Shown here: in pieces, positions 1-64,000 of the stretch
Position numbering within the stretch: position 1 is the first letter of the stretch
Layout: each line of letters begins with the position of its first letter
Assembly (NCBI RefSeq): GCF_021278965.1
Contig: NZ_CP065589.1
Span: 1,617,001-1,681,000, forward strand
Direction of reading: 5' to 3'
Length of the DNA: 64,000 nucleotides
Source of the DNA: Chryseobacterium capnotolerans
Lineage (GTDB): Bacteria > Bacteroidota > Bacteroidia > Flavobacteriales > Weeksellaceae
Made by a program: the position numbers and the translations under genes
The notes under the pieces: model-generated
What the model was told of the DNA's origin: nothing
Database searches by the model: none
Seen by the model: only the letters and a program-made list of their open reading frames with translations

Positions 1-94
1 TATTTATATGATTGATTATTATGTTTTTATGAAATTTATTTATATCGTTTGTTTATGTATTTAATTTTTCATTTCTCAATTTCAATAAATAAAA

Positions 95-131
95 AGTATA
101 TTTATATACTTTAATATGTATATTTGTATAC
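95..131 (+). promoter_or_regulatory. Double palindromic operator overlapping a promoter -7 box, upstream of the MarR gene
   Basis: Two similar palindromes are visible: AGTATATTTATATACT at 95-110 and GTATATTTGTATAC at 118-131. Their centres lie 22 bp apart, about two helical turns, so two MarR dimers could bind the same DNA face. The second palindrome contains TATATTTG (119-126), which fits the Bacteroidota -7 consensus TAnnTTTG; no convincing -33 TTTG was found at the right distance. Binding here would block the promoter, so autorepression and control of the downstream carotenoid genes is inferred. Confidence 0.55.
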
Positions 132-144
132 TAATTTGTTTGAT

Positions 145-798
145 ATGAATTTTGATCTTATAAAATCAGTTGTAGAACTCATTCAGCAATTTATAGAGCA
201 GAATGAAGGGAAAGCGATGTATAGTAACGACCTTCAGGGTTTTACAGAATGGATCAATGCTTCGCATAGGGGGGATTCAATAGAAGAACCGGATTGGGTA
301 GGAAAAGATTTGGGAAGAAGTGCAGACAGTGTCATCAATACTTTACTGATAAAAATGGGAAGGTATGCGAAAACGTATTCACGTTCAATTGGTAATTCAA
401 TTTTTTCAAGTCAGGATGACTTTATTTATCTGATCGGTTTGAAGACCAGAGGAACAATGTCTAAAATGGAACTTATAAGATATAATGTAAGTGAAAAATC
501 TTCAGGGATACTTATTATTAATCGTTTAATCCGCAATGGCTGGGCAGAACAGACTGTTTCAGAAGAAGATAAAAGAACAAAACATATTCAGATAACAGAG
601 AAGGGGCTTGCTGTATTAGAGGAACATATGGATGGGATTCGTAAAGCTTCAAGAGCGGTAGTAGGAAACCTAAGTCATTCTGAACAGATGCTGCTCATTG
701 CCATACTTTCTAAACTGGACGAGTTTCATGATTCTTTTTACCGTATGTATCTGGACTCTAGCGACCTCCTGGATGTTGTGTATAAAAGATTGAATTAA
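145..798 (+). CDS. MarR-family winged-helix transcriptional regulator
   Basis: A 217-residue protein with a MarR-type winged helix in its middle and C-terminal half: the recognition region is followed by a wing containing DKRTKHIQIT, then ITEKGLAVLEEH and a long C-terminal dimerisation helix. It is longer than classic MarR proteins (about 150 residues) because of an N-terminal extension. The frame is open upstream to a TTG at 124, but that codon lies inside an operator-like palindrome, so the ATG at 145 is preferred. It sits 43 bp upstream of crtI in the same orientation, which suggests it controls the carotenoid operon. The ligand is unknown; regulation of pigment synthesis is inferred from position. 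Confidence 0.85.
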   Translation: MNFDLIKSVVELIQQFIEQNEGKAMYSNDLQGFTEWINASHRGDSIEEPDWVGKDLGRSADSVINTLLIKMGRYAKTYSRSIGNSIFSSQDDFIYLIGLKTRGTMSKMELIRYNVSEKSSGILIINRLIRNGWAEQTVSEEDKRTKHIQITEKGLAVLEEHMDGIRKASRAVVGNLSHSEQMLLIAILSKLDEFHDSFYRMYLDSSDLLDVVYKRLN

Positions 799-841
799 TG
801 AAATAGTAGAAATCTGTGTTAAAACTATTAAATAAATAACA

Positions 842-2332
842 ATGAAAACGGGAAGCTTAAGAAAGAAAATAGCAGTGATAGGTTCTGGATTTTCCGGGCT
901 TTCTGCTGCTGCGTATGCTGCAAAATCAGGAAATGAAGTGCATGTATTTGAAAAGCATCAGCAGCCAGGAGGACGGGCAAGACAATTTAAAACAAAAGAA
1001 GGTTATGTTTTTGATATGGGCCCAAGTTGGTATTGGATGCCTGATATTATTGAAAACTTTTTCAATGACTTTGGCTGTAAAGCGTCTGATTTCTTTACAC
1101 TGATTTCTTTAGATCCCCAGTTTGAGATGGTCTTTGAAAAAGAAAATGTTGCCGTTCCCCAAAAAAATGATGAAATCCGTGAGCTATTTGAAAAAATAGA
1201 AACAGGAGCGGCCGGGCAATATGACCGGTTTATGGAGTCTGCGAGATTTAAATATGAAGTGGGAATGAGAGAGTTTGTAACAAAGCCCTGTTACAGCTGG
1301 TTCGAATTTGCTTCCTTAAAAATAGCAGGTTGTGCCTTGAAGCTTGATCTTTTAAGTGATTTCAGGAAATATGTTTCAGGTTATTTTACAAATCCCAAAC
1401 TCAGATCCCTGATGGAATTTCCGGTTATATTTCTTGGTGCTTCCCCCAAGGATATTCCTGCTCTTTACAGCCTTATGAATTATGGTGGGTATGTATTAGG
1501 CACAAAGTATCCAATGGGAGGATTTTATCAACTCATTCTTGCAATGAAAGAGGTTGCAGAAAAACAAGGGGTAACTTTTCATTTTAATCATGAAGTACAA
1601 AGAATCAACACGGATAACGGAAGAGCGTCTTCTTTAACAATAAATGATGAAAACTATGAATTTGATGCCATCATTGCATCGTCAGATTATCATCATACAG
1701 AAACTTTAATCCCCGATGCACTTAGAAACTATGATGATGAATATTGGAAAACGAGAACATTTGCTCCGTCCTGCCTTATTTATTACCTCGGGGTAAAAGG
1801 GAAGATCCCTCATTTAAAACATCATACTCTGTTCTTTGAAAATGAGCTTGATGAGCATATAGACTGTATTTACAAAGATAAAAAATGGCCTGATAAACCA
1901 CTTTTTTATTCGTGCTGCCCCTCAAAAACAGATTTGGGGGTAGCTCCGGAAGGTTGTGAAAATCTTTTTCTGTTGCTGCCTCTGGCACCAGGAATAGATG
2001 ATGAGGAAACTGTAAGAGAAAAATATCTTATCAAAATGCTTGATAGAATAGAAAGACATACGGGAGAGATTGATCTTATTTCCAGAATTGAATATAAAAA
2101 AAGCTATTGTGTAAGTGATTTTATTTCCGATTATAATGCTTATCAGGGAAATGCCTATGGATTGTCCAATACTTTATCTCAGACAGCAGTATTAAAACCT
2201 AAAATAAAAAACAGAAAGCTGAGGAATCTTTTTTATACAGGGCAGCTAACGGTTCCCGGGCCAGGTGTTCCTCCTTCTATAATTTCGGGTAAAATTGTAG
2301 CATCTGAAGTTAGTAAACTAAAAATAAAATAA
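842..2332 (+). CDS. crtI: Phytoene desaturase (CrtI type)
   Basis: A 496-residue FAD-dependent desaturase converting phytoene to lycopene by successive dehydrogenations at the membrane. The N-terminus carries the Rossmann dinucleotide motif IGSGFSGLSAAAYAA (residues about 12-26), followed by the FEKHQQPGGRA element of the amine oxidase fold. The C-terminus has the CrtI signature TGQLTVPGPGVPPS. Length is normal for the family. The next gene, crtB, starts one base after the stop codon, so the two are translationally close and certainly in one operon. First enzyme position in the operon, before its substrate-producing partner crtB, is the usual order in flavobacteria. Confidence 0.95.
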   Translation: MKTGSLRKKIAVIGSGFSGLSAAAYAAKSGNEVHVFEKHQQPGGRARQFKTKEGYVFDMGPSWYWMPDIIENFFNDFGCKASDFFTLISLDPQFEMVFEKENVAVPQKNDEIRELFEKIETGAAGQYDRFMESARFKYEVGMREFVTKPCYSWFEFASLKIAGCALKLDLLSDFRKYVSGYFTNPKLRSLMEFPVIFLGASPKDIPALYSLMNYGGYVLGTKYPMGGFYQLILAMKEVAEKQGVTFHFNHEVQRINTDNGRASSLTINDENYEFDAIIASSDYHHTETLIPDALRNYDDEYWKTRTFAPSCLIYYLGVKGKIPHLKHHTLFFENELDEHIDCIYKDKKWPDKPLFYSCCPSKTDLGVAPEGCENLFLLLPLAPGIDDEETVREKYLIKMLDRIERHTGEIDLISRIEYKKSYCVSDFISDYNAYQGNAYGLSNTLSQTAVLKPKIKNRKLRNLFYTGQLTVPGPGVPPSIISGKIVASEVSKLKIK

Positions 2333-2333
2333 T

Positions 2334-3230
2334 ATGAAAAAATTGTTTGATGAATTGTCTTACGAGGTTAGTAAGTGCGCTACACAAAAATACAGTACCA
2401 GTTTTTCATTGGGAATACTGGCTTTGAAGCCTTCCATTAGGCCTGCGGTTTATGCGGTTTATGGATATGTTCGTTTGGCAGATGAAATTGTGGATAGTTT
2501 TCATGGTTATGATAAGGAGAAGCTTCTGAAGAGATTAAAGGCTGAAACCCATGAAGCATTGCAGGATGGTATATCGCTCAATCCGATTCTGCATTCATTT
2601 CAGGAAACCGTCCGTCAATATGATATAGACAAGAAGCTGATCGATCAGTTTCTTCACAGTATGGAAATGGATCTTCATAAAATTGATTATAACTCAAAAT
2701 TGTATAAAGAATATATCTACGGATCTGCGGAAGTGGTAGGTTTGATGTGTCTGCAGATATTTACTGAAGGCAATAAGAAACAGTATGAAAGGCTTAAACC
2801 ATATGCAATGAAGCTAGGATCTGCCTTTCAGAAGGTTAATTTCTTAAGAGATCTCAAAGATGATTATCAAATCTTAGGAAGAACTTATTTTCCTTCCGTG
2901 AATATGTCAGTTTTTGATAATACAGTAAAAACCCATATTGAAAAGGAGATTGAAGAAGAGTTTAAAGAAGCGTTGCAGGGTATAAAAAAGCTGCCGGGCT
3001 CATCTATTTTCGGTGTATACCTTGCCTACAGATATTATCTCTCCCTATTTGAAAAAATAAAGAAAACAAGCTCCCAGAATATGCTCCAGCAAAGAATCAG
3101 AATTGCCAATTCACAAAAGCTGTTGGTGGCGTTCAAAAAGTTATATCCGTTACAAGTCTGCTTATTTCTGACAATAAGTTTCCGGATTAAGAATGATTTT
3201 TTGAAACGTTTAACGATTAATAAAAAATAA
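2334..3230 (+). CDS. crtB: Phytoene synthase (CrtB type)
   Basis: A 298-residue squalene/phytoene synthase that joins two geranylgeranyl diphosphates to phytoene. Both aspartate-rich metal/diphosphate motifs are present: DEIVD in YVRLADEIVDSF (near residue 49) and NFLRDLKDDYQILGRTYFP (near residue 165), matching the family NxxRDxxxDxxxGRxYxP pattern. Length is normal. It follows crtI with a one-base gap, and the next gene starts immediately after its stop. Together with crtI it supplies lycopene for the downstream cyclase and hydroxylase. Confidence 0.95.
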   Translation: MKKLFDELSYEVSKCATQKYSTSFSLGILALKPSIRPAVYAVYGYVRLADEIVDSFHGYDKEKLLKRLKAETHEALQDGISLNPILHSFQETVRQYDIDKKLIDQFLHSMEMDLHKIDYNSKLYKEYIYGSAEVVGLMCLQIFTEGNKKQYERLKPYAMKLGSAFQKVNFLRDLKDDYQILGRTYFPSVNMSVFDNTVKTHIEKEIEEEFKEALQGIKKLPGSSIFGVYLAYRYYLSLFEKIKKTSSQNMLQQRIRIANSQKLLVAFKKLYPLQVCLFLTISFRIKNDFLKRLTINKK

Positions 3231-4151
3231 ATGATGTACAGATTATACAGAGAACAACAGCTTAACTGTAATATTGAAACAGCATGGGAATTTTTTTCCT
3301 CCCCTCATAATTTATCAGAAATAACTCCTGAGAGCATGGGTTTTGTAGTGCTTTCCGATGTGAAGGATAGGCCTATTTTTAAAGGGATGGAAATAGATTA
3401 CACAGTTTCTCCTTTGCTGGGAATTCCATTGAGTTGGAAGACAATTATCAGTCAGGTGGATGACTATAAAAGCTTTACAGACTTTCAGAAAAAGGGTCCA
3501 TATAAGCACTGGAACCATTTTCATGAATTTATTCCTAATGAGCATGGAGTCCTTATGAAAGATACAGTAGACTATGAACTCCCATTAGGAATGTTAGGAA
3601 AAATAGCCCATCAGATGTTTGTAAAAGAAAAACTAAAAACCATTTTCGATTTCAGATACAGGGTTTTGAATGACCTTTTAACAATAAGAATAGTTAAAAT
3701 GAATGTTTTAATCGTTTTATGCGTATTTATTTCCATGGAAGGAGCTACATGGCTGATCCATAGGTATATTATGCACGGTTTTTTGTGGGCCCTTCACCGG
3801 GATCATCACGATCATAGCCATGACGGGAAACTTGAAAGAAATGATTGGTTCTTTTTCATTTTTGCAACCCCGGCTATCGCTTTATTATATCTGGGAGTAC
3901 AACAGGATTTTAGTTATTGGTTTTTTATCGGCTTGGGGATCAGTCTTTACGGAATGGCTTATTTCTTTGTACATGATATTTTTATTCATCAGAGGGCAAA
4001 GATTTTCACTAAAACAAAGAATCCGTACTTTCTTGCTATCAGACGTGCTCATAAGCAGCATCACAAGCATTTGGGAAAAGAAGATGGAGAATGTTTCGGT
4101 TTTCTGTGGGTTCCTTTTAAATATTTTAACATGTATTTTAATAAAAAATGA
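3231..4151 (+). CDS. crtZ: SRPBCC-domain protein read through into beta-carotene 3-hydroxylase (CrtZ)
   Basis: One open frame of 306 residues holds two proteins normally separate in this group. Residues 1-150 form an SRPBCC (START-like) ligand-binding protein (AWEFFSSPHNLSEITPE near the start). From the methionine at 3699 the rest is a complete 150-residue CrtZ: membrane segments plus the di-iron histidine boxes HRYIMH, HRDHHDH, HDIFIH and HKQHHKH, which hydroxylate beta-carotene to zeaxanthin. The linker LLTIRIVK does not look like an SRPBCC tail. Adding one T to the run at 3676-3679 would give LFNNKNS and a stop at about 3697 overlapping an ATG at 3699, the arrangement expected for two coupled genes. 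I therefore regard the fusion as probably artefactual. The CrtZ stop overlaps the crtY start (ATGA). Confidence 0.85.
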   Translation: MMYRLYREQQLNCNIETAWEFFSSPHNLSEITPESMGFVVLSDVKDRPIFKGMEIDYTVSPLLGIPLSWKTIISQVDDYKSFTDFQKKGPYKHWNHFHEFIPNEHGVLMKDTVDYELPLGMLGKIAHQMFVKEKLKTIFDFRYRVLNDLLTIRIVKMNVLIVLCVFISMEGATWLIHRYIMHGFLWALHRDHHDHSHDGKLERNDWFFFIFATPAIALLYLGVQQDFSYWFFIGLGISLYGMAYFFVHDIFIHQRAKIFTKTKNPYFLAIRRAHKQHHKHLGKEDGECFGFLWVPFKYFNMYFNKK

Positions 4152-4837
4152 TGCCTTATACTTACATATTGATTAATTTTTTCACTGTAATTATTTGTTT
4201 CTTAGCCTCTTTTGATGGAAGGATACAATTTAATAAGCTTTTCGGAAAATTTTTGCTCTCATCTACAATTGTAGCCATTCCTTTTATTGTCTGGGATATA
4301 TGGTTTACTGCGAAAGGAGTGTGGTGGTTTGATCTCCATTATACCCTGGGAATTAAAATAGCGGGGCTGCCGGTAGAAGAATGGCTGTTTTTTTACTGCA
4401 TTCCCTTCGCCTGTGTTTTTACTTATTATTGCCTGGAAAAATTCTTTACTCTAGAATGGATTAGTGTTTTAAACAATCTCATTGTGTTTACGTCTGTTAT
4501 TGTTCTTGGTGTCATAGGTCTTCTATATTATGAACGAATATATACTTTGCTGACAGTAATTGTAACGATACTTACGCTTTGCTATCTGCATTTTATCGCT
4601 CAAAAAGAATGGTTGGGAAAAGCCAGTTTTGTGTATCTGATTTTAATGCCCGGTTTTTTTGCTGTAAACGGAATCCTTACAGGTTCTTTCATTCCCTCGC
4701 CGGTTGTTAATTACAATCCTGATGAATTTTTAGGAATTAGAATGGGAACTATTCCTGTTGAAGATGCTGTTTACGGTTACAGCCAGTTTTTACTCAATAT
4801 TTATTTCTTTAAAAAAATAACGAAAAATGAAAAATAG
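4148..4837 (+). CDS. crtY: Lycopene beta-cyclase, membrane heterodimer-type domains fused (CrtYcd)
   Basis: A 229-residue integral membrane protein with about seven hydrophobic segments and the two internally similar halves of the CrtYc/CrtYd cyclase family, each marked by a Pro-x-Glu-(Glu/Asp) motif: LPVEEWLFF near residue 77 and IPVEDAVYG near residue 201. It cyclises lycopene ends to beta-ionone rings, giving beta-carotene for CrtZ. Start ATG overlaps the crtZ stop as ATGA, indicating translational coupling, and its own 3' end overlaps the lipocalin gene by 11 bases. Single-chain fusion of c and d halves is the common bacteroidete form. Confidence 0.92.
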   Translation: MMPYTYILINFFTVIICFLASFDGRIQFNKLFGKFLLSSTIVAIPFIVWDIWFTAKGVWWFDLHYTLGIKIAGLPVEEWLFFYCIPFACVFTYYCLEKFFTLEWISVLNNLIVFTSVIVLGVIGLLYYERIYTLLTVIVTILTLCYLHFIAQKEWLGKASFVYLILMPGFFAVNGILTGSFIPSPVVNYNPDEFLGIRMGTIPVEDAVYGYSQFLLNIYFFKKITKNEK

Positions 4838-5375
4838 AATCATACTTACATTGTTGATAAGCTTCGGATTTTTAAATGGCCTGATCTCCTGTTCTTCTAT
4901 GCCTGAAAAAGCAAAACCTGTCAATCAGTTTGACGTCAAACGGTACTTGGGTACATGGTATGAAATAGCAAGATTTGATTACCGTTTTGAAAAAGATCTT
5001 GATAATGCAATGGCACAATACAGCCTTAATCCGGACGGAAGTGTAAACGTAGTCAATAGCGGATATCATTTTAAAAAGAACAAATGGGTGTCTGTTAATG
5101 GTACCGCTAAATTCAGGGGAGATAAGAATACAGCAGCACTGAAAGTAAGTTTTTTCGGACCTTTCTATGCCGGATATAACGTCGTCGCGCTCGAAGATTA
5201 CAAGTATGCATTGGTTGCAGGTAAAAACTTAGATTATTTGTGGATTCTGTCCCGCGAAAAGACTGTTCCGGAGAATATAAAACAAAATTTTATCACCAAA
5301 GCTCAGGAGATCGGTTACGATACATCAAAACTTATCTGGGTAAAGCAGGATAAAAAAAGCCCGTTCGATAAATAA
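4827..5375 (+). CDS. blc: Lipocalin family lipoprotein (Blc-like)
   Basis: A 182-residue bacterial lipocalin. The N-terminus is a lipoprotein signal with lipobox LISC (cysteine 22), so the mature protein should be membrane anchored. The diagnostic lipocalin motif is present as RYLGTWYEIARFDYRFE (near residue 40), and the C-terminal half has YALVAGKNLDYLWILSR typical of Blc. Blc proteins bind fatty acids or lysophospholipids; here, last in a carotenoid operon and overlapping crtY by 11 bases, a role in handling hydrophobic pigment or lipid at the membrane is inferred but not shown. Confidence 0.88.
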   Translation: MKNRIILTLLISFGFLNGLISCSSMPEKAKPVNQFDVKRYLGTWYEIARFDYRFEKDLDNAMAQYSLNPDGSVNVVNSGYHFKKNKWVSVNGTAKFRGDKNTAALKVSFFGPFYAGYNVVALEDYKYALVAGKNLDYLWILSREKTVPENIKQNFITKAQEIGYDTSKLIWVKQDKKSPFDK

Positions 5376-5401
5376 ATATATCAACTTAAAAGAGAAAAAA
5401 A

Positions 5402-5992
5402 ATGCTCAAAATACAAGCACAATCAAAAATACCTACAGATTACGGCATATTCACGGTATATGCATTTTCAGAAAGTGAAGAAGACTGGAGTCCCCATTTG
5501 GTTTGGGTGGCAGAGAATACAGATTTTACAGCAGCAGTAAATGTACGTTTCCATTCAGAATGTATTACGGGAGAAGTTTTTCATTCCAAAAAATGCGAAT
5601 GCGGACAACAGCTGGATGCTGCTATGAAATATATGACTGAAAATGGAGGAGTCATCATCTATCTCCGTCAGGAGGGAAGAAATATCGGAATTATCAACAA
5701 ACTGCGGGCTTACGGACTTCAGGAAAAAGGATTGGATACCGTTGAAGCCAATTTGAAGCTTGGGCTCCCAGCGGATGGAAGAAACTTTGATGTAGCCGTT
5801 GAGATGCTGAATATTCTAAAGATAAAAGAGGTTAATTTACTAACTAATAATCCAGACAAGATCAAATCTGTTGAGAACAGTGATATCATTCTCAACAGCA
5901 GAGTTCCTTTGGAAATAGACTCTAATGAGATGAATCAAAGTTATCTTATTAAGAAAAAGGATTATTTCGGCCATCTTTTAGAGAAGATATAA
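5402..5992 (+). CDS. ribA: GTP cyclohydrolase II (riboflavin synthesis)
   Basis: A 196-residue stand-alone GTP cyclohydrolase II, the first committed step from GTP towards riboflavin. Visible signatures are RFHSECITGEVFHSKKCECG, containing the three zinc-binding cysteines, and the catalytic LRQEGRNIGIINKLRAYGLQ. It has no fused RibB domain. It is 26 bases downstream of the lipocalin gene and codirectional. Co-location with an FAD-dependent CrtI may provide extra flavin, which is an inference from context. A second housekeeping ribA/ribBA would be expected elsewhere. Confidence 0.92.
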   Translation: MLKIQAQSKIPTDYGIFTVYAFSESEEDWSPHLVWVAENTDFTAAVNVRFHSECITGEVFHSKKCECGQQLDAAMKYMTENGGVIIYLRQEGRNIGIINKLRAYGLQEKGLDTVEANLKLGLPADGRNFDVAVEMLNILKIKEVNLLTNNPDKIKSVENSDIILNSRVPLEIDSNEMNQSYLIKKKDYFGHLLEKI

Positions 5993-6045
5993 TGTCTTGA
6001 TCTAAGGCATAATGTTTTTTATGATACATTTAAATTCAGAACCCC

Positions 6046-7479
6046 ATGGAAAAAATTCTGCTTACCGGGGCTACCGGATATATTGGTAAAAGAATGATCA
6101 GTGTCATTGCTGCGCAAGGCTATAAAGTGGTATGCTGTTGCAGAGATGTCAAGCGGTTTGAGCCAGGTATGGATATTGATGTTAATCGCGTTGAAGTAAT
6201 TGAAGTTGACTTTCTGAAACCGGAAACATTAAAGAATATTCCCGAAGATATTACAGGAGCGTATTATCTGATGCATTCCATGAGCGCTGCTGAGAATTAT
6301 GAAGATACAGAAAAGAAATGTGCCTATAATTTTTCTCAATACATAGAAAAGACGCAATGTAAACATATCGTGTATCTGTCGGGTCTGGTGAATGAAAAAC
6401 AATTATCAAAGCATTTGAGCTCTCGGTATCAGGTTGAGAAAATTCTTATGAGTGGTAAAGTTCCTGTTACTGTTCTTCGGGCAGGCATTATTATTGGTTC
6501 AGGAAGTGCTTCTTTTGAAATTATAAGAGATCTCGTTGAAAAACTCCCTGTGATGATTGCTCCTAAGTGGCTGTATACGAAATGTCAGCCAATAGGAATT
6601 GCAAATGTTCTGGATTTTCTGATTTTTGTTTTGTTTAAAGAACAGGCTTACCGTAAAGATTTTGATATAGGATGTGATGATATTCTCACCTATAAGGATA
6701 TGTTGCTGAAGTTTGGAGAGGTAAGAGGTTTAAAAAGGACTATTTTTACCCTTCCGGTGATGACTCCAAAGCTTTCTTCCTATTGGCTGTATTTTATTAC
6801 TTCAACCTCTTATAATCTGGCAAAGGCCCTTGTGGGGAGCATGAAAATAGAAGTGGTGTGCAGGCCTGAAAGTCTGGCTCAGATTAAATCCATCACACAG
6901 ATACAGCCGTTTTCTTATGAAACCGCACTCAAAAGGACGTTGGCAAAAATTCAGTCCAATGAAATCATCTCAAGCTGGAAAGACAGTTTTATCAGCAGCC
7001 GGAATGATTCTACATTAAAAGAATATCAGGATGTTCCCAAATATGGATGTTTTACAGATCTCAGAACAGAAGAGTATGATAACAGGGAAGCTTGTGTGAA
7101 CCGGGTTTTTCAGTTGGGTGGTAAAAATGGATGGTATGGGCAGGGGTTATGGAAAATAAGAGGCTTTATTGATAAATTTTTTGGCGGGCCTGGGCTCAGA
7201 CGCGGAAGAAGACATCCTTCTGATCTTAAAGAAGGAGATGCTTTGGATTTCTGGAGGGTACTATATGCTGACCGTAAAGAAGGGAGGCTGATTTTGCTGG
7301 CTGAAATGAAACTTCCGGGAGAAGCCTGGCTGATGTTTAAAGTGTATAAAAATAAGATATGGCAGAAGGCCGTATTTCGTCCAAAAGGCCTGTGGGGAAG
7401 AATATATTGGTTGATGGTCCTTCCGTTTCATGGAATTATTTTTAAAGGAATGATTAAAAACCTTGCTAAGGATAAATAG
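6046..7479 (+). CDS. NAD(P)-binding SDR-like protein with C-terminal DUF2867 domain
   Basis: A 477-residue two-domain protein. Residues 1-250 are an extended/atypical short-chain dehydrogenase Rossmann fold, with GATGYIGKRMI at residues 8-18 and YLMHSM near residue 75. The C-terminal 160 residues (YDVPKYGCFTD region onward, with GPGLRRGRRHP and LPGEAWLMF) match DUF2867. Related proteins have unknown substrates. It lies 53 bases after ribA in the same direction, at the likely 3' end of the pigment operon, so modification of a lipid or carotenoid product can be proposed but not demonstrated. Confidence 0.85.
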   Translation: MEKILLTGATGYIGKRMISVIAAQGYKVVCCCRDVKRFEPGMDIDVNRVEVIEVDFLKPETLKNIPEDITGAYYLMHSMSAAENYEDTEKKCAYNFSQYIEKTQCKHIVYLSGLVNEKQLSKHLSSRYQVEKILMSGKVPVTVLRAGIIIGSGSASFEIIRDLVEKLPVMIAPKWLYTKCQPIGIANVLDFLIFVLFKEQAYRKDFDIGCDDILTYKDMLLKFGEVRGLKRTIFTLPVMTPKLSSYWLYFITSTSYNLAKALVGSMKIEVVCRPESLAQIKSITQIQPFSYETALKRTLAKIQSNEIISSWKDSFISSRNDSTLKEYQDVPKYGCFTDLRTEEYDNREACVNRVFQLGGKNGWYGQGLWKIRGFIDKFFGGPGLRRGRRHPSDLKEGDALDFWRVLYADRKEGRLILLAEMKLPGEAWLMFKVYKNKIWQKAVFRPKGLWGRIYWLMVLPFHGIIFKGMIKNLAKDK

Positions 7480-7659
7480 ACTTTTTTAATAGTAAGAATA
7501 GGATTGAAGGGGTATATTGTTTTGAATATGAGATGGATAGTTCAATATACAATAAGCGGCTAAATGACAATTTGATATTTTAAGAAATTTTAACATTGTA
7601 AATATTCTTTTAGGCATAAACATTGTTTATTTATATACCAATTACTAAAATATTATATT

Positions 7660-7959
7660 ATGAACAATTCAGATTACAACAAAGCGGAAAATGCAGTAGA
7701 TCAAACAAAAAATTCTCTAAAAAATGCAGCGGATGAAGCAAAATGGAAGATCAGTGACTTAGCAGATAAGGCTAAAGATTATATCAATGAAAAAAGAAAA
7801 AATGATCAGGAGGCTACTCAGGAAGACTGGTTAGATAGAGTGAAGTCAAACGTTTCTGATGCTTGGGAAGATATTAAAGACAAAGCGGATGAAGCATGGG
7901 AAAAGACCAAAGATGCCGCTGAAGATGTAAAGGCAGAATGGAGAAAGAAAACCAATTAA
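7660..7959 (+). CDS. Small LEA/YtxH-like amphipathic helical stress protein
   Basis: A 99-residue, very charged, cysteine-free protein made of repeating amphipathic helix such as AADEAKWKISDLADKAKDYI and SDAWEDIKDKADEAWEKTKD. The roughly 11-residue periodicity with A, K, D, E and conserved W resembles late-embryogenesis-abundant group 3 proteins and YtxH/CsbD-type stress proteins. No signal peptide or membrane segment. It is monocistronic: 180 bases from the previous gene and followed by a strong terminator. A desiccation, osmotic or envelope stress role is inferred from sequence type only. Confidence 0.7.
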   Translation: MNNSDYNKAENAVDQTKNSLKNAADEAKWKISDLADKAKDYINEKRKNDQEATQEDWLDRVKSNVSDAWEDIKDKADEAWEKTKDAAEDVKAEWRKKTN

Positions 7960-7978
7960 TGGATTAAGTTAGTTTAAA

Positions 7979-8014
7979 AATAATGACCGGTGCCGGAAGG
8001 TTCCGGTCATTATT
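7979..8014 (+). terminator. Intrinsic terminator after the LEA-like gene
   Basis: AATAATGACCGG (7979-7990) pairs perfectly with CCGGTCATTATT (8003-8014) around a 12-base loop, followed by CTTTGGGTTT. Placed 20 bases after the stop codon. Confidence 0.75.
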
Positions 8015-8100
8015 CTTTGGGTTTAATAGTTTATTTGTATTCTATTTTTTATGGATCTCTCAGTCTTCCATAAAATAATAGGAAATAAGGAAGTCAATTT

Positions 8101-8718
8101 TTAATATAAAATTCTTCGGCCTTCCATTTTTATTATTTCCTGATTAACCATCTTTTTAACAGTTCTGATTACCGTTTCTACTCTCAAACCGGTAAGGTCA
8201 GCAATTTGCTGACGGGTAAGTTCTACAGGAAAGCACTGCTGGCAGTCTCCATCATGATAACTTTTTAGATAGTCCAATAGCCCCTTAAGGCGCTGGATGG
8301 GATCTGCTGAAGCCATATTACGCACCATTAAACTGTTATAATATAGCCTTTGCGATAAACACATATTCATTTCCAGAGAAAGATCAGGATGGGTTTTAAG
8401 CATTTCCATGAAATTATTTTTAGGCATCCTCACCAGTTCTGTGGCCTGTAAACTTACAGCATTGGTGGGATAAAGTTTTTCGATGAACAGTAATGGGTCT
8501 CCAAAACTTTGATTTTTGCCCAGGATGTTATGAATAAATTCTTTCCCGTTTTCAGTAAACGTGTTTAGCTTTACTTTGCCACTGATAATCTGAAAATAAT
8601 ATTGCGAATGCTCACCTTCTTTGAAAATGAACTCCTTAGGCTTGCATATCACGGTTTCACCTCCGAATGAATAAAGGATGTTTACATCAATATTCATACA
8701 GCTTATTGTCTTTCTCAT
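8101..8718 (-). CDS. Crp/Fnr-family transcriptional regulator
   Basis: A 205-residue regulator with an N-terminal cyclic-nucleotide-binding-like beta roll (KEFIFKEGEHSQYYFQIISG) and a C-terminal HTH (LTRQQIADLTGLRVETVIRT, near residue 168). There is no cysteine cluster of the Fnr iron-sulfur type at the N-terminus, and the cNMP-binding arginine/serine signature is not clearly conserved, so the effector is unknown. It is transcribed divergently from the histidine-kinase locus with about 200 bases between them, so control of that locus is possible. Confidence 0.88.
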   Translation of the reverse strand: MRKTISCMNIDVNILYSFGGETVICKPKEFIFKEGEHSQYYFQIISGKVKLNTFTENGKEFIHNILGKNQSFGDPLLFIEKLYPTNAVSLQATELVRMPKNNFMEMLKTHPDLSLEMNMCLSQRLYYNSLMVRNMASADPIQRLKGLLDYLKSYHDGDCQQCFPVELTRQQIADLTGLRVETVIRTVKKMVNQEIIKMEGRRILY

Positions 8719-8916
8719 AGGTTGTTTTTTTCTGAAATTAGAGTTTTTTTCTTAAAATATTATAAACAGTTTCAATCCCTGTGCCATTGATTTTTTTTCA
8801 TGTGAAATGTGGTATGGAATTCTTAAGGATTATCATTTAAAAATTAATGTTTTTCGGAATATTGTGAGTATTTTTGAAGCTAAAATATCCGTAACTAATT
8901 ATTGATTTTAACTTCT

Positions 8917-10392
8917 ATGATTTTAATTGTTGATGATAACCAAAGTAACCTATATTCACTTCAGAAATTACTCGAATCTAAGGATTTTCAGGTCGAAACG
9001 GCCGGTTCAGGTGAAGAGGCTCTTGGTAAAGCACTGAAAAAAGACTATGCCTTAATTATTTTAGATGTTCAGATGCCGGATATGGACGGCTTTGAAGTGG
9101 CCGAAACACTTTCGGATTACAGCAAAACGAAAGATGTACCTATCATATTTTTATCAGCTGTCAATACAGATAAAAAATTTATCACACAAGGTTATGCTTC
9201 CGGTGCTAAAGATTATGTTACCAAACCTGTAGATCCCGAAATACTTTTGCTTAAAGTAAAAACATTTTATAACCTTCAGGAGCAGAATCTTGCCATGAAA
9301 AAAACACAGCAGAATCTTGAACTTGAAGTGAAGGGGAGAAGAGAATCCCAGGTTACTATGAAATCCCAGATAGATCACTTTCATCTGATGCTGGAATCCC
9401 TTCCTCAGATTGCATTTACCCTTAATGGGGATGGAATTGTGGATTTTGTAAATGGTAAATGGTATCAATATTCCGACACAGAACAGAATTTTCCCGAAAC
9501 ACATCCTGATGATCGCGATATAAAAGAAGAATTGGAGAGATGCAGAAAGAAAGGGAAAGCACTGGAATTAGAAATCAGGATTAAAAATATTATTTCAGGT
9601 AAGTACCGTTACCATTTATTGAGAATAACACCTGTATACGATGAAAACCGTATTAAAAACTGGGTAGGAACATTTACTGATATTGACGATCAGAAAAAAG
9701 TAGAAAAGGAAAAAGATGAGTTTTTAAGTATTGCGAGCCATGAGTTAAAAACTCCATTAACCAGTATTAAAGCATACGTTCAGCTATTGGAAAGAAAGCT
9801 GAAATTAGATAAAGAAAGTCCGGAAGCAGGATTTGTTACTAAAGTTCAGGGACAGATTGAAAAATTAAATACCCTGATAACAGATCTTCTGGACGTATCA
9901 AAAATTGAAAATGGCAAACTTAAAATTAATAAAAAGCCCGTTAATCTGGAAAGTGTCATCAGTAATGCGGTTGAAACAATATTACAGACCCACGATGACC
10001 AAATGGTAAGAATTGAACGCCACGGAACAAAACCTGATATTTTAATCCCGTTGGATGAGATTCGTATCGAGCAGGTACTCATTAATTTTCTTACAAATGC
10101 TATTAAGTATTCGCCTGACAATAACCAGGTAATTGTGACAACATTTGTAGATAAAGAAGCCCAGGAAGTCAGAGTAAATGTGACTGACTTTGGAATTGGA
10201 ATTCCCGATTTTAAACAGGATGCCGTATTTAAAAAATTCTATCGTGTAGAAGAATCGTCATTGCAGTTCCAGGGAATGGGAATCGGACTGTTTATATGTG
10301 CTGAAATTATCAAACAGCATCATGGAAGTGTTGGTGTTTCCAGTATTGTAGATGAAGGGTCTACATTTTATTTTACTCTACCTTTAAACTAA
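8917..10392 (+). CDS. Receiver-PAS-histidine kinase
   Basis: A 491-residue cytoplasmic signalling protein: N-terminal receiver (MILIVDDN, phospho-acceptor Asp in IILDVQMPD, conserved Lys in YVTKPVD), a short coiled coil, a PAS-like domain (about 150-255), HisKA with phosphorylated His in SHELKTPL (about residue 275), and HATPase_c with N box NFLTNAIKYS, G1 DFGIGIP and G2 GMGIGLF. No membrane segment. The frame extends to a TTG at 8902, but the ATG at 8917 begins exactly at the receiver. It is six bases upstream of the large hybrid kinase, so the two form one operon. A receiver at the N-terminus of a kinase means it can be tuned by another kinase of the locus. Confidence 0.9.
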   Translation: MILIVDDNQSNLYSLQKLLESKDFQVETAGSGEEALGKALKKDYALIILDVQMPDMDGFEVAETLSDYSKTKDVPIIFLSAVNTDKKFITQGYASGAKDYVTKPVDPEILLLKVKTFYNLQEQNLAMKKTQQNLELEVKGRRESQVTMKSQIDHFHLMLESLPQIAFTLNGDGIVDFVNGKWYQYSDTEQNFPETHPDDRDIKEELERCRKKGKALELEIRIKNIISGKYRYHLLRITPVYDENRIKNWVGTFTDIDDQKKVEKEKDEFLSIASHELKTPLTSIKAYVQLLERKLKLDKESPEAGFVTKVQGQIEKLNTLITDLLDVSKIENGKLKINKKPVNLESVISNAVETILQTHDDQMVRIERHGTKPDILIPLDEIRIEQVLINFLTNAIKYSPDNNQVIVTTFVDKEAQEVRVNVTDFGIGIPDFKQDAVFKKFYRVEESSLQFQGMGIGLFICAEIIKQHHGSVGVSSIVDEGSTFYFTLPLN

Positions 10393-10397
10393 TTTTC

Positions 10398-13300
10398 ATG
10401 CCGAAAAAAATTATACGAAACCTTCAGTTTGGAATAGGACTTTCTCTTCTGATTTTAATAGCGAGTTCAGTGGCCTCATACTGGAGTATCCAGAATCAGA
10501 TGAACCACCGTGAAAGCCTTTCTCAAAGCAGACGTTCTGTGACGGCAGTGAAAGATATTCTGGTGGCACTTCTGGATGCTGAAACCGGAAACAGAGGTTT
10601 TCAGCTGACCGGGAGGGAAGATTTTCTGGAGCCTTATAAACGTGGGATGAGAGAATATTCCCAAGCTTTAGTGCTTGCAGAGTCATTAGGAGTAAAGGAT
10701 AAAAACCAGCAGGAAAGACTGGCTGGATTGAAGATAGCAGTCAGCCAGGTGATGGATCATCTGAAAAATCTGGTGGAAAACAGACGGCGAGGAATCATAA
10801 TGACCCAGCAGCAGATTGTAACAGGTAAGGCTTATATGGACGAATGCCGTAAAATTGTAAGAGATTTTGTACAATATGAAGAGAATCAGGTTGAAATTAA
10901 AAATAAAGATTTAGCACGTTCATCAGAAACAACAGTGATTTTTATTGTTTTTTCTGCATTGGCCGCAGTAGTGGTAACTGCATTTTTCTATTTTAAAATG
11001 CGTGCAGATCTTATCAGAAGAGATGAACTTGAGAAAATGCTGAGAGATAAAGATCAGGAAATGACACGCCGTGTAAGTGCCATTCGGAAAATTGCAAACA
11101 GAGTGGCCAATGGTGATTACAGTGAGAAAGCAGTGGATAACTCGGAGGATGATCTTGGGGAGCTTGTAGAATCCCTGAATCATATGACCGAATCCCTGAA
11201 AACATCTTTTGATAAAATTAATAAAAGCGACTGGCGTCAGAAAGGCCTTGCTTTACTGAATGAATCCCTGGTGGGCAACAAATCAGTACAGGAAGTGTCC
11301 AACAAGGCTTTATATCAGTTGATTGAATATGGAAACTGCATCAACGGTTCGTTATATCTTTTTGACGAAGGTATTCTAAAGCTCAATAAAGCATTTGGAT
11401 TAGAAACCAATATGAAAAGAACTTTTGAACCTGGAGAAGGAATGGTAGGGCAGTCTTTCCTGAATGCTAAAACACAGGTATATAATAATCTTCATGAAGA
11501 TGATTTTGTAGTAACCTTTGCCAGCAGTACCATTAAAATCTATGGCATAATTCTGATCCCTATTTTCGCAGACGGACATGCTATTGGCGTACTTGAATTA
11601 GGATCCACCTCCAATTTTGAGGAAGACCGGATAAGTTATTTTGAGGAGTGTTGTATAAATATAGGAATAGCCCTTAATGCTGCCAAAGGAAGAGAAAAAG
11701 AACAACAACTCCTGGAAGAAACCCAGGCTCAGTCTGAAGAATTACAGGTACAGCACTCTGAGCTTGAAAATCTCAATACCGAATTGGAAGCGCAGACACA
11801 AAAGCTTCAGGCTTCAGAAGAAGAGCTAAAAGTACAGCAGGAAGAACTGATGCAGGCCAATGCAGAATTGGAAGAGCGCTCACGATTGCTGGAAGAAAAA
11901 AATCATTTAATAGCAGAGCGGAATAATGAAATTCAGAAAAAAGTAGAGGAACTGGCACTCAGCACCAAATATAAGTCTGAATTTTTAGCGAATATGTCTC
12001 ACGAATTACGGACTCCTCTTAATTCTATCCTTCTTTTATCAAGGTTAATGGCAGAAAATCCGGATGAAAATCTTAATGAAGATCAGGTAGAATCTGCCAG
12101 AGTTATTCAAAGTTCAGGAACCAGTTTATTAACCTTAATAGATGAAATTCTTGACCTGGCAAAAATAGAATCCGGTAAAATGACTCTGGAATACCAGAAA
12201 GTGACAGTTGAAGACATCGTAAAAGATCTGAAAAGTCTTTTCAATCCTGTATTTCAGGAGAAAGCACTTCCATTCAATATTCAGATTGATTCAGATGTAC
12301 AGAAAGTGATTGAAAGCGACCGTCTCAAAATTGATCAGGTCTTAAGAAACCTGTTGTCCAATGCTTTAAAATTTACAACGAAAGGAAGCATTGATTTACA
12401 TATCAAAAAACATTCTGAAAAGCCTGAATTTATTATATTCTCAGTAAAAGATACGGGTATTGGCATTGCGGCAGATAAACAGAAAATTATCTTTGAAGCA
12501 TTCCAGCAGGCTGATGGCTCTACAAAAAGAAAATTCGGAGGTACCGGTCTGGGACTTTCAATAAGCCGTGAAATTGCAAGACTTTTAGGGGGTGAACTAG
12601 ATCTGGAAAGTGAAGTGGACAAAGGAAGTGAATTTATTTTCATTATTCCTGTACATCCGGCAGCTAAAATCGTTCATTCCGATACTGATCAGGACCTGGT
12701 GGAAATCATTCGCGAAGATGTTGAAGAAATCCACAATATCCTTGACAAAGGAGAAACAGTTCAGGTAAATACCTTAAAAATACCTGAAGATGTGGAGGAT
12801 GACAGAGAGAATATTCAGGAAGGGGATAAAATTATCCTTATTATTGAAGATGATACCAATTTTGCAAAAGCTTTACTGAAATATGCCCATTTACAGAACT
12901 ATAAAGGGATTGTGGTGGTAAGAGGCGACTATGCCCTTTCTGCGGCTCAGCAATATCATCCTCATGCAATTTTACTGGATGTTCAGCTTCCTGTAAAAGA
13001 TGGATGGGAAGTTATGGATGAACTCAAGTCGGACCCTGATGTGAAGCATATTCCTGTCCATATGATGTCTGCCCTTCATGTGAAAAAAGAAAGTCTTATG
13101 AAAGGTGCGGTTGATTTTATTAATAAGCCTGTGGCTCTCGATAAAATGACTGATGTATTTAAGAAAATTGAAGAAGCATTACAAAAGGGACCTCAAAAAG
13201 TTTTGATTGTTGAGGAAAATGCCAAACATGCCAATGCATTGTCTTATTTTCTGAGTAATTTCAATATTTCCTTATCGGTGGAACACAATGTTGAAGATAG

Positions 13301-13583
13301 CGTAAAAGCACTTACTTCAAATCTTGTTGATTGTGTCATCCTGGATGTTGGGACTGCAAAAGGAAATGATTACCATATTATTGAATCCATCAAAAGCTAT
13401 GAGGGACTGGAGAATCTCCCAATTATTATTTTTACTGAACATCATTTATCTAAAGAAGAAGAGCTTAACATAAAACAATATGCAGATTCTATTGTTGTAA
13501 AAACGGCACATTCTTATCAAAGAGTTTTGGATGAAGTAGGGTTATTCTTACATCTGGTGGAAGAAAAAAAATGGTTCATCTGA
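10398..13583 (+). CDS. Membrane hybrid histidine kinase: CHASE3-HAMP-GAF-HisKA-HATPase-two receivers
   Basis: A 1061-residue hybrid kinase. Order seen: TM1 (about 12-30), periplasmic CHASE3 helical domain with [17 protein letters not shown]2 (about 178-198), HAMP, GAF (about 290-430), a long Gln/Glu-rich coiled coil (430-520), HisKA with [11 protein letters not shown] (His about 535), HATPase_c with [15 protein letters not shown] and GGTGLGLSI, receiver 1 (IILIIEDD, Asp in [11 protein letters not shown]), and receiver 2 ([13 protein letters not shown], Asp in [10 protein letters not shown]). Receiver 2 has E-E in place of the usual D-D acidic pair, and its Lys position reads VVKTAHS, so it may be degenerate. 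Four signalling genes follow closely on the same strand, making this the core sensor of the locus. Confidence 0.92.
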
Positions 13584-13599
13584 AAATAACAGAGGGAGG

Positions 13600-14001
13600 A
13601 TGCTGGGTTCTTTAACGGAAGTGCTGAGTGGAAAAAAAATATTGATTACCGATGATGATGTGCGCAATATCTTTTCTTTAACTAAAGCCCTTGAAAAATA
13701 TAAAGTTGAAGTAATTGTAGCCATGGATGGTAAGCATGCCCTTGAGCAGATTAACCAAAATCCTGATGTAGATGTTGTTTTAATGGATATGATGATGCCG
13801 GAAATGGATGGTTATGAAACCATTAAAGTAATAAGAAAAATGCCGGCGTTTAAAAAACTGCCTATTATAGCTATTACTGCTAAATCTATGATCGGAGAGC
13901 GTGAAAAATGTATTACGGCAGGAGCTTCTGACTATATCTCAAAACCAGTAGATATTGATCAGTTATTATCGCTCCTTCGTGTTTGGATGTATGAAAGTTA
14001 A
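13600..14001 (+). CDS. Stand-alone response regulator receiver
   Basis: A 133-residue single receiver domain: acidic pair in [12 protein letters not shown], phosphorylated Asp in [15 protein letters not shown], Thr/Ser in AITAKSM and Lys in YISKPVD. No output domain, so it probably relays phosphate or binds a partner protein. A GAGGGAGG purine stretch directly upstream of the ATG is unusually strong for a bacteroidete ribosome binding site. Sixteen bases separate it from the hybrid kinase and 15 from the next receiver. Confidence 0.92.
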
Positions 14002-14016
14002 ACAGATAAAATTCTG

Positions 14017-14382
14017 ATGGATAAGAAAATCTTAATTGTGGATGATGACCCACGCAATATATTTGCATTGAAATTAACTCTTAAAGCGCGTGGATATGCA
14101 GTTGAATCTTGTACAATGGCCCAGGAGGCCCTGGAAATACTGAAATCCGGATCCGCGTCTTATATCGTTCTCATGGATATGATGATGCCGGGAATAGATG
14201 GTTATGAAGCAGTCCGGATGATAAGGAGTACTCCCGAAATCAGACATGTTCCTGTAATTGCGGTAACAGCACAGGCGATGCCCGAAGACCGTGAGAAATG
14301 TATGGAAGCAGGAGCAGATGATTACGTATCAAAACCAATTGATGTTGATCTTTTAATAGTAGCAATAGAAAAAATTTCATAG
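14017..14382 (+). CDS. Stand-alone response regulator receiver
   Basis: A 121-residue single receiver: KKILIVDDDPRNIFALKLTL, phospho-Asp in [22 protein letters not shown] and YVSKPIDVD. It is close in sequence to the preceding receiver (shared RNIF after the acidic patch and LMDMMMPxxDGYE), suggesting duplication. Its stop codon abuts the CheR start, so it may be the partner of the CheR/CheB pair, which lacks an attached receiver. Confidence 0.92.
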   Translation: MDKKILIVDDDPRNIFALKLTLKARGYAVESCTMAQEALEILKSGSASYIVLMDMMMPGIDGYEAVRMIRSTPEIRHVPVIAVTAQAMPEDREKCMEAGADDYVSKPIDVDLLIVAIEKIS

Positions 14383-15212
14383 ATGCTGGAACCAAGTATC
14401 GTAAAAGATGAAGAAATAGAATATCTGATCAGAGATGTCTACGAGCTTTATGGCTATGACTTTTCAGGCTATAGCAGAGCTTCGTTTAAAAGAAGAGTAA
14501 ATCGTATTTGCCTTTTAGACAGGTTTACAAGCTTTGCAGAGCTTAGATATACCATTATCAATGATATTGAATATTTAAAACGTTTTGTAGAGGAAGTTAC
14601 GGTGAATGTTACAGAAATGTTCAGAGATCCCTCTTTTTTAAAGCCTTACGGGAGAAAATATTACCTCAGTTAGGTACCTATCCGCTGATCAGGATATGGA
14701 TTGCAGGATGCTCAACAGGAGAGGAAGCTTATTCTATAGCGATTCTGCTGAAAGAAGCCGGTCTTTATAATAAGTCACTGATTTATGGTACTGATTTGAA
14801 TCCTGCCGTTCTTGAAACGGCAAGAGCAGGGGTTTTTCCTCTACAGCAGATGAAACTTTATTCAGAAAACTATATGCTTTCCGGTGGAGTAAAAGATTTT
14901 TCTGATTATTATACTGCCAATTATGACAGCGTAAGATTTGATAAAAGCTTGCAGGAAAAGCTGATTTTATCAACTCACAACCTTGTATCTGACAGCTCTT
15001 TTAATAGTTTTCAACTGATTATATGCAGAAATGTACTGATTTATTTTGACAGGGATCTTCAGGAAAGAGTTTTCAGACTTTTTGATAACAGTCTGGAAAA
15101 TTTGGGCTTTCTTGCACTGGGAGCAAAAGAAACCCTGCGGTTTTCTACTATTGACAAGAATTATCATCAGATTGAAGATCAGAAAATCTGGAAAAAAATT
15201 GACCATCATTAA
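14383..15212 (+). CDS. cheR: CheR-type protein-glutamate methyltransferase, frameshifted
   Basis: The corrected product is about 276 residues, the normal CheR length. N-terminal part: LIRDVYELYGYDFSGYSRASFKRRVNR and TVNVTEMFRDPSF. The frame then stops at 14671-14673. The adjacent frame continues with AGCSTGEEAYSIAIL (SAM motif), YGTDLNPAVLETARAG and IICRNVLIYFDRDLQERVF, all family hallmarks. The break is a T run of six at 14634-14639; seven would restore the frame. CheR transfers methyl groups from SAM to receptor glutamates. With no flagellar genes in view, and gliding rather than swimming bacteria likely, it probably serves a non-chemotaxis kinase system. Its partner CheB follows 11 bases downstream. 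Confidence 0.88.
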
Positions 15213-15223
15213 TATTTGCTGCG

Positions 15224-15793
15224 ATGAAATCACAAAAAAATACGGAATTAATTATTATCGGAGGATCAGCAGGAAGTCTTCAGGTTATTATTGAAATGAT
15301 TAAAAATCTGGATGATGAAATTCCTATTCCCATCTTATTGGTGATTCATCGTAAAGCACAATCTGGAGATATTCTCAGGACTTTACTGCAGCAGTTTACA
15401 AGAATACCAGTTGTAGAGGTTGAAGATAAAACAGAACTGAAAGAGAATACCATATATATTGTTCCTGCTGATTATCACTTATTGTTTGAGAATAATAAAA
15501 ATATGTCATTAGACAGCTCTGAGAAAATGAATTATTCTCGTCCTTCCATAGATGTGACATTCAGATCTGCAGCAGAGATCTACGGGGAATATGTAATTGG
15601 GGTTCTTTTGTCGGGAGCTAATGCTGATGGAGTAGAAGGGTTAAGTTATATCAAAAAGCATCATGGAAAAGTCTGGATTCAGGATCCTGAAACAGCAGAA
15701 GTGGATTATATGCCCAGACATGCTATAGAAGAAATTGATTATGATTTAATTATCACACCTGGTACTTTAGCAAGTTATATAAAACAATTATAA
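15224..15793 (+). CDS. cheB: CheB-type methylesterase catalytic domain protein
   Basis: A 189-residue protein consisting only of the CheB catalytic domain. The nucleophilic Ser lies in IIGGSAGSLQV (near residue 15), His in LVIHRKAQSGD (near 43) and Asp in GANADGVEGL (near 134), with the oxyanion-associated Met in YMPRHAI. CheB normally carries an N-terminal receiver; here it is absent and separate receivers flank the gene. It would remove methyl or amide groups that CheR adds. Eleven bases separate it from cheR. Confidence 0.9.
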   Translation: MKSQKNTELIIIGGSAGSLQVIIEMIKNLDDEIPIPILLVIHRKAQSGDILRTLLQQFTRIPVVEVEDKTELKENTIYIVPADYHLLFENNKNMSLDSSEKMNYSRPSIDVTFRSAAEIYGEYVIGVLLSGANADGVEGLSYIKKHHGKVWIQDPETAEVDYMPRHAIEEIDYDLIITPGTLASYIKQL

Positions 15794-15822
15794 TATTTAA
15801 GAATATAAATAATCTAAATAAG

Positions 15823-16194
15823 ATGAGTAAAAAGAAAATTTTAATTTTTGATGATGATACAGCTATTTTAGAAGTGATCACCATCATATTTGAAGAAAAC
15901 GGATATGATGTCAAAATCTCAGAAACATCACACGATATTCTTGAGAAAGTAGCAGATTATCAGCCGGATGTCATTTTGATGGATAACTGGATTCCAAAAA
16001 TCGGAGGGGTTGAAGCAACAAAACTTCTTAAAAGCACGGAAGCTTTTAAACACATTCCGGTAATTTATGTTACAGCCAATAATGATATTGTTGCTTTAGC
16101 ATCAGAAGCGAAGGCTGATGATTATGTTTCAAAACCATTTAATCTGGATGATCTTGAAACAATGGTAGCAAAGCACATAAAAGAACAAGTCTGA
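15823..16194 (+). CDS. Stand-alone response regulator receiver
   Basis: A 123-residue receiver: KKILIFDDDTAILEV, phospho-Asp in VILMDNWIPKIGG, VTANNDI and YVSKPFNLDD. The MDNWIPKIGG loop differs from the D-x-x-M-P consensus by having Trp and Ile, a variant seen in many bacteroidete receivers. It is 29 bases after cheB and ends the signalling operon at a hairpin terminator. Confidence 0.9.
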   Translation: MSKKKILIFDDDTAILEVITIIFEENGYDVKISETSHDILEKVADYQPDVILMDNWIPKIGGVEATKLLKSTEAFKHIPVIYVTANNDIVALASEAKADDYVSKPFNLDDLETMVAKHIKEQV

Positions 16195-16217
16195 TAGATA
16201 TCAAACAGTTCATCAAT

Positions 16218-16245
16218 AAAATCTCTCAAACACTTGAGAGATTTT
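16218..16245. terminator. Bidirectional intrinsic terminator
   Basis: AAAATCTCTCAA (16218-16229) pairs perfectly with TTGAGAGATTTT (16234-16245) around ACAC. It separates the rightward receiver gene from the leftward hypothetical gene, whose stop codon lies in the right arm. Confidence 0.8.
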
Positions 16246-16657
16246 ATTTTTCTTCAAGGCATGTTACCAACTGATTTTTTGTTAACGAACGGGTATTGAT
16301 TTGCTGAATTAAAGAAGATAAAAAAAGGTATAATGATGGATTTTCTATGATTTTATCGGAAAATGTTCTGACAAGTATTAATTTTTTTGAAACAACATTC
16401 TGTACAACCACATATTCGTTGTTGACATTGATATCAATATTCAACTCCTTTTTAATAACCAAACTGAAGTATTCATCAATTAACTTTTTATCGTTGTTTA
16501 AATGCAATGGTTCGGTTTTGATTCGGTCCATGACGACTATTTTATTGTTTATTTTTAAACAAGTTTTATGCCGTAGATAACATATAAGATCAATAAATAA
16601 AGCAATTGTCTCCTGTAAATTCTTTGGAAATTTTTGATTTTTTATGAAATGGATCAT
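16244..16657 (-). CDS. Hypothetical protein, 137 residues
   Basis: No family recognised. The protein is AT-biased in codon use and rich in Lys, Asn and Ile (DRIKTEPLHLNNDKKLIDEYF). It has no signal peptide or clear transmembrane segment. Its ATG overlaps, as ATGA, the end of an open stretch continuing from the gene upstream on the same strand (16654-17004), so the two are probably translationally coupled. Local composition is lower in GC than the flanking operons, which could indicate acquired DNA. Confidence 0.5.
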   Translation of the reverse strand: MIHFIKNQKFPKNLQETIALFIDLICYLRHKTCLKINNKIVVMDRIKTEPLHLNNDKKLIDEYFSLVIKKELNIDINVNNEYVVVQNVVSKKLILVRTFSDKIIENPSLYLFLSSLIQQINTRSLTKNQLVTCLEEK

Positions 16658-17004
16658 TTCATTTTTCTTACTATTGCTATTAAACTCTGGTAAGTGAATT
16701 GGAAATCATATCCAATTTTCGTTTTGATGACAGTATCCCATTAAGTGAAATCTTGATTCATATAATTTCTGGAACTCGGATTATCTCCAGGAACATTTAT
16801 ACCTGATAAAATCTTGTGTCCTAAATAGAATAGTAAGTGAACTGAGTCTTTTGGAATATGAAGCTGTAAATTATAGGAATTAATCAATTCATATTTCCAT
16901 TTATATAATAGGCAATGATTCATCATTTCTTGTAAATCATTATTTAAAAGCGCAAGTGTTACGGTGATTTCGTTATTGCTTAATTCTTGCTGAGACAGCT
17001 CCAT
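16654..17004 (-). CDS. Hypothetical protein, interrupted by an in-frame TAA
   Basis: From the ATG at 17004 the frame runs 87 residues (MELSQQELSNNEITVTLALL at the start) to a TAA at 16741-16743. The same frame continues without interruption as WDTVIKTKIGYDFQFTYQSL and IAIVRKMK to a TGA at 16654-16656 that overlaps the next start codon as ATGA. This coupling suggests the natural protein is about 116 residues and the TAA is a mutation or a base error. No family recognised; cytoplasmic by appearance. Confidence 0.4.
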
Positions 17005-17148
17005 TGCTAGTTTTATTTTTTTGATGAATTAACAAGCAGTATGCCATAATACAGGCTCATAATTAAATGTGGTATTTATTTTTTAACAACCTGTTACAAT
17101 TAATATGTACCTTTAATAAAACTAGTTTAAAATATCATTTTGATATTC

Positions 17149-17177
17149 AACCTCCTAATGCCCTTGGAGGTTTTTTC
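17149..17177 (+). terminator. Intrinsic terminator (first of the doublet)
   Basis: AACCTCC (17149-17155) pairs with GGAGGTT (17166-17172) and runs into TTTTTTC. No ORF lies immediately upstream. Confidence 0.65.
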
Positions 17178-17308
17178 ATACCACAAAAAGAACGATTTCC
17201 TTAAACAGTGATCTAATTGGCACGTCCATTGTTAATATATAAAAGAGTTTTGAAGAAGAAAACTTGTTTAACACCACTCGCATAACTTATATTTCGTTTT
17301 GAAATTTT

Positions 17309-17337
17309 GCCTCCCTATTGACACGGGAGGCTTTTTT
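17309..17337 (+). terminator. Intrinsic terminator (second of the doublet)
   Basis: GCCTCCC (17309-17315) pairs perfectly with GGGAGGC (17325-17331), followed by a run of six T. Again no ORF lies directly upstream. Confidence 0.7.
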
Positions 17338-17583
17338 ATTATGAGTCTGGAAATTTTTTGTGCATCTTTTAATATGTCAGGTTATGTTGTGGTATACATG
17401 TTTTATTTAATGCATATTTACTTATCTCTGATGAAGTGTATGGTTTCAGAATAAACTATTAATTGATATAAATATATCTGAGGTTGTCACATGGAAATCT
17501 AATCCGCCAGGAAATAGTCAGGAAGATAAAAAAACTCCTAATTTAGTTTGGTCTATTTTTCCTAAATTGATGGACTATAAATA

Positions 17584-18405
17584 ATGAAATCAGACGATCA
17601 ATATCACCACTATAGACTGCCTGTTCCAAAAGAATTTGAGACGGTGTTTTCTCATTTCTATTTTGCAGAAAACAATTCAACCGGTTCAATAACCAAAACT
17701 TTGCTGCCATCTTTTCAGACTATCATGGTGTTCAATTTCGGTACTAAAGCCCGGTTGGTTTCCAGTGTGCAAAATGAAATTGAAGTAGATAGGTGTATCG
17801 TACTTGGCCCAATAAAGTCTGCTTTTGAATATACCCTTACCTCCGGATCGCAAATTTTAGTTGCTAATTTCAAAGATGATGCTTTTTATCGCTTTTTTGG
17901 TCAAGCATTTCTTTCTGACCATCTGCCAATAGATCCTGATGAAGCAATGGAAGAAAATTGTTTTACTTATTTGTGGCATCAATTAAATGACATCCCAAAC
18001 ATTTCAGATAAAGTAGATTGTATTCTCGATTTTTGTAGACCCTATTTAAAAATACAGGACTCTACTTCCGCTTTGCTGGCTAATTTTAAAGATGACACCC
18101 TAAATCCAATCAAAACTATTGCAGAAGAAACCGGACAGACGGAAAGGAATGTACAATTGATGCACAAAAAGCATTTTGGATACAGTGCCAAAGAAGTTAG
18201 CCGATATAAGCGTTTTTTAAAAGCAATCAGACAGATAGAACAAGTTCTTTTGTCGTCGAAAAATGTAGATTGGTTTGAAGTTGTAGATGCATGCGGATAT
18301 TATGACCAAAGCCAGCTTATCCACGATTTTAAGCATTTCATTAATCTTTCTCCTAAACATTTTGTAAGATTCCAGCAAGATATTTGTCAGGCTTCAGCAG
18401 AGTAG
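17584..18405 (+). CDS. AraC-family transcriptional regulator
   Basis: A 273-residue regulator. The N-terminal 140 residues are a cupin-like sensor of the kind seen in many bacteroidete AraC proteins (FQTIMVFNFGTKARLVSS). The C-terminal HTH pair begins around residue 180: IKTIAEETGQTERNVQLMHK followed by GYSAKEVSRYKRF and FEVVDACGYYDQSQLIHDFK, then LSPKHFVRFQQD. The next gene, an NAD(P)H quinone reductase, starts 77 bases downstream in the same direction and is the probable target. Confidence 0.88.
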   Translation: MKSDDQYHHYRLPVPKEFETVFSHFYFAENNSTGSITKTLLPSFQTIMVFNFGTKARLVSSVQNEIEVDRCIVLGPIKSAFEYTLTSGSQILVANFKDDAFYRFFGQAFLSDHLPIDPDEAMEENCFTYLWHQLNDIPNISDKVDCILDFCRPYLKIQDSTSALLANFKDDTLNPIKTIAEETGQTERNVQLMHKKHFGYSAKEVSRYKRFLKAIRQIEQVLLSSKNVDWFEVVDACGYYDQSQLIHDFKHFINLSPKHFVRFQQDICQASAE

Positions 18406-18482
18406 CCTTTTCGTTTTCTTACAATTTTCCCGCTTGCGATCATCCTACTTTTGTTTTGTTCAATTACTTAAAAACAAACAAA

Positions 18483-19133
18483 ATGAAACATCTTATTATT
18501 TATGCCCATCCTAATAAGGCAAGTTTAAATCATCTATTTAAACAAACGGTTGAAGAAACATTACTGCAACAAAAGCATGAAGTTGTAATCAGGGATTTAT
18601 ACCAGCTTAATTTTGATCCGGTGTTATCCCTTGAAGACATGGACGGACAACGCAGAGGTATCGTTAATGAAGCCATCAGAACTGAGCAGGAATATATTGC
18701 CTGGGCAGAAGTGGTAACATTTATTTATCCGATATGGTGGACAGGGATGCCGGGCATTATGAAAGGGTATATTGATCGGGTATTTAGCTATGGGTTTGCC
18801 TATCGTTATGACAAGGGTGTGCAAAAAGGACTGCTGGCTGGCAAAGCCGCTTACATTATCAATTCGCATGGAAAATCAAAGTCGGAATACCAGGAAATAG
18901 GAATGGATAACGCTCTAAAGCTCACTTCAGATACAGGTATCTATACGTATTGCGGCTTCGACATCAAACAGCATTTCTTTTTTGATCGCGCCGACCGTGC
19001 CACCGCAGAGACTATAGAATCATGGAAAGCGGAAATAATTGATGGCTATGCTATTAATAAACTTCATGATAAAATAGAAGAGGAAATCAAAAAAGAAATA
19101 CCTCATCGACAAAAAATAGCAGGTATGGAATAA
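18483..19133 (+). CDS. NAD(P)H dehydrogenase (quinone), flavodoxin-like fold
   Basis: A 216-residue flavodoxin-fold oxidoreductase of the MdaB/KefF/NQO1 group. Visible: the FMN/FAD phosphate-binding start LIIYAHPNKASLN and the isoalloxazine-region IYPIWWTGMPGIMKGYIDRVFSYGF, split here as the family hallmark WWTGMPGIMKGYIDRVF. Family members perform two-electron reduction of quinones or electrophiles. An open frame extends upstream to 18384, but it overlaps the AraC gene and lacks homology-like sequence, so the ATG at 18483 is chosen. A terminator follows directly. Confidence 0.9.
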   Translation: MKHLIIYAHPNKASLNHLFKQTVEETLLQQKHEVVIRDLYQLNFDPVLSLEDMDGQRRGIVNEAIRTEQEYIAWAEVVTFIYPIWWTGMPGIMKGYIDRVFSYGFAYRYDKGVQKGLLAGKAAYIINSHGKSKSEYQEIGMDNALKLTSDTGIYTYCGFDIKQHFFFDRADRATAETIESWKAEIIDGYAINKLHDKIEEEIKKEIPHRQKIAGME

Positions 19134-19138
19134 TACCC

Positions 19139-19165
19139 AAGCCTTCTTTTCAGAAGGCTTTTTTG
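19139..19165 (+). terminator. Intrinsic terminator after the quinone reductase gene
   Basis: AAGCCTTC (19139-19146) pairs with GAAGGCTT (19153-19160) and continues into a run of T. It begins six bases after the stop codon. Confidence 0.85.
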
Positions 19166-19282
19166 TTATATTTGCGAAAAATTAATAACGATGCCCATCC
19201 CAAAGATTCCATAGGCTTATTGTAGTTGAAAGATTCTGTCTCGGCATTTCCGCCATTGTCAATATGAAATTTAAAAATAACT

Positions 19283-20313
19283 ATGAAATTAACGCTGAAA
19301 ATATTGAAGTTTACGGGTAAACTTATAATAGGAATTCTAATATTATTACTGCTCTCCGGGATGTGTTACCGATTATTGAGTTCAAAACCAGTTCCACCAG
19401 GTCAATTAGTTAATGTGAATGGAACCAACATTCATGTGAGGGTAGAAGGTGAAAAGAAATCATTGCCTACTATTATTATGGAAGCTGGGGCACACAGCAA
19501 TACAGATATGCTGCACTGGATAGCAGAAGGGTTGAAAGACAAAACAAGAGTGATCCGATATGACAGAGATGGAAAATGGTTTAGCGAATCAAGTAATAGT
19601 GATCATATATCTCCTGAATTTTACGCACATCAGCTTCATGACTTATTAGAGAGAATTGGAGAAAAACCACCGTACATTTTGGTGGGTCATTCTATGGGAG
19701 GACCTTATAGTAGAATATTTAGGGATCTTTATCCAAACGAAGTTGAAGGAATTGTTTTCATAGATTCAAGTCATCCTGAACAATGGAAGCGATTAGCTCA
19801 GAAAGAATTGGTTCCTGAAGGGCAGGCAAAATTATTGGAAGTAGGATCTATCCTTGCAGACTTAGGCATTTTGGGTATTTATAACAAAACAATGGGTAAA
19901 GCACCGTATCAAGGTGATGGTTTACCCAAAGAATTGTATGGCCGTTCACAATTGCTCACTAATTATTCTGGTGATGTTTATCGTATGTTTTTAAGAGAGA
20001 ATGAACTTACTAATGATGTGCTAAAGCGGGCTGGTAAATCAAAGGCTTTAGATTCATTACCTGTGTTGGTATTTACTGCTACAGAACAGTATAAAGAATC
20101 CCAAAAAGAAAAATACAGAAAATCAGGAATTGACCCTGAAAAACAAGTCCAATTATGGTTTGACATGCAAAAAGAACTAAAAGAGCTCTCTTCTAATGGA
20201 AAACAAATGATTATGAACGCAAGTCATAGTACGATCATTACGAAAAAGAAAATGCTGATGCAATAAATAAAGAGATCCTTTTACTCGCTGAAAATATTGG
20301 AAAGAAAAATTAG
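19283..20313 (+). CDS. Alpha/beta hydrolase with N-terminal membrane anchor, frameshifted near the C-terminus
   Basis: The corrected product is about 343 residues. An N-terminal hydrophobic segment (IIGILILLLLSGMCY) may anchor it in the membrane. The nucleophile elbow is VGHSMGGPYSRIF (near residue 135), with an acid in the VLVFTATEQY region and the catalytic His in NASHSTIITK. The uncorrected frame ends at 20266, directly after that His. Inserting one A in the run at 20243-20247 continues the frame as KENADAINKEILLLAENIGKKN, a typical C-terminal helix, ending at 20311-20313. Substrate unknown. It lies alone between terminator and peptide gene. Confidence 0.82.
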
Positions 20314-20448
20314 GTTTCTCGCATGAGCATCTTGTTTGTATACAGGATAAAGGTTTTTCAGAGATTTAAAGAAATGCAGTACCACAAAAAACAATAGGTA
20401 CTCAATAATACACAAACCATCTTTGTTGACAATAAAATATATTAATAT

Positions 20449-20478
20449 TTTGAAAATAGTTTTATTTAGTTATATTTG
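20449..20478 (+). promoter_or_regulatory. Bacteroidota-type promoter for the small peptide gene
   Basis: TTTG at 20449-20452, an 18-base spacer, then TATATTTG at 20471-20478. This is an excellent match to the -33 TTTG / -7 TAnnTTTG consensus. The predicted start is near 20484, leaving a leader of about 40 bases before the peptide ATG at 20526. Confidence 0.7.
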
Positions 20479-20525
20479 GAAATGAGAACGATATGTTCTA
20501 AAAACTAACAAACTAATAAACAACT

Positions 20526-20699
20526 ATGAAAAATCTTAAGAAAATCACAAGAGACAGTATGAAGTCTATCAAAGGAGCAGGTCCAACTTTTTGCAGAGTG
20601 GGATATATCTATATGTGTGCTTCTATTTATGAATGTATTCCAGAGCAGGACATTTGGGACTGTGCTTGCGGATGTGTTCCTGTCACAAGAAATTTCTAA
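20526..20699 (+). CDS. Double-glycine-type leader peptide with six-cysteine core (bacteriocin-like)
   Basis: A 57-residue peptide. The leader MKNLKKITRDSMKSIKGAG is of the type seen in Chryseobacterium bacteriocin-like peptides (MKxLKKxTRxxLKxIxGG). The core has six cysteines at positions 23, 31, 37, 46, 48 and 50 with pattern C-x2-GYxYxC-x5-C-x8-C-x-C-x-C. A second peptide at 58341-58502 has the same arrangement. It has its own promoter and terminator, and no transporter, peptidase-transporter fusion or modification enzyme is adjacent. Six cysteines could form three disulfides after export, or bind metal. Function unknown; antibacterial activity is only a possibility. Confidence 0.75.
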   Translation: MKNLKKITRDSMKSIKGAGPTFCRVGYIYMCASIYECIPEQDIWDCACGCVPVTRNF

Positions 20700-20740
20700 C
20701 TAATTTTTATCAGAATATTCTGATTATAAAACAACTAATT

Positions 20741-20766
20741 AAGCCGCCTTCTCTAGGTGGCTTTTG
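20741..20766 (+). terminator. Intrinsic terminator after the small peptide gene
   Basis: AAGCCGCC (20741-20748) pairs with GGTGGCTT (20756-20763) with one G-T pair, followed by TTTG. It is 42 bases after the peptide stop. Confidence 0.7.
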
Positions 20767-20867
20767 TTATATTTGGGAAAAACGAATCAATCCAAATAGA
20801 GAAACTTTATTATTGTTATAAAAAGTCTTTAGAATTTTAGTCTTAGGCGTTATAATACAAACAGACA

Positions 20868-20899
20868 AAGTCTACCCTGATTTTACACAAGGTAGACTT
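20868..20899 (-). terminator. Intrinsic terminator for the astacin-like gene
   Basis: AAGTCTACC (20868-20876) pairs perfectly with GGTAGACTT (20891-20899). Read leftward it follows the astacin stop codon by about 23 bases and runs into TTTGTCTG. Confidence 0.65.
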
Positions 20900-20921
20900 A
20901 TATATGAGATAAGTGGATTTC

Positions 20922-21761
20922 TTATTTTGGATATACTGATGCAATAAACTGCTTGTCAGTAGCAGATAAAACAGTATTATTACCAACACTGAATCCGTTT
21001 GTAGTCAGCGTTGAACTGATGCTATAGTGCATAATAGATAATTTATCATAAGCACTATACTGAGTTTGGGAAGTTGAATATTTTGCAAAAAGGTTATTAT
21101 CTACCTGAGCCTGAGACCAGTAGTTTGGAGCTCCTGCATAATAGGCATATACTTTTGGCTTATCCCATGGAATAGCTGCCAGAGGATGCTGATGCTCGTG
21201 GATCATTCCCAGTGCATGTCCGAATTCGTGGATGGTCGTTCTGCTGAATTCTGAATCACTTGTTGAATCATTAAACCAGCCAAAGTTCATCGTTTCCTTA
21301 TTGGATGCGATACTAAGAGCGTCTTTTCCTATATATGAATAAGACCCTGCGTTGGCAGTGAAGGTAACACGGATCTGTGCTGTTCCACTGGTGATAAAGT
21401 TAAATTTAATGTTGGCATATTGAGACCATTCGTTAGCATATTGCATCACTTTGTTACGAACTTTAGTAGTTCCGCCATTAAGACTTACGGTGATCACGCT
21501 GCCATTAGGCCATTTCTTACTGGTAACAACTGCTCCTTTTGAAGCCGCTCCTGGGGTATATCCTTCTCCGGGAAGATAAACATCTTTACACATATGTGTG
21601 TTTTCGAAACCTGCAGGGATATCCGCTGGGGAGATTGCTTGCAGCATAGAGAGACCTTGTTCTTGTGTAGTTTTTTCGTCTACGCTATCATTTGTAGTAT
21701 TACATGATACCATAGCCATTGAAATAAAAGACCCTAATAAGAGTTTCTTGTGTAGTTTCAT
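20922..21761 (-). CDS. M12A (astacin-like) metallopeptidase lipoprotein
   Basis: A 279-residue zinc protease. The signal peptide ends in lipobox MVSC (cysteine 20), so it is probably anchored to a membrane. The catalytic motif HEFGHALGMIHEHQHP (near residue 180) fits HExxHxxGxxHE, and the Met-turn is visible as LSIMHYSIS about 60 residues later. The domain is related to flavastacin-type proteases of this family of bacteria. It lies 222 bases from the six-cysteine peptide gene, in the converging direction. Substrate unknown; secreted nutrient or processing protease is the likely role. Confidence 0.92.
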   Translation of the reverse strand: MKLHKKLLLGSFISMAMVSCNTTNDSVDEKTTQEQGLSMLQAISPADIPAGFENTHMCKDVYLPGEGYTPGAASKGAVVTSKKWPNGSVITVSLNGGTTKVRNKVMQYANEWSQYANIKFNFITSGTAQIRVTFTANAGSYSYIGKDALSIASNKETMNFGWFNDSTSDSEFSRTTIHEFGHALGMIHEHQHPLAAIPWDKPKVYAYYAGAPNYWSQAQVDNNLFAKYSTSQTQYSAYDKLSIMHYSISSTLTTNGFSVGNNTVLSATDKQFIASVYPK

Positions 21762-22323
21762 AATATTGTTATTTTTAATTTTGGTTCTTTTTTTTTAACG
21801 ATATGAAAAGAAATCATATTGTTGGGAATTAAAACTATAATAAAAATCGATATTCTTTGCTATTTTATTTTGTAAATTTAATTTTTGTTACATCTACACA
21901 GATACTACATTTGTTCCAATAGCCCTTCCTTAAAGGAATATGATTGATGTTAAAAAATTTCATTTTAATTTTAACAAAATTCCATATTGATATTTTATAA
22001 TAATTATTAGATGAATTTAAGTCAATAGAGTGCTATAAAATTATATTAAATATCTCCTTTTTTCTTAAGTATTTCTTAAAAAATCAAAATTAAGTGATTT
22101 AAATATTAAAATTTTTCTTCATTTTAATTTAATTTTAACAATTTAAGTCAATCAATAAATTCTTTTTTCTGTAATTCTTTCAGCAGAAATTCACACCAAT
22201 TCAAATCATTATTTCTTCCAGAAAAAGACTTATGAAAGTTTTAAAATGAGTAAAGGAGCTCTTCTTAGAACTCCTTTAGTATTTTTCAATATATTCTTAA
22301 TAAAATAATTGATGATTTGTAAG
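21762..22323. other. AT-rich intergenic region, no feature identified
   Basis: About 560 bases of very AT-rich sequence upstream of the leftward astacin gene and downstream of the HTH genes' ends. No ORF, RNA structure or clear promoter consensus was found. It presumably contains the astacin promoter. Confidence 0.4.
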
Positions 22324-22650
22324 TTATTGAAACATTCTTCGCCATTTGGTCATTGTATTTCTGCTCAGCCCAAAATGTTCGGCTACCTGAAGATTATTCA
22401 TTCGATGATTTTTTTGGTAATCCAGGATGCGCAGAATATCCGATTCATTGTAGGAGCGAAGTTTCTGATTCATCTTTTTAAGATTTTGGTCTTTAGTTCC
22501 AAAAACTCTATTATTCAGTTCCATAATATCCATGGCAGAAAGCATTTTTTTTTCCAATAGTTTTTCGCATTCTGTTTTTTTATGAGGGAATTTCTTCTCA
22601 ATGATATCTGAATAGATTCTTTTATAATTAGGTTGACTTTGTTTTTTCAT
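22324..22650 (-). CDS. Transposase-like helix-turn-helix protein, orphan
   Basis: A 108-residue protein with a C-terminal HTH of the transposase orfA/Psq type: ILRILDYQKNHRMNNLQVAE followed by HFGLSRNTMTKWRRMF. The N-terminal half (YSDIIEKKFPHKK, LNNRVFGTKD) is not that of a known IS. There is no partner integrase, DDE domain or terminal inverted repeat, so it is probably a domesticated DNA-binding regulator. It is 73 bases downstream of a second gene of similar type and behind the adhesin block, which it may control. Confidence 0.72.
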   Translation of the reverse strand: MKKQSQPNYKRIYSDIIEKKFPHKKTECEKLLEKKMLSAMDIMELNNRVFGTKDQNLKKMNQKLRSYNESDILRILDYQKNHRMNNLQVAEHFGLSRNTMTKWRRMFQ

Positions 22651-22723
22651 TACATTATTTAAAAATTCTGGATCTATTATCTATTTGTGAATACTTTTAG
22701 CTTTTCATTTCTGATAAGAGATT

Positions 22724-23146
22724 TTACATATTATGTTTTGCAATCCATTTGCATAAAGTGGTGTAGGGAATTCCATATTCATCTGTAACCTGGCGTTTAG
22801 TTTTCTCTTGCTTACCAATCAATTCCAAAATGAATTCTATCATTTCCCGGGTATAGATGTTCTTCCTGAAACGGGGAAGTTTTGAAGTCTCGGATTCCCG
22901 AACAGGAGCAGAAGGAGGAGCATAAAGGATCAAGTGTTGAGAATAGAGTCTGAAGAAATCATATTCAAGCAGTTTGCTCCATCTTAATAAAATATCGGTG
23001 GATAGGTCTTCCTGCATATACATTTCGTTGATTTCAATTTCCGTACATTTCATAAAGTTGCAGATTCGAGGTACGTCAATGTTGTTTTCTTTAACCCGTA
23101 GGTGTATGAAGTTTCCAATATGAATATTTCTAAAATTTGAATTCAT
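22724..23146 (-). CDS. Transposase-like helix-turn-helix regulator, orphan
   Basis: A 140-residue protein with two DNA-binding-like halves. The N-terminal half (IHIGNFIHLRVKENNIDVPR, WSKLLEYDFFRLYSQHLI) resembles an XRE-like segment. The C-terminal half has an HTH (FILELIGKQEKTKRQVTDEY followed by GIPYTTLCKWIAKHN) like IS orfA proteins. A proline-rich linker, APPSAPV, joins them. Such orphan genes recur in Chryseobacterium genomes beside surface-protein loci. No transposon ends are visible. Role as regulator is inferred. Confidence 0.72.
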   Translation of the reverse strand: MNSNFRNIHIGNFIHLRVKENNIDVPRICNFMKCTEIEINEMYMQEDLSTDILLRWSKLLEYDFFRLYSQHLILYAPPSAPVRESETSKLPRFRKNIYTREMIEFILELIGKQEKTKRQVTDEYGIPYTTLCKWIAKHNM

Positions 23147-23454
23147 AAGCTGTATTTCTTTTATAAAGGGGGGACATTATGATAGGTGATCAATTAATGC
23201 CTTACCGTTAAAATATTATTGATAGGGTATTATTATCAGTTTTTATTATTATCTAGTGTTTCAGAACCTAAAGTGTTGTGAGGATATAATGCTGCATTAT
23301 TCATCAGGCATTGTATCATCATATTTCTTAGTGTTTATCATCTAATTCATCCTATAGAATTTTATAATTAATTGATTTAGAATTGATAGACTTAGCTCCG
23401 TGCTGTAGAAAACTTTCCGGAGCTAAGGAACTATCAATAAAATCACTGTACTTC
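23147..23454. other. Intergenic region between adhesin 3' end and HTH genes
   Basis: Contains the compound inverted repeat at 23382-23438 and otherwise AT-rich sequence that likely holds the leftward promoter of the HTH regulator gene. No ORF is supported. Confidence 0.4.
23382..23438 (-). terminator. Compound inverted repeat, terminator of the adhesin gene
   Basis: CTTAGCTCCG (23391-23400) pairs perfectly with CGGAGCTAAG (23418-23427). An outer pair, ATTGATAG (23382-23389) with CTATCAAT (23431-23438), extends the structure. It lies just beyond the adhesin stop codon. There is no long U run, so termination efficiency is uncertain. Confidence 0.55.
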
Positions 23455-26400
23455 TTAATCAGGACAAGCCTGTGTAGAAATGCAATGCCAATCCATGGAA
23501 GTGTCACCTTCTTTAAGAGTGTACATCTTCATGCATTTATTGGTGGTGTCATACACCATCATACCTTCTACAGGAGTTGTAATGACCGGAGTTATTCCAT
23601 CAGCTGCAACAGGTTGATTGGATGCGTTAAACTTCACTCTGTTTGGGACAAAACCTTTGGTTTTGGCTTCCATCGCCAGCCATCCGCCTTTTCTTACCAT
23701 TGGCCAGTTGTCTGTACTTCCGGCGCCGGCTCTTCCAAGAGCGGTAATACCCACTTTAGTAGACAATGCAGGATTGCCGGCAGTAGGGAGAGCTCCAGGC
23801 TTATAGCAATAAGTCTTTGCTTCAGCAAAAGTGATGTATCTTATCGTATTATCCGCATTGAAATCATTCATGAATACCCATTTGCTTCCTGTAAATACTC
23901 CAGCAATAGTTTTAACATTTGTGGTGAAAGCATTATCATCAGCTACAATCATCTGAATGTTGTTTCCAGAGGTGAAAGCAGAACCATAAGCTGAAAGATC
24001 TGCCTCAAAATATAGACTTCCTGGAGTATTTGAACGTTGAGACAGCCAAGTTCTCTGGATTCTCTGCATTATATTTCCAGAAATCGTGATGTTGACAAGT
24101 GGTGTTGTCGTGACATTATTGTCTCCCAATAGGAAATACGTTTTGTCATTGGCAAACCCTGTTCGTGCTGCAAGTTGGTTTGGAGAAGCAAAGTCATTGA
24201 TGGTAGCAACAGAAAGAATTGTTCCTGCATTGACACTTTTTGACACTTTCTGTTCAAATGCTTCTATATCATCACGAGATATTCCAAAGATATTATTGTT
24301 GAATGTAGTATTGGTCGCTCCGTTCCATACCGTGTTTCCATCTGTATTCAGATAGTGCTCTGTATTAACCTGTCCCAGTGTAATACCATATTTAATGGCA
24401 AGATAAGAATCCACTCTTCTACGTTCTGCGGCTGTTAGGTTACCAGAACCATAAATGATTGTCTCTCCGAGATTCCCAATAAAACCTCCGTTGTCACTTC
24501 CGCTGCCTGTCCAACGAGTGTCTCCAAATATATGTCCTCCTAAGGCAAGCCCTACACCAGTATAGTTTACAGGAGCAGCGTTTGCAGCACCATTAAGCCC
24601 TCTTGCTAATGTAGTATTGGTAAAGGTATTGTACATAATGCTCGGTATTGTACTGGAGTAAATTAATCCAGAATTAACCATTTGTGTACCACCACCTACA
24701 ACTCTTCTTTCTATTACATTGGTAGTAGGATACATTCCCATATAATCCCAATTTGAAATAGTCGTGTTTATATTATCCATCCCTATGCTTAGGAAGTGTG
24801 GATTGGGACTGCTTGGTGCTGTCATTCCTTCTTTGGTAACTGTAAATATGTCATTGCTGGTATTGGTAACTGTCTGTACGACTATATTACCTAATGTCTG
24901 ATTAATCGCTGTAAAGTTAATCCCCGGATTAAAGTTGAAATAACTTGATGTACCTACAGCATACTTAGGAAGTGCATTAGTTACTCTTTGTGAAACTGTA
25001 GTTCCGTTCCATAGGTCTGTCCATCCGGTTACATCTGTTCCGGTTCCTGTATTATCTGCATTTTTATCAGCTCTATACCAATAAGACAGATTACTGGCAA
25101 CTCCGCCCGGGGCAAGTCCAAAACCTGCAAAAGTGAAGAACTGCCCGTTTCCTAATGTTACATTTACAGTGTTATATACAATTCCATTTACCGTTACTTC
25201 CGTAGCCATTGGAGTAAAGGTATCTGCTGTATCGAACGTTTCATCCGGAGATTGTATCAGGTAAAGATTTTTCACACTTTTTGGCCATGCTACTGTTACT
25301 GTTCCTACATTGTTGGTATTCTGTACTTTCCACACAGACTCAAAACGATAGTTGGTTACTCCATTCGAACCGCCACTATAAGTTAATGGTATAGTAAGGC
25401 TTTGTCTCAAATTGTTGTCTCCTGTTATAAGATATTGTAAATCATTGGCCAATGCTGTAGTATTCGATGCGTTGCTATCTGCAAATCCTGTTGTAGAAAT
25501 AACAAGTTGTTGTCCATTATTCACGCTTCCTGCCTGTTTTTGATCCAATGCTGTGAAATCGTCTTTAGCAATACCAAAGATATTGCTGTTATAACCAGCA
25601 TTAGTGGTTCTGTCCCATACAATACTGCTGGCTGTAGAAAGATAATTTTCACTCAATGTAACCCCATTCTTTACAGCAAGATAAGAGTTTACTCTTGATT
25701 GTTCATTGGCTGTTAACAAGCGGTTATACCATACGATTTCCATAATATCACCAGGGAAAGGTCCAGGTGCGTCCCAACCGGCATGGCCTATTCTCAGGTT
25801 TTTACCATAAATCTGGAACTTATTACCTGCAGGAAAGCCTGAAAAAGATTCATAAGAACCATTGAGTCCTAATTGTTTCTCTCCACCGGGTATAGAGGAT
25901 GTACCACCATTAGCAACTGTATTATTGGCTATGGCAGAAAATACATTGGAAATACCAGTATTAAAAGCTGTAGAAAAATCGGAGGAAGTTATGGTATTAA
26001 AAAATTCATATTGTCTTGGTTTTCCATTGGCAATCGAAACTCCTGGTTCCGCAGCATTTGTATCATCGTCGATCCCTGTGATACGTCCTGTTCCATTAGC
26101 TGTAGTTGGTCTTACTGCTGAAAAGATAGAAGTGTTGGTATTAGGCATCTCTACATTGCCTAATGGGTTCATTAATGCTGCATTATTATAAAAGAATTTA
26201 GAAGAAGTATATCCTGTGGTGTACGGATAGAAGTTGTGGTTTCTGTCCGCTGGGGATAAGGCAACTCCACCCACATTCGGAATATGGTCTGCATTGGCAG
26301 AGTGGTCTTTCCATGCAGCAGCAACAGCTCCTGCATCGTCTGATTTAACCCAGAAGTCAGGTCCAACAACTCCACCTGGTGCCTGTACAAAGCCTGCAAA

Positions 26401-29400
26401 AGTAAAGTACTGTCCATTAGACAATACTACATTGGCCGTATCATATACCACACCATTTACAGTAACTTCTGTAGTCATTGAAGTAAAGGTATCAGTTGCA
26501 TCAAAAGCGGCATCCGTAGACTGTACAAGGTACAGGTTTTTCAAGCCTTTAGGCCATGCAACTGTTATGATTCCTACGTTATTGGTATTCTGTACCTTCC
26601 AGATAGCCTCAAAACGTTGATTAACCACACCATTAGAACCAATGGTGTAAGATAATGGCATTGTAAAGCTTTGTTTCAAACCATTATCTCCTGTCATTAG
26701 GAACTGCATGTCATTAGCCAAACCTGTAGTGTTGGTAGCGTTGCTTTCCGCAAATCCTGTGGTGGAAATAACGAGTTTCTGGCCGTTATTCGTACTTCCT
26801 GATTGCTTTTGGTGTAATAAGGTTAGATTATCCTTTGCAATACCAAAAATATTATTGTTGTAGTTAATGTTAAGGGTTCTGTCCCATATTACATCGCTGG
26901 CTGTGGAAAGGTAATTCTCATTCAATGTAACTCCATTCTTTACAGCCAGATAAGAATTTATTCTGGACTGTTCATTTACTGTTAAAGTACGTTTGAACCA
27001 TAAAATTTCCATAATATCTCCAGGGAAAGCACCTGATGCATCCCAGCCGGCATGGCCTACTCTTAGATTACGGCCATATAGCTGGAATTTATTGGAATTA
27101 TTGAAAGAGGTTGTTTCATAAGCACCATTCAGTCCTAACCTTTTTTCTCCACCCGAAAAAGTAGATGTACCTCCATTGGTAACTGAATTATTTGCTATTG
27201 CTGAGAAAATATTGGAAATACCATAATTAAATGTTGTAGAAAAATCTGTAGAGGTTATAACATTCAGGTATTCATAATGTCTCGGTTTTCCATTCGCAAT
27301 GGAGACTCCAGGCTGGGAACCATAGGTTGCTTCATCATCAATTCCTGTAATACGTCCGGTTCCTGCTGTTGTAGGCCTTACTGCTGAAAAAAATGGACTG
27401 AGATATATTAGGTAGCTCAGCATTGGTAGGGTTCATTGCCGAAGTAGGATTATGAAAGAATTTAGAAGCGGTGTACCCGGTAGTATAAGGGTTAAAATTA
27501 TGATTTCTATCCGCCGGAGATAATGTCACTCCACCCACATTCGGAATATGGTCTGCATTGGCAGAGTGGTCCTTCCATGCTGTAGCAATGGTTCCTGCAT
27601 CATCTGATTTTACCCAGAAATCAGCTCCGGAAACTCCGCCGGGACCAAGGGCTGTAACAGTAATAGTAAGATCGCTGGTACTTGTACAAGTACCGGTGGT
27701 GATAGTCCATCTGAAAGTATATATTCCTGAACTGATAAGCCCTGTAACAGTGGTATTGTACAAAGATGGATTGGTAATCAACGGATCTGGAGCACCTACT
27801 GGTTTTGAAACCAAGGTCCATAAACCTGAAGATGAGGCTCCAGGATTATTTCCATTGAGAGATGCTTCTGAAGCGCCCATTCCAAGGGTTTGATTGGAGC
27901 CTGCATTAGCATTTACCTGTGGGGATACAAATATAGAAAATGTACCCTCCGGAGAAGTTCCTGAGCAGGTATATTCTTTATCAAGGAATCTGGGGTCTAC
28001 TCCTCCTGCATTAGGAACAGGCTTTATTTTGAATACATATTCTCCCTGCTTATCCAGGTTACTTATCGTGGTAGAAGTATTGGTAAGTGTTCTAAGATTA
28101 CTTGCTTCGTAAACAGGAATAGCAGCTCCTGCCGGTTTTGAAACTAAGGTAAGATCATATTTACCCAAAAAACCTTGAAGATAACTAGTATTAACCATTC
28201 CTTGATATATGGCAGGTAAAGGAACAGTAGCCGTTACAATACCTGATCCTGTATAACAGATTGTAGTATTGGGTATAGCCACATTTGGACGGTTACCATC
28301 TGAAATATGAATGTAATAATCCTGACTATTACCACAGACGCCACTTTTAATAGATAAATTAACCACATAAGTTCCCACTCGCCAACCTCCGGCAGGTGGA
28401 GTTACTACTACATTTCTGTTCATCGTCCCTGCTCCATTCAAAATCAAAGTGGGGCTTCCTCCAGGAGGAGCAATCCCAGAATTACTTACTGTGGAGGTAA
28501 GCGTTGCGGGATCTGAGGGGTCAATCTTGAAATAGATGGTAATAGGTACTGTTGTCCCTGCCATATTACAATAGACAGCACCTCCAGTGCCACTTGCAGA
28601 ATAATACTGCATTTGTTCAGGATATGAAGCATCAATAAAGCTTACCAGTTTGGGATCAGCTCCATTGTAATTGTAGGTAATCTGAGGCGTAGTATATGTT
28701 CCATTGGCATTGGTGACCGTTATGGTGAATACATAAGCTCCGGTAACATTTACTCCATTGAAGTAAATTGAACTGTTCCTGATTTGATAAAATGAAATAT
28801 TACCTCCTGCTGGCTGGCTGATAACATTCATGGTAATTGTAGTTCCAAATGCAGGATTACCAGATGAGTTTGCTGTATTGCTTGCAAACATTGGAGACGT
28901 TCCACTCAAACTGATGTATCGGTTGGTATCTGTTGATGGATAGCATCTGTTATTGATAGCAGGGATACTGATTTGTGGATTAGGAATGAACCTGACAATA
29001 GCATCGTCTTCATACCAGCAGTTTGGATTGTTGATGGATGTTATTCTTAATACCGCACGATAAGCTGGATCAATATCATGATTGGCTTTCTTGATAAGAG
29101 TCAGAGTAGGGGCTGCTGTAGTTGTATTAGACATAGTAGCATTTGTGGTCGTGGTCTGGTTATAATATTCCTTATTATAAATGTTGTAGTAAGTCCATGA
29201 AGCTGTATACCCTGCTGGGATTACAGCATTTAACGTTGCTGTTCCGGTATTGGCAGAAATATTGGTAATATCAGGCCCGGCAGTAAAAGATGAAACATCT
29301 CCCGGAGCTGTAATGGTTACCTGTGAGGTTGCTGTTCCGGTAGTACAGTTTTGTGCAATCTGGAATACATAATTTCCGGGAGAGGTCATTCCGGTGACGT

Positions 29401-29632
29401 TGGTATTATAACCTGAAGGAGTTACAATAACCGGGTCCTGAGCTCCGGAAGGTTTCGAGACGAGGGTCCATAATGGATTTCCAACTGTACTTCCTCCCGG
29501 ACTTCCCGATAGATTGGCAGACGTGCCGCAAATGACGGCATTGGCTCCTGCATTAATGTTGCAGCTTTGTGCCGAAATCATCATATTACCTATGATGAGC
29601 AATATGAAGAAAAAGACGGTTTGTTTTTTCAT
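23455..29632 (-). CDS. Giant exported adhesin-like repeat protein, frameshifted
   Basis: The corrected product is about 2058 residues. It has a signal peptide (FFFILLIIGNMMISAQS), then immunoglobulin/PKD-like repeats such as GANAVICGTSANLSG and GSNQTLGMGASEASLNGNN, each closing with a TGLxSxGxYxFxW-type strand. Two nearly identical modules of about 420 residues follow (FWVKSDDAGAVAAAWKDHSA, then LAVKNGVTLNENYLSTAS and AWPKGLKNLYLVQS), then a diverged third (SYLAIKYGITLGQ). The C-terminus is VEGMMVYDTTNKCMKMYTL and WHCISTQACPD, not a classic type IX sorting domain. The frame breaks at an A run of seven (27387-27393) where six is expected: one reading gives ISQSIFFSSKAYN, the other restores ISQSIFSAVRPTT. 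Surface adhesion or matrix binding is inferred. Confidence 0.82.
25112..26378 (-). repeat. Tandem 1.26-kb coding repeat, copy 2
   Basis: This segment aligns with 26379-27643 at a constant offset of about 1264 bases, seen for example from the matching GCAGAGTGGTC blocks at 26297 and 27561. It encodes the second FWVKSDD...TFAGF module. Boundaries are approximate. Confidence 0.75.
26379..27643 (-). repeat. Tandem 1.26-kb coding repeat, copy 1
   Basis: First copy of the adhesin module, highly similar in DNA and protein to 25112-26378. The apparent frameshift at 27387-27393 lies inside this copy; the equivalent site in copy 2 has the intact frame (SIFSAVRPTT), which strongly supports the correction. 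Confidence 0.75.
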
Positions 29633-29663
29633 GATGTAATAGTTTTTAGCTGTATGTATTCAA

Positions 29664-30189
29664 TTAAGGCTTCCAAAAGGTCCAGACTTTGCCGTTGTAT
29701 ACGGCAAGTTGTCGTTTAACTGTATCATAAGCCATCATTCCGGGAGCGGGGTCAATGATGTTGAGGTGCGGACTGGCCACTTTGGGTAATATCATCGCCT
29801 TGTTGGGATCGGATAAAACCAATATCCCCGGAGTAGTGTCTGTGGCAGCGGCTGATCCGATGACTGATTTTGCAGTTGTAGACTCAGTTTTGCTGGTTTG
29901 GGCCGAAAGACTGGCTGTGCCGGTATTATCAATACTTAGATCAGTCCAGGTTCCGGTATCCTTCAGGTATTTTACTTTGTAGTCGGCAGTATCATAAATA
30001 AGGGTACCGTTGTTTGTAATGCCTGTTTTCGTTTCTACGTAGGGGGAGTATCAGTCCCCGGTTTTCTGTGTCTGCAAATTCCATGGAGACCGAAGTATTG
30101 GTTACTGTCGATTTCCCTATGGCAACCTGAGACTTTACAATGCCCGATACAGCAAGAAAAATTGCGATGGGCAGAAATTGTTTTTTCAT
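29664..30189 (-). CDS. Exported protein of the adhesin cluster, frameshifted
   Basis: The corrected product is about 174 residues. The signal peptide is MKKQFLPIAIFLAVSGIVKS, followed by QVAIGKSTVTNTSVSMEFAD and NRGLILP. The frame then breaks at five G (30042-30046, plus strand) where four gives YVETKTGITNNGTLIYDTAD and continues to PAPGMMAYDTVKRQLAVYNG, ending KVWTFWKP at 29664. The QVAIGK start and GMMAYD tail are shared with its neighbours. The adhesin begins 31 bases downstream, so the two are probably cotranscribed. Function unknown, exported. Confidence 0.7.
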
Positions 30190-30267
30190 GATTTTTTAAA
30201 TAGGTTTTTATATGATTTGAATGGAATATCTTCTTAGTTTCAGATCTATTAGGCATTTTTTATTGTT

Positions 30268-30831
30268 TTATGGATTTACAGGTAATGTTAATCCACTACA
30301 GCTTTTTCCTCCCATCGTGATGTTCACTGAAGTATTTCCTGAAGTAATAGGAATGCCATTGATACTATATATAAGGTTTCCGTTTCCTATACTGAAGTTT
30401 CCGGCTGCAAGAGTGAACGTAAGTCCATTCTGAATAAAGCTTTGTGCAGGATGGGTTCCTCCATTACCACCTGTGTAAGGAATGGTTAATGTACCATTAT
30501 AGGTTGCTCCTTGGATAGCTGTTGGGGTGAATGACGCGGAACCACAGGTAAATCCCGAAACAACTCCAGATACTGATTCCATACAATCTGACCACTTTGC
30601 CGGATTATCCTGATAGGCCTTTATACAGTGTTCAGATACATCATAGATCATCATGCCTGGCTGTGGATCGTTAATGGAATTGGTATTGGATACTCTGTTG
30701 AGGTAAAGAGCCTTATTGGCATCTCCCAAGTCAAGGTCTGAGCTTGAGTTTGGTGTAGCAGTGCCTATACCAACCTGACAGGAAGCGAAGCTCCCCATCA
30801 TGATGAGTATAAGCGTTATATATTTATTCAT
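30268..30831 (-). CDS. Exported surface protein with GMMxYD module
   Basis: A 187-residue protein with a signal peptide (YITLILIMMGSFASC, possibly a lipobox-like end), QVGIGTATPNSSSDLDLGDA, KALYLNRV, GMMIYDVSEHCIKAYQ and WSDC, then a repeat-like C-terminal part (ATYNGTLTIPYTGGNGGTHP, GGKSCSGLTLPV). Nearly the same modules, in the same order, form the first 200 residues of the next gene upstream, so this is a short paralogue of that protein. No catalytic motif is seen. Confidence 0.8.
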   Translation of the reverse strand: MNKYITLILIMMGSFASCQVGIGTATPNSSSDLDLGDANKALYLNRVSNTNSINDPQPGMMIYDVSEHCIKAYQDNPAKWSDCMESVSGVVSGFTCGSASFTPTAIQGATYNGTLTIPYTGGNGGTHPAQSFIQNGLTFTLAAGNFSIGNGNLIYSINGIPITSGNTSVNITMGGKSCSGLTLPVNP

Positions 30832-30943
30832 ATGATTAAATTATTTAGGTTTAGAACCGTTAAGCAGAAGAATAATCTATTTACACATGTTATACATGGT
30901 GGTGGAAAGTGCCTGCTTAACGACAGATGGATTTTAGCTTATT

Positions 30944-32848
30944 TTACTCCTTGATGCAACGTACAGATCTGGTATATTGTACTCTAGTGTCATCTGTAGC
31001 ACCACCATTTACAAATCTGGCAGCCCATATATGGGTTACAAAATTATTGTTATAAACTCCTGAGTCTCCTATGGAATAGTAACCGTAGCTATAGTCGTTA
31101 ATAGTAGGAGTGGTCACTTGCATAGCATCAGCATTGCTATGTCCGCCTCCTGTTAATTTCAATTTTGATGGGCTATTACTTGCATACATTTTACTACTTG
31201 CAACATTTTGTCCACCGGTAGCAGCCATTAATGCTGACCATTCTGCCTGTGAGGGTACTTTGAAACCTTGAGGGCATGGGTTGTTGGGAGAAGAAGCCAA
31301 CCATCTGCCTGCTCGTGCTGGTGTCGTCACTGTTGTCAATAACCAGTCACTGGAAGAAGTTGCTCCATATGCGTTTATTCTATTAGGAGTCGTAGGGCTC
31401 CATGTTGTTGCTTGTCCCTGAAGAGTTCCATATTTATATGTTGAGTCATAATATGAAGCGGGTGGATTGAAAGTAGGGTCAGGAGGACTAACATTTCTGA
31501 TTATGAGTTCATGTCCATCCGGTTTTCTGCCCCATTGAAAGAGGGAGCCCATGGCATTTTTATCTTTTGTTTCTGTTGCCTGTTGGGTAAGGTTAAAGTT
31601 GGGGTCATTAACATTGGCATAGTTTGCTCCGAGGTTATTGTTCAGCCACACTTTACCATCTTCTGCTGTTATGGGTAAGTAAAGGAAATTATGCTCATAT
31701 ACGCCATTGCTTATCTGCCCAAACATTCTGTCTGGTATTCCCGGTATATCGCGCAGTTCATAAGTAGTGAGATTCCCTGCTGAATTGTATGGATATTGGA
31801 AGGTTCCTAACAATATACCCAGATAATCATTTCCTATCCCTGCATTGATGTCTAACTTTTTGGCAAGTAAATCATTCCCAACGGTTTTTATGGTAGCTGC
31901 AATGCTGTTATTGGCAGTTGTAAGGGCTTGCGATGCCCAGGATAATGTTACCTGTGTTGCTACACCATTCTCTGTGAGATTTGCCGGAACGGTAATGGTA
32001 TTGCTCCATGCTGACACAGTGCCTCCACTCCCCGTAACAGTAGCCGGGATATATACTGTAGTGCCTGTAGTGGTTATACTTCCCTGTACATCCACTGGAA
32101 CGTCTGCAGTTCCGTCAGCAGCTACAGGTCTTGTTGTACTTGCAGGCGTTGTAGGTACTGTATAAGGTAAGTAATCACTGTCTAGTATAGATGCTACCCA
32201 ATATATTTGGTTTTTTGATAATGTAACGGTTCCAGGCAATATACCTCCAGGATTACCTGTTGCGGGATTTACTGTAAGGGATATAGCATTGACTCCTGAG
32301 CAGCTTTGTCCGCCAATAGTAATGTTAACCGGAGTCGTTCCAGCTGTGATAGGAATTCCCGTAACATGATATACCACATTACCATCTCCGTTGGCAAAAA
32401 CTCCTAATGGAAGGTCAAACGTAAGTCCTTTTACTGTAGTGGTTTGTGACGGATATATTCCGCCATTACCACCAGTATAAGGAATGGTTAATGTTCCACT
32501 ATAAGTCTGTCCGACAGTGGCAAAGCTTGGAGTGAAATACGCACTGGCACAATTAAGGCTGGTAACAGATCCGGTAAGTCCTCCGTTTCCAACAATGCAC
32601 CCTGACCATCCCGCAGGATTACCTTGGTAGGCTTTTACACATTTATCATTAAGGTCATAGATAAGCATTCCTGATTGCGGATCAGTAATAATCGAAGGAT
32701 TGGCTACTCTGTTTAGATAGAGGGCTTTATTGGTAGAAGCAAGTTCCAGAGAAGCGCTGGGGTGCGGGTTGGGAGTATTGATGCCTACTTGTCCAAAAAT
32801 AGTTGCACTTATAAGAGATGCTGTTAATAAAATTGGTTTTTTTTTCAT
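30944..32848 (-). CDS. Exported protein with FISUMP (Fibrobacter paralogous) C-terminal domain
   Basis: A 634-residue protein. Signal peptide then QVGINTPNPHPSASLELAS, KALYLNRV, GMLIYDLNDKCVKAYQGNPA and YSGTLTIPYTGGNGG, the same modules as in the neighbouring 187-residue protein. The last 250 residues are a FISUMP-type domain: WLNNNLGANYANVND, GSLFQWGRKPDGHE, NPCPQGFKVPSQAEWSALM and terminal SVRCIKE. Such domains are extracellular and of unknown activity. It lies upstream of the other exported genes on the same strand and is probably part of one surface locus. Confidence 0.85.
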   Translation of the reverse strand: MKKKPILLTASLISATIFGQVGINTPNPHPSASLELASTNKALYLNRVANPSIITDPQSGMLIYDLNDKCVKAYQGNPAGWSGCIVGNGGLTGSVTSLNCASAYFTPSFATVGQTYSGTLTIPYTGGNGGIYPSQTTTVKGLTFDLPLGVFANGDGNVVYHVTGIPITAGTTPVNITIGGQSCSGVNAISLTVNPATGNPGGILPGTVTLSKNQIYWVASILDSDYLPYTVPTTPASTTRPVAADGTADVPVDVQGSITTTGTTVYIPATVTGSGGTVSAWSNTITVPANLTENGVATQVTLSWASQALTTANNSIAATIKTVGNDLLAKKLDINAGIGNDYLGILLGTFQYPYNSAGNLTTYELRDIPGIPDRMFGQISNGVYEHNFLYLPITAEDGKVWLNNNLGANYANVNDPNFNLTQQATETKDKNAMGSLFQWGRKPDGHELIIRNVSPPDPTFNPPASYYDSTYKYGTLQGQATTWSPTTPNRINAYGATSSSDWLLTTVTTPARAGRWLASSPNNPCPQGFKVPSQAEWSALMAATGGQNVASSKMYASNSPSKLKLTGGGHSNADAMQVTTPTINDYSYGYYSIGDSGVYNNNFVTHIWAARFVNGGATDDTRVQYTRSVRCIKE

Positions 32849-33228
32849 TTTAAAAGGTTTTTTAAGTTTAAAATCAGGATGAAACCTGAGGGGTATTCAT
32901 TCAAGAGGTTTGTGTAAGGATGAGGCTTATAGTTCCGTTGCTTTATAATCTCTACCCAAATGGTTATATGAGGTGATATTCTTGAGGATATCCAGTGGAT
33001 TGAAGGATTTAAAAATGCTATCTAAGGCCAATTTTGTATAGTTTTCCCAATTGCAACCTGTGATTTTATAAGGGGAACTTTGTAAAGGGGCGCTGTTAAT
33101 GAGACTTTGCTTATGAATCTTGTGCCTGATTTAATAAATAGTACAGCCTGTTCGCATCAGGTAAACCTGGCAAATAAGGATGAATTAGGGTAAATTTTTC
33201 ATTGAATAAAGGCTGCTTGATACCTAAA
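32849..33228. other. Intergenic region, no feature identified
   Basis: About 380 bases between two leftward genes. It presumably contains the promoter of the FISUMP gene. A second open frame here overlaps the end of the upstream gene in another register, but it has no independent support. Confidence 0.35.
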
Positions 33229-33831
33229 TTAAATGAGCGGAAAAATGGAATGAATCTGAGGGGGAGGACGGTTGAAGTTTTGAGAAAAACTAAGATGAGA
33301 AAACCCATGATTTTTATGGATTTTATTCAGATAAATATCCAGCAAATGGAATAAAACAGATGTTTTGCTTTCAGGCTTAAGCAGAAGGAATTTCATCATG
33401 TGTTGTGGCCTGATAATTTGCTTTTCATTCTCAGAAAGCGCCAATAAAGATTTTTCTGATTGGCTATCTCTACTGAAAATTAATATGGTTTTATGACTGT
33501 TTTTAATAGGCTGAGAAAGGTTCACCTCTTTCTTTTGCTTTCTTTTGCTGGATATGAATGTGCTTTTTCTTTTGAAAACCTTCTTTATTTTTTCCTTTTT
33601 TGGATGGGAAACATATATTTGTTCCATACCTGAAACTATGGTGCCCTCTGATATAACAATAGCGGTTGATATATTTGGAGCCTCTAATGAAGGGGATTCG
33701 CCATGGTTACAAACAGCCTGTATGATCTGAAAATTGATCAGCAGTAAGACGAATAAGAAAAATCTCCTCCCTCCAAATGAATGCAGAGAGAAGAGTTGGT
33801 TCATCATGTTATTTTCAGAATCGGTTTTCAT
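33229..33831 (-). CDS. Hypothetical exported or membrane-anchored protein
   Basis: A 200-residue protein of unknown family. A hydrophobic segment (RRFFLFVLLLINFQIIQAV) near the N-terminus, after a Met-Met at residues 9-10, suggests a signal peptide, with MMNQLFSL a possible alternative start. The rest is Lys/Ser rich and basic (KKEKIKKVFKRKSTF). It is first in the leftward surface-protein block and divergent from the TPR/AraC regulator gene. No motif gives a function. Confidence 0.55.
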   Translation of the reverse strand: MKTDSENNMMNQLFSLHSFGGRRFFLFVLLLINFQIIQAVCNHGESPSLEAPNISTAIVISEGTIVSGMEQIYVSHPKKEKIKKVFKRKSTFISSKRKQKKEVNLSQPIKNSHKTILIFSRDSQSEKSLLALSENEKQIIRPQHMMKFLLLKPESKTSVLFHLLDIYLNKIHKNHGFSHLSFSQNFNRPPPQIHSIFPLI

Positions 33832-34240
33832 TTTGATGCAATATTATGACTGCCATAATCTCTGTACAAGTCTGATACATGAATAATTCGGAAAGTTTCA
33901 TGTACTGTTTAATCTGTTTTACAAATTTGCTATACTGTAAATCAGTTAGTTGCATGATGTTAATGTATTTTAATAAAATTTAAAAAATCCCAATTAGGTA
34001 TTTGAATTTTTGGGGTATATATTTCATTAAATTTGCGCAAATGATAAATATAAATAAGGTTTGTTGTTAAAAAGAATCAACCTTATGAAGAGTAATGAAT
34101 CATTGAATTTTAAGGTTGATAATTATTAATATTTAAAATAAAAAATAGAGTAATAATTGCATTGAAGTTTCCTTAAGCTCATATTGAGATTAGATTACTG
34201 ATAATGTTATTATCATAAATACTAGTTAAAACTTACTGAA
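33832..34240. other. Divergent promoter region between surface-protein block and TPR/AraC genes
   Basis: About 410 bases of very AT-rich DNA separating a leftward and a rightward gene. Apart from the promoter-like elements at 34001-34035 nothing specific was recognised. Confidence 0.45.
34001..34035 (+). promoter_or_regulatory. Candidate promoter for the first TPR/AraC gene
   Basis: TTTG at 34001-34004 and TAAATTTG at 34028-34035 are separated by 23 bases, the upper limit of the usual spacing. This would give a 5' untranslated leader of about 200 bases before the ATG at 34241. Confidence 0.4.
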
Positions 34241-35877
34241 ATGAAGAAAATTTATTTACTTTTTATCCTTTTGTCTTTTTATGGAGCATTGGCCCAAAAT
34301 GCAAAACCTCTGAATTCTGGATCCATGACAAAAGAGGTGATTATTGGGAAGTTGAAATATATCAAAGAGAATACTTCCCTAAATCCAAAACAAGAGGAAG
34401 CTGTATTGCTGCAACTTAAATTCGAATCAGAAAAAATAAAGTTTGAAGAAGGGGTTTTATTAAGTAGTGATTATTTAATGGCAACATATAGTGAACAAGA
34501 TAAAAATAAGGAGATTGTTGCCCTGGGAAATGAGCTGAAGAAAATAATTAAAGATAGAAAAGATGACCCTACAGGGGTTATATCCAGTATATATAGAAAG
34601 AATGCATTGGCTTTAATGTATCTGGGCCTCGATAGTGATAGTAAAAGGGATGTGGAAACAGCCATTGAATTTGCAAAAACAATAAAGAATCCTGATCGGA
34701 AATACTTGAGACAGACTCAATGCTATATGGACCTGCATTCTTATTATGCCAGTATGAATCATCAATTTGAAAAAAAAATATACAAAGATTCAACTTTATA
34801 CTATCTTAATAAGTCTTTGGATGCCGGACAAAAAATAAAAGATAATAACGGAGAAATATCGAATAAGATTAAGTATAATGAAGTTATTTTTATTTACATA
34901 CGACTCGGTATATTCTATCTTGAATATTCTGATGAAAAAGGAAATCTTGGATTGGCTGAAAAAAATCTTCTGAAAGCAGAAAAACTCCAGGAAGAAACAA
35001 ATGGTTTGCCTATCCGTTCACAAACCACGCTTTTTAATCAGCTGAGCTGGCTGTATATGGAAAAGAAGGAATACCAGAAGTCTATTGATTATGCAAATCG
35101 TTCATTGCAATTGGAAAAACAGCAAAGCCGTCCTTCTTCAAGAGTGGAATCTTTTGAATTCCTTGCCACCTGTTATATGGAAATTGGAGAGAAGGAAAAA
35201 TCTAAATATTATATGAGGCAATATACCAACCTTAAAGATAGTATAACGATTACAGGGAGAACAAATGCCAATACTACAATAAAGAAAATGGTTGCAGAAG
35301 TAGATAACGGGCATAAGGAAAATTCAAAAAAACAGTTGATGATCATTGGTATTCTCATTCTTATGGCAACAGTGGTTACTATTATCCTTTGGAGAAGAAA
35401 AAAAGGATCATTCATAAGAAATATGAGGAATTGATTACTAAGATCAATGATGAAAAGAAAGCGTCAGAACCGTTACCAGATATTAAAGATAATGAATCGA
35501 AGTCATCAGTTGTGATCACAGACGAAACAGTAAAATCACTACTGCCTAAGCTTGAAAAATTCGAAAATTCAGATAAATACCTTCGTAAGGACTTAAGCCT
35601 TAGTTGGATGGCTAATCATCTTAATACCAATCCAAAATACCTTTCTGAGGTCATTAAAGGGTATAGAAATCATAATTTCACCAGTTATATCAATGAACTC
35701 CGCATTAATTATATCATCAGGAAACTCTATGAAAACCCAATCTACAGGGAATATAAGATAACTTATCTGGCGGAAGAATGTGGCTACACAACGCCACGTG
35801 TATTTGTGAATGCTTTCAAAAAAGAAACAGGTTTTACCCCTTCTTATTTTGTGGAACAATTGAAAGCTTCTGCATAA
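34241..35877 (+). CDS. TPR-membrane-AraC regulator, frameshifted
   Basis: The corrected product is about 545 residues: signal/anchor (IYLLFILLSFYGALAQN), TPR-like helical repeats across about 330 residues, one transmembrane segment (LMIIGILILMATVVTIIL), a basic linker, and a C-terminal AraC-type HTH pair (LRKDLSLSWMANHLNTNPKY and YLAEECGYTTPRVFVNAFKK). The periplasmic TPR part would sense, and the cytoplasmic HTH would bind DNA, a layout common in flavobacteria. The frame breaks just after the membrane segment at an A run of seven (35398-35404); eight restores RRKKRIIHKKYEELI. The target may be the divergent surface-protein block. Confidence 0.85.
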
Positions 35878-35999
35878 TGATCAATTTATTTACCATCAGC
35901 TCCAGGAGTCTTGATAATAAGTATTTTTTGATGTTTGAGTAGTTTGATTATTAGTGTTTTAAATTAAATAATTGCTAACTTATTATAACATATCATTTT

Positions 36000-37681
36000 A
36001 TGAATGAAAAATTATATTTGCAAATATTCTTGTTGATTTGTTCAGACAGTAAAAGTTTCTTTCAAAGATTACAGACTGTTTTTATCTCTCTGTTGTGTCT
36101 CTTATGTTTCTCCATGATCCATGCAGGAAAAATTTTATGTCCTGGAAATGAAAAGATAGATCAATTAATAGATCAGGCAATTTCTCTTAATAACAACGGA
36201 AAAGCTAAAGAAGCTCTTGGACTCCTTCAAAAGGCTAATGAACTTGCCAATACTATGAAATGTGAGAAAGGAGAACTGGAAGCAACAAAAAATATAATGT
36301 TAATTTATTCTCAGGATTATGATTATAAAAAAGCTTTGAAAATATCAAACAGAGCTATAAATGTAGCCGTTAATCAGAAAGATTATGAAACACTATCCAC
36401 TTTATATAATAAAAGAGCAATACTATACGAAAATTTGGGGCTATATGGTGAGAGCCTGAAAGAATATGAAACGGCTCTAAAATATGCGCAGTTGATTTCT
36501 GAAGCAGATCATAAGCATTATCAGACGTCTTTGGTTTATTATAATTTTGCTCCATATTATCAAGGACGATCAGATGAAAAAGTACTGTATTATCTTGATA
36601 AAAGTAGGGAAGAGGCTCTGAAAATAAGCGATACCAGTAAAGAGGTTCCTTTAGACAAAAAAATTGATATGCTGGTATCAGTAAATATGAACCTGGGAAT
36701 TCATTACAGAGACTCCAGAAATAAAGGAAGGAATATCAAGTTGTCTGAATTCCATTTTATGGAAGCTCTTAAACAACTTGATTTAATTAAAGGAGAAGTA
36801 AATCCTGAGACAAAAATAGACTTATATCAGGCACTTCAAGAGTTTTATCATCTGAAAAAAGATTATAGGAAAGCTATAGAATATGGAGATAATATGCTGG
36901 TTTTGGAAAAGTCTAACAGCATGCCTTATAATAGAAGAGTCGGATATATGGTATTGGCAAAATCTTACCTGGGAATTGGAGATAATACAACTTCACAAAA
37001 ATACCTTGATCTTTTTCAAAATTGAATGACAGTATTATTTCCGCAGAAAAAGATGCTGTGGAAGCTCCTGTTAAAAAGGTGATCTCAGAGACTAAGATTG
37101 CCGGAGATAAAAAGATAAAAACAATTGTTCTTATCTCTTTTATTGTTCTTGTTTTTATAACTTCAGGCATGCTGATATACCGAAGAAGAAGCAATAAGAT
37201 GATCCGTAAAAAATATGATGATCTGATCGTTAAAATGAATCTTGAAAATCAGAACAGTACAAGAGAACCAGTACAAGAGAAGACTACCGAAAATAATGCA
37301 ATAAAATCCTCTATTACCATTACAGACGAAACCATAAAGGCGCTGCTTCTTAAACTTGAAAAATTTGAAGGCTCAAAGAAGTTTCTTCGTAAGGATCTGA
37401 GCCTTAGTTGGATGGCGAATAGCTTGGGAACCAATCCGAAATATCTGTCGGAAGTCATTAAGATTTATAAAAATCATAGTTTTACAAGCTACATTAATGA
37501 ACTTCGCGTCAACTATGCTATTAAGATGCTTTATGACAACCCGGTTTACAGAGAGTATAAGATTGCTTCCCTCGCAGAAGAGTGCGGGTATGTAACACCA
37601 AGGGTTTTTGTTAATGCTTTCAAACAGCAAACAGGGTTTACACCTTCTTATTTTGTGGAACAATTGAAAGTGGTAGTATGA
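36000..37681 (+). CDS. TPR-membrane-AraC regulator, second paralogue, frameshifted
   Basis: The corrected product is about 560 residues, a paralogue of the gene upstream with the same order: hydrophobic N-terminus, TPR repeats (QAISLNNNGKAKEALGLLQK), transmembrane segment (IVLISFIVLVFITSGMLIY), and HTH pair (LRKDLSLSWMANSLGTNPKY and SLAEECGYVTPRVFVNAFKQ). The last 120 residues are highly similar between the two. The break is at four A (37018-37021); five gives YLDLFQKLNDSIISAEKD. Start could be 36000 or a slightly later Met before the hydrophobic segment. It probably arose by tandem duplication. Confidence 0.83.
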
Positions 37682-37751
37682 TTTTTATTGTAATTTAAAC
37701 AAGCTAGTCTGCTAAAAAGAAACGTTCTTATACAATATTTAAGCTATAATA

Positions 37752-37784
37752 ATGCGAAACGCTATAAGGGTTTCGTATTTTTTT
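37752..37784 (+). terminator. Intrinsic terminator after the second TPR/AraC gene
   Basis: ATGCGAAAC (37752-37760) pairs with GTTTCGTAT (37770-37778) with one G-T pair, followed by a run of seven T. Confidence 0.8.
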
Positions 37785-37998
37785 ATAATAGTTAACTGTG
37801 TTTTTAATGTAAGTATTTAGTAATTAAAGTATTTGATTTCTGTGATAGATGGAATAATTCAGAAATTGTCATATATACTATTTATTGTAAAGGTAGGTTT
37901 ATCGTAATCATATAGTTTATTCATCATCAGGCCATATTTCGTTTCGAAATAGGCTGCACTAATACACGGTACAGCTTTTATTTACATATAAATGATGA

Positions 37999-38196
37999 AA
38001 GAATACTCCATCTTTTTCAAATTACGATTCCCATCATCATTACTTTAACCTTATAAAAGAAATATTGGTAAAAGAAGAGGTGGCCATAGCTGAAATTGCG
38101 AGAAAGTTCACTTATGATCCTTCTGAATTTTCAAAATTCTTCAAAAAACGGACAGGACAAACGCCGGGTAATTTCCGCAAACAGTACAAATACTAA
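37999..38196 (+). pseudogene. AraC-type HTH remnant
   Basis: A short open stretch without a start codon encodes YFNLIKEILVKEEVAIAEIA, RKFTYDPSEFSKFFKKRTGQ and TPGNFRKQYKY before a stop at 38194-38196. This is the second HTH and C-terminal signature of an AraC regulator (SEFSKFFKKRTGQTPGNFR). In-frame TGA codons lie just upstream at 37993-37998, and further AraC-like text appears in another register. The rest of the gene is missing, so this is a decayed copy. Confidence 0.65.
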
Positions 38197-38813
38197 AATT
38201 TATTCTAGTTGATGAAAACAGCTTGAAACTATTTTATAAGCCAAGTAAGATAATTAAGAAAAAGTTTATGTTTTGTTAAACCAGTATAAAAACAAAATCC
38301 CCGAATGACTTCGAGGATAAAAACTAATAACCATGAAAACTCAAATTAAACATGAGAATCGGTTGCAAATTTAATACAAATTATGTTATTAGGCAATTGT
38401 AGATATCAATAAGTTCTATTGTAAATTTCATTTGCTTTTTAAATTATTAGTTCATATTGGTAAAATGGAAATTAAGATATATTAATATTACCTATTCTTT
38501 AAATTTAATATTGTATAATGGGGATAATATAATAAAATTTTTATTTTTAATAAGATTGAGAAAAATAATTATTGTTGTATAAGTATAGTTGATTATTATA
38601 CAAAAATTTTCAACTGAGATTCCTTTAGAAAAGACTCTGGCTGATAATGGGTTTATTTTGAAAGGAATAATAGTTATAACGGCAGGATATAAGAAAACCT
38701 GTAGGAAATTACTTAATCAATGATAAGATTGAATAAGAAATAATACCAATTATATTCAAATATAATATGGCCTGGAAGTTTTCAAAGCTTCCAGGCTTAT
38801 TTGATTGTTTCAA
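38197..38813. other. Gene-poor AT-rich region
   Basis: No ORF above about 15 codons is convincing. A hairpin near the right end (38770-38796) may terminate a short transcript. The region together with the flanking AraC remnant and small ORFs looks like degenerating DNA. Confidence 0.4.
38770..38796 (+). terminator. Hairpin, possible terminator
   Basis: GCCTGGAAG (38770-38778) pairs perfectly with CTTCCAGGC (38788-38796), followed by TTATTTGATTG. No gene is identified immediately upstream, so it could belong to an untranslated RNA or a decayed gene. Confidence 0.5.
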
Positions 38814-38963
38814 ATGATTTCAGTGGTGAAATTCAGTGAAAATTCTCCGGTAAAAATTTTTTATTTCATAGGAAAGTATAAGCTATCCAATGATGAAGAT
38901 AAATTGATAAAGATTGAGCTCAAAAGAGATGGCATCAATGAAGAATCAAGTGCAAAAAATTAA
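38814..38963 (+). CDS. Small hypothetical ORF, possibly a gene fragment
   Basis: A 49-codon frame starting MISVVKFSENSPVKIFYFIG and ending in INEESSAKN. The sequence looks protein-like (charged, DEDKLIKIELKRDG) but has no recognised family, and its stop overlaps that of the convergent 119-residue gene. It may be the tail of a decayed gene. Confidence 0.25.
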   Translation: MISVVKFSENSPVKIFYFIGKYKLSNDEDKLIKIELKRDGINEESSAKN

Positions 38964-39319
38964 TTAAGATTATAGTTTGCAATAACCAGGCTCAATATAA
39001 AATGTACATAATTCTGATCCGTTTCCTGCCTGTTGATCAGCTTATTTTTATATTCGTAAGAATTTAATGCCTGTGTTAATCTTTGATACGTATCAAAGTT
39101 GTCATCTTTAATTTTCACCCTTATATTACCATCTTTCCGGTTAATAAGTTGATTGTCTAAAGTTCTTACTTTAAATAAAACATTAGATAGTTTCGGACGG
39201 AAATTCATTGCCCCAATATATCTTTCAACAATATTGATTTTGAAGGTATCAAATATGATGTTGTGAAAAACAATTTTAGAGTTAGGCTCCTGAGTATTGA
39301 GCTCGAGCTTATAATTCAT
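38960..39319 (-). CDS. Hypothetical protein, 119 residues
   Basis: No family recognised. It is a soluble, Asn/Lys-rich protein (YKLELNTQEPNSKIVFHNII) without a signal peptide or membrane segment. It stands alone in a gene-poor zone, with no operon partner. Coding potential is plausible from its regular amino-acid composition and complete ATG start, but there is no motif to support a role. Confidence 0.45.
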   Translation of the reverse strand: MNYKLELNTQEPNSKIVFHNIIFDTFKINIVERYIGAMNFRPKLSNVLFKVRTLDNQLINRKDGNIRVKIKDDNFDTYQRLTQALNSYEYKNKLINRQETDQNYVHFILSLVIANYNLN

Positions 39320-39814
39320 TATAATTTAAATTTTAGTAAAAATAGGCTTCATTATACCAAATAATATTGCCTTGTTAATAGATCATTCCCATAATCATGA
39401 TAATACATTATCTGTGATTGAAATGAATGAGTAAAGATAAAGTTTTTTATTGAAAAAAAAAGTATGAGAAGATTAATATAATGGATTAATACCTACTTGA
39501 GATTTATGGTAAAGCTATCAAATATACTATTGCAAGGGCATTTTAAAATTATTTTTAGAATTTAAATATTTCACTTCAAAGAAAATATTTAAACTTATAG
39601 TTCATGTTGTACTCTCAAAATACTCAAAAACTAATAAATTTGCATAGGTATACGCTGCAAAAAATGAAGAACACTGATATTCCATTAATTTAAAGGGATG
39701 TTTAGAGATAAATGGATATTTCTATTTGCTGATTGTGACCTTTTACATCAGTTTCAGCATCCTGATCTTATAATTCCTTCTTTATCAATAATAGACCAGT
39801 AATTGAAATAAAAA
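39320..39814. other. Intergenic region, no feature identified
   Basis: About 500 bases of AT-rich sequence with many stops in all frames. It contains at least the promoter of the 119-residue gene reading left, but no consensus box was clear. Confidence 0.35.
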
Positions 39815-39835
39815 AGCAGAGATCAATTCTCTGCT
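39815..39835 (-). terminator. Intrinsic terminator of the MFS gene
   Basis: AGCAGAGA (39815-39822) pairs with TCTCTGCT (39828-39835) around TCAAT, flanked by A5 and T5 tracts. Reading left it overlaps the stop codon of the MFS transporter gene and runs into a T run. Confidence 0.8.
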
Positions 39836-41034
39836 TTTTCTTTTTTAACCGCTTGATGCATAAAAAGGATCACTCCCAATAGCAGTATTGCAATGATAAG
39901 GTATCGCCAGGAAAGGTCTTTTTGTTCTGTTACTGTTCCGCTTACGGAAATTATAAAGCTGGTCACAGAAGTGATAACATATACCAGTCCGCCCATCAGC
40001 CCACCGGCTGTTCCGGCATTCTTAGGAAAATACAACATACTCGTTGTAAAGAATGAAGTAAATAAAACCCCCGAACAGATATGAATAAAAAAGGCAAAAG
40101 GAATCATAATATAAAGACTCTCCGCAAAATAGCTGGTAGTGATTAATCCGGCAATCAGGATCAGTTGAAGGATAATAGGTAATAGAATTCTTGATTTAAA
40201 TTCCAGTCCCAATCTTCGTTTTCCTATAAAGCCTCCAATCATCCATGAAAATCCTAAAATCAAAGTGCAATATCCAATCACTACAGGAGTAAAGTGGAAG
40301 GTGTTTTCAATAATGAAAGGCCCGGTAATATTAAAGAGCATTACAATAGAATAACTTAATCCCAGGATAATAATCCCCAACATGAAGATCTTATTTTTAA
40401 GCATCATTGAATACAGGTTGATGTTCTCTGAAAGATCCAGCTTTTTCTTCTGTGGAAGACTCTCGCCACTGAAAAACCATTCGAACAGGAATAAAAAACC
40501 CGCATAAAAGGCAAGGAAATAAAAGTTAGCATGCCAGTTAAACAACTTTTCAAGATAACCCCCAAGGAAAGGAGCGAGGATAGGGCCGCAGGACCAGGCA
40601 ATCGTAAAATAGCTCAGGTAATGCTTTACCCGTTCAGCATCATAAATATCTACAAAAATAGCGCGGGTAGCTACAACCAGTACCGAAACAGCAATTCCCT
40701 GAAGAATACGTAGCAGGCATATTAATAAAATACTGTTGGTCATTGTAATAAAAATACTGCTTAGGATCAAAACCAATAAAGCAAGTAATTTAGGTCGGTA
40801 GCGGCCGATGCTGTCTAGAATTCCACCCACAAATAGCTGTGAAATTCCATAACTCAACAGATAAGACGTTAAAGTGATCTGTATATCTTTTTCCGAAACC
40901 ATCATTTCCTTGGCCATAGAAGGAAAGGATGGCAGGTAAATATCAGTGACAAACCCTGAAAGCGGGATAGACACGAAAGCCATAATGGTTATTAATCTGA
41001 TGCGTTTCTCAGATGCTTCTCTCAACATATTCAT
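39823..41034 (-). CDS. Bcr/CflA-family MFS drug efflux transporter
   Basis: A 403-residue inner-membrane transporter with 12 predicted hydrophobic segments. The Bcr/CflA signature is at the N-terminus (SGFVTDIYLPSFPSMAKEM), the MFS loop motif A appears as GGILDSIGRYRPK, and motif C region as CGPILAPFLGGYLE. Family members export chloramphenicol, bicyclomycin, sulfonamides or peptides using proton antiport. An AraC-family gene ends 82 bases upstream in the same direction and probably regulates it. Confidence 0.9.
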   Translation of the reverse strand: MNMLREASEKRIRLITIMAFVSIPLSGFVTDIYLPSFPSMAKEMMVSEKDIQITLTSYLLSYGISQLFVGGILDSIGRYRPKLLALLVLILSSIFITMTNSILLICLLRILQGIAVSVLVVATRAIFVDIYDAERVKHYLSYFTIAWSCGPILAPFLGGYLEKLFNWHANFYFLAFYAGFLFLFEWFFSGESLPQKKKLDLSENINLYSMMLKNKIFMLGIIILGLSYSIVMLFNITGPFIIENTFHFTPVVIGYCTLILGFSWMIGGFIGKRRLGLEFKSRILLPIILQLILIAGLITTSYFAESLYIMIPFAFFIHICSGVLFTSFFTTSMLYFPKNAGTAGGLMGGLVYVITSVTSFIISVSGTVTEQKDLSWRYLIIAILLLGVILFMHQAVKKEKAEN

Positions 41035-41116
41035 TCATTTTTTACTCTGCAAAAATACTTCAAGAATAGAAAATTAAATTTTAAAAGACAAAGTAAAAAT
41101 TACAAAATTCAAATAT

Positions 41117-42028
41117 TTAGAAAGAGTTCTTAAATTTCAAAGGAGAAGTCTCGGCATGCTTTTTAAAGAAATTATTAAAATGGGAAGGCTGTTCAAAACC
41201 AAGCGTGTAGCCAACTTGAGCAATATCCCAATTCGTATATTTCAGCAGGTTCTTAGATTCTTCAAATATTTTTTCTTTAATAATCTGAGTGGTAGTAAGG
41301 CTTGTAACCGATTTTACAGATGAATTTAAATGATTGACATGCACATTCAGGTGATCTGCAAAATCAGAAGCGGTTTTTAAAGCTAATGGATAGGCTGGCG
41401 AATCCAGAGGAAACTGCTTATTCAGGAGTTCATCAAACAGTCTGTACAGGCGGACATTAGCAGGAAGTTCATTAAGACTCACATCCTCAACACGATTTTC
41501 AAGGGCAAGATGCAATACTGAAGCCAGGTTGCTTTTAATACCGCTGCAGCGGAAAGGATAGGTGGAATGATTCAGTTTGTACATCTGCTCAAAATACATG
41601 GTAGCCAGCTGGATCTGTTCCTCATTCAGAAATATAAACGGGTTACTCCATTCTTTAAATAATGAAGTCTTTTTAAACAGATTAAACTCTGAATTGATAT
41701 TAAAGAATTCCTGATTGAATAAACATGAAAACCCCTCCTGGAAGTCATCTTCACATTCCCAGGTATAAGGAATATTAGGGGAAGGGAAAAAGAGAACTGG
41801 GCGGTCAACATACGTCGTATGAGTTCCGTAATGAGCCGTTCCTTTTCCTATGATAAAACAGATTTTATAATAATCACGTCGGTTATAAGGGCTTTTAAAA
41901 CTGCAGTATTTCCTCGGAATGATGTTGAAATGGGTCTTTCCGGTCTCAAGATCAGCATCAGATATTTCGAGAATGTTTCTGCGGGTACGTTTGTAGTAGT
42001 CTTTTATGGTTTCCAGTTGATCACTCAT
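41117..42028 (-). CDS. AraC-family transcriptional regulator
   Basis: A 303-residue regulator with an N-terminal cupin-like sensor (PVLFFPSPNIPYTWECEDDF, GFSCLFNQEFF) and C-terminal double HTH (SDFADHLNVHVNHLNSSVKS, then WDIAQVGYTLGFEQPSHFNN and FFKKHAETSPLKFK). It is immediately upstream of and codirectional with the Bcr/CflA exporter, a common pairing for inducible efflux. The start ATG at 42028 gives a complete sensor domain. Confidence 0.9.
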   Translation of the reverse strand: MSDQLETIKDYYKRTRRNILEISDADLETGKTHFNIIPRKYCSFKSPYNRRDYYKICFIIGKGTAHYGTHTTYVDRPVLFFPSPNIPYTWECEDDFQEGFSCLFNQEFFNINSEFNLFKKTSLFKEWSNPFIFLNEEQIQLATMYFEQMYKLNHSTYPFRCSGIKSNLASVLHLALENRVEDVSLNELPANVRLYRLFDELLNKQFPLDSPAYPLALKTASDFADHLNVHVNHLNSSVKSVTSLTTTQIIKEKIFEESKNLLKYTNWDIAQVGYTLGFEQPSHFNNFFKKHAETSPLKFKNSF

Positions 42029-42124
42029 TTTTCCAGAATTATAAAAATCAAAGATAGGTAAATCTTTCGTTTTTCAGATTTGCCTTTGATAGTTTTTATA
42101 ATTGATATTGATATAAGATCCTTA

Positions 42125-42637
42125 CTAATTCTTACTGATCTGCATTTCTATGATATAAGAAGGAAGCTGAAAAGGAATTGTTTGAGCATCTTCTTTAATA
42201 ACAAATCCAGACTCTTTCAAAAACTCCAATAAAGGATCTTCAGCAAGAACATTGGTCCAGATGATATCCGTGAACGAAGCTGCAGTACGACATTTTTTCC
42301 ATAGAGATTCACGGGTCTCAGGAGTATTATATTCCTCGAGAATAACAAAATCAAGTTGTGTGAATCTTTTTCCTTTCTGAGAACCTGGATATCCGGAACC
42401 GCTTTTTAAAATACCATACCCTATAGGTTTCTCATCAGCATAAATGATAATAAGCTGATTAGAAAGATTATTCAATTCATTAATCATTTTCCTGGGATCC
42501 CAGTTTTCTATATAATGCTGGATCTCCTCTTCTGAAATAAGTTCTTTATAAGTAGTGTTTACAGCAGATTTAATGATGGTAAAAAGATCATCAACACCCT
42601 CGTCGGAACCTATGGTAAATTTTGAAACAATATTCAT
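42125..42637 (-). CDS. GNAT-like N-acetyltransferase
   Basis: A 170-residue protein with a GNAT-like fold: N-terminal VDDLFTIIKSAVNTTYKELI, then LIIIYADEKPIGYGILKSGS on the central strands, LDFVILEEYNTPETRESLW and the C-terminal LLEFLKESGFVIKEDAQ. The acetyl-CoA-binding R/Q-x-x-G-x-G/A loop is weak (PETRESLWKK), so activity is not certain. It is divergent from a MocR regulator across 113 bases containing three TACAGAT repeats, a typical MocR target arrangement. Confidence 0.72.
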   Translation of the reverse strand: MNIVSKFTIGSDEGVDDLFTIIKSAVNTTYKELISEEEIQHYIENWDPRKMINELNNLSNQLIIIYADEKPIGYGILKSGSGYPGSQKGKRFTQLDFVILEEYNTPETRESLWKKCRTAASFTDIIWTNVLAEDPLLEFLKESGFVIKEDAQTIPFQLPSYIIEMQISKN

Positions 42638-42680
42638 TCTTTTTTCTTCAAAATTATCAGATTAACGCATTCATAAAGGA

Positions 42681-42742
42681 TACAGATCGTTAAAATATAA
42701 CCGGTACAGATTCTAATTTTGTAAATTTGTTCAGTACAGATT
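42681..42742 (+). promoter_or_regulatory. TACAGAT direct repeats and -7 box in the GNAT/MocR divergent region
   Basis: TACAGAT occurs three times in the same orientation: 42681-42687, within GTACAGATT at 42704-42712, and within GTACAGATTAAT at 42734-42745. Spacings are 24 and 30 bases. A -7-like TAAATTTG (42722-42729) lies between the second and third. MocR proteins typically bind direct repeats near their own divergent promoter, so these are likely operator sites controlling both genes. Confidence 0.6.
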
Positions 42743-42750
42743 AATGAGAG

Positions 42751-44175
42751 ATGATGAAAATTTACAAATACGAGGCTTTTACAGCAATCATAGAAGAGCA
42801 GATCAGAAACGGAATTTTACAGGGCGGAGATAAGCTGCCATCCATCCGGGAAATAAAAGAAAAGTATAATCTGAGTATAAGTTCCGTACAAAGTGGTTTC
42901 GAATATCTGATGATTAAAGGGTTAATTGAAAGCCGCCCACGTTCAGGCTATTTTGTAACAGAAAAAAAAGAAGAATATATTCCTGAGATCAGAATTAAGC
43001 TTCCTGCGGTAGTTCGGGATGAGGGGTTTATGAAAAATCTACTGCTGACCTCCAAAAGAATTTCAGAATCTAGTTCCTTCAATACGGCTGTGCCCGGTGA
43101 TCTTTTAATTCCTCAGAAGCTGATTTTAAGAACCATGCAGGAAGTAATTCGGGAAAAAGGAGCTTCTTTACTGAGGTATTATCCTTCCAATGGACTTGAA
43201 GCACTGAGGAAACAGATCATAAAGCAAATGGGAATATATGGCTCCCGGCTCAATCCTGATGAGTTGATCATCACAGATGGTGCTCTGCAGGCATTAACGA
43301 TTGCGTTATGCTCTGTAACCAAGGCTGGAGATGTAGTAGCAGTGGATAGCCCGTGTGTATTTTCTATCTTGGAAGTAATTGCTAATCTGGATCTGAAGGT
43401 TATTGAGATCCCTGTTCATTATAGAAACGGTTTTGATTCTGAATATTTTCGGAAGGTTTGTTCAGAAAACGATATCCGTGCTCTTATCATTACCCCGAAT
43501 TTCCATAACCCAACCGGTATCAGGATGAGTGATGAAACTAAGAAGGATGTATTGGGAATTGCGGAAGATCACCAGGTATGTATTATCGAAAATGATATGT
43601 ATTCAGATCTTTACTTTGAAGAAAAGCGTCCATCCAGTATTAAAAGTTTTGATGAAAAAGGATGGGTGATGACCTATTCTTCGTTTTCAAAAACGCTGGC
43701 TCCCGGAATTCGTTTGGGCTGGCTGTATGCCGGGCAATTTTATGCAAGAGCAGAAAGAGCAAAATTTGCATTGGGCAGGTCTGTATCTCCGCTTTACCAG
43801 GAACTTATCCTGAAATTGCTACAGGAGAATAGTTATGAAAGACATCTGCGCTCATTTCGTAAAAAATTAAATCAGCAGGCTATTCAGCTGCTTGAGGTGC
43901 TGAAGAAATCTTTTCCGGAGGGCTCCTATTTTCACAGACCTCAAGGCGGATACAGTATCTGGGCACAAATGCCGGACAATATGGATATGAAAAAATTTCA
44001 TAAGTATTGTGAGAAGCATGAAATTTTATTCACACCTGGAAATACATTTTCTCTTACAGATAAGTATGATCACCATTTTCGGGTTGTCTTTTCAGAAAGA
44101 ATTACTTCCGAAAGCCTTCGTTTATTAGAAGAAGCAGGAACAAAAGTTCATGAATTTATTCTCAATGGAAACTAA
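42751..44175 (+). CDS. MocR-type GntR regulator with aminotransferase domain
   Basis: A 474-residue protein: N-terminal GntR winged helix (GGDKLPSIREIKEKYNLSIS, LIESRPRSGYFV) and a complete fold-type I PLP aminotransferase domain. The PLP region shows ITDGALQALTIALC, TPNFHNPTGIRMS, and the Schiff-base lysine in YSSFSKTLAPGIRLGWL (near residue 315). MocR proteins use PLP or an amino-acid adduct as effector, and some (PdxR) control PLP synthesis. No pdxS/T genes are near; the divergent GNAT gene is the likely target. Start is the first of two adjacent Met codons. Confidence 0.9.
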   Translation: MMKIYKYEAFTAIIEEQIRNGILQGGDKLPSIREIKEKYNLSISSVQSGFEYLMIKGLIESRPRSGYFVTEKKEEYIPEIRIKLPAVVRDEGFMKNLLLTSKRISESSSFNTAVPGDLLIPQKLILRTMQEVIREKGASLLRYYPSNGLEALRKQIIKQMGIYGSRLNPDELIITDGALQALTIALCSVTKAGDVVAVDSPCVFSILEVIANLDLKVIEIPVHYRNGFDSEYFRKVCSENDIRALIITPNFHNPTGIRMSDETKKDVLGIAEDHQVCIIENDMYSDLYFEEKRPSSIKSFDEKGWVMTYSSFSKTLAPGIRLGWLYAGQFYARAERAKFALGRSVSPLYQELILKLLQENSYERHLRSFRKKLNQQAIQLLEVLKKSFPEGSYFHRPQGGYSIWAQMPDNMDMKKFHKYCEKHEILFTPGNTFSLTDKYDHHFRVVFSERITSESLRLLEEAGTKVHEFILNGN

Positions 44176-44276
44176 AATAAAAGAAAAAGTCTCATTAGCT
44201 CAATTATTACAATGGAAGACAAATATATTCGTATCAGATCAAAGATAAAGATTGGACGAGTGGTTAATTCTCTACT

Positions 44277-45755
44277 TTATTCAATCAAATATCTGATATT
44301 CTTATCAACTTCCAATAGAGGAATTCCATCAGTAACCTGGAAAGAAAAGCCATTGATCCATTTTTCCTTGGCAAGATCAATATCTTCGCCGTTTATCATA
44401 TGCTTTTGGAAGAAATAGGAAATATCCTGTTTCAGATATTTTTGAGCAAGCTCAAGAAGAAGCTCATCCGTAAACTTTATTTTTTTCTCTTTACAGATTT
44501 TCAATAGTTCCCGCATCAGATCATCCAAGGACTTTTTATAATTGGTTTTCAGCATAATTTGATTATCCAGCCAGAAGGCAAAAATAGCCCCGCGTCTGTA
44601 GGGAACCTTTTCTACATTTCTGCTTTTCCAGAAGTTATCCTTTATTTTATAATTAGGAATATTTCTTTCCGGGTTTTTCCAATGGCTTTTGATGACTTCG
44701 CTGTTAAAGAGTTTTTGCCATTCATCCATCGAAATATCTTTTATTCTTAATCTGTTTTTATAAGTATAATAATCTGTAAAACCTTCGCTGAACCAATAAT
44801 TCAGTTCTTCATGTTTATTTTGAATTGTATTCCCGATCCATTCATGCATCAGTTCATGATGAAAAAGATATCGGTATGAATCCTTGTTATTGAAGGGATT
44901 ATTTGTTCCCTGGATTATAAATGCATTTTTGATCGCAGAACCTGTAGTACTGTAGCCTTTATATAAACTGTCTTTTTGAGAAACAGTGGGCGTCATGGTA
45001 ACCGTAAAATAATCCTGATCATAATCCTGCCAGAAGTCCCTTTGAGATTGTACGGCTTTTTTAAGATTGGAAAATAAGAACTCATCAGTCAACTCGTTAT
45101 TCCATTGATCTCTCAACGCAAAATAAATAGGCTTATCATGTATTGTAAAAGAATAAAACCTGTAATCGCCTCCTATAAAAATTGAATTGTAAAAACCTTC
45201 CCAAAGAACAGCCTTGATTTTCTGCTTGCGAACTTGAGAGGCAAAATTATTATGAAGCTTAAACTTTTCAGGGAAATTTAACCATTCAATAGAAAATTCA
45301 AATTCCTGTTCATTCGGCATTTTTGTAAAGGAGGCCGGAACTACAAAAAGATTTTTCCCTAAAACATGGAAGAAAGCATTGTTGATTCTGGGGCGGTTGA
45401 AGATCTTATAATTAGGATCTGTAAAATCCTGTTTAATATGATAAGTCAGAGAAAATTGGGTTCCTTTGTTCTGATGGATCTTTATGGCATTACTTTCAGG
45501 CTTTATTTCAAAAGTAAGATGAGGATTATCCTCCTTTAATAGGACCAGGTTTTTAAAAAGATCATTTTCTCCCCAGTTTTCATTGGCATAATAGAAGGAT
45601 AAAGTATCTGACGCTTTTTTCAGCTTATAATCTACCTGAACTTTTAAACCATTCTTTGAAAGATCTGCATCATAATAAACCTTATAATTGATCTTGTTTT
45701 GTGAAAAAGCAATGAACGGCAGTATGAGTGCCAGGAACAATAATTTTCTGATCAT
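44277..45755 (-). CDS. M1/M61-like gluzincin metallopeptidase, exported
   Basis: A 492-residue protease with a signal peptide (LLFLALILPFIAFSQN). The zinc site is HHELMHEWIGN followed about 20 residues later by YWFSEGFTDYYTY, giving HExxH and the third ligand Glu. The spacing between HExxH and the Glu is one residue longer than the classical M1 pattern, and the FxEGFTxYY form resembles M61. N-terminal beta-rich region, C-terminal helical region. Likely periplasmic or outer-membrane peptide degradation. It converges with the MocR gene. Confidence 0.85.
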   Translation of the reverse strand: MIRKLLFLALILPFIAFSQNKINYKVYYDADLSKNGLKVQVDYKLKKASDTLSFYYANENWGENDLFKNLVLLKEDNPHLTFEIKPESNAIKIHQNKGTQFSLTYHIKQDFTDPNYKIFNRPRINNAFFHVLGKNLFVVPASFTKMPNEQEFEFSIEWLNFPEKFKLHNNFASQVRKQKIKAVLWEGFYNSIFIGGDYRFYSFTIHDKPIYFALRDQWNNELTDEFLFSNLKKAVQSQRDFWQDYDQDYFTVTMTPTVSQKDSLYKGYSTTGSAIKNAFIIQGTNNPFNNKDSYRYLFHHELMHEWIGNTIQNKHEELNYWFSEGFTDYYTYKNRLRIKDISMDEWQKLFNSEVIKSHWKNPERNIPNYKIKDNFWKSRNVEKVPYRRGAIFAFWLDNQIMLKTNYKKSLDDLMRELLKICKEKKIKFTDELLLELAQKYLKQDISYFFQKHMINGEDIDLAKEKWINGFSFQVTDGIPLLEVDKNIRYLIE

Positions 45756-46045
45756 GGATTAGTTCGTTTTTTCCAAATGTAAGATAAAAATCCAAAAACA
45801 GAAGAAAGGTGTTATCAATAAAACGAAAATAAAGAAGAATAATCAATGTAAAATTCAGTGGTGAAATTTGACTTACTCACGATTACAACGGGTTTTATAT
45901 CGAAATTGAAGGTTAAAAATCGATAAAAATCGGTTCGTGAATAGAAATATGTTAAAATTTCGCTCATTTTGCTTAAACTTTTTTCCTTGCTACTAGGCTG
46001 GAATCACCATAAAACCTATATTTGCAGCCTAAATTTTTAAATATA
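45756..46045. other. Intergenic region with promoter -7 box for the histone-like gene
   Basis: About 290 AT-rich bases between divergent genes. TATATTTG at 46017-46024 matches the TAnnTTTG -7 consensus and lies 21 bases before the ATG at 46046. No suitable -33 element was found at the expected distance. Confidence 0.45.
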
Positions 46046-46222
46046 ATGAAAGAACTAATTGAAAAAATCAACGCAGAATTTGAGGCGTTCACAACTGAGG
46101 CAAACCAACAAGCGGAAAAAGGAAACAAAGCAGCTGGTACAAGAGCTCGTAAATCAGCTTTAGAATTAAGCAAATTGTTCAAGGATTTCAGAAAAGTTTC
46201 TGTAGAAGAATCTAAGAAGTAA
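46046..46222 (+). CDS. Histone H1-like small DNA-binding protein
   Basis: A 58-residue protein beginning MKELIEKINAEFEAFTTEAN, with QAEKGNKAAGTRARKSALEL and a basic, Lys-ending tail (VSVEESKK). This is the short Hc1-like histone H1 protein that is highly conserved across Bacteroidota. It probably binds DNA as a nucleoid component. The frame is open from 46022, but that Met lies over the -7 box, so 46046 is used. Monocistronic, with its own promoter-like box and terminator. Confidence 0.85.
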   Translation: MKELIEKINAEFEAFTTEANQQAEKGNKAAGTRARKSALELSKLFKDFRKVSVEESKK

Positions 46223-46234
46223 TTCAACCTTTAG

Positions 46235-46258
46235 CCGGCTTTTGTAGCCGGTTTTTTT
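46235..46258 (+). terminator. Intrinsic terminator after the histone-like gene
   Basis: CCGGCT (46235-46240) pairs with AGCCGG (46246-46251) around TTTGT, followed by seven T. Confidence 0.85.
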
Positions 46259-46443
46259 ATGCCCTTAGCACAATTATCTTCTCTTGGTTGCGATGGCCTC
46301 TCAAAAACAGCAAAGACATCCATTTTAAAAGAATTTTAAAAATTGAAATATACTTTTGGGGTTTCAATATTAAATTTTCCCTTGTAGAGTGGTTATCATC
46401 TGTATAATTTGTATTTTAGGAATATCAATTACACGGAAATACA

Positions 46444-47601
46444 ATGAAGCATTCCTTTTTGCTGTTTATCCTGATTTTTAATTTTTATTCGGCTCAAAAA
46501 CTTCAGGTAGTAGATGCTGAAAATGGAAAACCGATTCCTAATGCAAGAATTCTTCTGCACAATCAGATTGTTTATACTAATGAAGAGGGCTTTGCGCCCG
46601 TAGATCAAAGCTCAGTAGATTTTGAAGTTTCAGCATCGGGATTTCAAAAGGCATCTATTCAGAAATTGTATTCTCCAATAAAATTGAAAAGAGGATATAA
46701 AAGTATTGATGAGGTAAAACTGACTAAGGTGGACCTGAAAAAAATCTTTGAAGATGTGGCCAGAAATTACAAAAAGAGATATTATAATGAGCCCTCCCTT
46801 TATGATGTTACATTTAAAGAAAAAAAGGTTGACAATCATCAAATTCATTTTTTAGTCATTGCAGAAACAAAGCTATGGAGTAAAACTAATTTTTACAATC
46901 CCAACAAATCATTTGACAATAACCTCCAAATGCAGCTGAATAATGTGAAGTATTTTAAGGATTTAAAATCAGACAGCATTTTTGTAAATGAAATACAGAA
47001 ATTCTCTCCAGAATATATGGGTAATTATTTCTTTAATTTTGAGTTGAACAGAGCCTTGACTCATGTGAAAAATGAAGAATCAAAATATTCCGGGTGGATG
47101 ATTTTCGAACAGGGAGATGAGCAATTAATCACCTTTACTATTAAGTCAGGATTGGGAATTGATATGGAAGGAGAAATGAAATATAATAAGACCGATAAGG
47201 TGATTACTTATTTTGAAATTCATTATTTGCAGGATCAGTACCCAATGGTTAAAAGAAAAATAGGAAATGGGGAAGAGTATGATTATCAGTTGGGAAATGC
47301 AATTCTTGTTTTTGATTTTTACAAAAATGAAGGAGTGTATGTTCCTGCGATGAGTAGGATTGAAGGCAATAAATATATTGCTTATTATAAAGGGGTTAAA
47401 CATGAACGGAAAATAAGTAGAGAGCTTATTTATAATACTTTTAAGAAATCTGATAAAAATGGATTAACTCCCAGAGTAGATTTTAATAAAAATATCTGGG
47501 ATAACACCTCAGTAAAAGAAGATAAAAATAATTCGATTCTGCTTACTACAGAGGAACAGGCCTTTATCAACAGAAGTTTACCGGATTTCGGATCAAAATA
47601 A
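46444..47601 (+). CDS. Exported protein with carboxypeptidase-like regulatory (CarboxypepD_reg) domain
   Basis: A 385-residue protein. Signal peptide (SFLLFILIFNFYSAQ), then a beta-sandwich of the carboxypeptidase D regulatory-like type (LQVVDAENGKPIPNARILLH, YTNEEGFAPVD) common at the start of Bacteroidota surface and TonB-linked proteins. The remaining 300 residues are beta-rich and not assigned to a family (FEQGDEQLITFTIKSGLGID). No enzymatic motif. Probably periplasmic or outer-membrane associated. Alone between histone-like and peptidase genes. Confidence 0.78.
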   Translation: MKHSFLLFILIFNFYSAQKLQVVDAENGKPIPNARILLHNQIVYTNEEGFAPVDQSSVDFEVSASGFQKASIQKLYSPIKLKRGYKSIDEVKLTKVDLKKIFEDVARNYKKRYYNEPSLYDVTFKEKKVDNHQIHFLVIAETKLWSKTNFYNPNKSFDNNLQMQLNNVKYFKDLKSDSIFVNEIQKFSPEYMGNYFFNFELNRALTHVKNEESKYSGWMIFEQGDEQLITFTIKSGLGIDMEGEMKYNKTDKVITYFEIHYLQDQYPMVKRKIGNGEEYDYQLGNAILVFDFYKNEGVYVPAMSRIEGNKYIAYYKGVKHERKISRELIYNTFKKSDKNGLTPRVDFNKNIWDNTSVKEDKNNSILLTTEEQAFINRSLPDFGSK

Positions 47602-47756
47602 AAGAGAAATGTTATATTGTTAAATTAAGAGATCAGGAAAATAATTTCATTTTTCTTCTAAAATGGATTTAAATACTGATGCCTAAAGACTTTTTTACTT
47701 TAATTTCTTTATCATCTCCGCAATTTCCTCTATCTTTAATGCAATCAATATACATT

Positions 47757-49327
47757 ATGAGGATAAATAGATTTTTTGCAGTACCGGCTGTTATGCTGGC
47801 TGCCCAATTTTCATGGGCTCAGGTAAAGGTAGACCCAAAAGAAAACCTTCACCCAATCGTAAAAAGTTTTGTAGATGAGGTTAATAACAATTCCCAGCTT
47901 GAAGGGATGGCTTATGAACTTCTGGATGGGATAGGACCACGTCTTGTGGGAACTCCGGAAATGCTTGCCGCTAATGAATGGAGTGCAGAAAAGCTTCGTT
48001 CATGGGGAATTGATGCCAATCTTCAGCAATTTGGAACCTGGAAAGGATGGCAGAGAGGAACTACCCATGTTGATATGGTATTTCCAAGAGTAAAATCTTT
48101 GGCTGCTACTCAGCTGGCGTGGAGTCCTGCCACTAAAAAAGCGGTTGAAGCAGAGGTAGTCATTCTTCCAAAAGTATCATCTAAAGCAGAATTCGACAAA
48201 TGGCTTCCGTCTGTAAAGGGAAAGATTGTACTGATGGCTCAATATCAGAAGATCGGACGTTCTGATGAACAGATCAAAGAATTTGCAACCCCGGAACTTT
48301 ATGAAAAGCTTAAAGCTGAAAAAGAACAGGCTTCCAAAGACTTTACAGCCTATGTAAAGAACATAGGGTATGATAATAATACCCTTCCAGAAGCATTGGA
48401 AAATGCAGGTGCAGCTGGAATTGCCATTTCAAACTGGACCGGAATCATGGGGGCTAACAGAATTTTTGGAGCAAAAACATCTAAAATCCCAATGATAGAC
48501 ATTGATGTGGAAGACTATGGAATGCTTTACAGAATGGCAGAGAAAGGGGCACAGCCTAAAATTAAAATTGATGCACAGTCTAAGGTGCTTCCTGAAGCGA
48601 AAAGCTTTAATACAATCGGTATGATTAAAGGAAAAGAAAAACCGGATGAGTATGTCATTCTTTCGGCTCACCTTGATTCTTGGGATGGTGCTCAAGGGGC
48701 TACAGACAACGGAACCGGTACCCTGACGATGCTGGAAACCATGAGAATTCTGAAAAAATACTATCCCAATAACAAAAGAACAATTGTCATTGGTCTTTGG
48801 GGAAGCGAAGAACAGGGATTGAACGGTTCAAGAGGTTTTGTAGCAGATAACCCTCAGATTATAAAAGGAACACAGGCTGCTTTCAACCAGGATAACGGGA
48901 CTGGGCGTGTCGTGAATATCAGTGGCCAAGGGTTTGTAAAGGCTTATGATTATATAGGGAAATGGCTTGACGGAGTTCCAAAAGCAGTAAGAAGCCACAT
49001 TAAGACTGACTTCCCTGGAATGCCTGGCGGCGGTGGATCTGACCATGCTTCATTTGTTGCAGCAGGAGTGCCTGGATTCTCGCTGGGTTCTTTGAACTGG
49101 GGCTATTTTGGGTACACATGGCATACAACAAAAGATACCTACGACAAAATCGTTTTTGATGAGGTGAAGAATAATGTGATCCTAACGGCAGCATTGGCCT
49201 ATATGGCGTCTGAAGATCCTGAATTTACCAACAGAGAAAAAGAGTGATGCCTAAAGACGATAAAGGAAACCTGGTACAGTGGCCGGAAGCAAAAGAACCT
49301 AAAAGAAGTTCTAAAGATTATAAATAA
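47757..49327 (+). CDS. M28 family aminopeptidase, exported, frameshifted near the C-terminus
   Basis: The corrected product is about 523 residues. Signal peptide (FFAVPAVMLAAQFSWAQ), a PA-like insertion, and the M28 two-zinc site: SAHLDSWDGAQGATDNGTGT, IVIGLWGSEEQGLNGSRGF and WHTTKDTYDKI. It likely releases N-terminal amino acids outside the cytoplasm. The open frame extends upstream to 47679, but the Met at 47757 begins the signal peptide. The uncorrected frame ends at 49247. One more A in the run 49237-49241 continues as VMPKDDKGNLVQWPEAKEPK and ends SSKDYK at 49325-49327, where a terminator follows. Confidence 0.87.
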
Positions 49328-49358
49328 TAAAAAGATTCTTTACAAAAAAGAATTTTTC

Positions 49359-49388
49359 AAAAAGGCTGTCCGAAAGGGCAGTCTTTTT
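49359..49388 (+). terminator. Intrinsic terminator after the M28 peptidase gene
   Basis: AAAAAGGCTGTCC (49359-49371) pairs with GGGCAGTCTTTTT (49376-49388) with two G-T pairs around a GAAA tetraloop. Confidence 0.85.
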
Positions 49389-49526
49389 ATTTGTACAATA
49401 TTTTGTTTGTTGTACATATTGTCAGAGGGTATAATATGCAATAAAAAAACATGTAAATACAAAAAGAGGTAAAGGGTGGATTTTTAATTTTAAAAAGCTT
49501 TTAGAATTAAAAAAACACACCACATT

Positions 49527-50658
49527 ATGAAAAAGATATTTCAGACCGGAAAAATCCGGTCCGTAGAACAGACCCTATAGATAAACAATATTTTTATATT
49601 GTAAAGCCTGGTGAAACACTGGATAGTATTTCTCAGGATCTTATGCTTGAAAATTCCCAATATCTCAAAGAATATCATAATCAGTGCTGCAGTTTTCTGG
49701 ATATCATTCCTGAGAATGGAAAATTAAGGCTGTTGCAGAAACTTTGTATTCCCAGTCCGGAAGAGATTTTGAAAATAAACTCTGTCATACAGGAAAGAGG
49801 AGAAAGTTTATTTAAACAACTTCCAAACGGAAAACTTTTTTTTAATGCAGAGGCTGTTTCCGGAAAATACAGGGTCATACAAACCGAAAGTGATGATGGC
49901 ATTCAGAAAAGTTAATATGCTTATTCAATACATTTTCATTATCTAAAAGAAGAGGAAAACAGGCATTATATTCATTTTTCAATGAGTGATTTTACAAAAG
50001 ATGGGGGAGAATTGGAACAAAAGATCAATAGTCTGGCTTCTGCGTTTGTAAAAATCATTTATCCGATAACATTAATGATCGAGAGATCGGGAAAGTTGGT
50101 GGCAGCTGAAACCCATAAAGAAATTCAACATATCATTAATGAAATTGAGGCATTAAAGAACTATCACAAGGGTAGGTATGCATCCATGCATATTGATCAG
50201 ATGAAAGATAAAATGGCTGATTTAAAGGTTATTTATAAGAGCTTGAAAAATATATTGCCCATACAGTTGCTTTTTGGCAGCTTTTATCAGGCTCATTATA
50301 ACCCACAAAATAGTACGGGTCCTTATACAGAAGAATTTTTCATGGCTGGCTCCGGCTTCTCCAATTAGGATGGATGTCATTAATCAAATTATATCAGAAG
50401 AAAAAATCAAATCGTATAGAAGTGCTGCAGACCGGAAAATCGGTGGATTATCGCACAGTTGAGGAACTTTTTGATTCTGGTCGGGAATATAATCCATCGG
50501 AAACGATTCATTCAAAATCACTAGCAGCCAATCATTCGGCAATATATACGTTAAATGCTGAAGATTTTTCAGTTCAGAAAGTAAAAGCAGAATTTGATGT
50601 CCAGATTGCTGATTATGAGAAGTCCATCACTTTTGAATTGGAAAAATTAGCGGGATAA
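49527..50658 (+). pseudogene. LysM-domain protein of the effector cassette, multiply interrupted
   Basis: Reading across lesions gives one protein of about 376 residues. After MKKIFQTGK the frame shifts at five A (49550-49554; six would give KNPVRRTDPIDKQYFYIVKP). A LysM repeat follows: YFYIVKPGETLDSISQDLML. An in-frame TAA lies at 49913-49915, after which coding continues as YAYSIHFHYLKEEENRHYIH and MSDFTKDGGELEQKINSLA. Two further frame changes near 50366 and at six A (about 50396-50401) lead to KKSNRIEVLQTGKSVDYRTV and a stop at 50656-50658. LysM proteins of this kind accompany DUF4280 spike-tip proteins. It is either a true pseudogene or a badly sequenced gene; the pattern elsewhere favours sequencing error at least in part. 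Confidence 0.6.
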
Positions 50659-50695
50659 TTAAAAAACATCATTGAACGAACCCAACACAAAAATT

Positions 50696-51199
50696 ATGTC
50701 AGAAAATTTATCAGCACACGACGGTAAACATTTTGTCATTCAAAAAGGCAAAGCCAGCTGCAATCAGGGAGATCTGTTCCCGCAGTTTAAGGTTAGCTCC
50801 CATCAAAAGCATTATTGGAATCATAAAGAGGTTTCAGCAGATTATCTTGCTGTAACGGAGGAAGACATAGAGTTTATTCCTTCTGGGCCAAGCTTCGGAA
50901 AGTGTCGATTAAAACCATCTTCTGGTGGATATTTACCTTGTGCTTATGCTCCTGCTGGAACGTGGCAGAAGACCTATGAAAAGGTAAAGGTCATGGGCAA
51001 AAGCTGTCTTTCAGAAATCTCTGAGCTTATGTGCACTACTGGGGGAATAATTACTGTGAAAGATCATGGACAATCCTCTACGATGAACCGTCAGAATATA
51101 ACACTGGCTGATCCTCAAAGTTACCATCTTATTAATCCGTTTATGGATTTGAAAGAATCTCAGGAAGAACTGGAAGAACCCGATCCGATTTATGAATAA
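50696..51199 (+). CDS. DUF4280 (PAAR-like) protein
   Basis: A 167-residue protein with the DUF4280 layout: a conserved early ISV-like segment (FVIQKGKASCNQGDLFPQFK), FGKCRLKPSSGGYLPCAYAP with spaced Cys/Gly/Pro, and a late CTTGGIITVKDHGQ. DUF4280 domains adopt a PAAR-like fold and cap the spike of contractile injection systems, carrying effectors. The frame opens at a TTG at 50672; the ATG at 50696 is preferred. It lies between the LysM gene and the large effector-like gene, all on the same strand within about 40 bases of each other. Confidence 0.82.
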   Translation: MSENLSAHDGKHFVIQKGKASCNQGDLFPQFKVSSHQKHYWNHKEVSADYLAVTEEDIEFIPSGPSFGKCRLKPSSGGYLPCAYAPAGTWQKTYEKVKVMGKSCLSEISELMCTTGGIITVKDHGQSSTMNRQNITLADPQSYHLINPFMDLKESQEELEEPDPIYE

Positions 51200-51220
51200 A
51201 AGACTTCAAAAATAACAGAC

Positions 51221-53641
51221 ATGGCAAAATTGACTATTACAGGCAGTACCCAACCTGTTGTTGGAAATACAGAAGCTTATTCACTTTCGGTGTTTTATAA
51301 TCTGGTATCTTCCAACCCATTTTCTTTTCCGCCACCCAAAATACAATGGAATATTCATGTACAGGATAAAAAAGGATGGAGAATTGCTCATGGGAATACC
51401 AAAGAAGGTGAACATATTACGTATCAATTCACACATAAAAGTTTACAATATAAAGCTTTAAAAATTGAAGTGAAAAGAGGGAAAGATAAAGGTGAACTTT
51501 ATATAAAACCAAAGCAGGCTGAAGAACCGAAAATTCTCCGTGTAGATGTATTAGATATTAATTCTCAACGATTGCAAAAAGGGAAACAGCTTCATTATAC
51601 AGATACACTCATTGCCAAAGCTCATTGTGTGGGAATGTTCGGACATAAAGTATCTTTTACTTTATGGGAAGATGATGCAATAGGAAAGGGACACGATCCG
51701 GTTATAAACATGATGAACAGGATCAATCCGGTGCCTCTTGTAGGAGAAGTAGATCATGAAGGAGTTGCTAAAGTGGTTTTCAGGCTGCCCAGTTATACTA
51801 TGGCAGTACAGATTGCCAATGCTCAAGTAGCCAGAGGAGATAAAAGTGAGGGTAAAACCCATGAATATTACGTGACAGCAGAAATGATCTCCAAACATAT
51901 TATAAAGGCCAGCCCCAATGTAAATGTGGCTAATCCTGCTCATATTCCTGAGCCTCCTGAAAAACAGAAGCCAAAGGAAAATCATCCTGCTCACAGGAAA
52001 CCTCCCATGGCTCCTGAAAAGAGGGAAGTAAAACCTGATAAACCAAAACCTAAAGAAGATACCCCAAAATTTCCACAAACTCCAGCTGCAAAGAAACAGG
52101 CAGATCCTGAAGGGAAAATCATAAGTGCAGAATTTACAGATGCTACAGGAAAACCTTTGAAAAATGCTAAAACAGGAGATGCTGTATCTGTTAAGATCAC
52201 TACCCAAAACATGAAAGGGAAAAATATAAAAATAAGGATTTGGGAAGAAGACTTCTCACAGTATAGCAATGATCTGATATATGAAGTATCAGTACAGTTG
52301 ATTCACAATACTATAAACTTTATCAATGGTGTTATTTTGACCAAAGATATGTATACCAAAAGCTACGAATGGGGCGAAGGCAACGAAAGGGAGTATTTTA
52401 TAGAAGTTGAGCATTTGAATACCTCTGTAACATCCCAGGTGATCCCTGTAAGTGCTGGTGCTGAATCCGTGAAAGTAGATCCGAATGATTCTCCTGCGAT
52501 TATTAAAGAGCCGAAACAGGATAAGAAGAAAGATAAGTTAATTATTTTTCCGTTGCTTGTTAAACCAGAAAATGATGATATGAAAAAGTGGGGAAAAGCA
52601 AGAAACTGGGCCACTCAACCGGGAAATAATATGGCAACATATAATGCAGGGAGATCCGGTACGACAAGGAAACATGCAGGGAGGGATTTATACACTAATC
52701 CCCTTGAAACTGTTGTTGCCATTGCAGATGGCGAAGTTTTAGAAGTTAGGGATTTTTATTGTGAAACGCATCAAATCAGTATCCGACATACTCTTAAAGA
52801 TGGGAGAGATTTTATTATTAGGTATGGAGAGCTTGATCCAAAAAGTATTAAGGTTAAGAAGGGAGATAAGGTTGTGCAAAAGCAAGAATTGGGTAAAACT
52901 GGAAAGCTGCTAAAATATATCAAAAAGACACATGAATATGTTCCTTTAATGAAATTAAATGGTGAAACAATTTATATGTTACATTTTGAATATTTTACTG
53001 GATCTATAGGATTTAACTTGGATAAAAATCCTTTAACTGATAAAGGTGAAAGAAATCATCAACGCAGAAGAGATGTTTTTGATGCATTACCTATTTTAAG
53101 AGAAGGATATAAAAATTCCTTCGACAGTTCTTCTACTCAAGAATATAATGATGAGCATGGCTTCAGTGAACATGATGCAAGAGTTGCGCTATTGTATATA
53201 TATGACAAACACGGAAGAGAAATAGCAATCATTGTTGAAAAAATGTATCGGTTAGAGACCACACATTTTACTTCTGAGCAGTATAAAAATTGTGGAACAG
53301 GAGGTATGGAGGTTCATGGCTCTGCACCATATTATGGGTGGGATCCAACAACTTTTAAAAATCATCCAGAATATACACCTATTGGTATTTGGAGTCATAT
53401 GGAAGGAAAAGGATTAAGTGGGCAAGGAGGTAATGTTCAGGAAACTAAGAAACCCAAGGCCTTTGTAAAACTACCTTCAGTTGTAGCAGGAATGGAGTAT
53501 AAAGCAGAATATATACAAAGATATAATGGAAATTATGCAAGATGGTACAATGCCAAAGATATAAAAGCACAAGAGAAATATCGAGAATCTCTAAAGGGTA
53601 TAAAATCAAAAATAGTAGATAGTTTTAAAGATGAAAAATAG
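51221..53641 (+). CDS. Large effector-like protein with M23 peptidase domain
   Basis: An 806-residue protein with no signal peptide. Residues 1-235 are beta-rich (TITGSTQPVVGNTEAYSLSV), followed by a Pro/Lys-rich linker (PEPPEKQKPKENHPAHRKPP), a second beta domain (ISAEFTDATGKPLKNAKTGD), and an M23 domain at about 455-600 with HAGRDLYTNP (His 485, Asp 489) and MLHFEYF (His 588). The first His of the usual HxH is Met. The C-terminal 200 residues include IIVEKMYRLETTHFTSEQYK and GGMEVHGSAPYYGW, suggesting a second peptidoglycan hydrolase-like domain. Position after DUF4280 suggests a cell-wall-degrading effector. Its end overlaps the lipoprotein gene by 11 bases. Confidence 0.78.
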   Translation: MAKLTITGSTQPVVGNTEAYSLSVFYNLVSSNPFSFPPPKIQWNIHVQDKKGWRIAHGNTKEGEHITYQFTHKSLQYKALKIEVKRGKDKGELYIKPKQAEEPKILRVDVLDINSQRLQKGKQLHYTDTLIAKAHCVGMFGHKVSFTLWEDDAIGKGHDPVINMMNRINPVPLVGEVDHEGVAKVVFRLPSYTMAVQIANAQVARGDKSEGKTHEYYVTAEMISKHIIKASPNVNVANPAHIPEPPEKQKPKENHPAHRKPPMAPEKREVKPDKPKPKEDTPKFPQTPAAKKQADPEGKIISAEFTDATGKPLKNAKTGDAVSVKITTQNMKGKNIKIRIWEEDFSQYSNDLIYEVSVQLIHNTINFINGVILTKDMYTKSYEWGEGNEREYFIEVEHLNTSVTSQVIPVSAGAESVKVDPNDSPAIIKEPKQDKKKDKLIIFPLLVKPENDDMKKWGKARNWATQPGNNMATYNAGRSGTTRKHAGRDLYTNPLETVVAIADGEVLEVRDFYCETHQISIRHTLKDGRDFIIRYGELDPKSIKVKKGDKVVQKQELGKTGKLLKYIKKTHEYVPLMKLNGETIYMLHFEYFTGSIGFNLDKNPLTDKGERNHQRRRDVFDALPILREGYKNSFDSSSTQEYNDEHGFSEHDARVALLYIYDKHGREIAIIVEKMYRLETTHFTSEQYKNCGTGGMEVHGSAPYYGWDPTTFKNHPEYTPIGIWSHMEGKGLSGQGGNVQETKKPKAFVKLPSVVAGMEYKAEYIQRYNGNYARWYNAKDIKAQEKYRESLKGIKSKIVDSFKDEK

Positions 53642-54434
53642 CTATATTCTAAAAGTCATAATTGTATTTTTAATAGCATTATGTTCTTGTAAGGAGCATA
53701 ATAGTTATGGAAAACAGCGTAATAATGTAAATACGACCAATAAGCAATATTTAGGGGTAGAAAACTCACAGAAACACACATCTAAAGATAATATTGATAA
53801 CTGTAAGAAATTACTAAGACAACTTATTGCCAGTTCATCTATTCAAAATCCATTTATCAAAAACATTGATATTAATATAGATAAAATTGAAAAAAATAGA
53901 ATGACAATAATGTTATATGATAGTTCAGATACTAGCCAAAATACTATTGGATCAATTATAATTGACGGAGGAAATAAAAAAATACTAGATGTAACAAATG
54001 ACATTGAAAACCCTATTGTATTGAAATATAATAGTAATATATGGAACAAGGTAATTGATTGTTATTTTAATTCAGATCAATCGCTTAAAATAAATAATGA
54101 TAAAAACCCAAGTGTTAGCAATTGTAAAAATATTCATCTTGATGATGGCTTGAAACAAGAGTGTATTTTTAAAAATATTACTTCAGAAGTGGTATATCAA
54201 AAAACTATAGCAGAAAATGAAATAGATGCTATTGAAAATTTACCTGTTAGCCTTCCATATAGGAATGGGGCAAAAGAAATCAAAAATGGAAGTGCACTAA
54301 TATCAATTTCGTACACTATTATAAAAAAGACAAAAATAATTTTTGAACTTACTTATGAAGGAGGAGTTACAAAACTTTCCCTTGAACAAATAGGAAATAA
54401 TGTAAGGCGAACTATAGTATATAGTGCTGATTAA
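53631..54434 (+). CDS. Lipoprotein, candidate immunity protein
   Basis: A 267-residue protein of unknown family. The N-terminus is a lipoprotein signal (ILKVIIVFLIALCSCKEHN) with cysteine at about residue 20. The mature part is Asn/Lys/Ile-rich and AT-biased, unlike the upstream genes. The start overlaps the effector-like gene by 11 bases, so it is translationally coupled. A periplasm-facing lipoprotein coupled to a cell-wall hydrolase is the expected arrangement for an immunity protein. This role is inferred; no domain was recognised. Confidence 0.65.
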   Translation: MKNSYILKVIIVFLIALCSCKEHNSYGKQRNNVNTTNKQYLGVENSQKHTSKDNIDNCKKLLRQLIASSSIQNPFIKNIDINIDKIEKNRMTIMLYDSSDTSQNTIGSIIIDGGNKKILDVTNDIENPIVLKYNSNIWNKVIDCYFNSDQSLKINNDKNPSVSNCKNIHLDDGLKQECIFKNITSEVVYQKTIAENEIDAIENLPVSLPYRNGAKEIKNGSALISISYTIIKKTKIIFELTYEGGVTKLSLEQIGNNVRRTIVYSAD

Positions 54435-54490
54435 AAACATAAAAAATTCAGAAGTAAATAAATCTGAAGAAATAAAAAGATAAGATAAAA

Positions 54491-54543
54491 TAAAGAGGGT
54501 GTCTCAAAAGTCAAATTATTTGACTTTTGAGACACCCTCTTTA
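54491..54543. terminator. Perfect 25-bp hairpin, bidirectional terminator or dispersed repeat
   Basis: Positions 54491-54515 are perfectly complementary to 54519-54543 with a three-base loop. The arm contains GAGGGTGTCTCAAAAGTC. It lies between the convergent lipoprotein and HAD genes, two bases from the HAD stop codon. A stem this long and GC-patterned is unusual for a simple terminator and resembles repeats dispersed in Bacteroidota genomes. Confidence 0.75.
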
Positions 54544-54544
54544 T

Positions 54545-55189
<645 letters not shown>

Positions 55190-55233
55190 TTAATTGATGA
55201 ATAATGATTCTTAATTTCATGAGGTGATTATTC

Positions 55234-55348
55234 AACCATTAAGGTGGGTTTAAATCTTAAACTTAATTAAAGAAAAATCTTTATAAGCAAAACGCCTTAA
55301 AGCGAAGCTCAGCTTAATATTCTAAACGCCTTAAATATCTTAATGGTT
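55234..55348. repeat. Palindromic intergenic repeat element
   Basis: A 115-bp element bounded by AACCATTAAG (55234-55243) and its exact complement CTTAATGGTT (55339-55348). Inside are two direct copies of AAACGCCTTAAA (55290-55301 and 55324-55335) and a small hairpin AAGCgaagctcaGCTT. It lies between two leftward genes. The structure resembles a dispersed non-coding repeat or a MITE-like element; no transposase is present. Confidence 0.6.
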
Positions 55349-55365
55349 AAAATAATAGATACAAC

Positions 55366-57489
55366 TTACAGAATCATGCTCAATTGTATCCTTTTCCTTG
55401 CTTCATCCACTTCAGTTACCTTTACTCTCACATGTTGATGCAGTTTTACCACCTCATTCACATCCGATACAAACCCGTCTTTAAGCTGTGAAATGTGAAC
55501 CAGCCCGCTTTCTTTGATTCCAAGATCTACAAAACATCCGAAAGCCGTAATATTGTTAACGATTCCTGGTAGAATCATACCTGTCTTCAGGTCTTTAATA
55601 CTTTTTACACTAGGATCAAATTCAAATACCTTGGCTGCTTTTCTTGGATCTAAGCCTGGTTTTTCAAGCTCCTTTAAAATATCCTTGATTCCCAGAATTC
55701 CGATCTCTTCGGTGATATAGTTCTCTGGTTTTATCTGAGCAATTTTTTCCTTATTGGCGATCAGTTCATCGGTTTTAATACCCAGATCTTTAGCCATTTT
55801 TTCTACAATTTTATAGGCTTCAGGATGCACTGCAGAATTGTCCAGTGGATTTTTTGAATTGGTAATCTTTACAAATGCGGCTGCCTGCTGGAAGGCTTTT
55901 TCGCCAAGTCTAGGTACTTTTTTAAGCTGTTTTCTATCCTCAAAAGCACCGTTTTCAGCCCTATAATTCACAATGTTTTCAGCCATTTTTTCTCCAATCC
56001 CGGAAACATAGCTTAATAAAGATTTACTGGCAGTGTTTAGGTTAATTCCTACAGAGTTTACACATTTCATTACAGTAGAATCCAGTTCATTTTTCAATTG
56101 AGTCTGATCCACATCATGTTGATATTGCCCGACTCCAATAGATTTTGGATCAATCTTTACCAGTTCCGCCAACGGATCAGAAAGCCTTCTTCCGATAGAA
56201 ACCGCACCACGAACCGTTACATCATAACTTGGAAACTCGTCCCTTGCAATTTTGCTGGCAGAATACACGGAGGCACCCGCTTCCGAAACCACAAAAACCT
56301 GTAAAGGTTTATCAAAAGCTATTTTCTTAATAAAAAACTCCGTTTCACGGCTTGCAGTCCCGTTTCCGATAGAAATCGCTTCAATATTGTAAGCATTCAC
56401 CATAGAACGGATCTTTTTCATGGCCATTCCGGATTCATTCTGAGGAGCGTGAGGGTAAAGGGTCTCATTATGAAGAAGATCACCCTTTTCATCCAGACAA
56501 ACCACTTTACAGCCGCTTCTGTAACCTGGATCAATCGCCAGAATTCTTTTTTCTCCCAATGGCGGAGCCAAAAGCAGCTGACTCAGATTCTCAGAGAAGA
56601 TCTCAATCGCTTTTTTATCGGCTTTTTCTTTGGCTTCCTGTAAAGCTTCATTGGAAATTGCCGGTTCCAAAAGTCTTTTATAACTGTCCTTGATCGCTAA
56701 AGCAATCTGTTCAGAACTTTCATTATTAGACTTAATGATGGCTTTTTCAATAAAATCGATGGCTTCTTCTTTATCAATTCCCACATTGGTTTTCACAAAA
56801 CCTTCCGATTCTGCTCTCAGCATCGCCAAAAGCCTGTGGGAAGGAGTTCTGCTGAGGTTCTCTTCCCATTCAAAATACTGGGAAAACTTCTGGGCATCTT
56901 CTTCATCCTTTTTAGCTTTCACCACTTTAGAAGTAACAACAGCCTTACGCTGGAACAAACGGCGCAGGTTCTTACGGACATACATATTTTCATTGATCCA
57001 TTCTGCCATGATATCCCTTGCTCCCTGAAGTGCTTCTTCCTCTGAAGGAACATCATTATTCAGATATTTGGAGGCCAGAAACTGGACGTCATCGTTTTTC
57101 TGGCTCATAATGATTTTCGCTAAAGGTTCTAATCCTTTTTCCTTAGCAGCATCAGCCTTCGTTTTCTTACGCTTCTTAAAAGGAAGATATAAGTCTTCCA
57201 GTTCCTGAACATCAAAGCTTTCTTCAATTCTTTGTCTCAGTTCAGGAGTTAAAGCATTCTGTTCTTCTATCGATTTTAAAATAGATTCCTTTCTTTTAAC
57301 AATCTCATCAAACTGCTTGCTGATTTTAGCGATCTGCTCAATCTGTACTTCATCCAGGTTTCCGGTTTTATCTTTTCTGTAACGGGAAATAAAAGGAATG
57401 GTACAGTCTTCTGCTAATAATTGTAATGTATTGTTGATGCTCTTCTCAGAAATATCGAGCTGCTTCTGTATAAATTCTACGGTCGTCAT
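55366..57489 (-). CDS. tex: Tex family RNA-binding transcription accessory protein
   Basis: A 707-residue Tex protein of typical size. Order of domains: N-terminal Tex helical region (FIQKQLDISEKSINNTLQLL, PFISRYRKDKTGNLDE), YqgF/RNase H-like domain (ILAIDPGYRSGCKVVCLDEK), helix-hairpin-helix (NTASKSLLSYVSGIGEKMAE) and C-terminal S1 domain (ILPGIVNNITAFGCFVDLGI). Tex is a cytoplasmic RNA-binding factor influencing transcription and ribosome function. Start ATG at 57489 gives the full N-terminus. A terminator-like hairpin separates it from the upstream O-methyltransferase. Confidence 0.96.
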   Translation of the reverse strand: MTTVEFIQKQLDISEKSINNTLQLLAEDCTIPFISRYRKDKTGNLDEVQIEQIAKISKQFDEIVKRKESILKSIEEQNALTPELRQRIEESFDVQELEDLYLPFKKRKKTKADAAKEKGLEPLAKIIMSQKNDDVQFLASKYLNNDVPSEEEALQGARDIMAEWINENMYVRKNLRRLFQRKAVVTSKVVKAKKDEEDAQKFSQYFEWEENLSRTPSHRLLAMLRAESEGFVKTNVGIDKEEAIDFIEKAIIKSNNESSEQIALAIKDSYKRLLEPAISNEALQEAKEKADKKAIEIFSENLSQLLLAPPLGEKRILAIDPGYRSGCKVVCLDEKGDLLHNETLYPHAPQNESGMAMKKIRSMVNAYNIEAISIGNGTASRETEFFIKKIAFDKPLQVFVVSEAGASVYSASKIARDEFPSYDVTVRGAVSIGRRLSDPLAELVKIDPKSIGVGQYQHDVDQTQLKNELDSTVMKCVNSVGINLNTASKSLLSYVSGIGEKMAENIVNYRAENGAFEDRKQLKKVPRLGEKAFQQAAAFVKITNSKNPLDNSAVHPEAYKIVEKMAKDLGIKTDELIANKEKIAQIKPENYITEEIGILGIKDILKELEKPGLDPRKAAKVFEFDPSVKSIKDLKTGMILPGIVNNITAFGCFVDLGIKESGLVHISQLKDGFVSDVNEVVKLHQHVRVKVTEVDEARKRIQLSMIL

Positions 57490-57532
57490 TGTTCTGTTTT
57501 CGGATAGCTAAAATAGGACTTTAAAACGAAAA

Positions 57533-57552
57533 AAGGCGAGTTGCCCCGCCTT
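57533..57552 (-). terminator. Intrinsic terminator of the O-methyltransferase gene
   Basis: AAGGCG (57533-57538) pairs with CGCCTT (57547-57552). Read leftward the hairpin follows the O-methyltransferase stop by about 40 bases and leads into TTTTTTCGTTTT. Confidence 0.75.
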
Positions 57553-57592
57553 GAATAGTTTTTCATTTGAATTAAAATTTGATTGTTAAGAT

Positions 57593-58321
<729 letters not shown>

Positions 58322-58340
58322 CTAAATCGAGGGAGCTAAT

Positions 58341-58502
58341 TTATGGTACATAGGGAATACATCTGCAAGAGCAAGGGATCCCAAGCTCCGGCTCACATAT
58401 ACCCATATCGTCGCAAGTATACAAATAACCGGCTGCGCAATAATCAATTCCTCCCTTAATAGCTTTTAGATTTTCTCTTGTAACTTTTTTTAATTTTTTC
58501 AT
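58341..58502 (-). CDS. Double-glycine leader peptide with six-cysteine core (bacteriocin-like), paralogue 2
   Basis: A 53-residue peptide. The leader MKKLKKVTRENLKAIKGG is a clear double-glycine type, and the core has six cysteines at 22, 30, 36, 44, 46 and 48 with pattern C-x2-GYxYxC-x5-C-x7-C-x-C-x-C-x-P. This matches the peptide at 20526-20699 residue for residue at all six cysteines, the GYxY and the PE. It is transcribed leftward in a gap between the O-methyltransferase and yceI genes. No exporter or tailoring enzyme is nearby. Start is the first ATG, followed by the conserved Lys-rich leader. Confidence 0.78.
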   Translation of the reverse strand: MKKLKKVTRENLKAIKGGIDYCAAGYLYTCDDMGICEPELGIPCSCRCIPYVP

Positions 58503-58807
58503 GGTATAATTTTAGTTTGTAAAGGCTAAATATATAAATTATTCTTGGTTTAGGGATTTAACATAAAAATATTTTGGAAAATAGTAAGAAATGTATTGAA
58601 AACAAACAATGATTTTGTTGAACAATATAAAAATCAAAATAGAATAATGAAATAAATATTTTCAGTTTCCGTTTATTTTTTACCATGTTACAATTCCTAA
58701 CGTTGGTAGCGAAATTTACATTTCTTGATGTATGATAAGAGAAGACCCATAAGGTTTGTCTATTTTTGTACCCGAAAACAATAAACTTTTTTAAACAGTT
58801 CAATAAT
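58503..58807. other. Divergent intergenic region between peptide and yceI genes
   Basis: About 305 AT-rich bases with promoters for both flanking genes. TATTTTTG at 58761-58768 fits the -7 box for yceI, 40 bases before its ATG. No convincing -33 was found at 17-23 bases upstream. A 171-codon reverse frame here is a composition artefact crossing yceI. Confidence 0.4.
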
Positions 58808-59481
58808 ATGAAAAAAATTAGCGTAATTGCATTAGTAGCAGTAGGATTGATGGCAGCATCATGTACGAATAAAGAAAAAACAGATACATCAGTAGCTACC
58901 GAACAAACCGTTGCTGAGAGCAAAGGTGAAGTATTAGCAGTAGATACTACAGCTTCTGTAGTAAACTGGAAAGCTTTCCACAAAGGAGGTTTTGCTCCAC
59001 GTTGGGGAACTCTTAATGTAAAATCAGGAGATTTAAGCATTGAAGGTGGACAAGTAGTAGCTGGTAATTTCAATATTGATATGACTTCTATTAAAGTTGA
59101 TCCTGCTTCAGTAACTGAAAAAGATAAAAAACCAGCAGATCTTGAAGCTCACCTTAAGAACCCAGATTTCTTTGATGTAGCAAAAAATCCTGCTTCAGAC
59201 TTTAAAATTACAAGTGTAGCAGACCTGAAAGAAGCACCAAAAGATGCTGTAGCAGGAGCTAACAAAACAGTAAGCGGAAACCTGACATTAATGGGTAAAA
59301 CAATGAACGTTACTTCCCTGCTAAAGTAGATGTAGTAGATAATACAGCAGCTATTCAGGCTAAATTCACTGTAAACAGAACAGATTGGGGAATCAAATTC
59401 GGAACTACTGAAACGGATCCTGCAGAATGGATGATCAGCAAAGACATCGAAATCGCTATCGATGTAAAAGCTAAAAAATAA
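58808..59481 (+). CDS. YceI-family lipoprotein, frameshifted
   Basis: The corrected product is about 224 residues. Lipoprotein signal MKKISVIALVAVGLMAASC (cysteine 19), then the YceI lipocalin-like barrel: VVNWKAFHKGGFAPRWGTLN, DLEAHLKNPDFFDVAKNPAS and VSGNLTLMGKTMNVT. The frame ends at 59329, but one additional T at 59314-59315 continues it as FPAKVDVVDNTAAIQAKFTV and DWGIKFGTTETDP to a stop at 59479-59481. YceI proteins bind isoprenoid-type lipids; here it is membrane-anchored and monocistronic with its own terminator. A start at 58766 is rejected because the signal peptide begins at 58808. Confidence 0.87.
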
Positions 59482-59508
59482 TTTTTAGATTTATCAATAA
59501 TCTAGGGG

Positions 59509-59536
59509 CTGCTTTCTTTGGAAAGCAGCTTTTTTG
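59509..59536 (+). terminator. Intrinsic terminator after yceI
   Basis: GCTGCTTTC (59509-59517) pairs perfectly with GAAAGCAGC (59522-59530) around TTTG, followed by six T. Confidence 0.9.
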
Positions 59537-59729
59537 TTTTGCGGAAATGAAGTTTTTATTTGTGGTGGAGTGAAGTGTGCTTATTTGAACACCATGGTGG
59601 AAACTGTGGCCTGCAAAAGTTCCTGACTAAGGGGGAATACTTATTTAATCTTGATCTCAATCTGAAAACGTGTTTTTTTGTTACTATTTTTAAATGCGTT
59701 TAGTCATTTTAGCTAATAATTAAGCTTTT

Positions 59730-59763
59730 TTTGGGATATTACTTGAGCCTTTTACTATATTTG
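59730..59763 (+). promoter_or_regulatory. Bacteroidota-type promoter of the type I R-M operon
   Basis: TTTG at 59730-59733 and TATATTTG at 59756-59763 are separated by 22 bases, within the consensus range. The predicted start is near 59769, about 20 bases before the hsdM ATG at 59790. Confidence 0.6.
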
Positions 59764-59789
59764 GTCAAATTTTAAACTATTAAAATTAG

Positions 59790-61299
59790 ATGGCAAAGAC
59801 GGACACGAGTAGTTTCGAACAAAAACTTTTTAAAGCTGCGGATAAACTTCGTAAAAATATAGATGCAGCAGAATATAAGCATGTAGTATTAGGATTAATC
59901 TTTCTTAAATATATTTCAGAATCCTTTACAGAAAAGCATAATGAATTAGAAAATGATGAATATTCTGATCCTGAAGATAGAGATGAATATATTGCAGCTA
60001 ATATTTTCTTTGTTCCAAAAGAAGCAAGATGGAGCCATATTCACGCCAACGCAAAGCTACCAACCATTGGCAAAACCATTGATGAAGCCATGGAAGCCAT
60101 AGAGCGTGAAAATAAAGAACTTAAAAATGTTCTTCCTCAGGTGTATGGAAAAGCCAATTTAGATAAAACTTCACTAGGAGAATTGATTGATCTGATTTCC
60201 AATACAGATTTGCAAACTGAAAATGAAAACTCCAAAGATCTTTTTGGTAGAGTCTACGAATATTTTCTTGGAGAATTTGCCAATGCAGAAGGAAAAAAAG
60301 GAGGACAGTTCTATACTCCAAAAGCTATCGTAAAGCTGATGGTAGAAATGATAGAACCTTACAAAGGCCGTGTTTATGATCCGGCAAGTGGAAGTGGCGG
60401 TATGTTTGTGATGAGCGAAAAGTTTGTTCTCGAGCATCAGGGAAGAATAAGTGATATTACGGTTTATGGACAGGAAAGTAACCAAACTACATGGAAACTT
60501 TCTAAAATGAACCTTGCCATACGAAACATCAATTCTAAGTTTGTAGCATGGAACAGTGAAGGTTCTTTTTTTAAAAGATGCTCATCCAGATTTGAAAGCA
60601 GATTTTATTTTGGCGAATCCTCCTTTCAATCAAAGTGATTGGGGAGTAAATATCTTACAGGAAGACGGACGTTGGAAATATGGGGTTCCTCCCAATGGAA
60701 ATGCGAATTACGGCTGGTTGCAGCATATGCTGTATCACTTAGCGCCCCGCGGTGTGATGGCAACAGTTTTAAGTAACGGTTCTCTAAGCTCTAATACAAG
60801 CGGAGAAGGTGATATCAGAAAGAACTTTGTACAGAGTGATTTGGTAGACTGTATTGTGGCATTACCGAAACAATTATTTTACAATACCGGTATTCCTGCC
60901 TGTATATGGATTATGCGCAGAGAAAAAAGTCAGCATCATAAAGAGGTTTTATTTATTGATGCCAGTGAAATGGGCTTTATGAAAGACCGTGTACACCGTG
61001 ATTTATCAAATGAAGACGTAGATCTTATTGCAAAAACCTATCAAAATTGGAGAAAAGGTGAAAACTATGATAATAAAAAAGGTTTTTGTAAAAGTGCAAC
61101 ATTAGAAGAAATAGAAAAGCATTCATATGTATTGACGCCTGGTCGTTATGTTGGGATTATGGATGTGGAGGATGACGGAATACCTTTTGAAGAAAAAATG
61201 AAAATTTTGACAACTACTCTTAAACAACAGATGGGTAAGGAAGAAGAATTGAATAATGAAATTGCAGCACAGTTGGCTAAAATTGGGTTTACGTTATGA
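59790..61299 (+). CDS. hsdM: Type I restriction-modification methylase subunit (HsdM), frameshifted
   Basis: The corrected product is about 502 residues. HsdM_N (FEQKLFKAADKLRKNIDAAE, LGLIFLKYISESFTEKHNEL), N6-adenine methylase domain (GGQFYTPKAIVKLMVEMIEP, YDPASGSGGMFVMSE) and the catalytic NPPFNQSDWG. The frame breaks at a T run of seven (60566-60572) that would need to be six: the broken reading ends SFFKRCSSRFESRF, the corrected one gives SFLKDAHPDLKADFILANPP. The corrected end overlaps hsdS as ATGA. HsdM with HsdS methylates adenine in a bipartite target; loss of frame would abolish methylation and restriction together. Confidence 0.93.
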
Positions 61300-62543
61300 G
61301 TGAGGTGAAAAATATTCCTGAAGGGTGGACTAAAAGCACGCTGGGTGAGGCTTGTAGTAAAATAGGCAGTGGTTCAACACCAACGGGTGGTGCTGAAGCA
61401 TATAAAAAAGATGGTATTTCCTTAATTAGAAGTCAAAATATTCATGATTTTAATTTTTCATATCAAGGTCTTGCATTTATAGATAATTCACAAGCAAAAA
61501 AATTAGCAGGTGTGACAGTTGTTAGTAAAGATATTTTGTTAAATATAACTGGAGATTCTGTTGCTAGGGCTTGTATGGTCCCTGATAAAGTCTTACCTGC
61601 AAGAGTTAATCAACATGTTGCTATTTTAAGAGCAGATATGAAAAAGATTGATAGTTTTTTTCTTAAATATTTAATTCTTAATCCAGTATGTAAAAGCCAG
61701 CTTTTGATGATAGCTTCTTCAGGTGCAACAAGAAATGCTCTTACGAAAACTATGTTAGAAAGATTTGAGATTTTGCTTCCCTCTTATGATGAACAAAGAT
61801 CTATTGCCTCGATTCTCACTAGTTTTGATGATAAAATAGAATTATTGCAAGCTCAAAATAAAACTCTTGAAGAAACTGCGCAAACTATTTTTAAAGAATG
61901 GTTTGGGAAATATAAAGTGGATGATGAGTTACCTGAAGGATGGAGAATAGGTAATTTGGGAGAGGAATTTAATATAACTATAGGAAGAACTCCCCCAAGA
62001 CTAGAACAAGAGTGGTTTTCTAAAACACCAATTGGTAAAAAGTGGATTTCGATTAAAGACATAGGGAATTCAGGGACATTTATTTTTAATACTTCAGAAT
62101 TTTTGACTGATGAAGCTATTAAAAAGTTTAATATTCCTATTATTCCCAAAAATACAACTATTTTAAGCTTTAAAATGACTGTTGGTAAGCTCGTTATAAC
62201 AACAGAAGAAATGTTATCTAATGAAGCAATTGCCCATTTGAAGGTTAAATCGGATTCATCATTAAGCTCAGAATATATTTATTTATATTTACAAAATTTG
62301 GATTTTAATTCTCTTGGAAGTACTTCATCAATTGTAACTGCTATTAATTCTACAATGATTAAAGCTATAGGTTTTGTAATACCTAACAAAGAATTTTTAA
62401 TGAATTTTGATATTATGATAAAGCCCTTATTTAATAAGATAAAATTTAATATTGAACAAGTTCAGACTCTTATTCAGACTCGCGATGAATTATTACCAAA
62501 ATTAATGAGTGGTGAGATAAGAGTGAAAAAAACTAATGACTAA
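61296..62543 (+). CDS. hsdS: Type I restriction-modification specificity subunit (HsdS)
   Basis: A 415-residue specificity subunit with two target-recognition domains, each introduced by a similar segment: LGEACSKIGSGSTPTGG (near residue 18) and LGEEFNITIGRTPPR (near residue 222). The central conserved helix is DEQRSIASILTSFDDKIELL, and the C-terminal helix FNIEQVQTLIQTRDELLPKL with MSGEIRVK. It determines which bipartite site is methylated and cut. Start overlaps hsdM, and the PIN gene start overlaps its 3' end by eight bases, so all three are coupled. Confidence 0.93.
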   Translation: MSEVKNIPEGWTKSTLGEACSKIGSGSTPTGGAEAYKKDGISLIRSQNIHDFNFSYQGLAFIDNSQAKKLAGVTVVSKDILLNITGDSVARACMVPDKVLPARVNQHVAILRADMKKIDSFFLKYLILNPVCKSQLLMIASSGATRNALTKTMLERFEILLPSYDEQRSIASILTSFDDKIELLQAQNKTLEETAQTIFKEWFGKYKVDDELPEGWRIGNLGEEFNITIGRTPPRLEQEWFSKTPIGKKWISIKDIGNSGTFIFNTSEFLTDEAIKKFNIPIIPKNTTILSFKMTVGKLVITTEEMLSNEAIAHLKVKSDSSLSSEYIYLYLQNLDFNSLGSTSSIVTAINSTMIKAIGFVIPNKEFLMNFDIMIKPLFNKIKFNIEQVQTLIQTRDELLPKLMSGEIRVKKTND

Positions 62544-63564
62544 AATCATCATGAAAGAGAAAGTGATTTTTGATACAAATACGGTTAGAAATACAGAAGT
62601 AAATTCTTTTTTGGGAGGTAGAAAAGAGTTGGAGCGATTTGCTGTAGATGCTGAGATTGTAATTCCTTTTACTGTTATCGAAGAAATAAAAAGACAAAAA
62701 AAAGTTATTTTAAAAAGCAAAAAAGATAATTTCTTATCTAATCCACTTCATAGAATTATTGGTATAGATGAAAATATAACAAAAGCATTTGATGTTGACT
62801 TATTTATACAAAAATTAATAGATGAAGAAACCATAAAATTTGAAACTATTGATTTAAAAAGCAATGATGTTTTACCTCAAATAAAAGAATTAGCATTATT
62901 GAAAAAGCCTCCTTTTGTTGAAAATGATGACAGTGATAAAGGATTTAAAGATGCGATAATATATTTTTCGGTATTAGAATATTTACAAGAGATACCAAAT
63001 AAATATATTTTTGTTTGTTCTAAAGATATTCTATTAAAAAGAGCTTTTCAAGCGCATTCAAATGTTATTGTTATTGAATCTTATGAAGATTTTAAAACGT
63101 ATAGTATAACACAGTTTTTTGATGAGTATTTCTTACAAAAGTTAAAAGAAGAATTAGAACTTGAAATTACGAATAAACATATTAAAGAATACTGGAATAA
63201 TATTAATGATAATAAGGTTTTATTAATTGAATATAATGGAAATAATATTGCTGTAGAAACAGATTCAGGCGAAATTGTGAATACTTGCAATAGGAGTGAA
63301 TATATTGCTAATATTGCAACATTAGTAAATTCATCTAGCTTTAGTCAAACAGATGATATGATCGAAAAATTGACGGGGTATACGAACTACTTTAATAATG
63401 ATGACATATTAAAAATTTTAAATGCGGCTTATGAAAACAATTAAATAAGATGGATATTTCATAAACCAGCAATTAAAGAGTTTATAGGTCCATTATATGA
63501 AAAAAAGAGTGATTTGATTAAAGAAAAAAGAATTATAGATTTTTTAAATTCAGAACTCAATTAA
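62536..63564 (+). CDS. PIN-domain (DUF4935-like) ribonuclease-type protein, with an early stop
   Basis: The uninterrupted frame gives 302 residues ending at 63444. PIN-type acidic residues are visible: VIFDTN (Asp 13), IVIPFTVIEEIKRQ (Glu about 49) and DSDKGFKDAIIYFS. The form matches PIN_8/DUF4935. After the TAA at 63442-63444 the same frame continues as IRWIFHKPAIKEFIGPLYEK and ends FLNSELN at 63562-63564, seven bases before hsdR, so the native protein may be about 342 residues. PIN proteins cut RNA. It overlaps hsdS and lies inside the type I operon, suggesting an accessory antiphage or backup abortive function. Start could also be the Met at 62551. Confidence 0.78.
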
Positions 63565-63570
63565 TAAACC

Positions 63571-64000
63571 ATGCTCAACGAAAACACCATAGAAAACTCA
63601 TTAATAGAACAGTTAGTCTCACAAGGATATACTTATTTTTACGGTCCCGATATTGCACCTAATAGTAATAATCCACAACGTGAAAATTTTAACTCTATTA
63701 TATTAGAGAATCACTTTAAAGAATCATTAAAAAAACTCAATCCTCGTGTTCCAGAATCTGCGAGAGTGGAATCTTTTCAGAAATTAATTAATCTGGGAAC
63801 CGAAGATATTATGGAAAACAATGAGCGTTTTCATAATTATCTGACCAATGGGATCGAGGTAGAATATAACAAAGACGGAAATATTATAGGGATTCCGGTT
63901 ACTTTATTAGATGCTATTCATCCTGAAAATAACAGTTTTTGGGTCGTTAATCAGTTTGTGGTTAAAGAAAATAATAATGAAAAACGTTTCGATGTTGTTA
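63571..64000 (+). CDS. hsdR: Type I restriction endonuclease subunit (HsdR), 5' part only
   Basis: The first 143 residues are present; the gene runs off the window. The N-terminus MLNENTIENSLIEQLVSQGY, PRVPESARVESFQKLINLG and LTNGIEVEYNKDG is the classic HsdR_N region, and FWVVNQFVVKENNNEKRFDV leads to the nuclease PD-(D/E)XK segment. HsdR cleaves and translocates DNA with the HsdM/HsdS complex. It follows the PIN gene by a few bases. Confidence 0.93.
   Translation, partial: MLNENTIENSLIEQLVSQGYTYFYGPDIAPNSNNPQRENFNSIILENHFKESLKKLNPRVPESARVESFQKLINLGTEDIMENNERFHNYLTNGIEVEYNKDGNIIGIPVTLLDAIHPENNSFWVVNQFVVKENNNEKRFDVV

Follow-up and report, generated by a model that had tools for sequence, protein, structure and literature searches.

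Bacteroidetocins (proposed class IIf) are described in PMC6671954 as products of a region that unites the genes for the exporter, a thiol oxidoreductase and the peptide; activity falls there when the oxidoreductase is deleted, and synthetic peptide kills. The precursor that we report here, encoded in a 64,000-nucleotide stretch of Chryseobacterium capnotolerans DNA (the window), resembles them in its double-glycine leader, its short cysteine-bearing core, the combination of a C39-ABC transporter with a thiol oxidoreductase, and its Bacteroidota host (PMC6671954). The gene layout differs: as described, the bacteroidetocin gene belongs to a four-gene region, beside genes for the C39-ABC exporter, the thiol oxidoreductase and a TM protein, whereas the gene at positions 58341-58502 of the window stands alone, 2.46 Mb away from the sole C39 match of the genome. 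Furthermore, bacteroidetocins A and B each contain four cysteines, and bacteroidetocin leaders measure 15-16 residues, as opposed to six cysteines and an 18-residue leader here; killing has been demonstrated for bacteroidetocins (PMC6671954), while the present peptide is a putative bacteriocin.

Two other systems share single traits with this locus. According to the account in PMC9746304, class IIa microcins are unmodified save for disulfides, have GG/GA leaders and use a C39-ABC transporter with a membrane fusion protein; however, verified class II microcin precursors comprise 75-120 aa and come with a cognate immunity gene, while the present precursor counts 53 aa and a Pfam neighbour scan, rather than a dedicated search, made no immunity gene evident among its direct neighbours (an O-methyltransferase and a YceI protein gene). 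In the prochlorosins, as portrayed in PMC10783134, several precursors are likewise served by one promiscuous maturation system, but these peptides are lanthipeptides made by ProcM, and we found no LanC-like cyclase in the genome (0 matches, E up to 0.001). The YGNGVxC motif of class IIa (pediocin-like) bacteriocins is absent from the 53 residues. The leader, for its part, belongs to a family already known at NCBI under the name 'bacteriocin-like protein' (NF047798, leader_Chryseo), a name that many source-named relatives bear; the model spans the 18-residue leader only and is silent on the six-cysteine core, the exporter and the disulfide genes. We did not find the six-cysteine subfamily, or the picture of one exporter serving many precursors, in the open-access literature searched.

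A six-cysteine precursor and its paralogue

The features that concern us first are the following.

58341..58502, minus strand: six-cysteine peptide precursor (53 aa plus stop), supported by its sequence, its relatives and dN/dS
58449..58502, minus strand: leader, residues 1-18, ending in KGG (NCBIfam NF047798 match; C39 cleavage after GG predicted)
58344..58448, minus strand: predicted mature peptide, residues 19-53, C-x7-C-x5-C-x7-CxCxC (sequence and family alignment; presumed cleavage point)
20526..20699, plus strand: paralogue precursor (57 aa) with six matching cysteines (NF047798, 36.0 bits)

The minus-strand frame 58341-58502 translates into MKKLKKVTRENLKAIKGGIDYCAAGYLYTCDDMGICEPELGIPCSCRCIPYVP, followed by a stop codon. 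Its leader scores 30.8 bits against NF047798 (cut-off 23.5), and a scan of the whole genome with this model recovered the same leader place. Behind the leader, the peptide shows the spacing by which we define the six-cysteine subfamily (C-x7-C-x5-C-x(7,8)-C-x-C-x-C and no further cysteine), and its core terminates in CRCIPYVP. The O-methyltransferase and YceI protein genes flank it directly, and a Tex protein gene lies further out (Pfam scan). No Pfam model matched the precursor at its cut-off; PF10439 (Bacteriocin_IIc) reached 11.8 bits against a gathering score of 27.1, and the 52 relatives from a large protein database also gave weak Pfam matches only (E up to 1), PF10439 being among them in 31. 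AlphaFold2 models of the precursor (pLDDT 61.7) and the paralogue (pLDDT 63.8) each contain two short strands of low confidence and are too poor for use; a profile search of solved structures returned matches at chance level only (five sequences, best E 0.24).

A reading of this DNA made from its letters alone (the sequence-only reading) had drawn attention to a paralogue 38 kb away on the opposite strand, and the two genes are indeed about 37.6 kb apart. Both peptides fit the pattern C-x2-GYxYxC-x5-C-x(7,8)-CxCxC, with all six cysteines and GYxY in common, and in each of them a PE starts two residues past the third cysteine, so that the observation of a six-cysteine paralogue pair in the window is confirmed. 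Some of its details need correction. The framework was called identical, which is true of the cysteines, but the third loop counts seven residues at 58341-58502 and eight in the paralogue; the KGG end ascribed to both leaders is present at 58341-58502, while the leader of the paralogue ends in KGA(G). GYxY and PE are features of both window members rather than hallmarks of the family, in which 23 and 21, respectively, of the 59 strict members possess them.

The expectation that further members would exist elsewhere in the genome was borne out. The six-cysteine profile gave exactly three strong matches in it, the two in the window and a third framework member at C1:761249-761410 (about 761 kb), which is a CCxC variant. 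BLAST did not join the 58341-58502 peptide to its two framework relatives; the profile joins all three.

The subfamily in Chryseobacterium and beyond

When 148 genomes of the same genus were searched with the peptide at E up to 0.01, matches came from 120 of them, and many of these matches extend barely beyond the leader. From the stronger matches we collected 59 distinct peptides with C-x7-C-x5-C-x(7,8)-CxCxC, none of which has an extra cysteine; they come from at least 44 of the 148 genomes, and the pattern proposed by the sequence-only reading, whose absence from related genomes would have spoken against it, is present in relatives. The strict set was drawn from 82 sequences, of which 21 were dropped and two CCxC variants (the third member of our own genome, L131, and L077) set aside. 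Strict cysteine spacing was used because an iterated HMM drifted to leader-only relatives; the 27 HMM seeds had been selected for six cysteines, and the spacing filter includes CxCxC, so that both features are partly there by construction. A proline stands two residues past the last cysteine in 56 of the 59 strict members.

In the large protein database, a single-sequence search returned the peptide itself and one relative, and an alignment search returned 58. Among the 52 related proteins, 47 fit the spacing; the other five are one CCxC variant, three proteins with a shorter third loop and P0043, which lacks the third cysteine and hence has five. One relative of 52 aa (P0031, 58% identity) carries the public name 'anaerobic ribonucleoside-triphosphate reductase large subunit', which is impossible at such a length.

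At the level of the family, the six-cysteine profile found matches at E 1e-8 in 68 of 246 genomes, many of them partial. Matches below 1e-14 are confined to the same genus and, outside it, to two genomes that belong to a single genus; in a third genus the match is weaker and interrupted by a stop. The 33 named loci among the matches listed, some of them leader-only, belong to Chryseobacterium (32) and Elizabethkingia occulta (one). No relative was present among the 600 stretches of viral contigs that fit the pattern.

Chance, selection and upstream sequences

A frame of 53 aa that is intergenic and lies where frames overlap on both strands could be a chance reading frame. Nevertheless, the window contains the strict cysteine spacing twice, and none of 60 windows simulated from its base-to-base transition frequencies contains it; the leader passes the NF047798 cut-off, relatives share the framework, the upstream block is conserved (see below), and the core shows a dN/dS of 0.22 among the orthologues of 58341-58502. 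We give a chance frame practically no weight, and the orthologue comparison already refutes it; the earlier claim that these are real genes is sustained.

The test of synonymous against nonsynonymous change likewise came out well under one. The core dN/dS was 0.05 to 0.20 in four further orthologue groups, so that the five groups together span 0.05 to 0.22 for the core (0.08 to 0.33 without the cysteines) and 0.05 to 0.39 for the leader; these are Nei-Gojobori values from pooled, non-independent pairs in orthologue groups set by eye. None of the five groups showed positive selection by this measure. The family had been described as a diversified secreted one with a fixed framework and variable loops. 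The framework and loops find support, and secretion is suggested by the leader and the exporter; diversification holds between paralogues, while orthologues are under purifying selection.

Gene order is partly retained: yceI occurs within about 1.5 kb on the flank in six of the ten closest loci (own locus counted), and yceI also adjoins the gene of a more distant six-cysteine peptide in two additional genomes. Two upstream elements were noted.

58527..58562, minus strand: promoter-like upstream block, GTTAAA then TATATTTA (upstream alignment by eye; putative promoter role)
20450..20478, plus strand: promoter-like TTG-N18-TATATTTG, upstream of the paralogue (upstream sequence comparison)

By eye, TATATTTA is kept upstream of five of the six other orthologues, and so is GTTAAA; the regular expression TTG-N17-23-TAnnTTTG had no match upstream of the 58341-58502 gene. 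The TTG-N18-TATATTTG motif of the paralogue recurs in both other paralogue orthologues examined, displaced upstream by one base, and resembles a Bacteroidota promoter.

Leader-bearing precursors in the genome

The 5.36 Mb genome (one contig) contains at least 74 places that match NF047798 at E up to 1, and at least 42 of these lie over the cut-off, counts that derive from 150 of 165 candidates scored. In 14 control genomes the model never reached its cut-off, but it matched two of them at E up to 1, and the weak leader matches may therefore be due to chance. Of the 42 precursors over the cut-off, 41 carry at least three cysteines. Of the 74 translated leader matches, 65 have an even number of cysteines, six an odd number and three none (37, four and one, respectively, over the cut-off), and in one of the odd-numbered precursors the extra cysteine sits within the leader. 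The binomial p of this excess (1e-13) is too small, given the kinship between copies.

The cores are mostly unlike one another: 41 of the 42 over-cut-off cores fell into 30 groups by BLAST at E below 0.001. The cysteine-free match over the cut-off, at C1:3870866-3870910, belongs to a 22-residue frame and is possibly a decayed precursor. Two small arrays of five leader matches each (C1:3267760-3268763 and C1:488367-489391) suggest local duplication of precursors; one match of the former lies on a 17-residue frame without cysteine.

The exporter locus and its co-occurrence with the leader

Against at least 42 over-cut-off leaders stands a single C39 peptidase match (PF03412), at about 4.13 Mb of C1, in a protein with C39, ABC_membrane and ABC_tran domains. 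It forms part of a same-strand row of VKOR, Thioredoxin_4, C39-ABC and HlyD_3, in which one leader peptide precedes the exporter and another follows it. VKOR and Thioredoxin_4 occupy two frames here (C1 about 4.132 Mb, L033:6917-8424), while in both relatives that were read they belong to a single protein of 502 aa; the VKOR frame measures 352 codons, compared with about 500 to 580 in nearly all relatives among the matches listed. With the pair split in this manner, either the oxidase could be defective or the assembly in error.

Leader and VKOR accompany each other almost perfectly. Within the genus (148 genomes), the leader was found in 136 genomes (leader counts per genome are lower bounds), a VKOR match at E up to 1e-10 in 139 and some C39 match in 145. 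Every one of the 136 leader-positive genomes has a VKOR match, and all nine VKOR-less genomes are also leaderless (Fisher p 3e-12, kinship ignored). Three of the 12 leaderless genomes possess a VKOR match (G029, G052, where it is weak, and G089); the same three have a strong C39 match, in six others the C39 match is weaker (E 1e-32 or more), and three lack it, so that nine of the 12 retain some C39. Exactly one C39 match together with one to 42 leaders, as minimum counts, was seen in 31 of the 148 genomes.

Across the family (246 genomes, 33 genera), with thresholds of E up to 1e-4 for the leader (104 genomes) and up to 1e-40 for VKOR (103 genomes), 102 genomes have both and 141 neither. This agreement in 243 of 246, again with kinship ignored, is inflated by close kin; the exceptions are G202 and G261 (leader only) and G029 (VKOR only). 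Among the matches listed, at least 109 of the 119 genomes with both VKOR and C39 have a same-strand C39 no more than 8 kb downstream of VKOR, and for the remaining 10 the listed C39 matches lie elsewhere.

Proposed maturation and function of the peptide

Taken as a whole, the product of this small gene is probably exported and bridged by disulfides; it would be one of dozens of such peptides, encoded at scattered sites of the genome, that have a leader in common and apparently a single exporter. The 18-residue double-glycine leader would be recognized and cut after GG by the only C39 ABC transporter of the genome, the 35-residue core would leave in trans through the ABC-HlyD channel, and the VKOR/thioredoxin pair would oxidize the six cysteines, probably to three disulfides. 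Once outside the cell, the peptide would most likely serve as a bacteriocin of narrow range, directed at related bacteria. This entire course, from a single hub for cleavage, export and oxidation to a bacteriocin, is the reading that we favor with fair confidence; for antibacterial action taken by itself our confidence falls slightly below the midpoint. We infer the service of one hub in trans from the one C39 match against at least 42 leaders over the cut-off, the two leader peptides in the exporter row, the co-occurrence of leader and VKOR in genus and family, the proximity of C39 to VKOR and the 31 genus genomes with one C39 match alongside their leaders. Disulfides are suggested by the leader matches that carry cysteine, 65 of 71 of which have an even number of them. 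The leader match over the cut-off, the core dN/dS of 0.22 and the fusion of VKOR and Thioredoxin_4 into one protein in the two relatives read also speak for this explanation, as do the bacteroidetocins, a working precedent in the phylum (PMC6671954). The loss of the third cysteine in P0043 and the two-frame state of VKOR and thioredoxin in this genome count against it, as do leaderless genomes with C39 or VKOR, together with G202 and G261, which have the leader without VKOR.

The same export route could also release a signal or an inhibitor, for instance of proteases, instead of a bacteriocin, a proposal that we regard as rather unlikely and yet take seriously. The low dN/dS is unlike an arms race and weighs against a bacteriocin; purifying selection on orthologues, several of which are found at the same place, would suit a signal or inhibitor, as would dozens of mostly unlike cores within one genome and direct neighbours among which no immunity gene is evident. 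This last point tells little, since the bacteroidetocins, as described in PMC6671954, also come without an immunity gene and yet kill; moreover, neither a receptor gene nor a regulator gene stood out next to the peptide gene in the Pfam neighbour scan.

Two further proposals assign the cysteines a fate other than disulfide formation, and we hold both to be very improbable. Modification by some RiPP enzyme, whether to thioethers, of the MNIO type or of another kind, has in its favor one MNIO-family enzyme in the genome and the example of chryseobasin, a Chryseobacterium MNIO RiPP (PMC10214503). However, about 150 kb separate the MNIO gene from the closest of the 74 leader matches, and it is farther still from 58341-58502, which has neither the C-terminal CPACGMG of the chryseobasin precursor nor an adjacent MNIO gene; the lack of LanC-like matches, the even cysteine numbers, and the VKOR and thioredoxin genes adjoining the exporter also speak against such modification, in a search that took in MNIO and LanC-like enzymes. 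Chelation of copper or zinc by the CxCxC end of a secreted peptide would agree with the retention of that end in the 47 of 52 proteins with strict spacing and in the three with a shorter third loop, but the two CCxC variants break the motif, and the oxidase encoded beside the exporter would oxidize the thiols.

Beyond the export of a disulfide-bridged, most likely bacteriocin-like peptide, a broader proposition, which we judge to be evenly balanced, is that Chryseobacterium and some relatives maintain disulfide peptides as a genome-wide repertoire, in which a single leader precedes many unlike, cysteine-rich cores; the precursors, scattered alone or as small arrays, would all depend on one exporter-oxidase hub for maturation in trans and would serve communication or inhibition besides killing. 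The six-cysteine CxCxC peptides would then be one scaffold in a disulfide counterpart of the prochlorosins. If so, one deletable exporter would govern whether some forty or more different cysteine-rich peptides are released, the repertoire could be tested by one knockout, and a large number of small disulfide scaffolds would become available for study. It would also follow that a gene labelled 'bacteriocin-like' by its leader alone hides many core families.

Possible frame breaks in the window

The completeness of the genome is 95.3%, compared with about 99% in most relatives, which makes indel errors in the assembly possible. On the plus strand at 59790-61299 of the window, a type I restriction methylase is present in two overlapping frames through a frame break or an assembly indel: 59790-60638 encodes HsdM_N and the start of N6_Mtase, and 60556-61299 the remaining N6_Mtase. 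A single long surface protein may be represented on the minus strand at 23455-29632 by two frames that overlap (1322 and 764 aa), the second of which contains a PKD-like domain.
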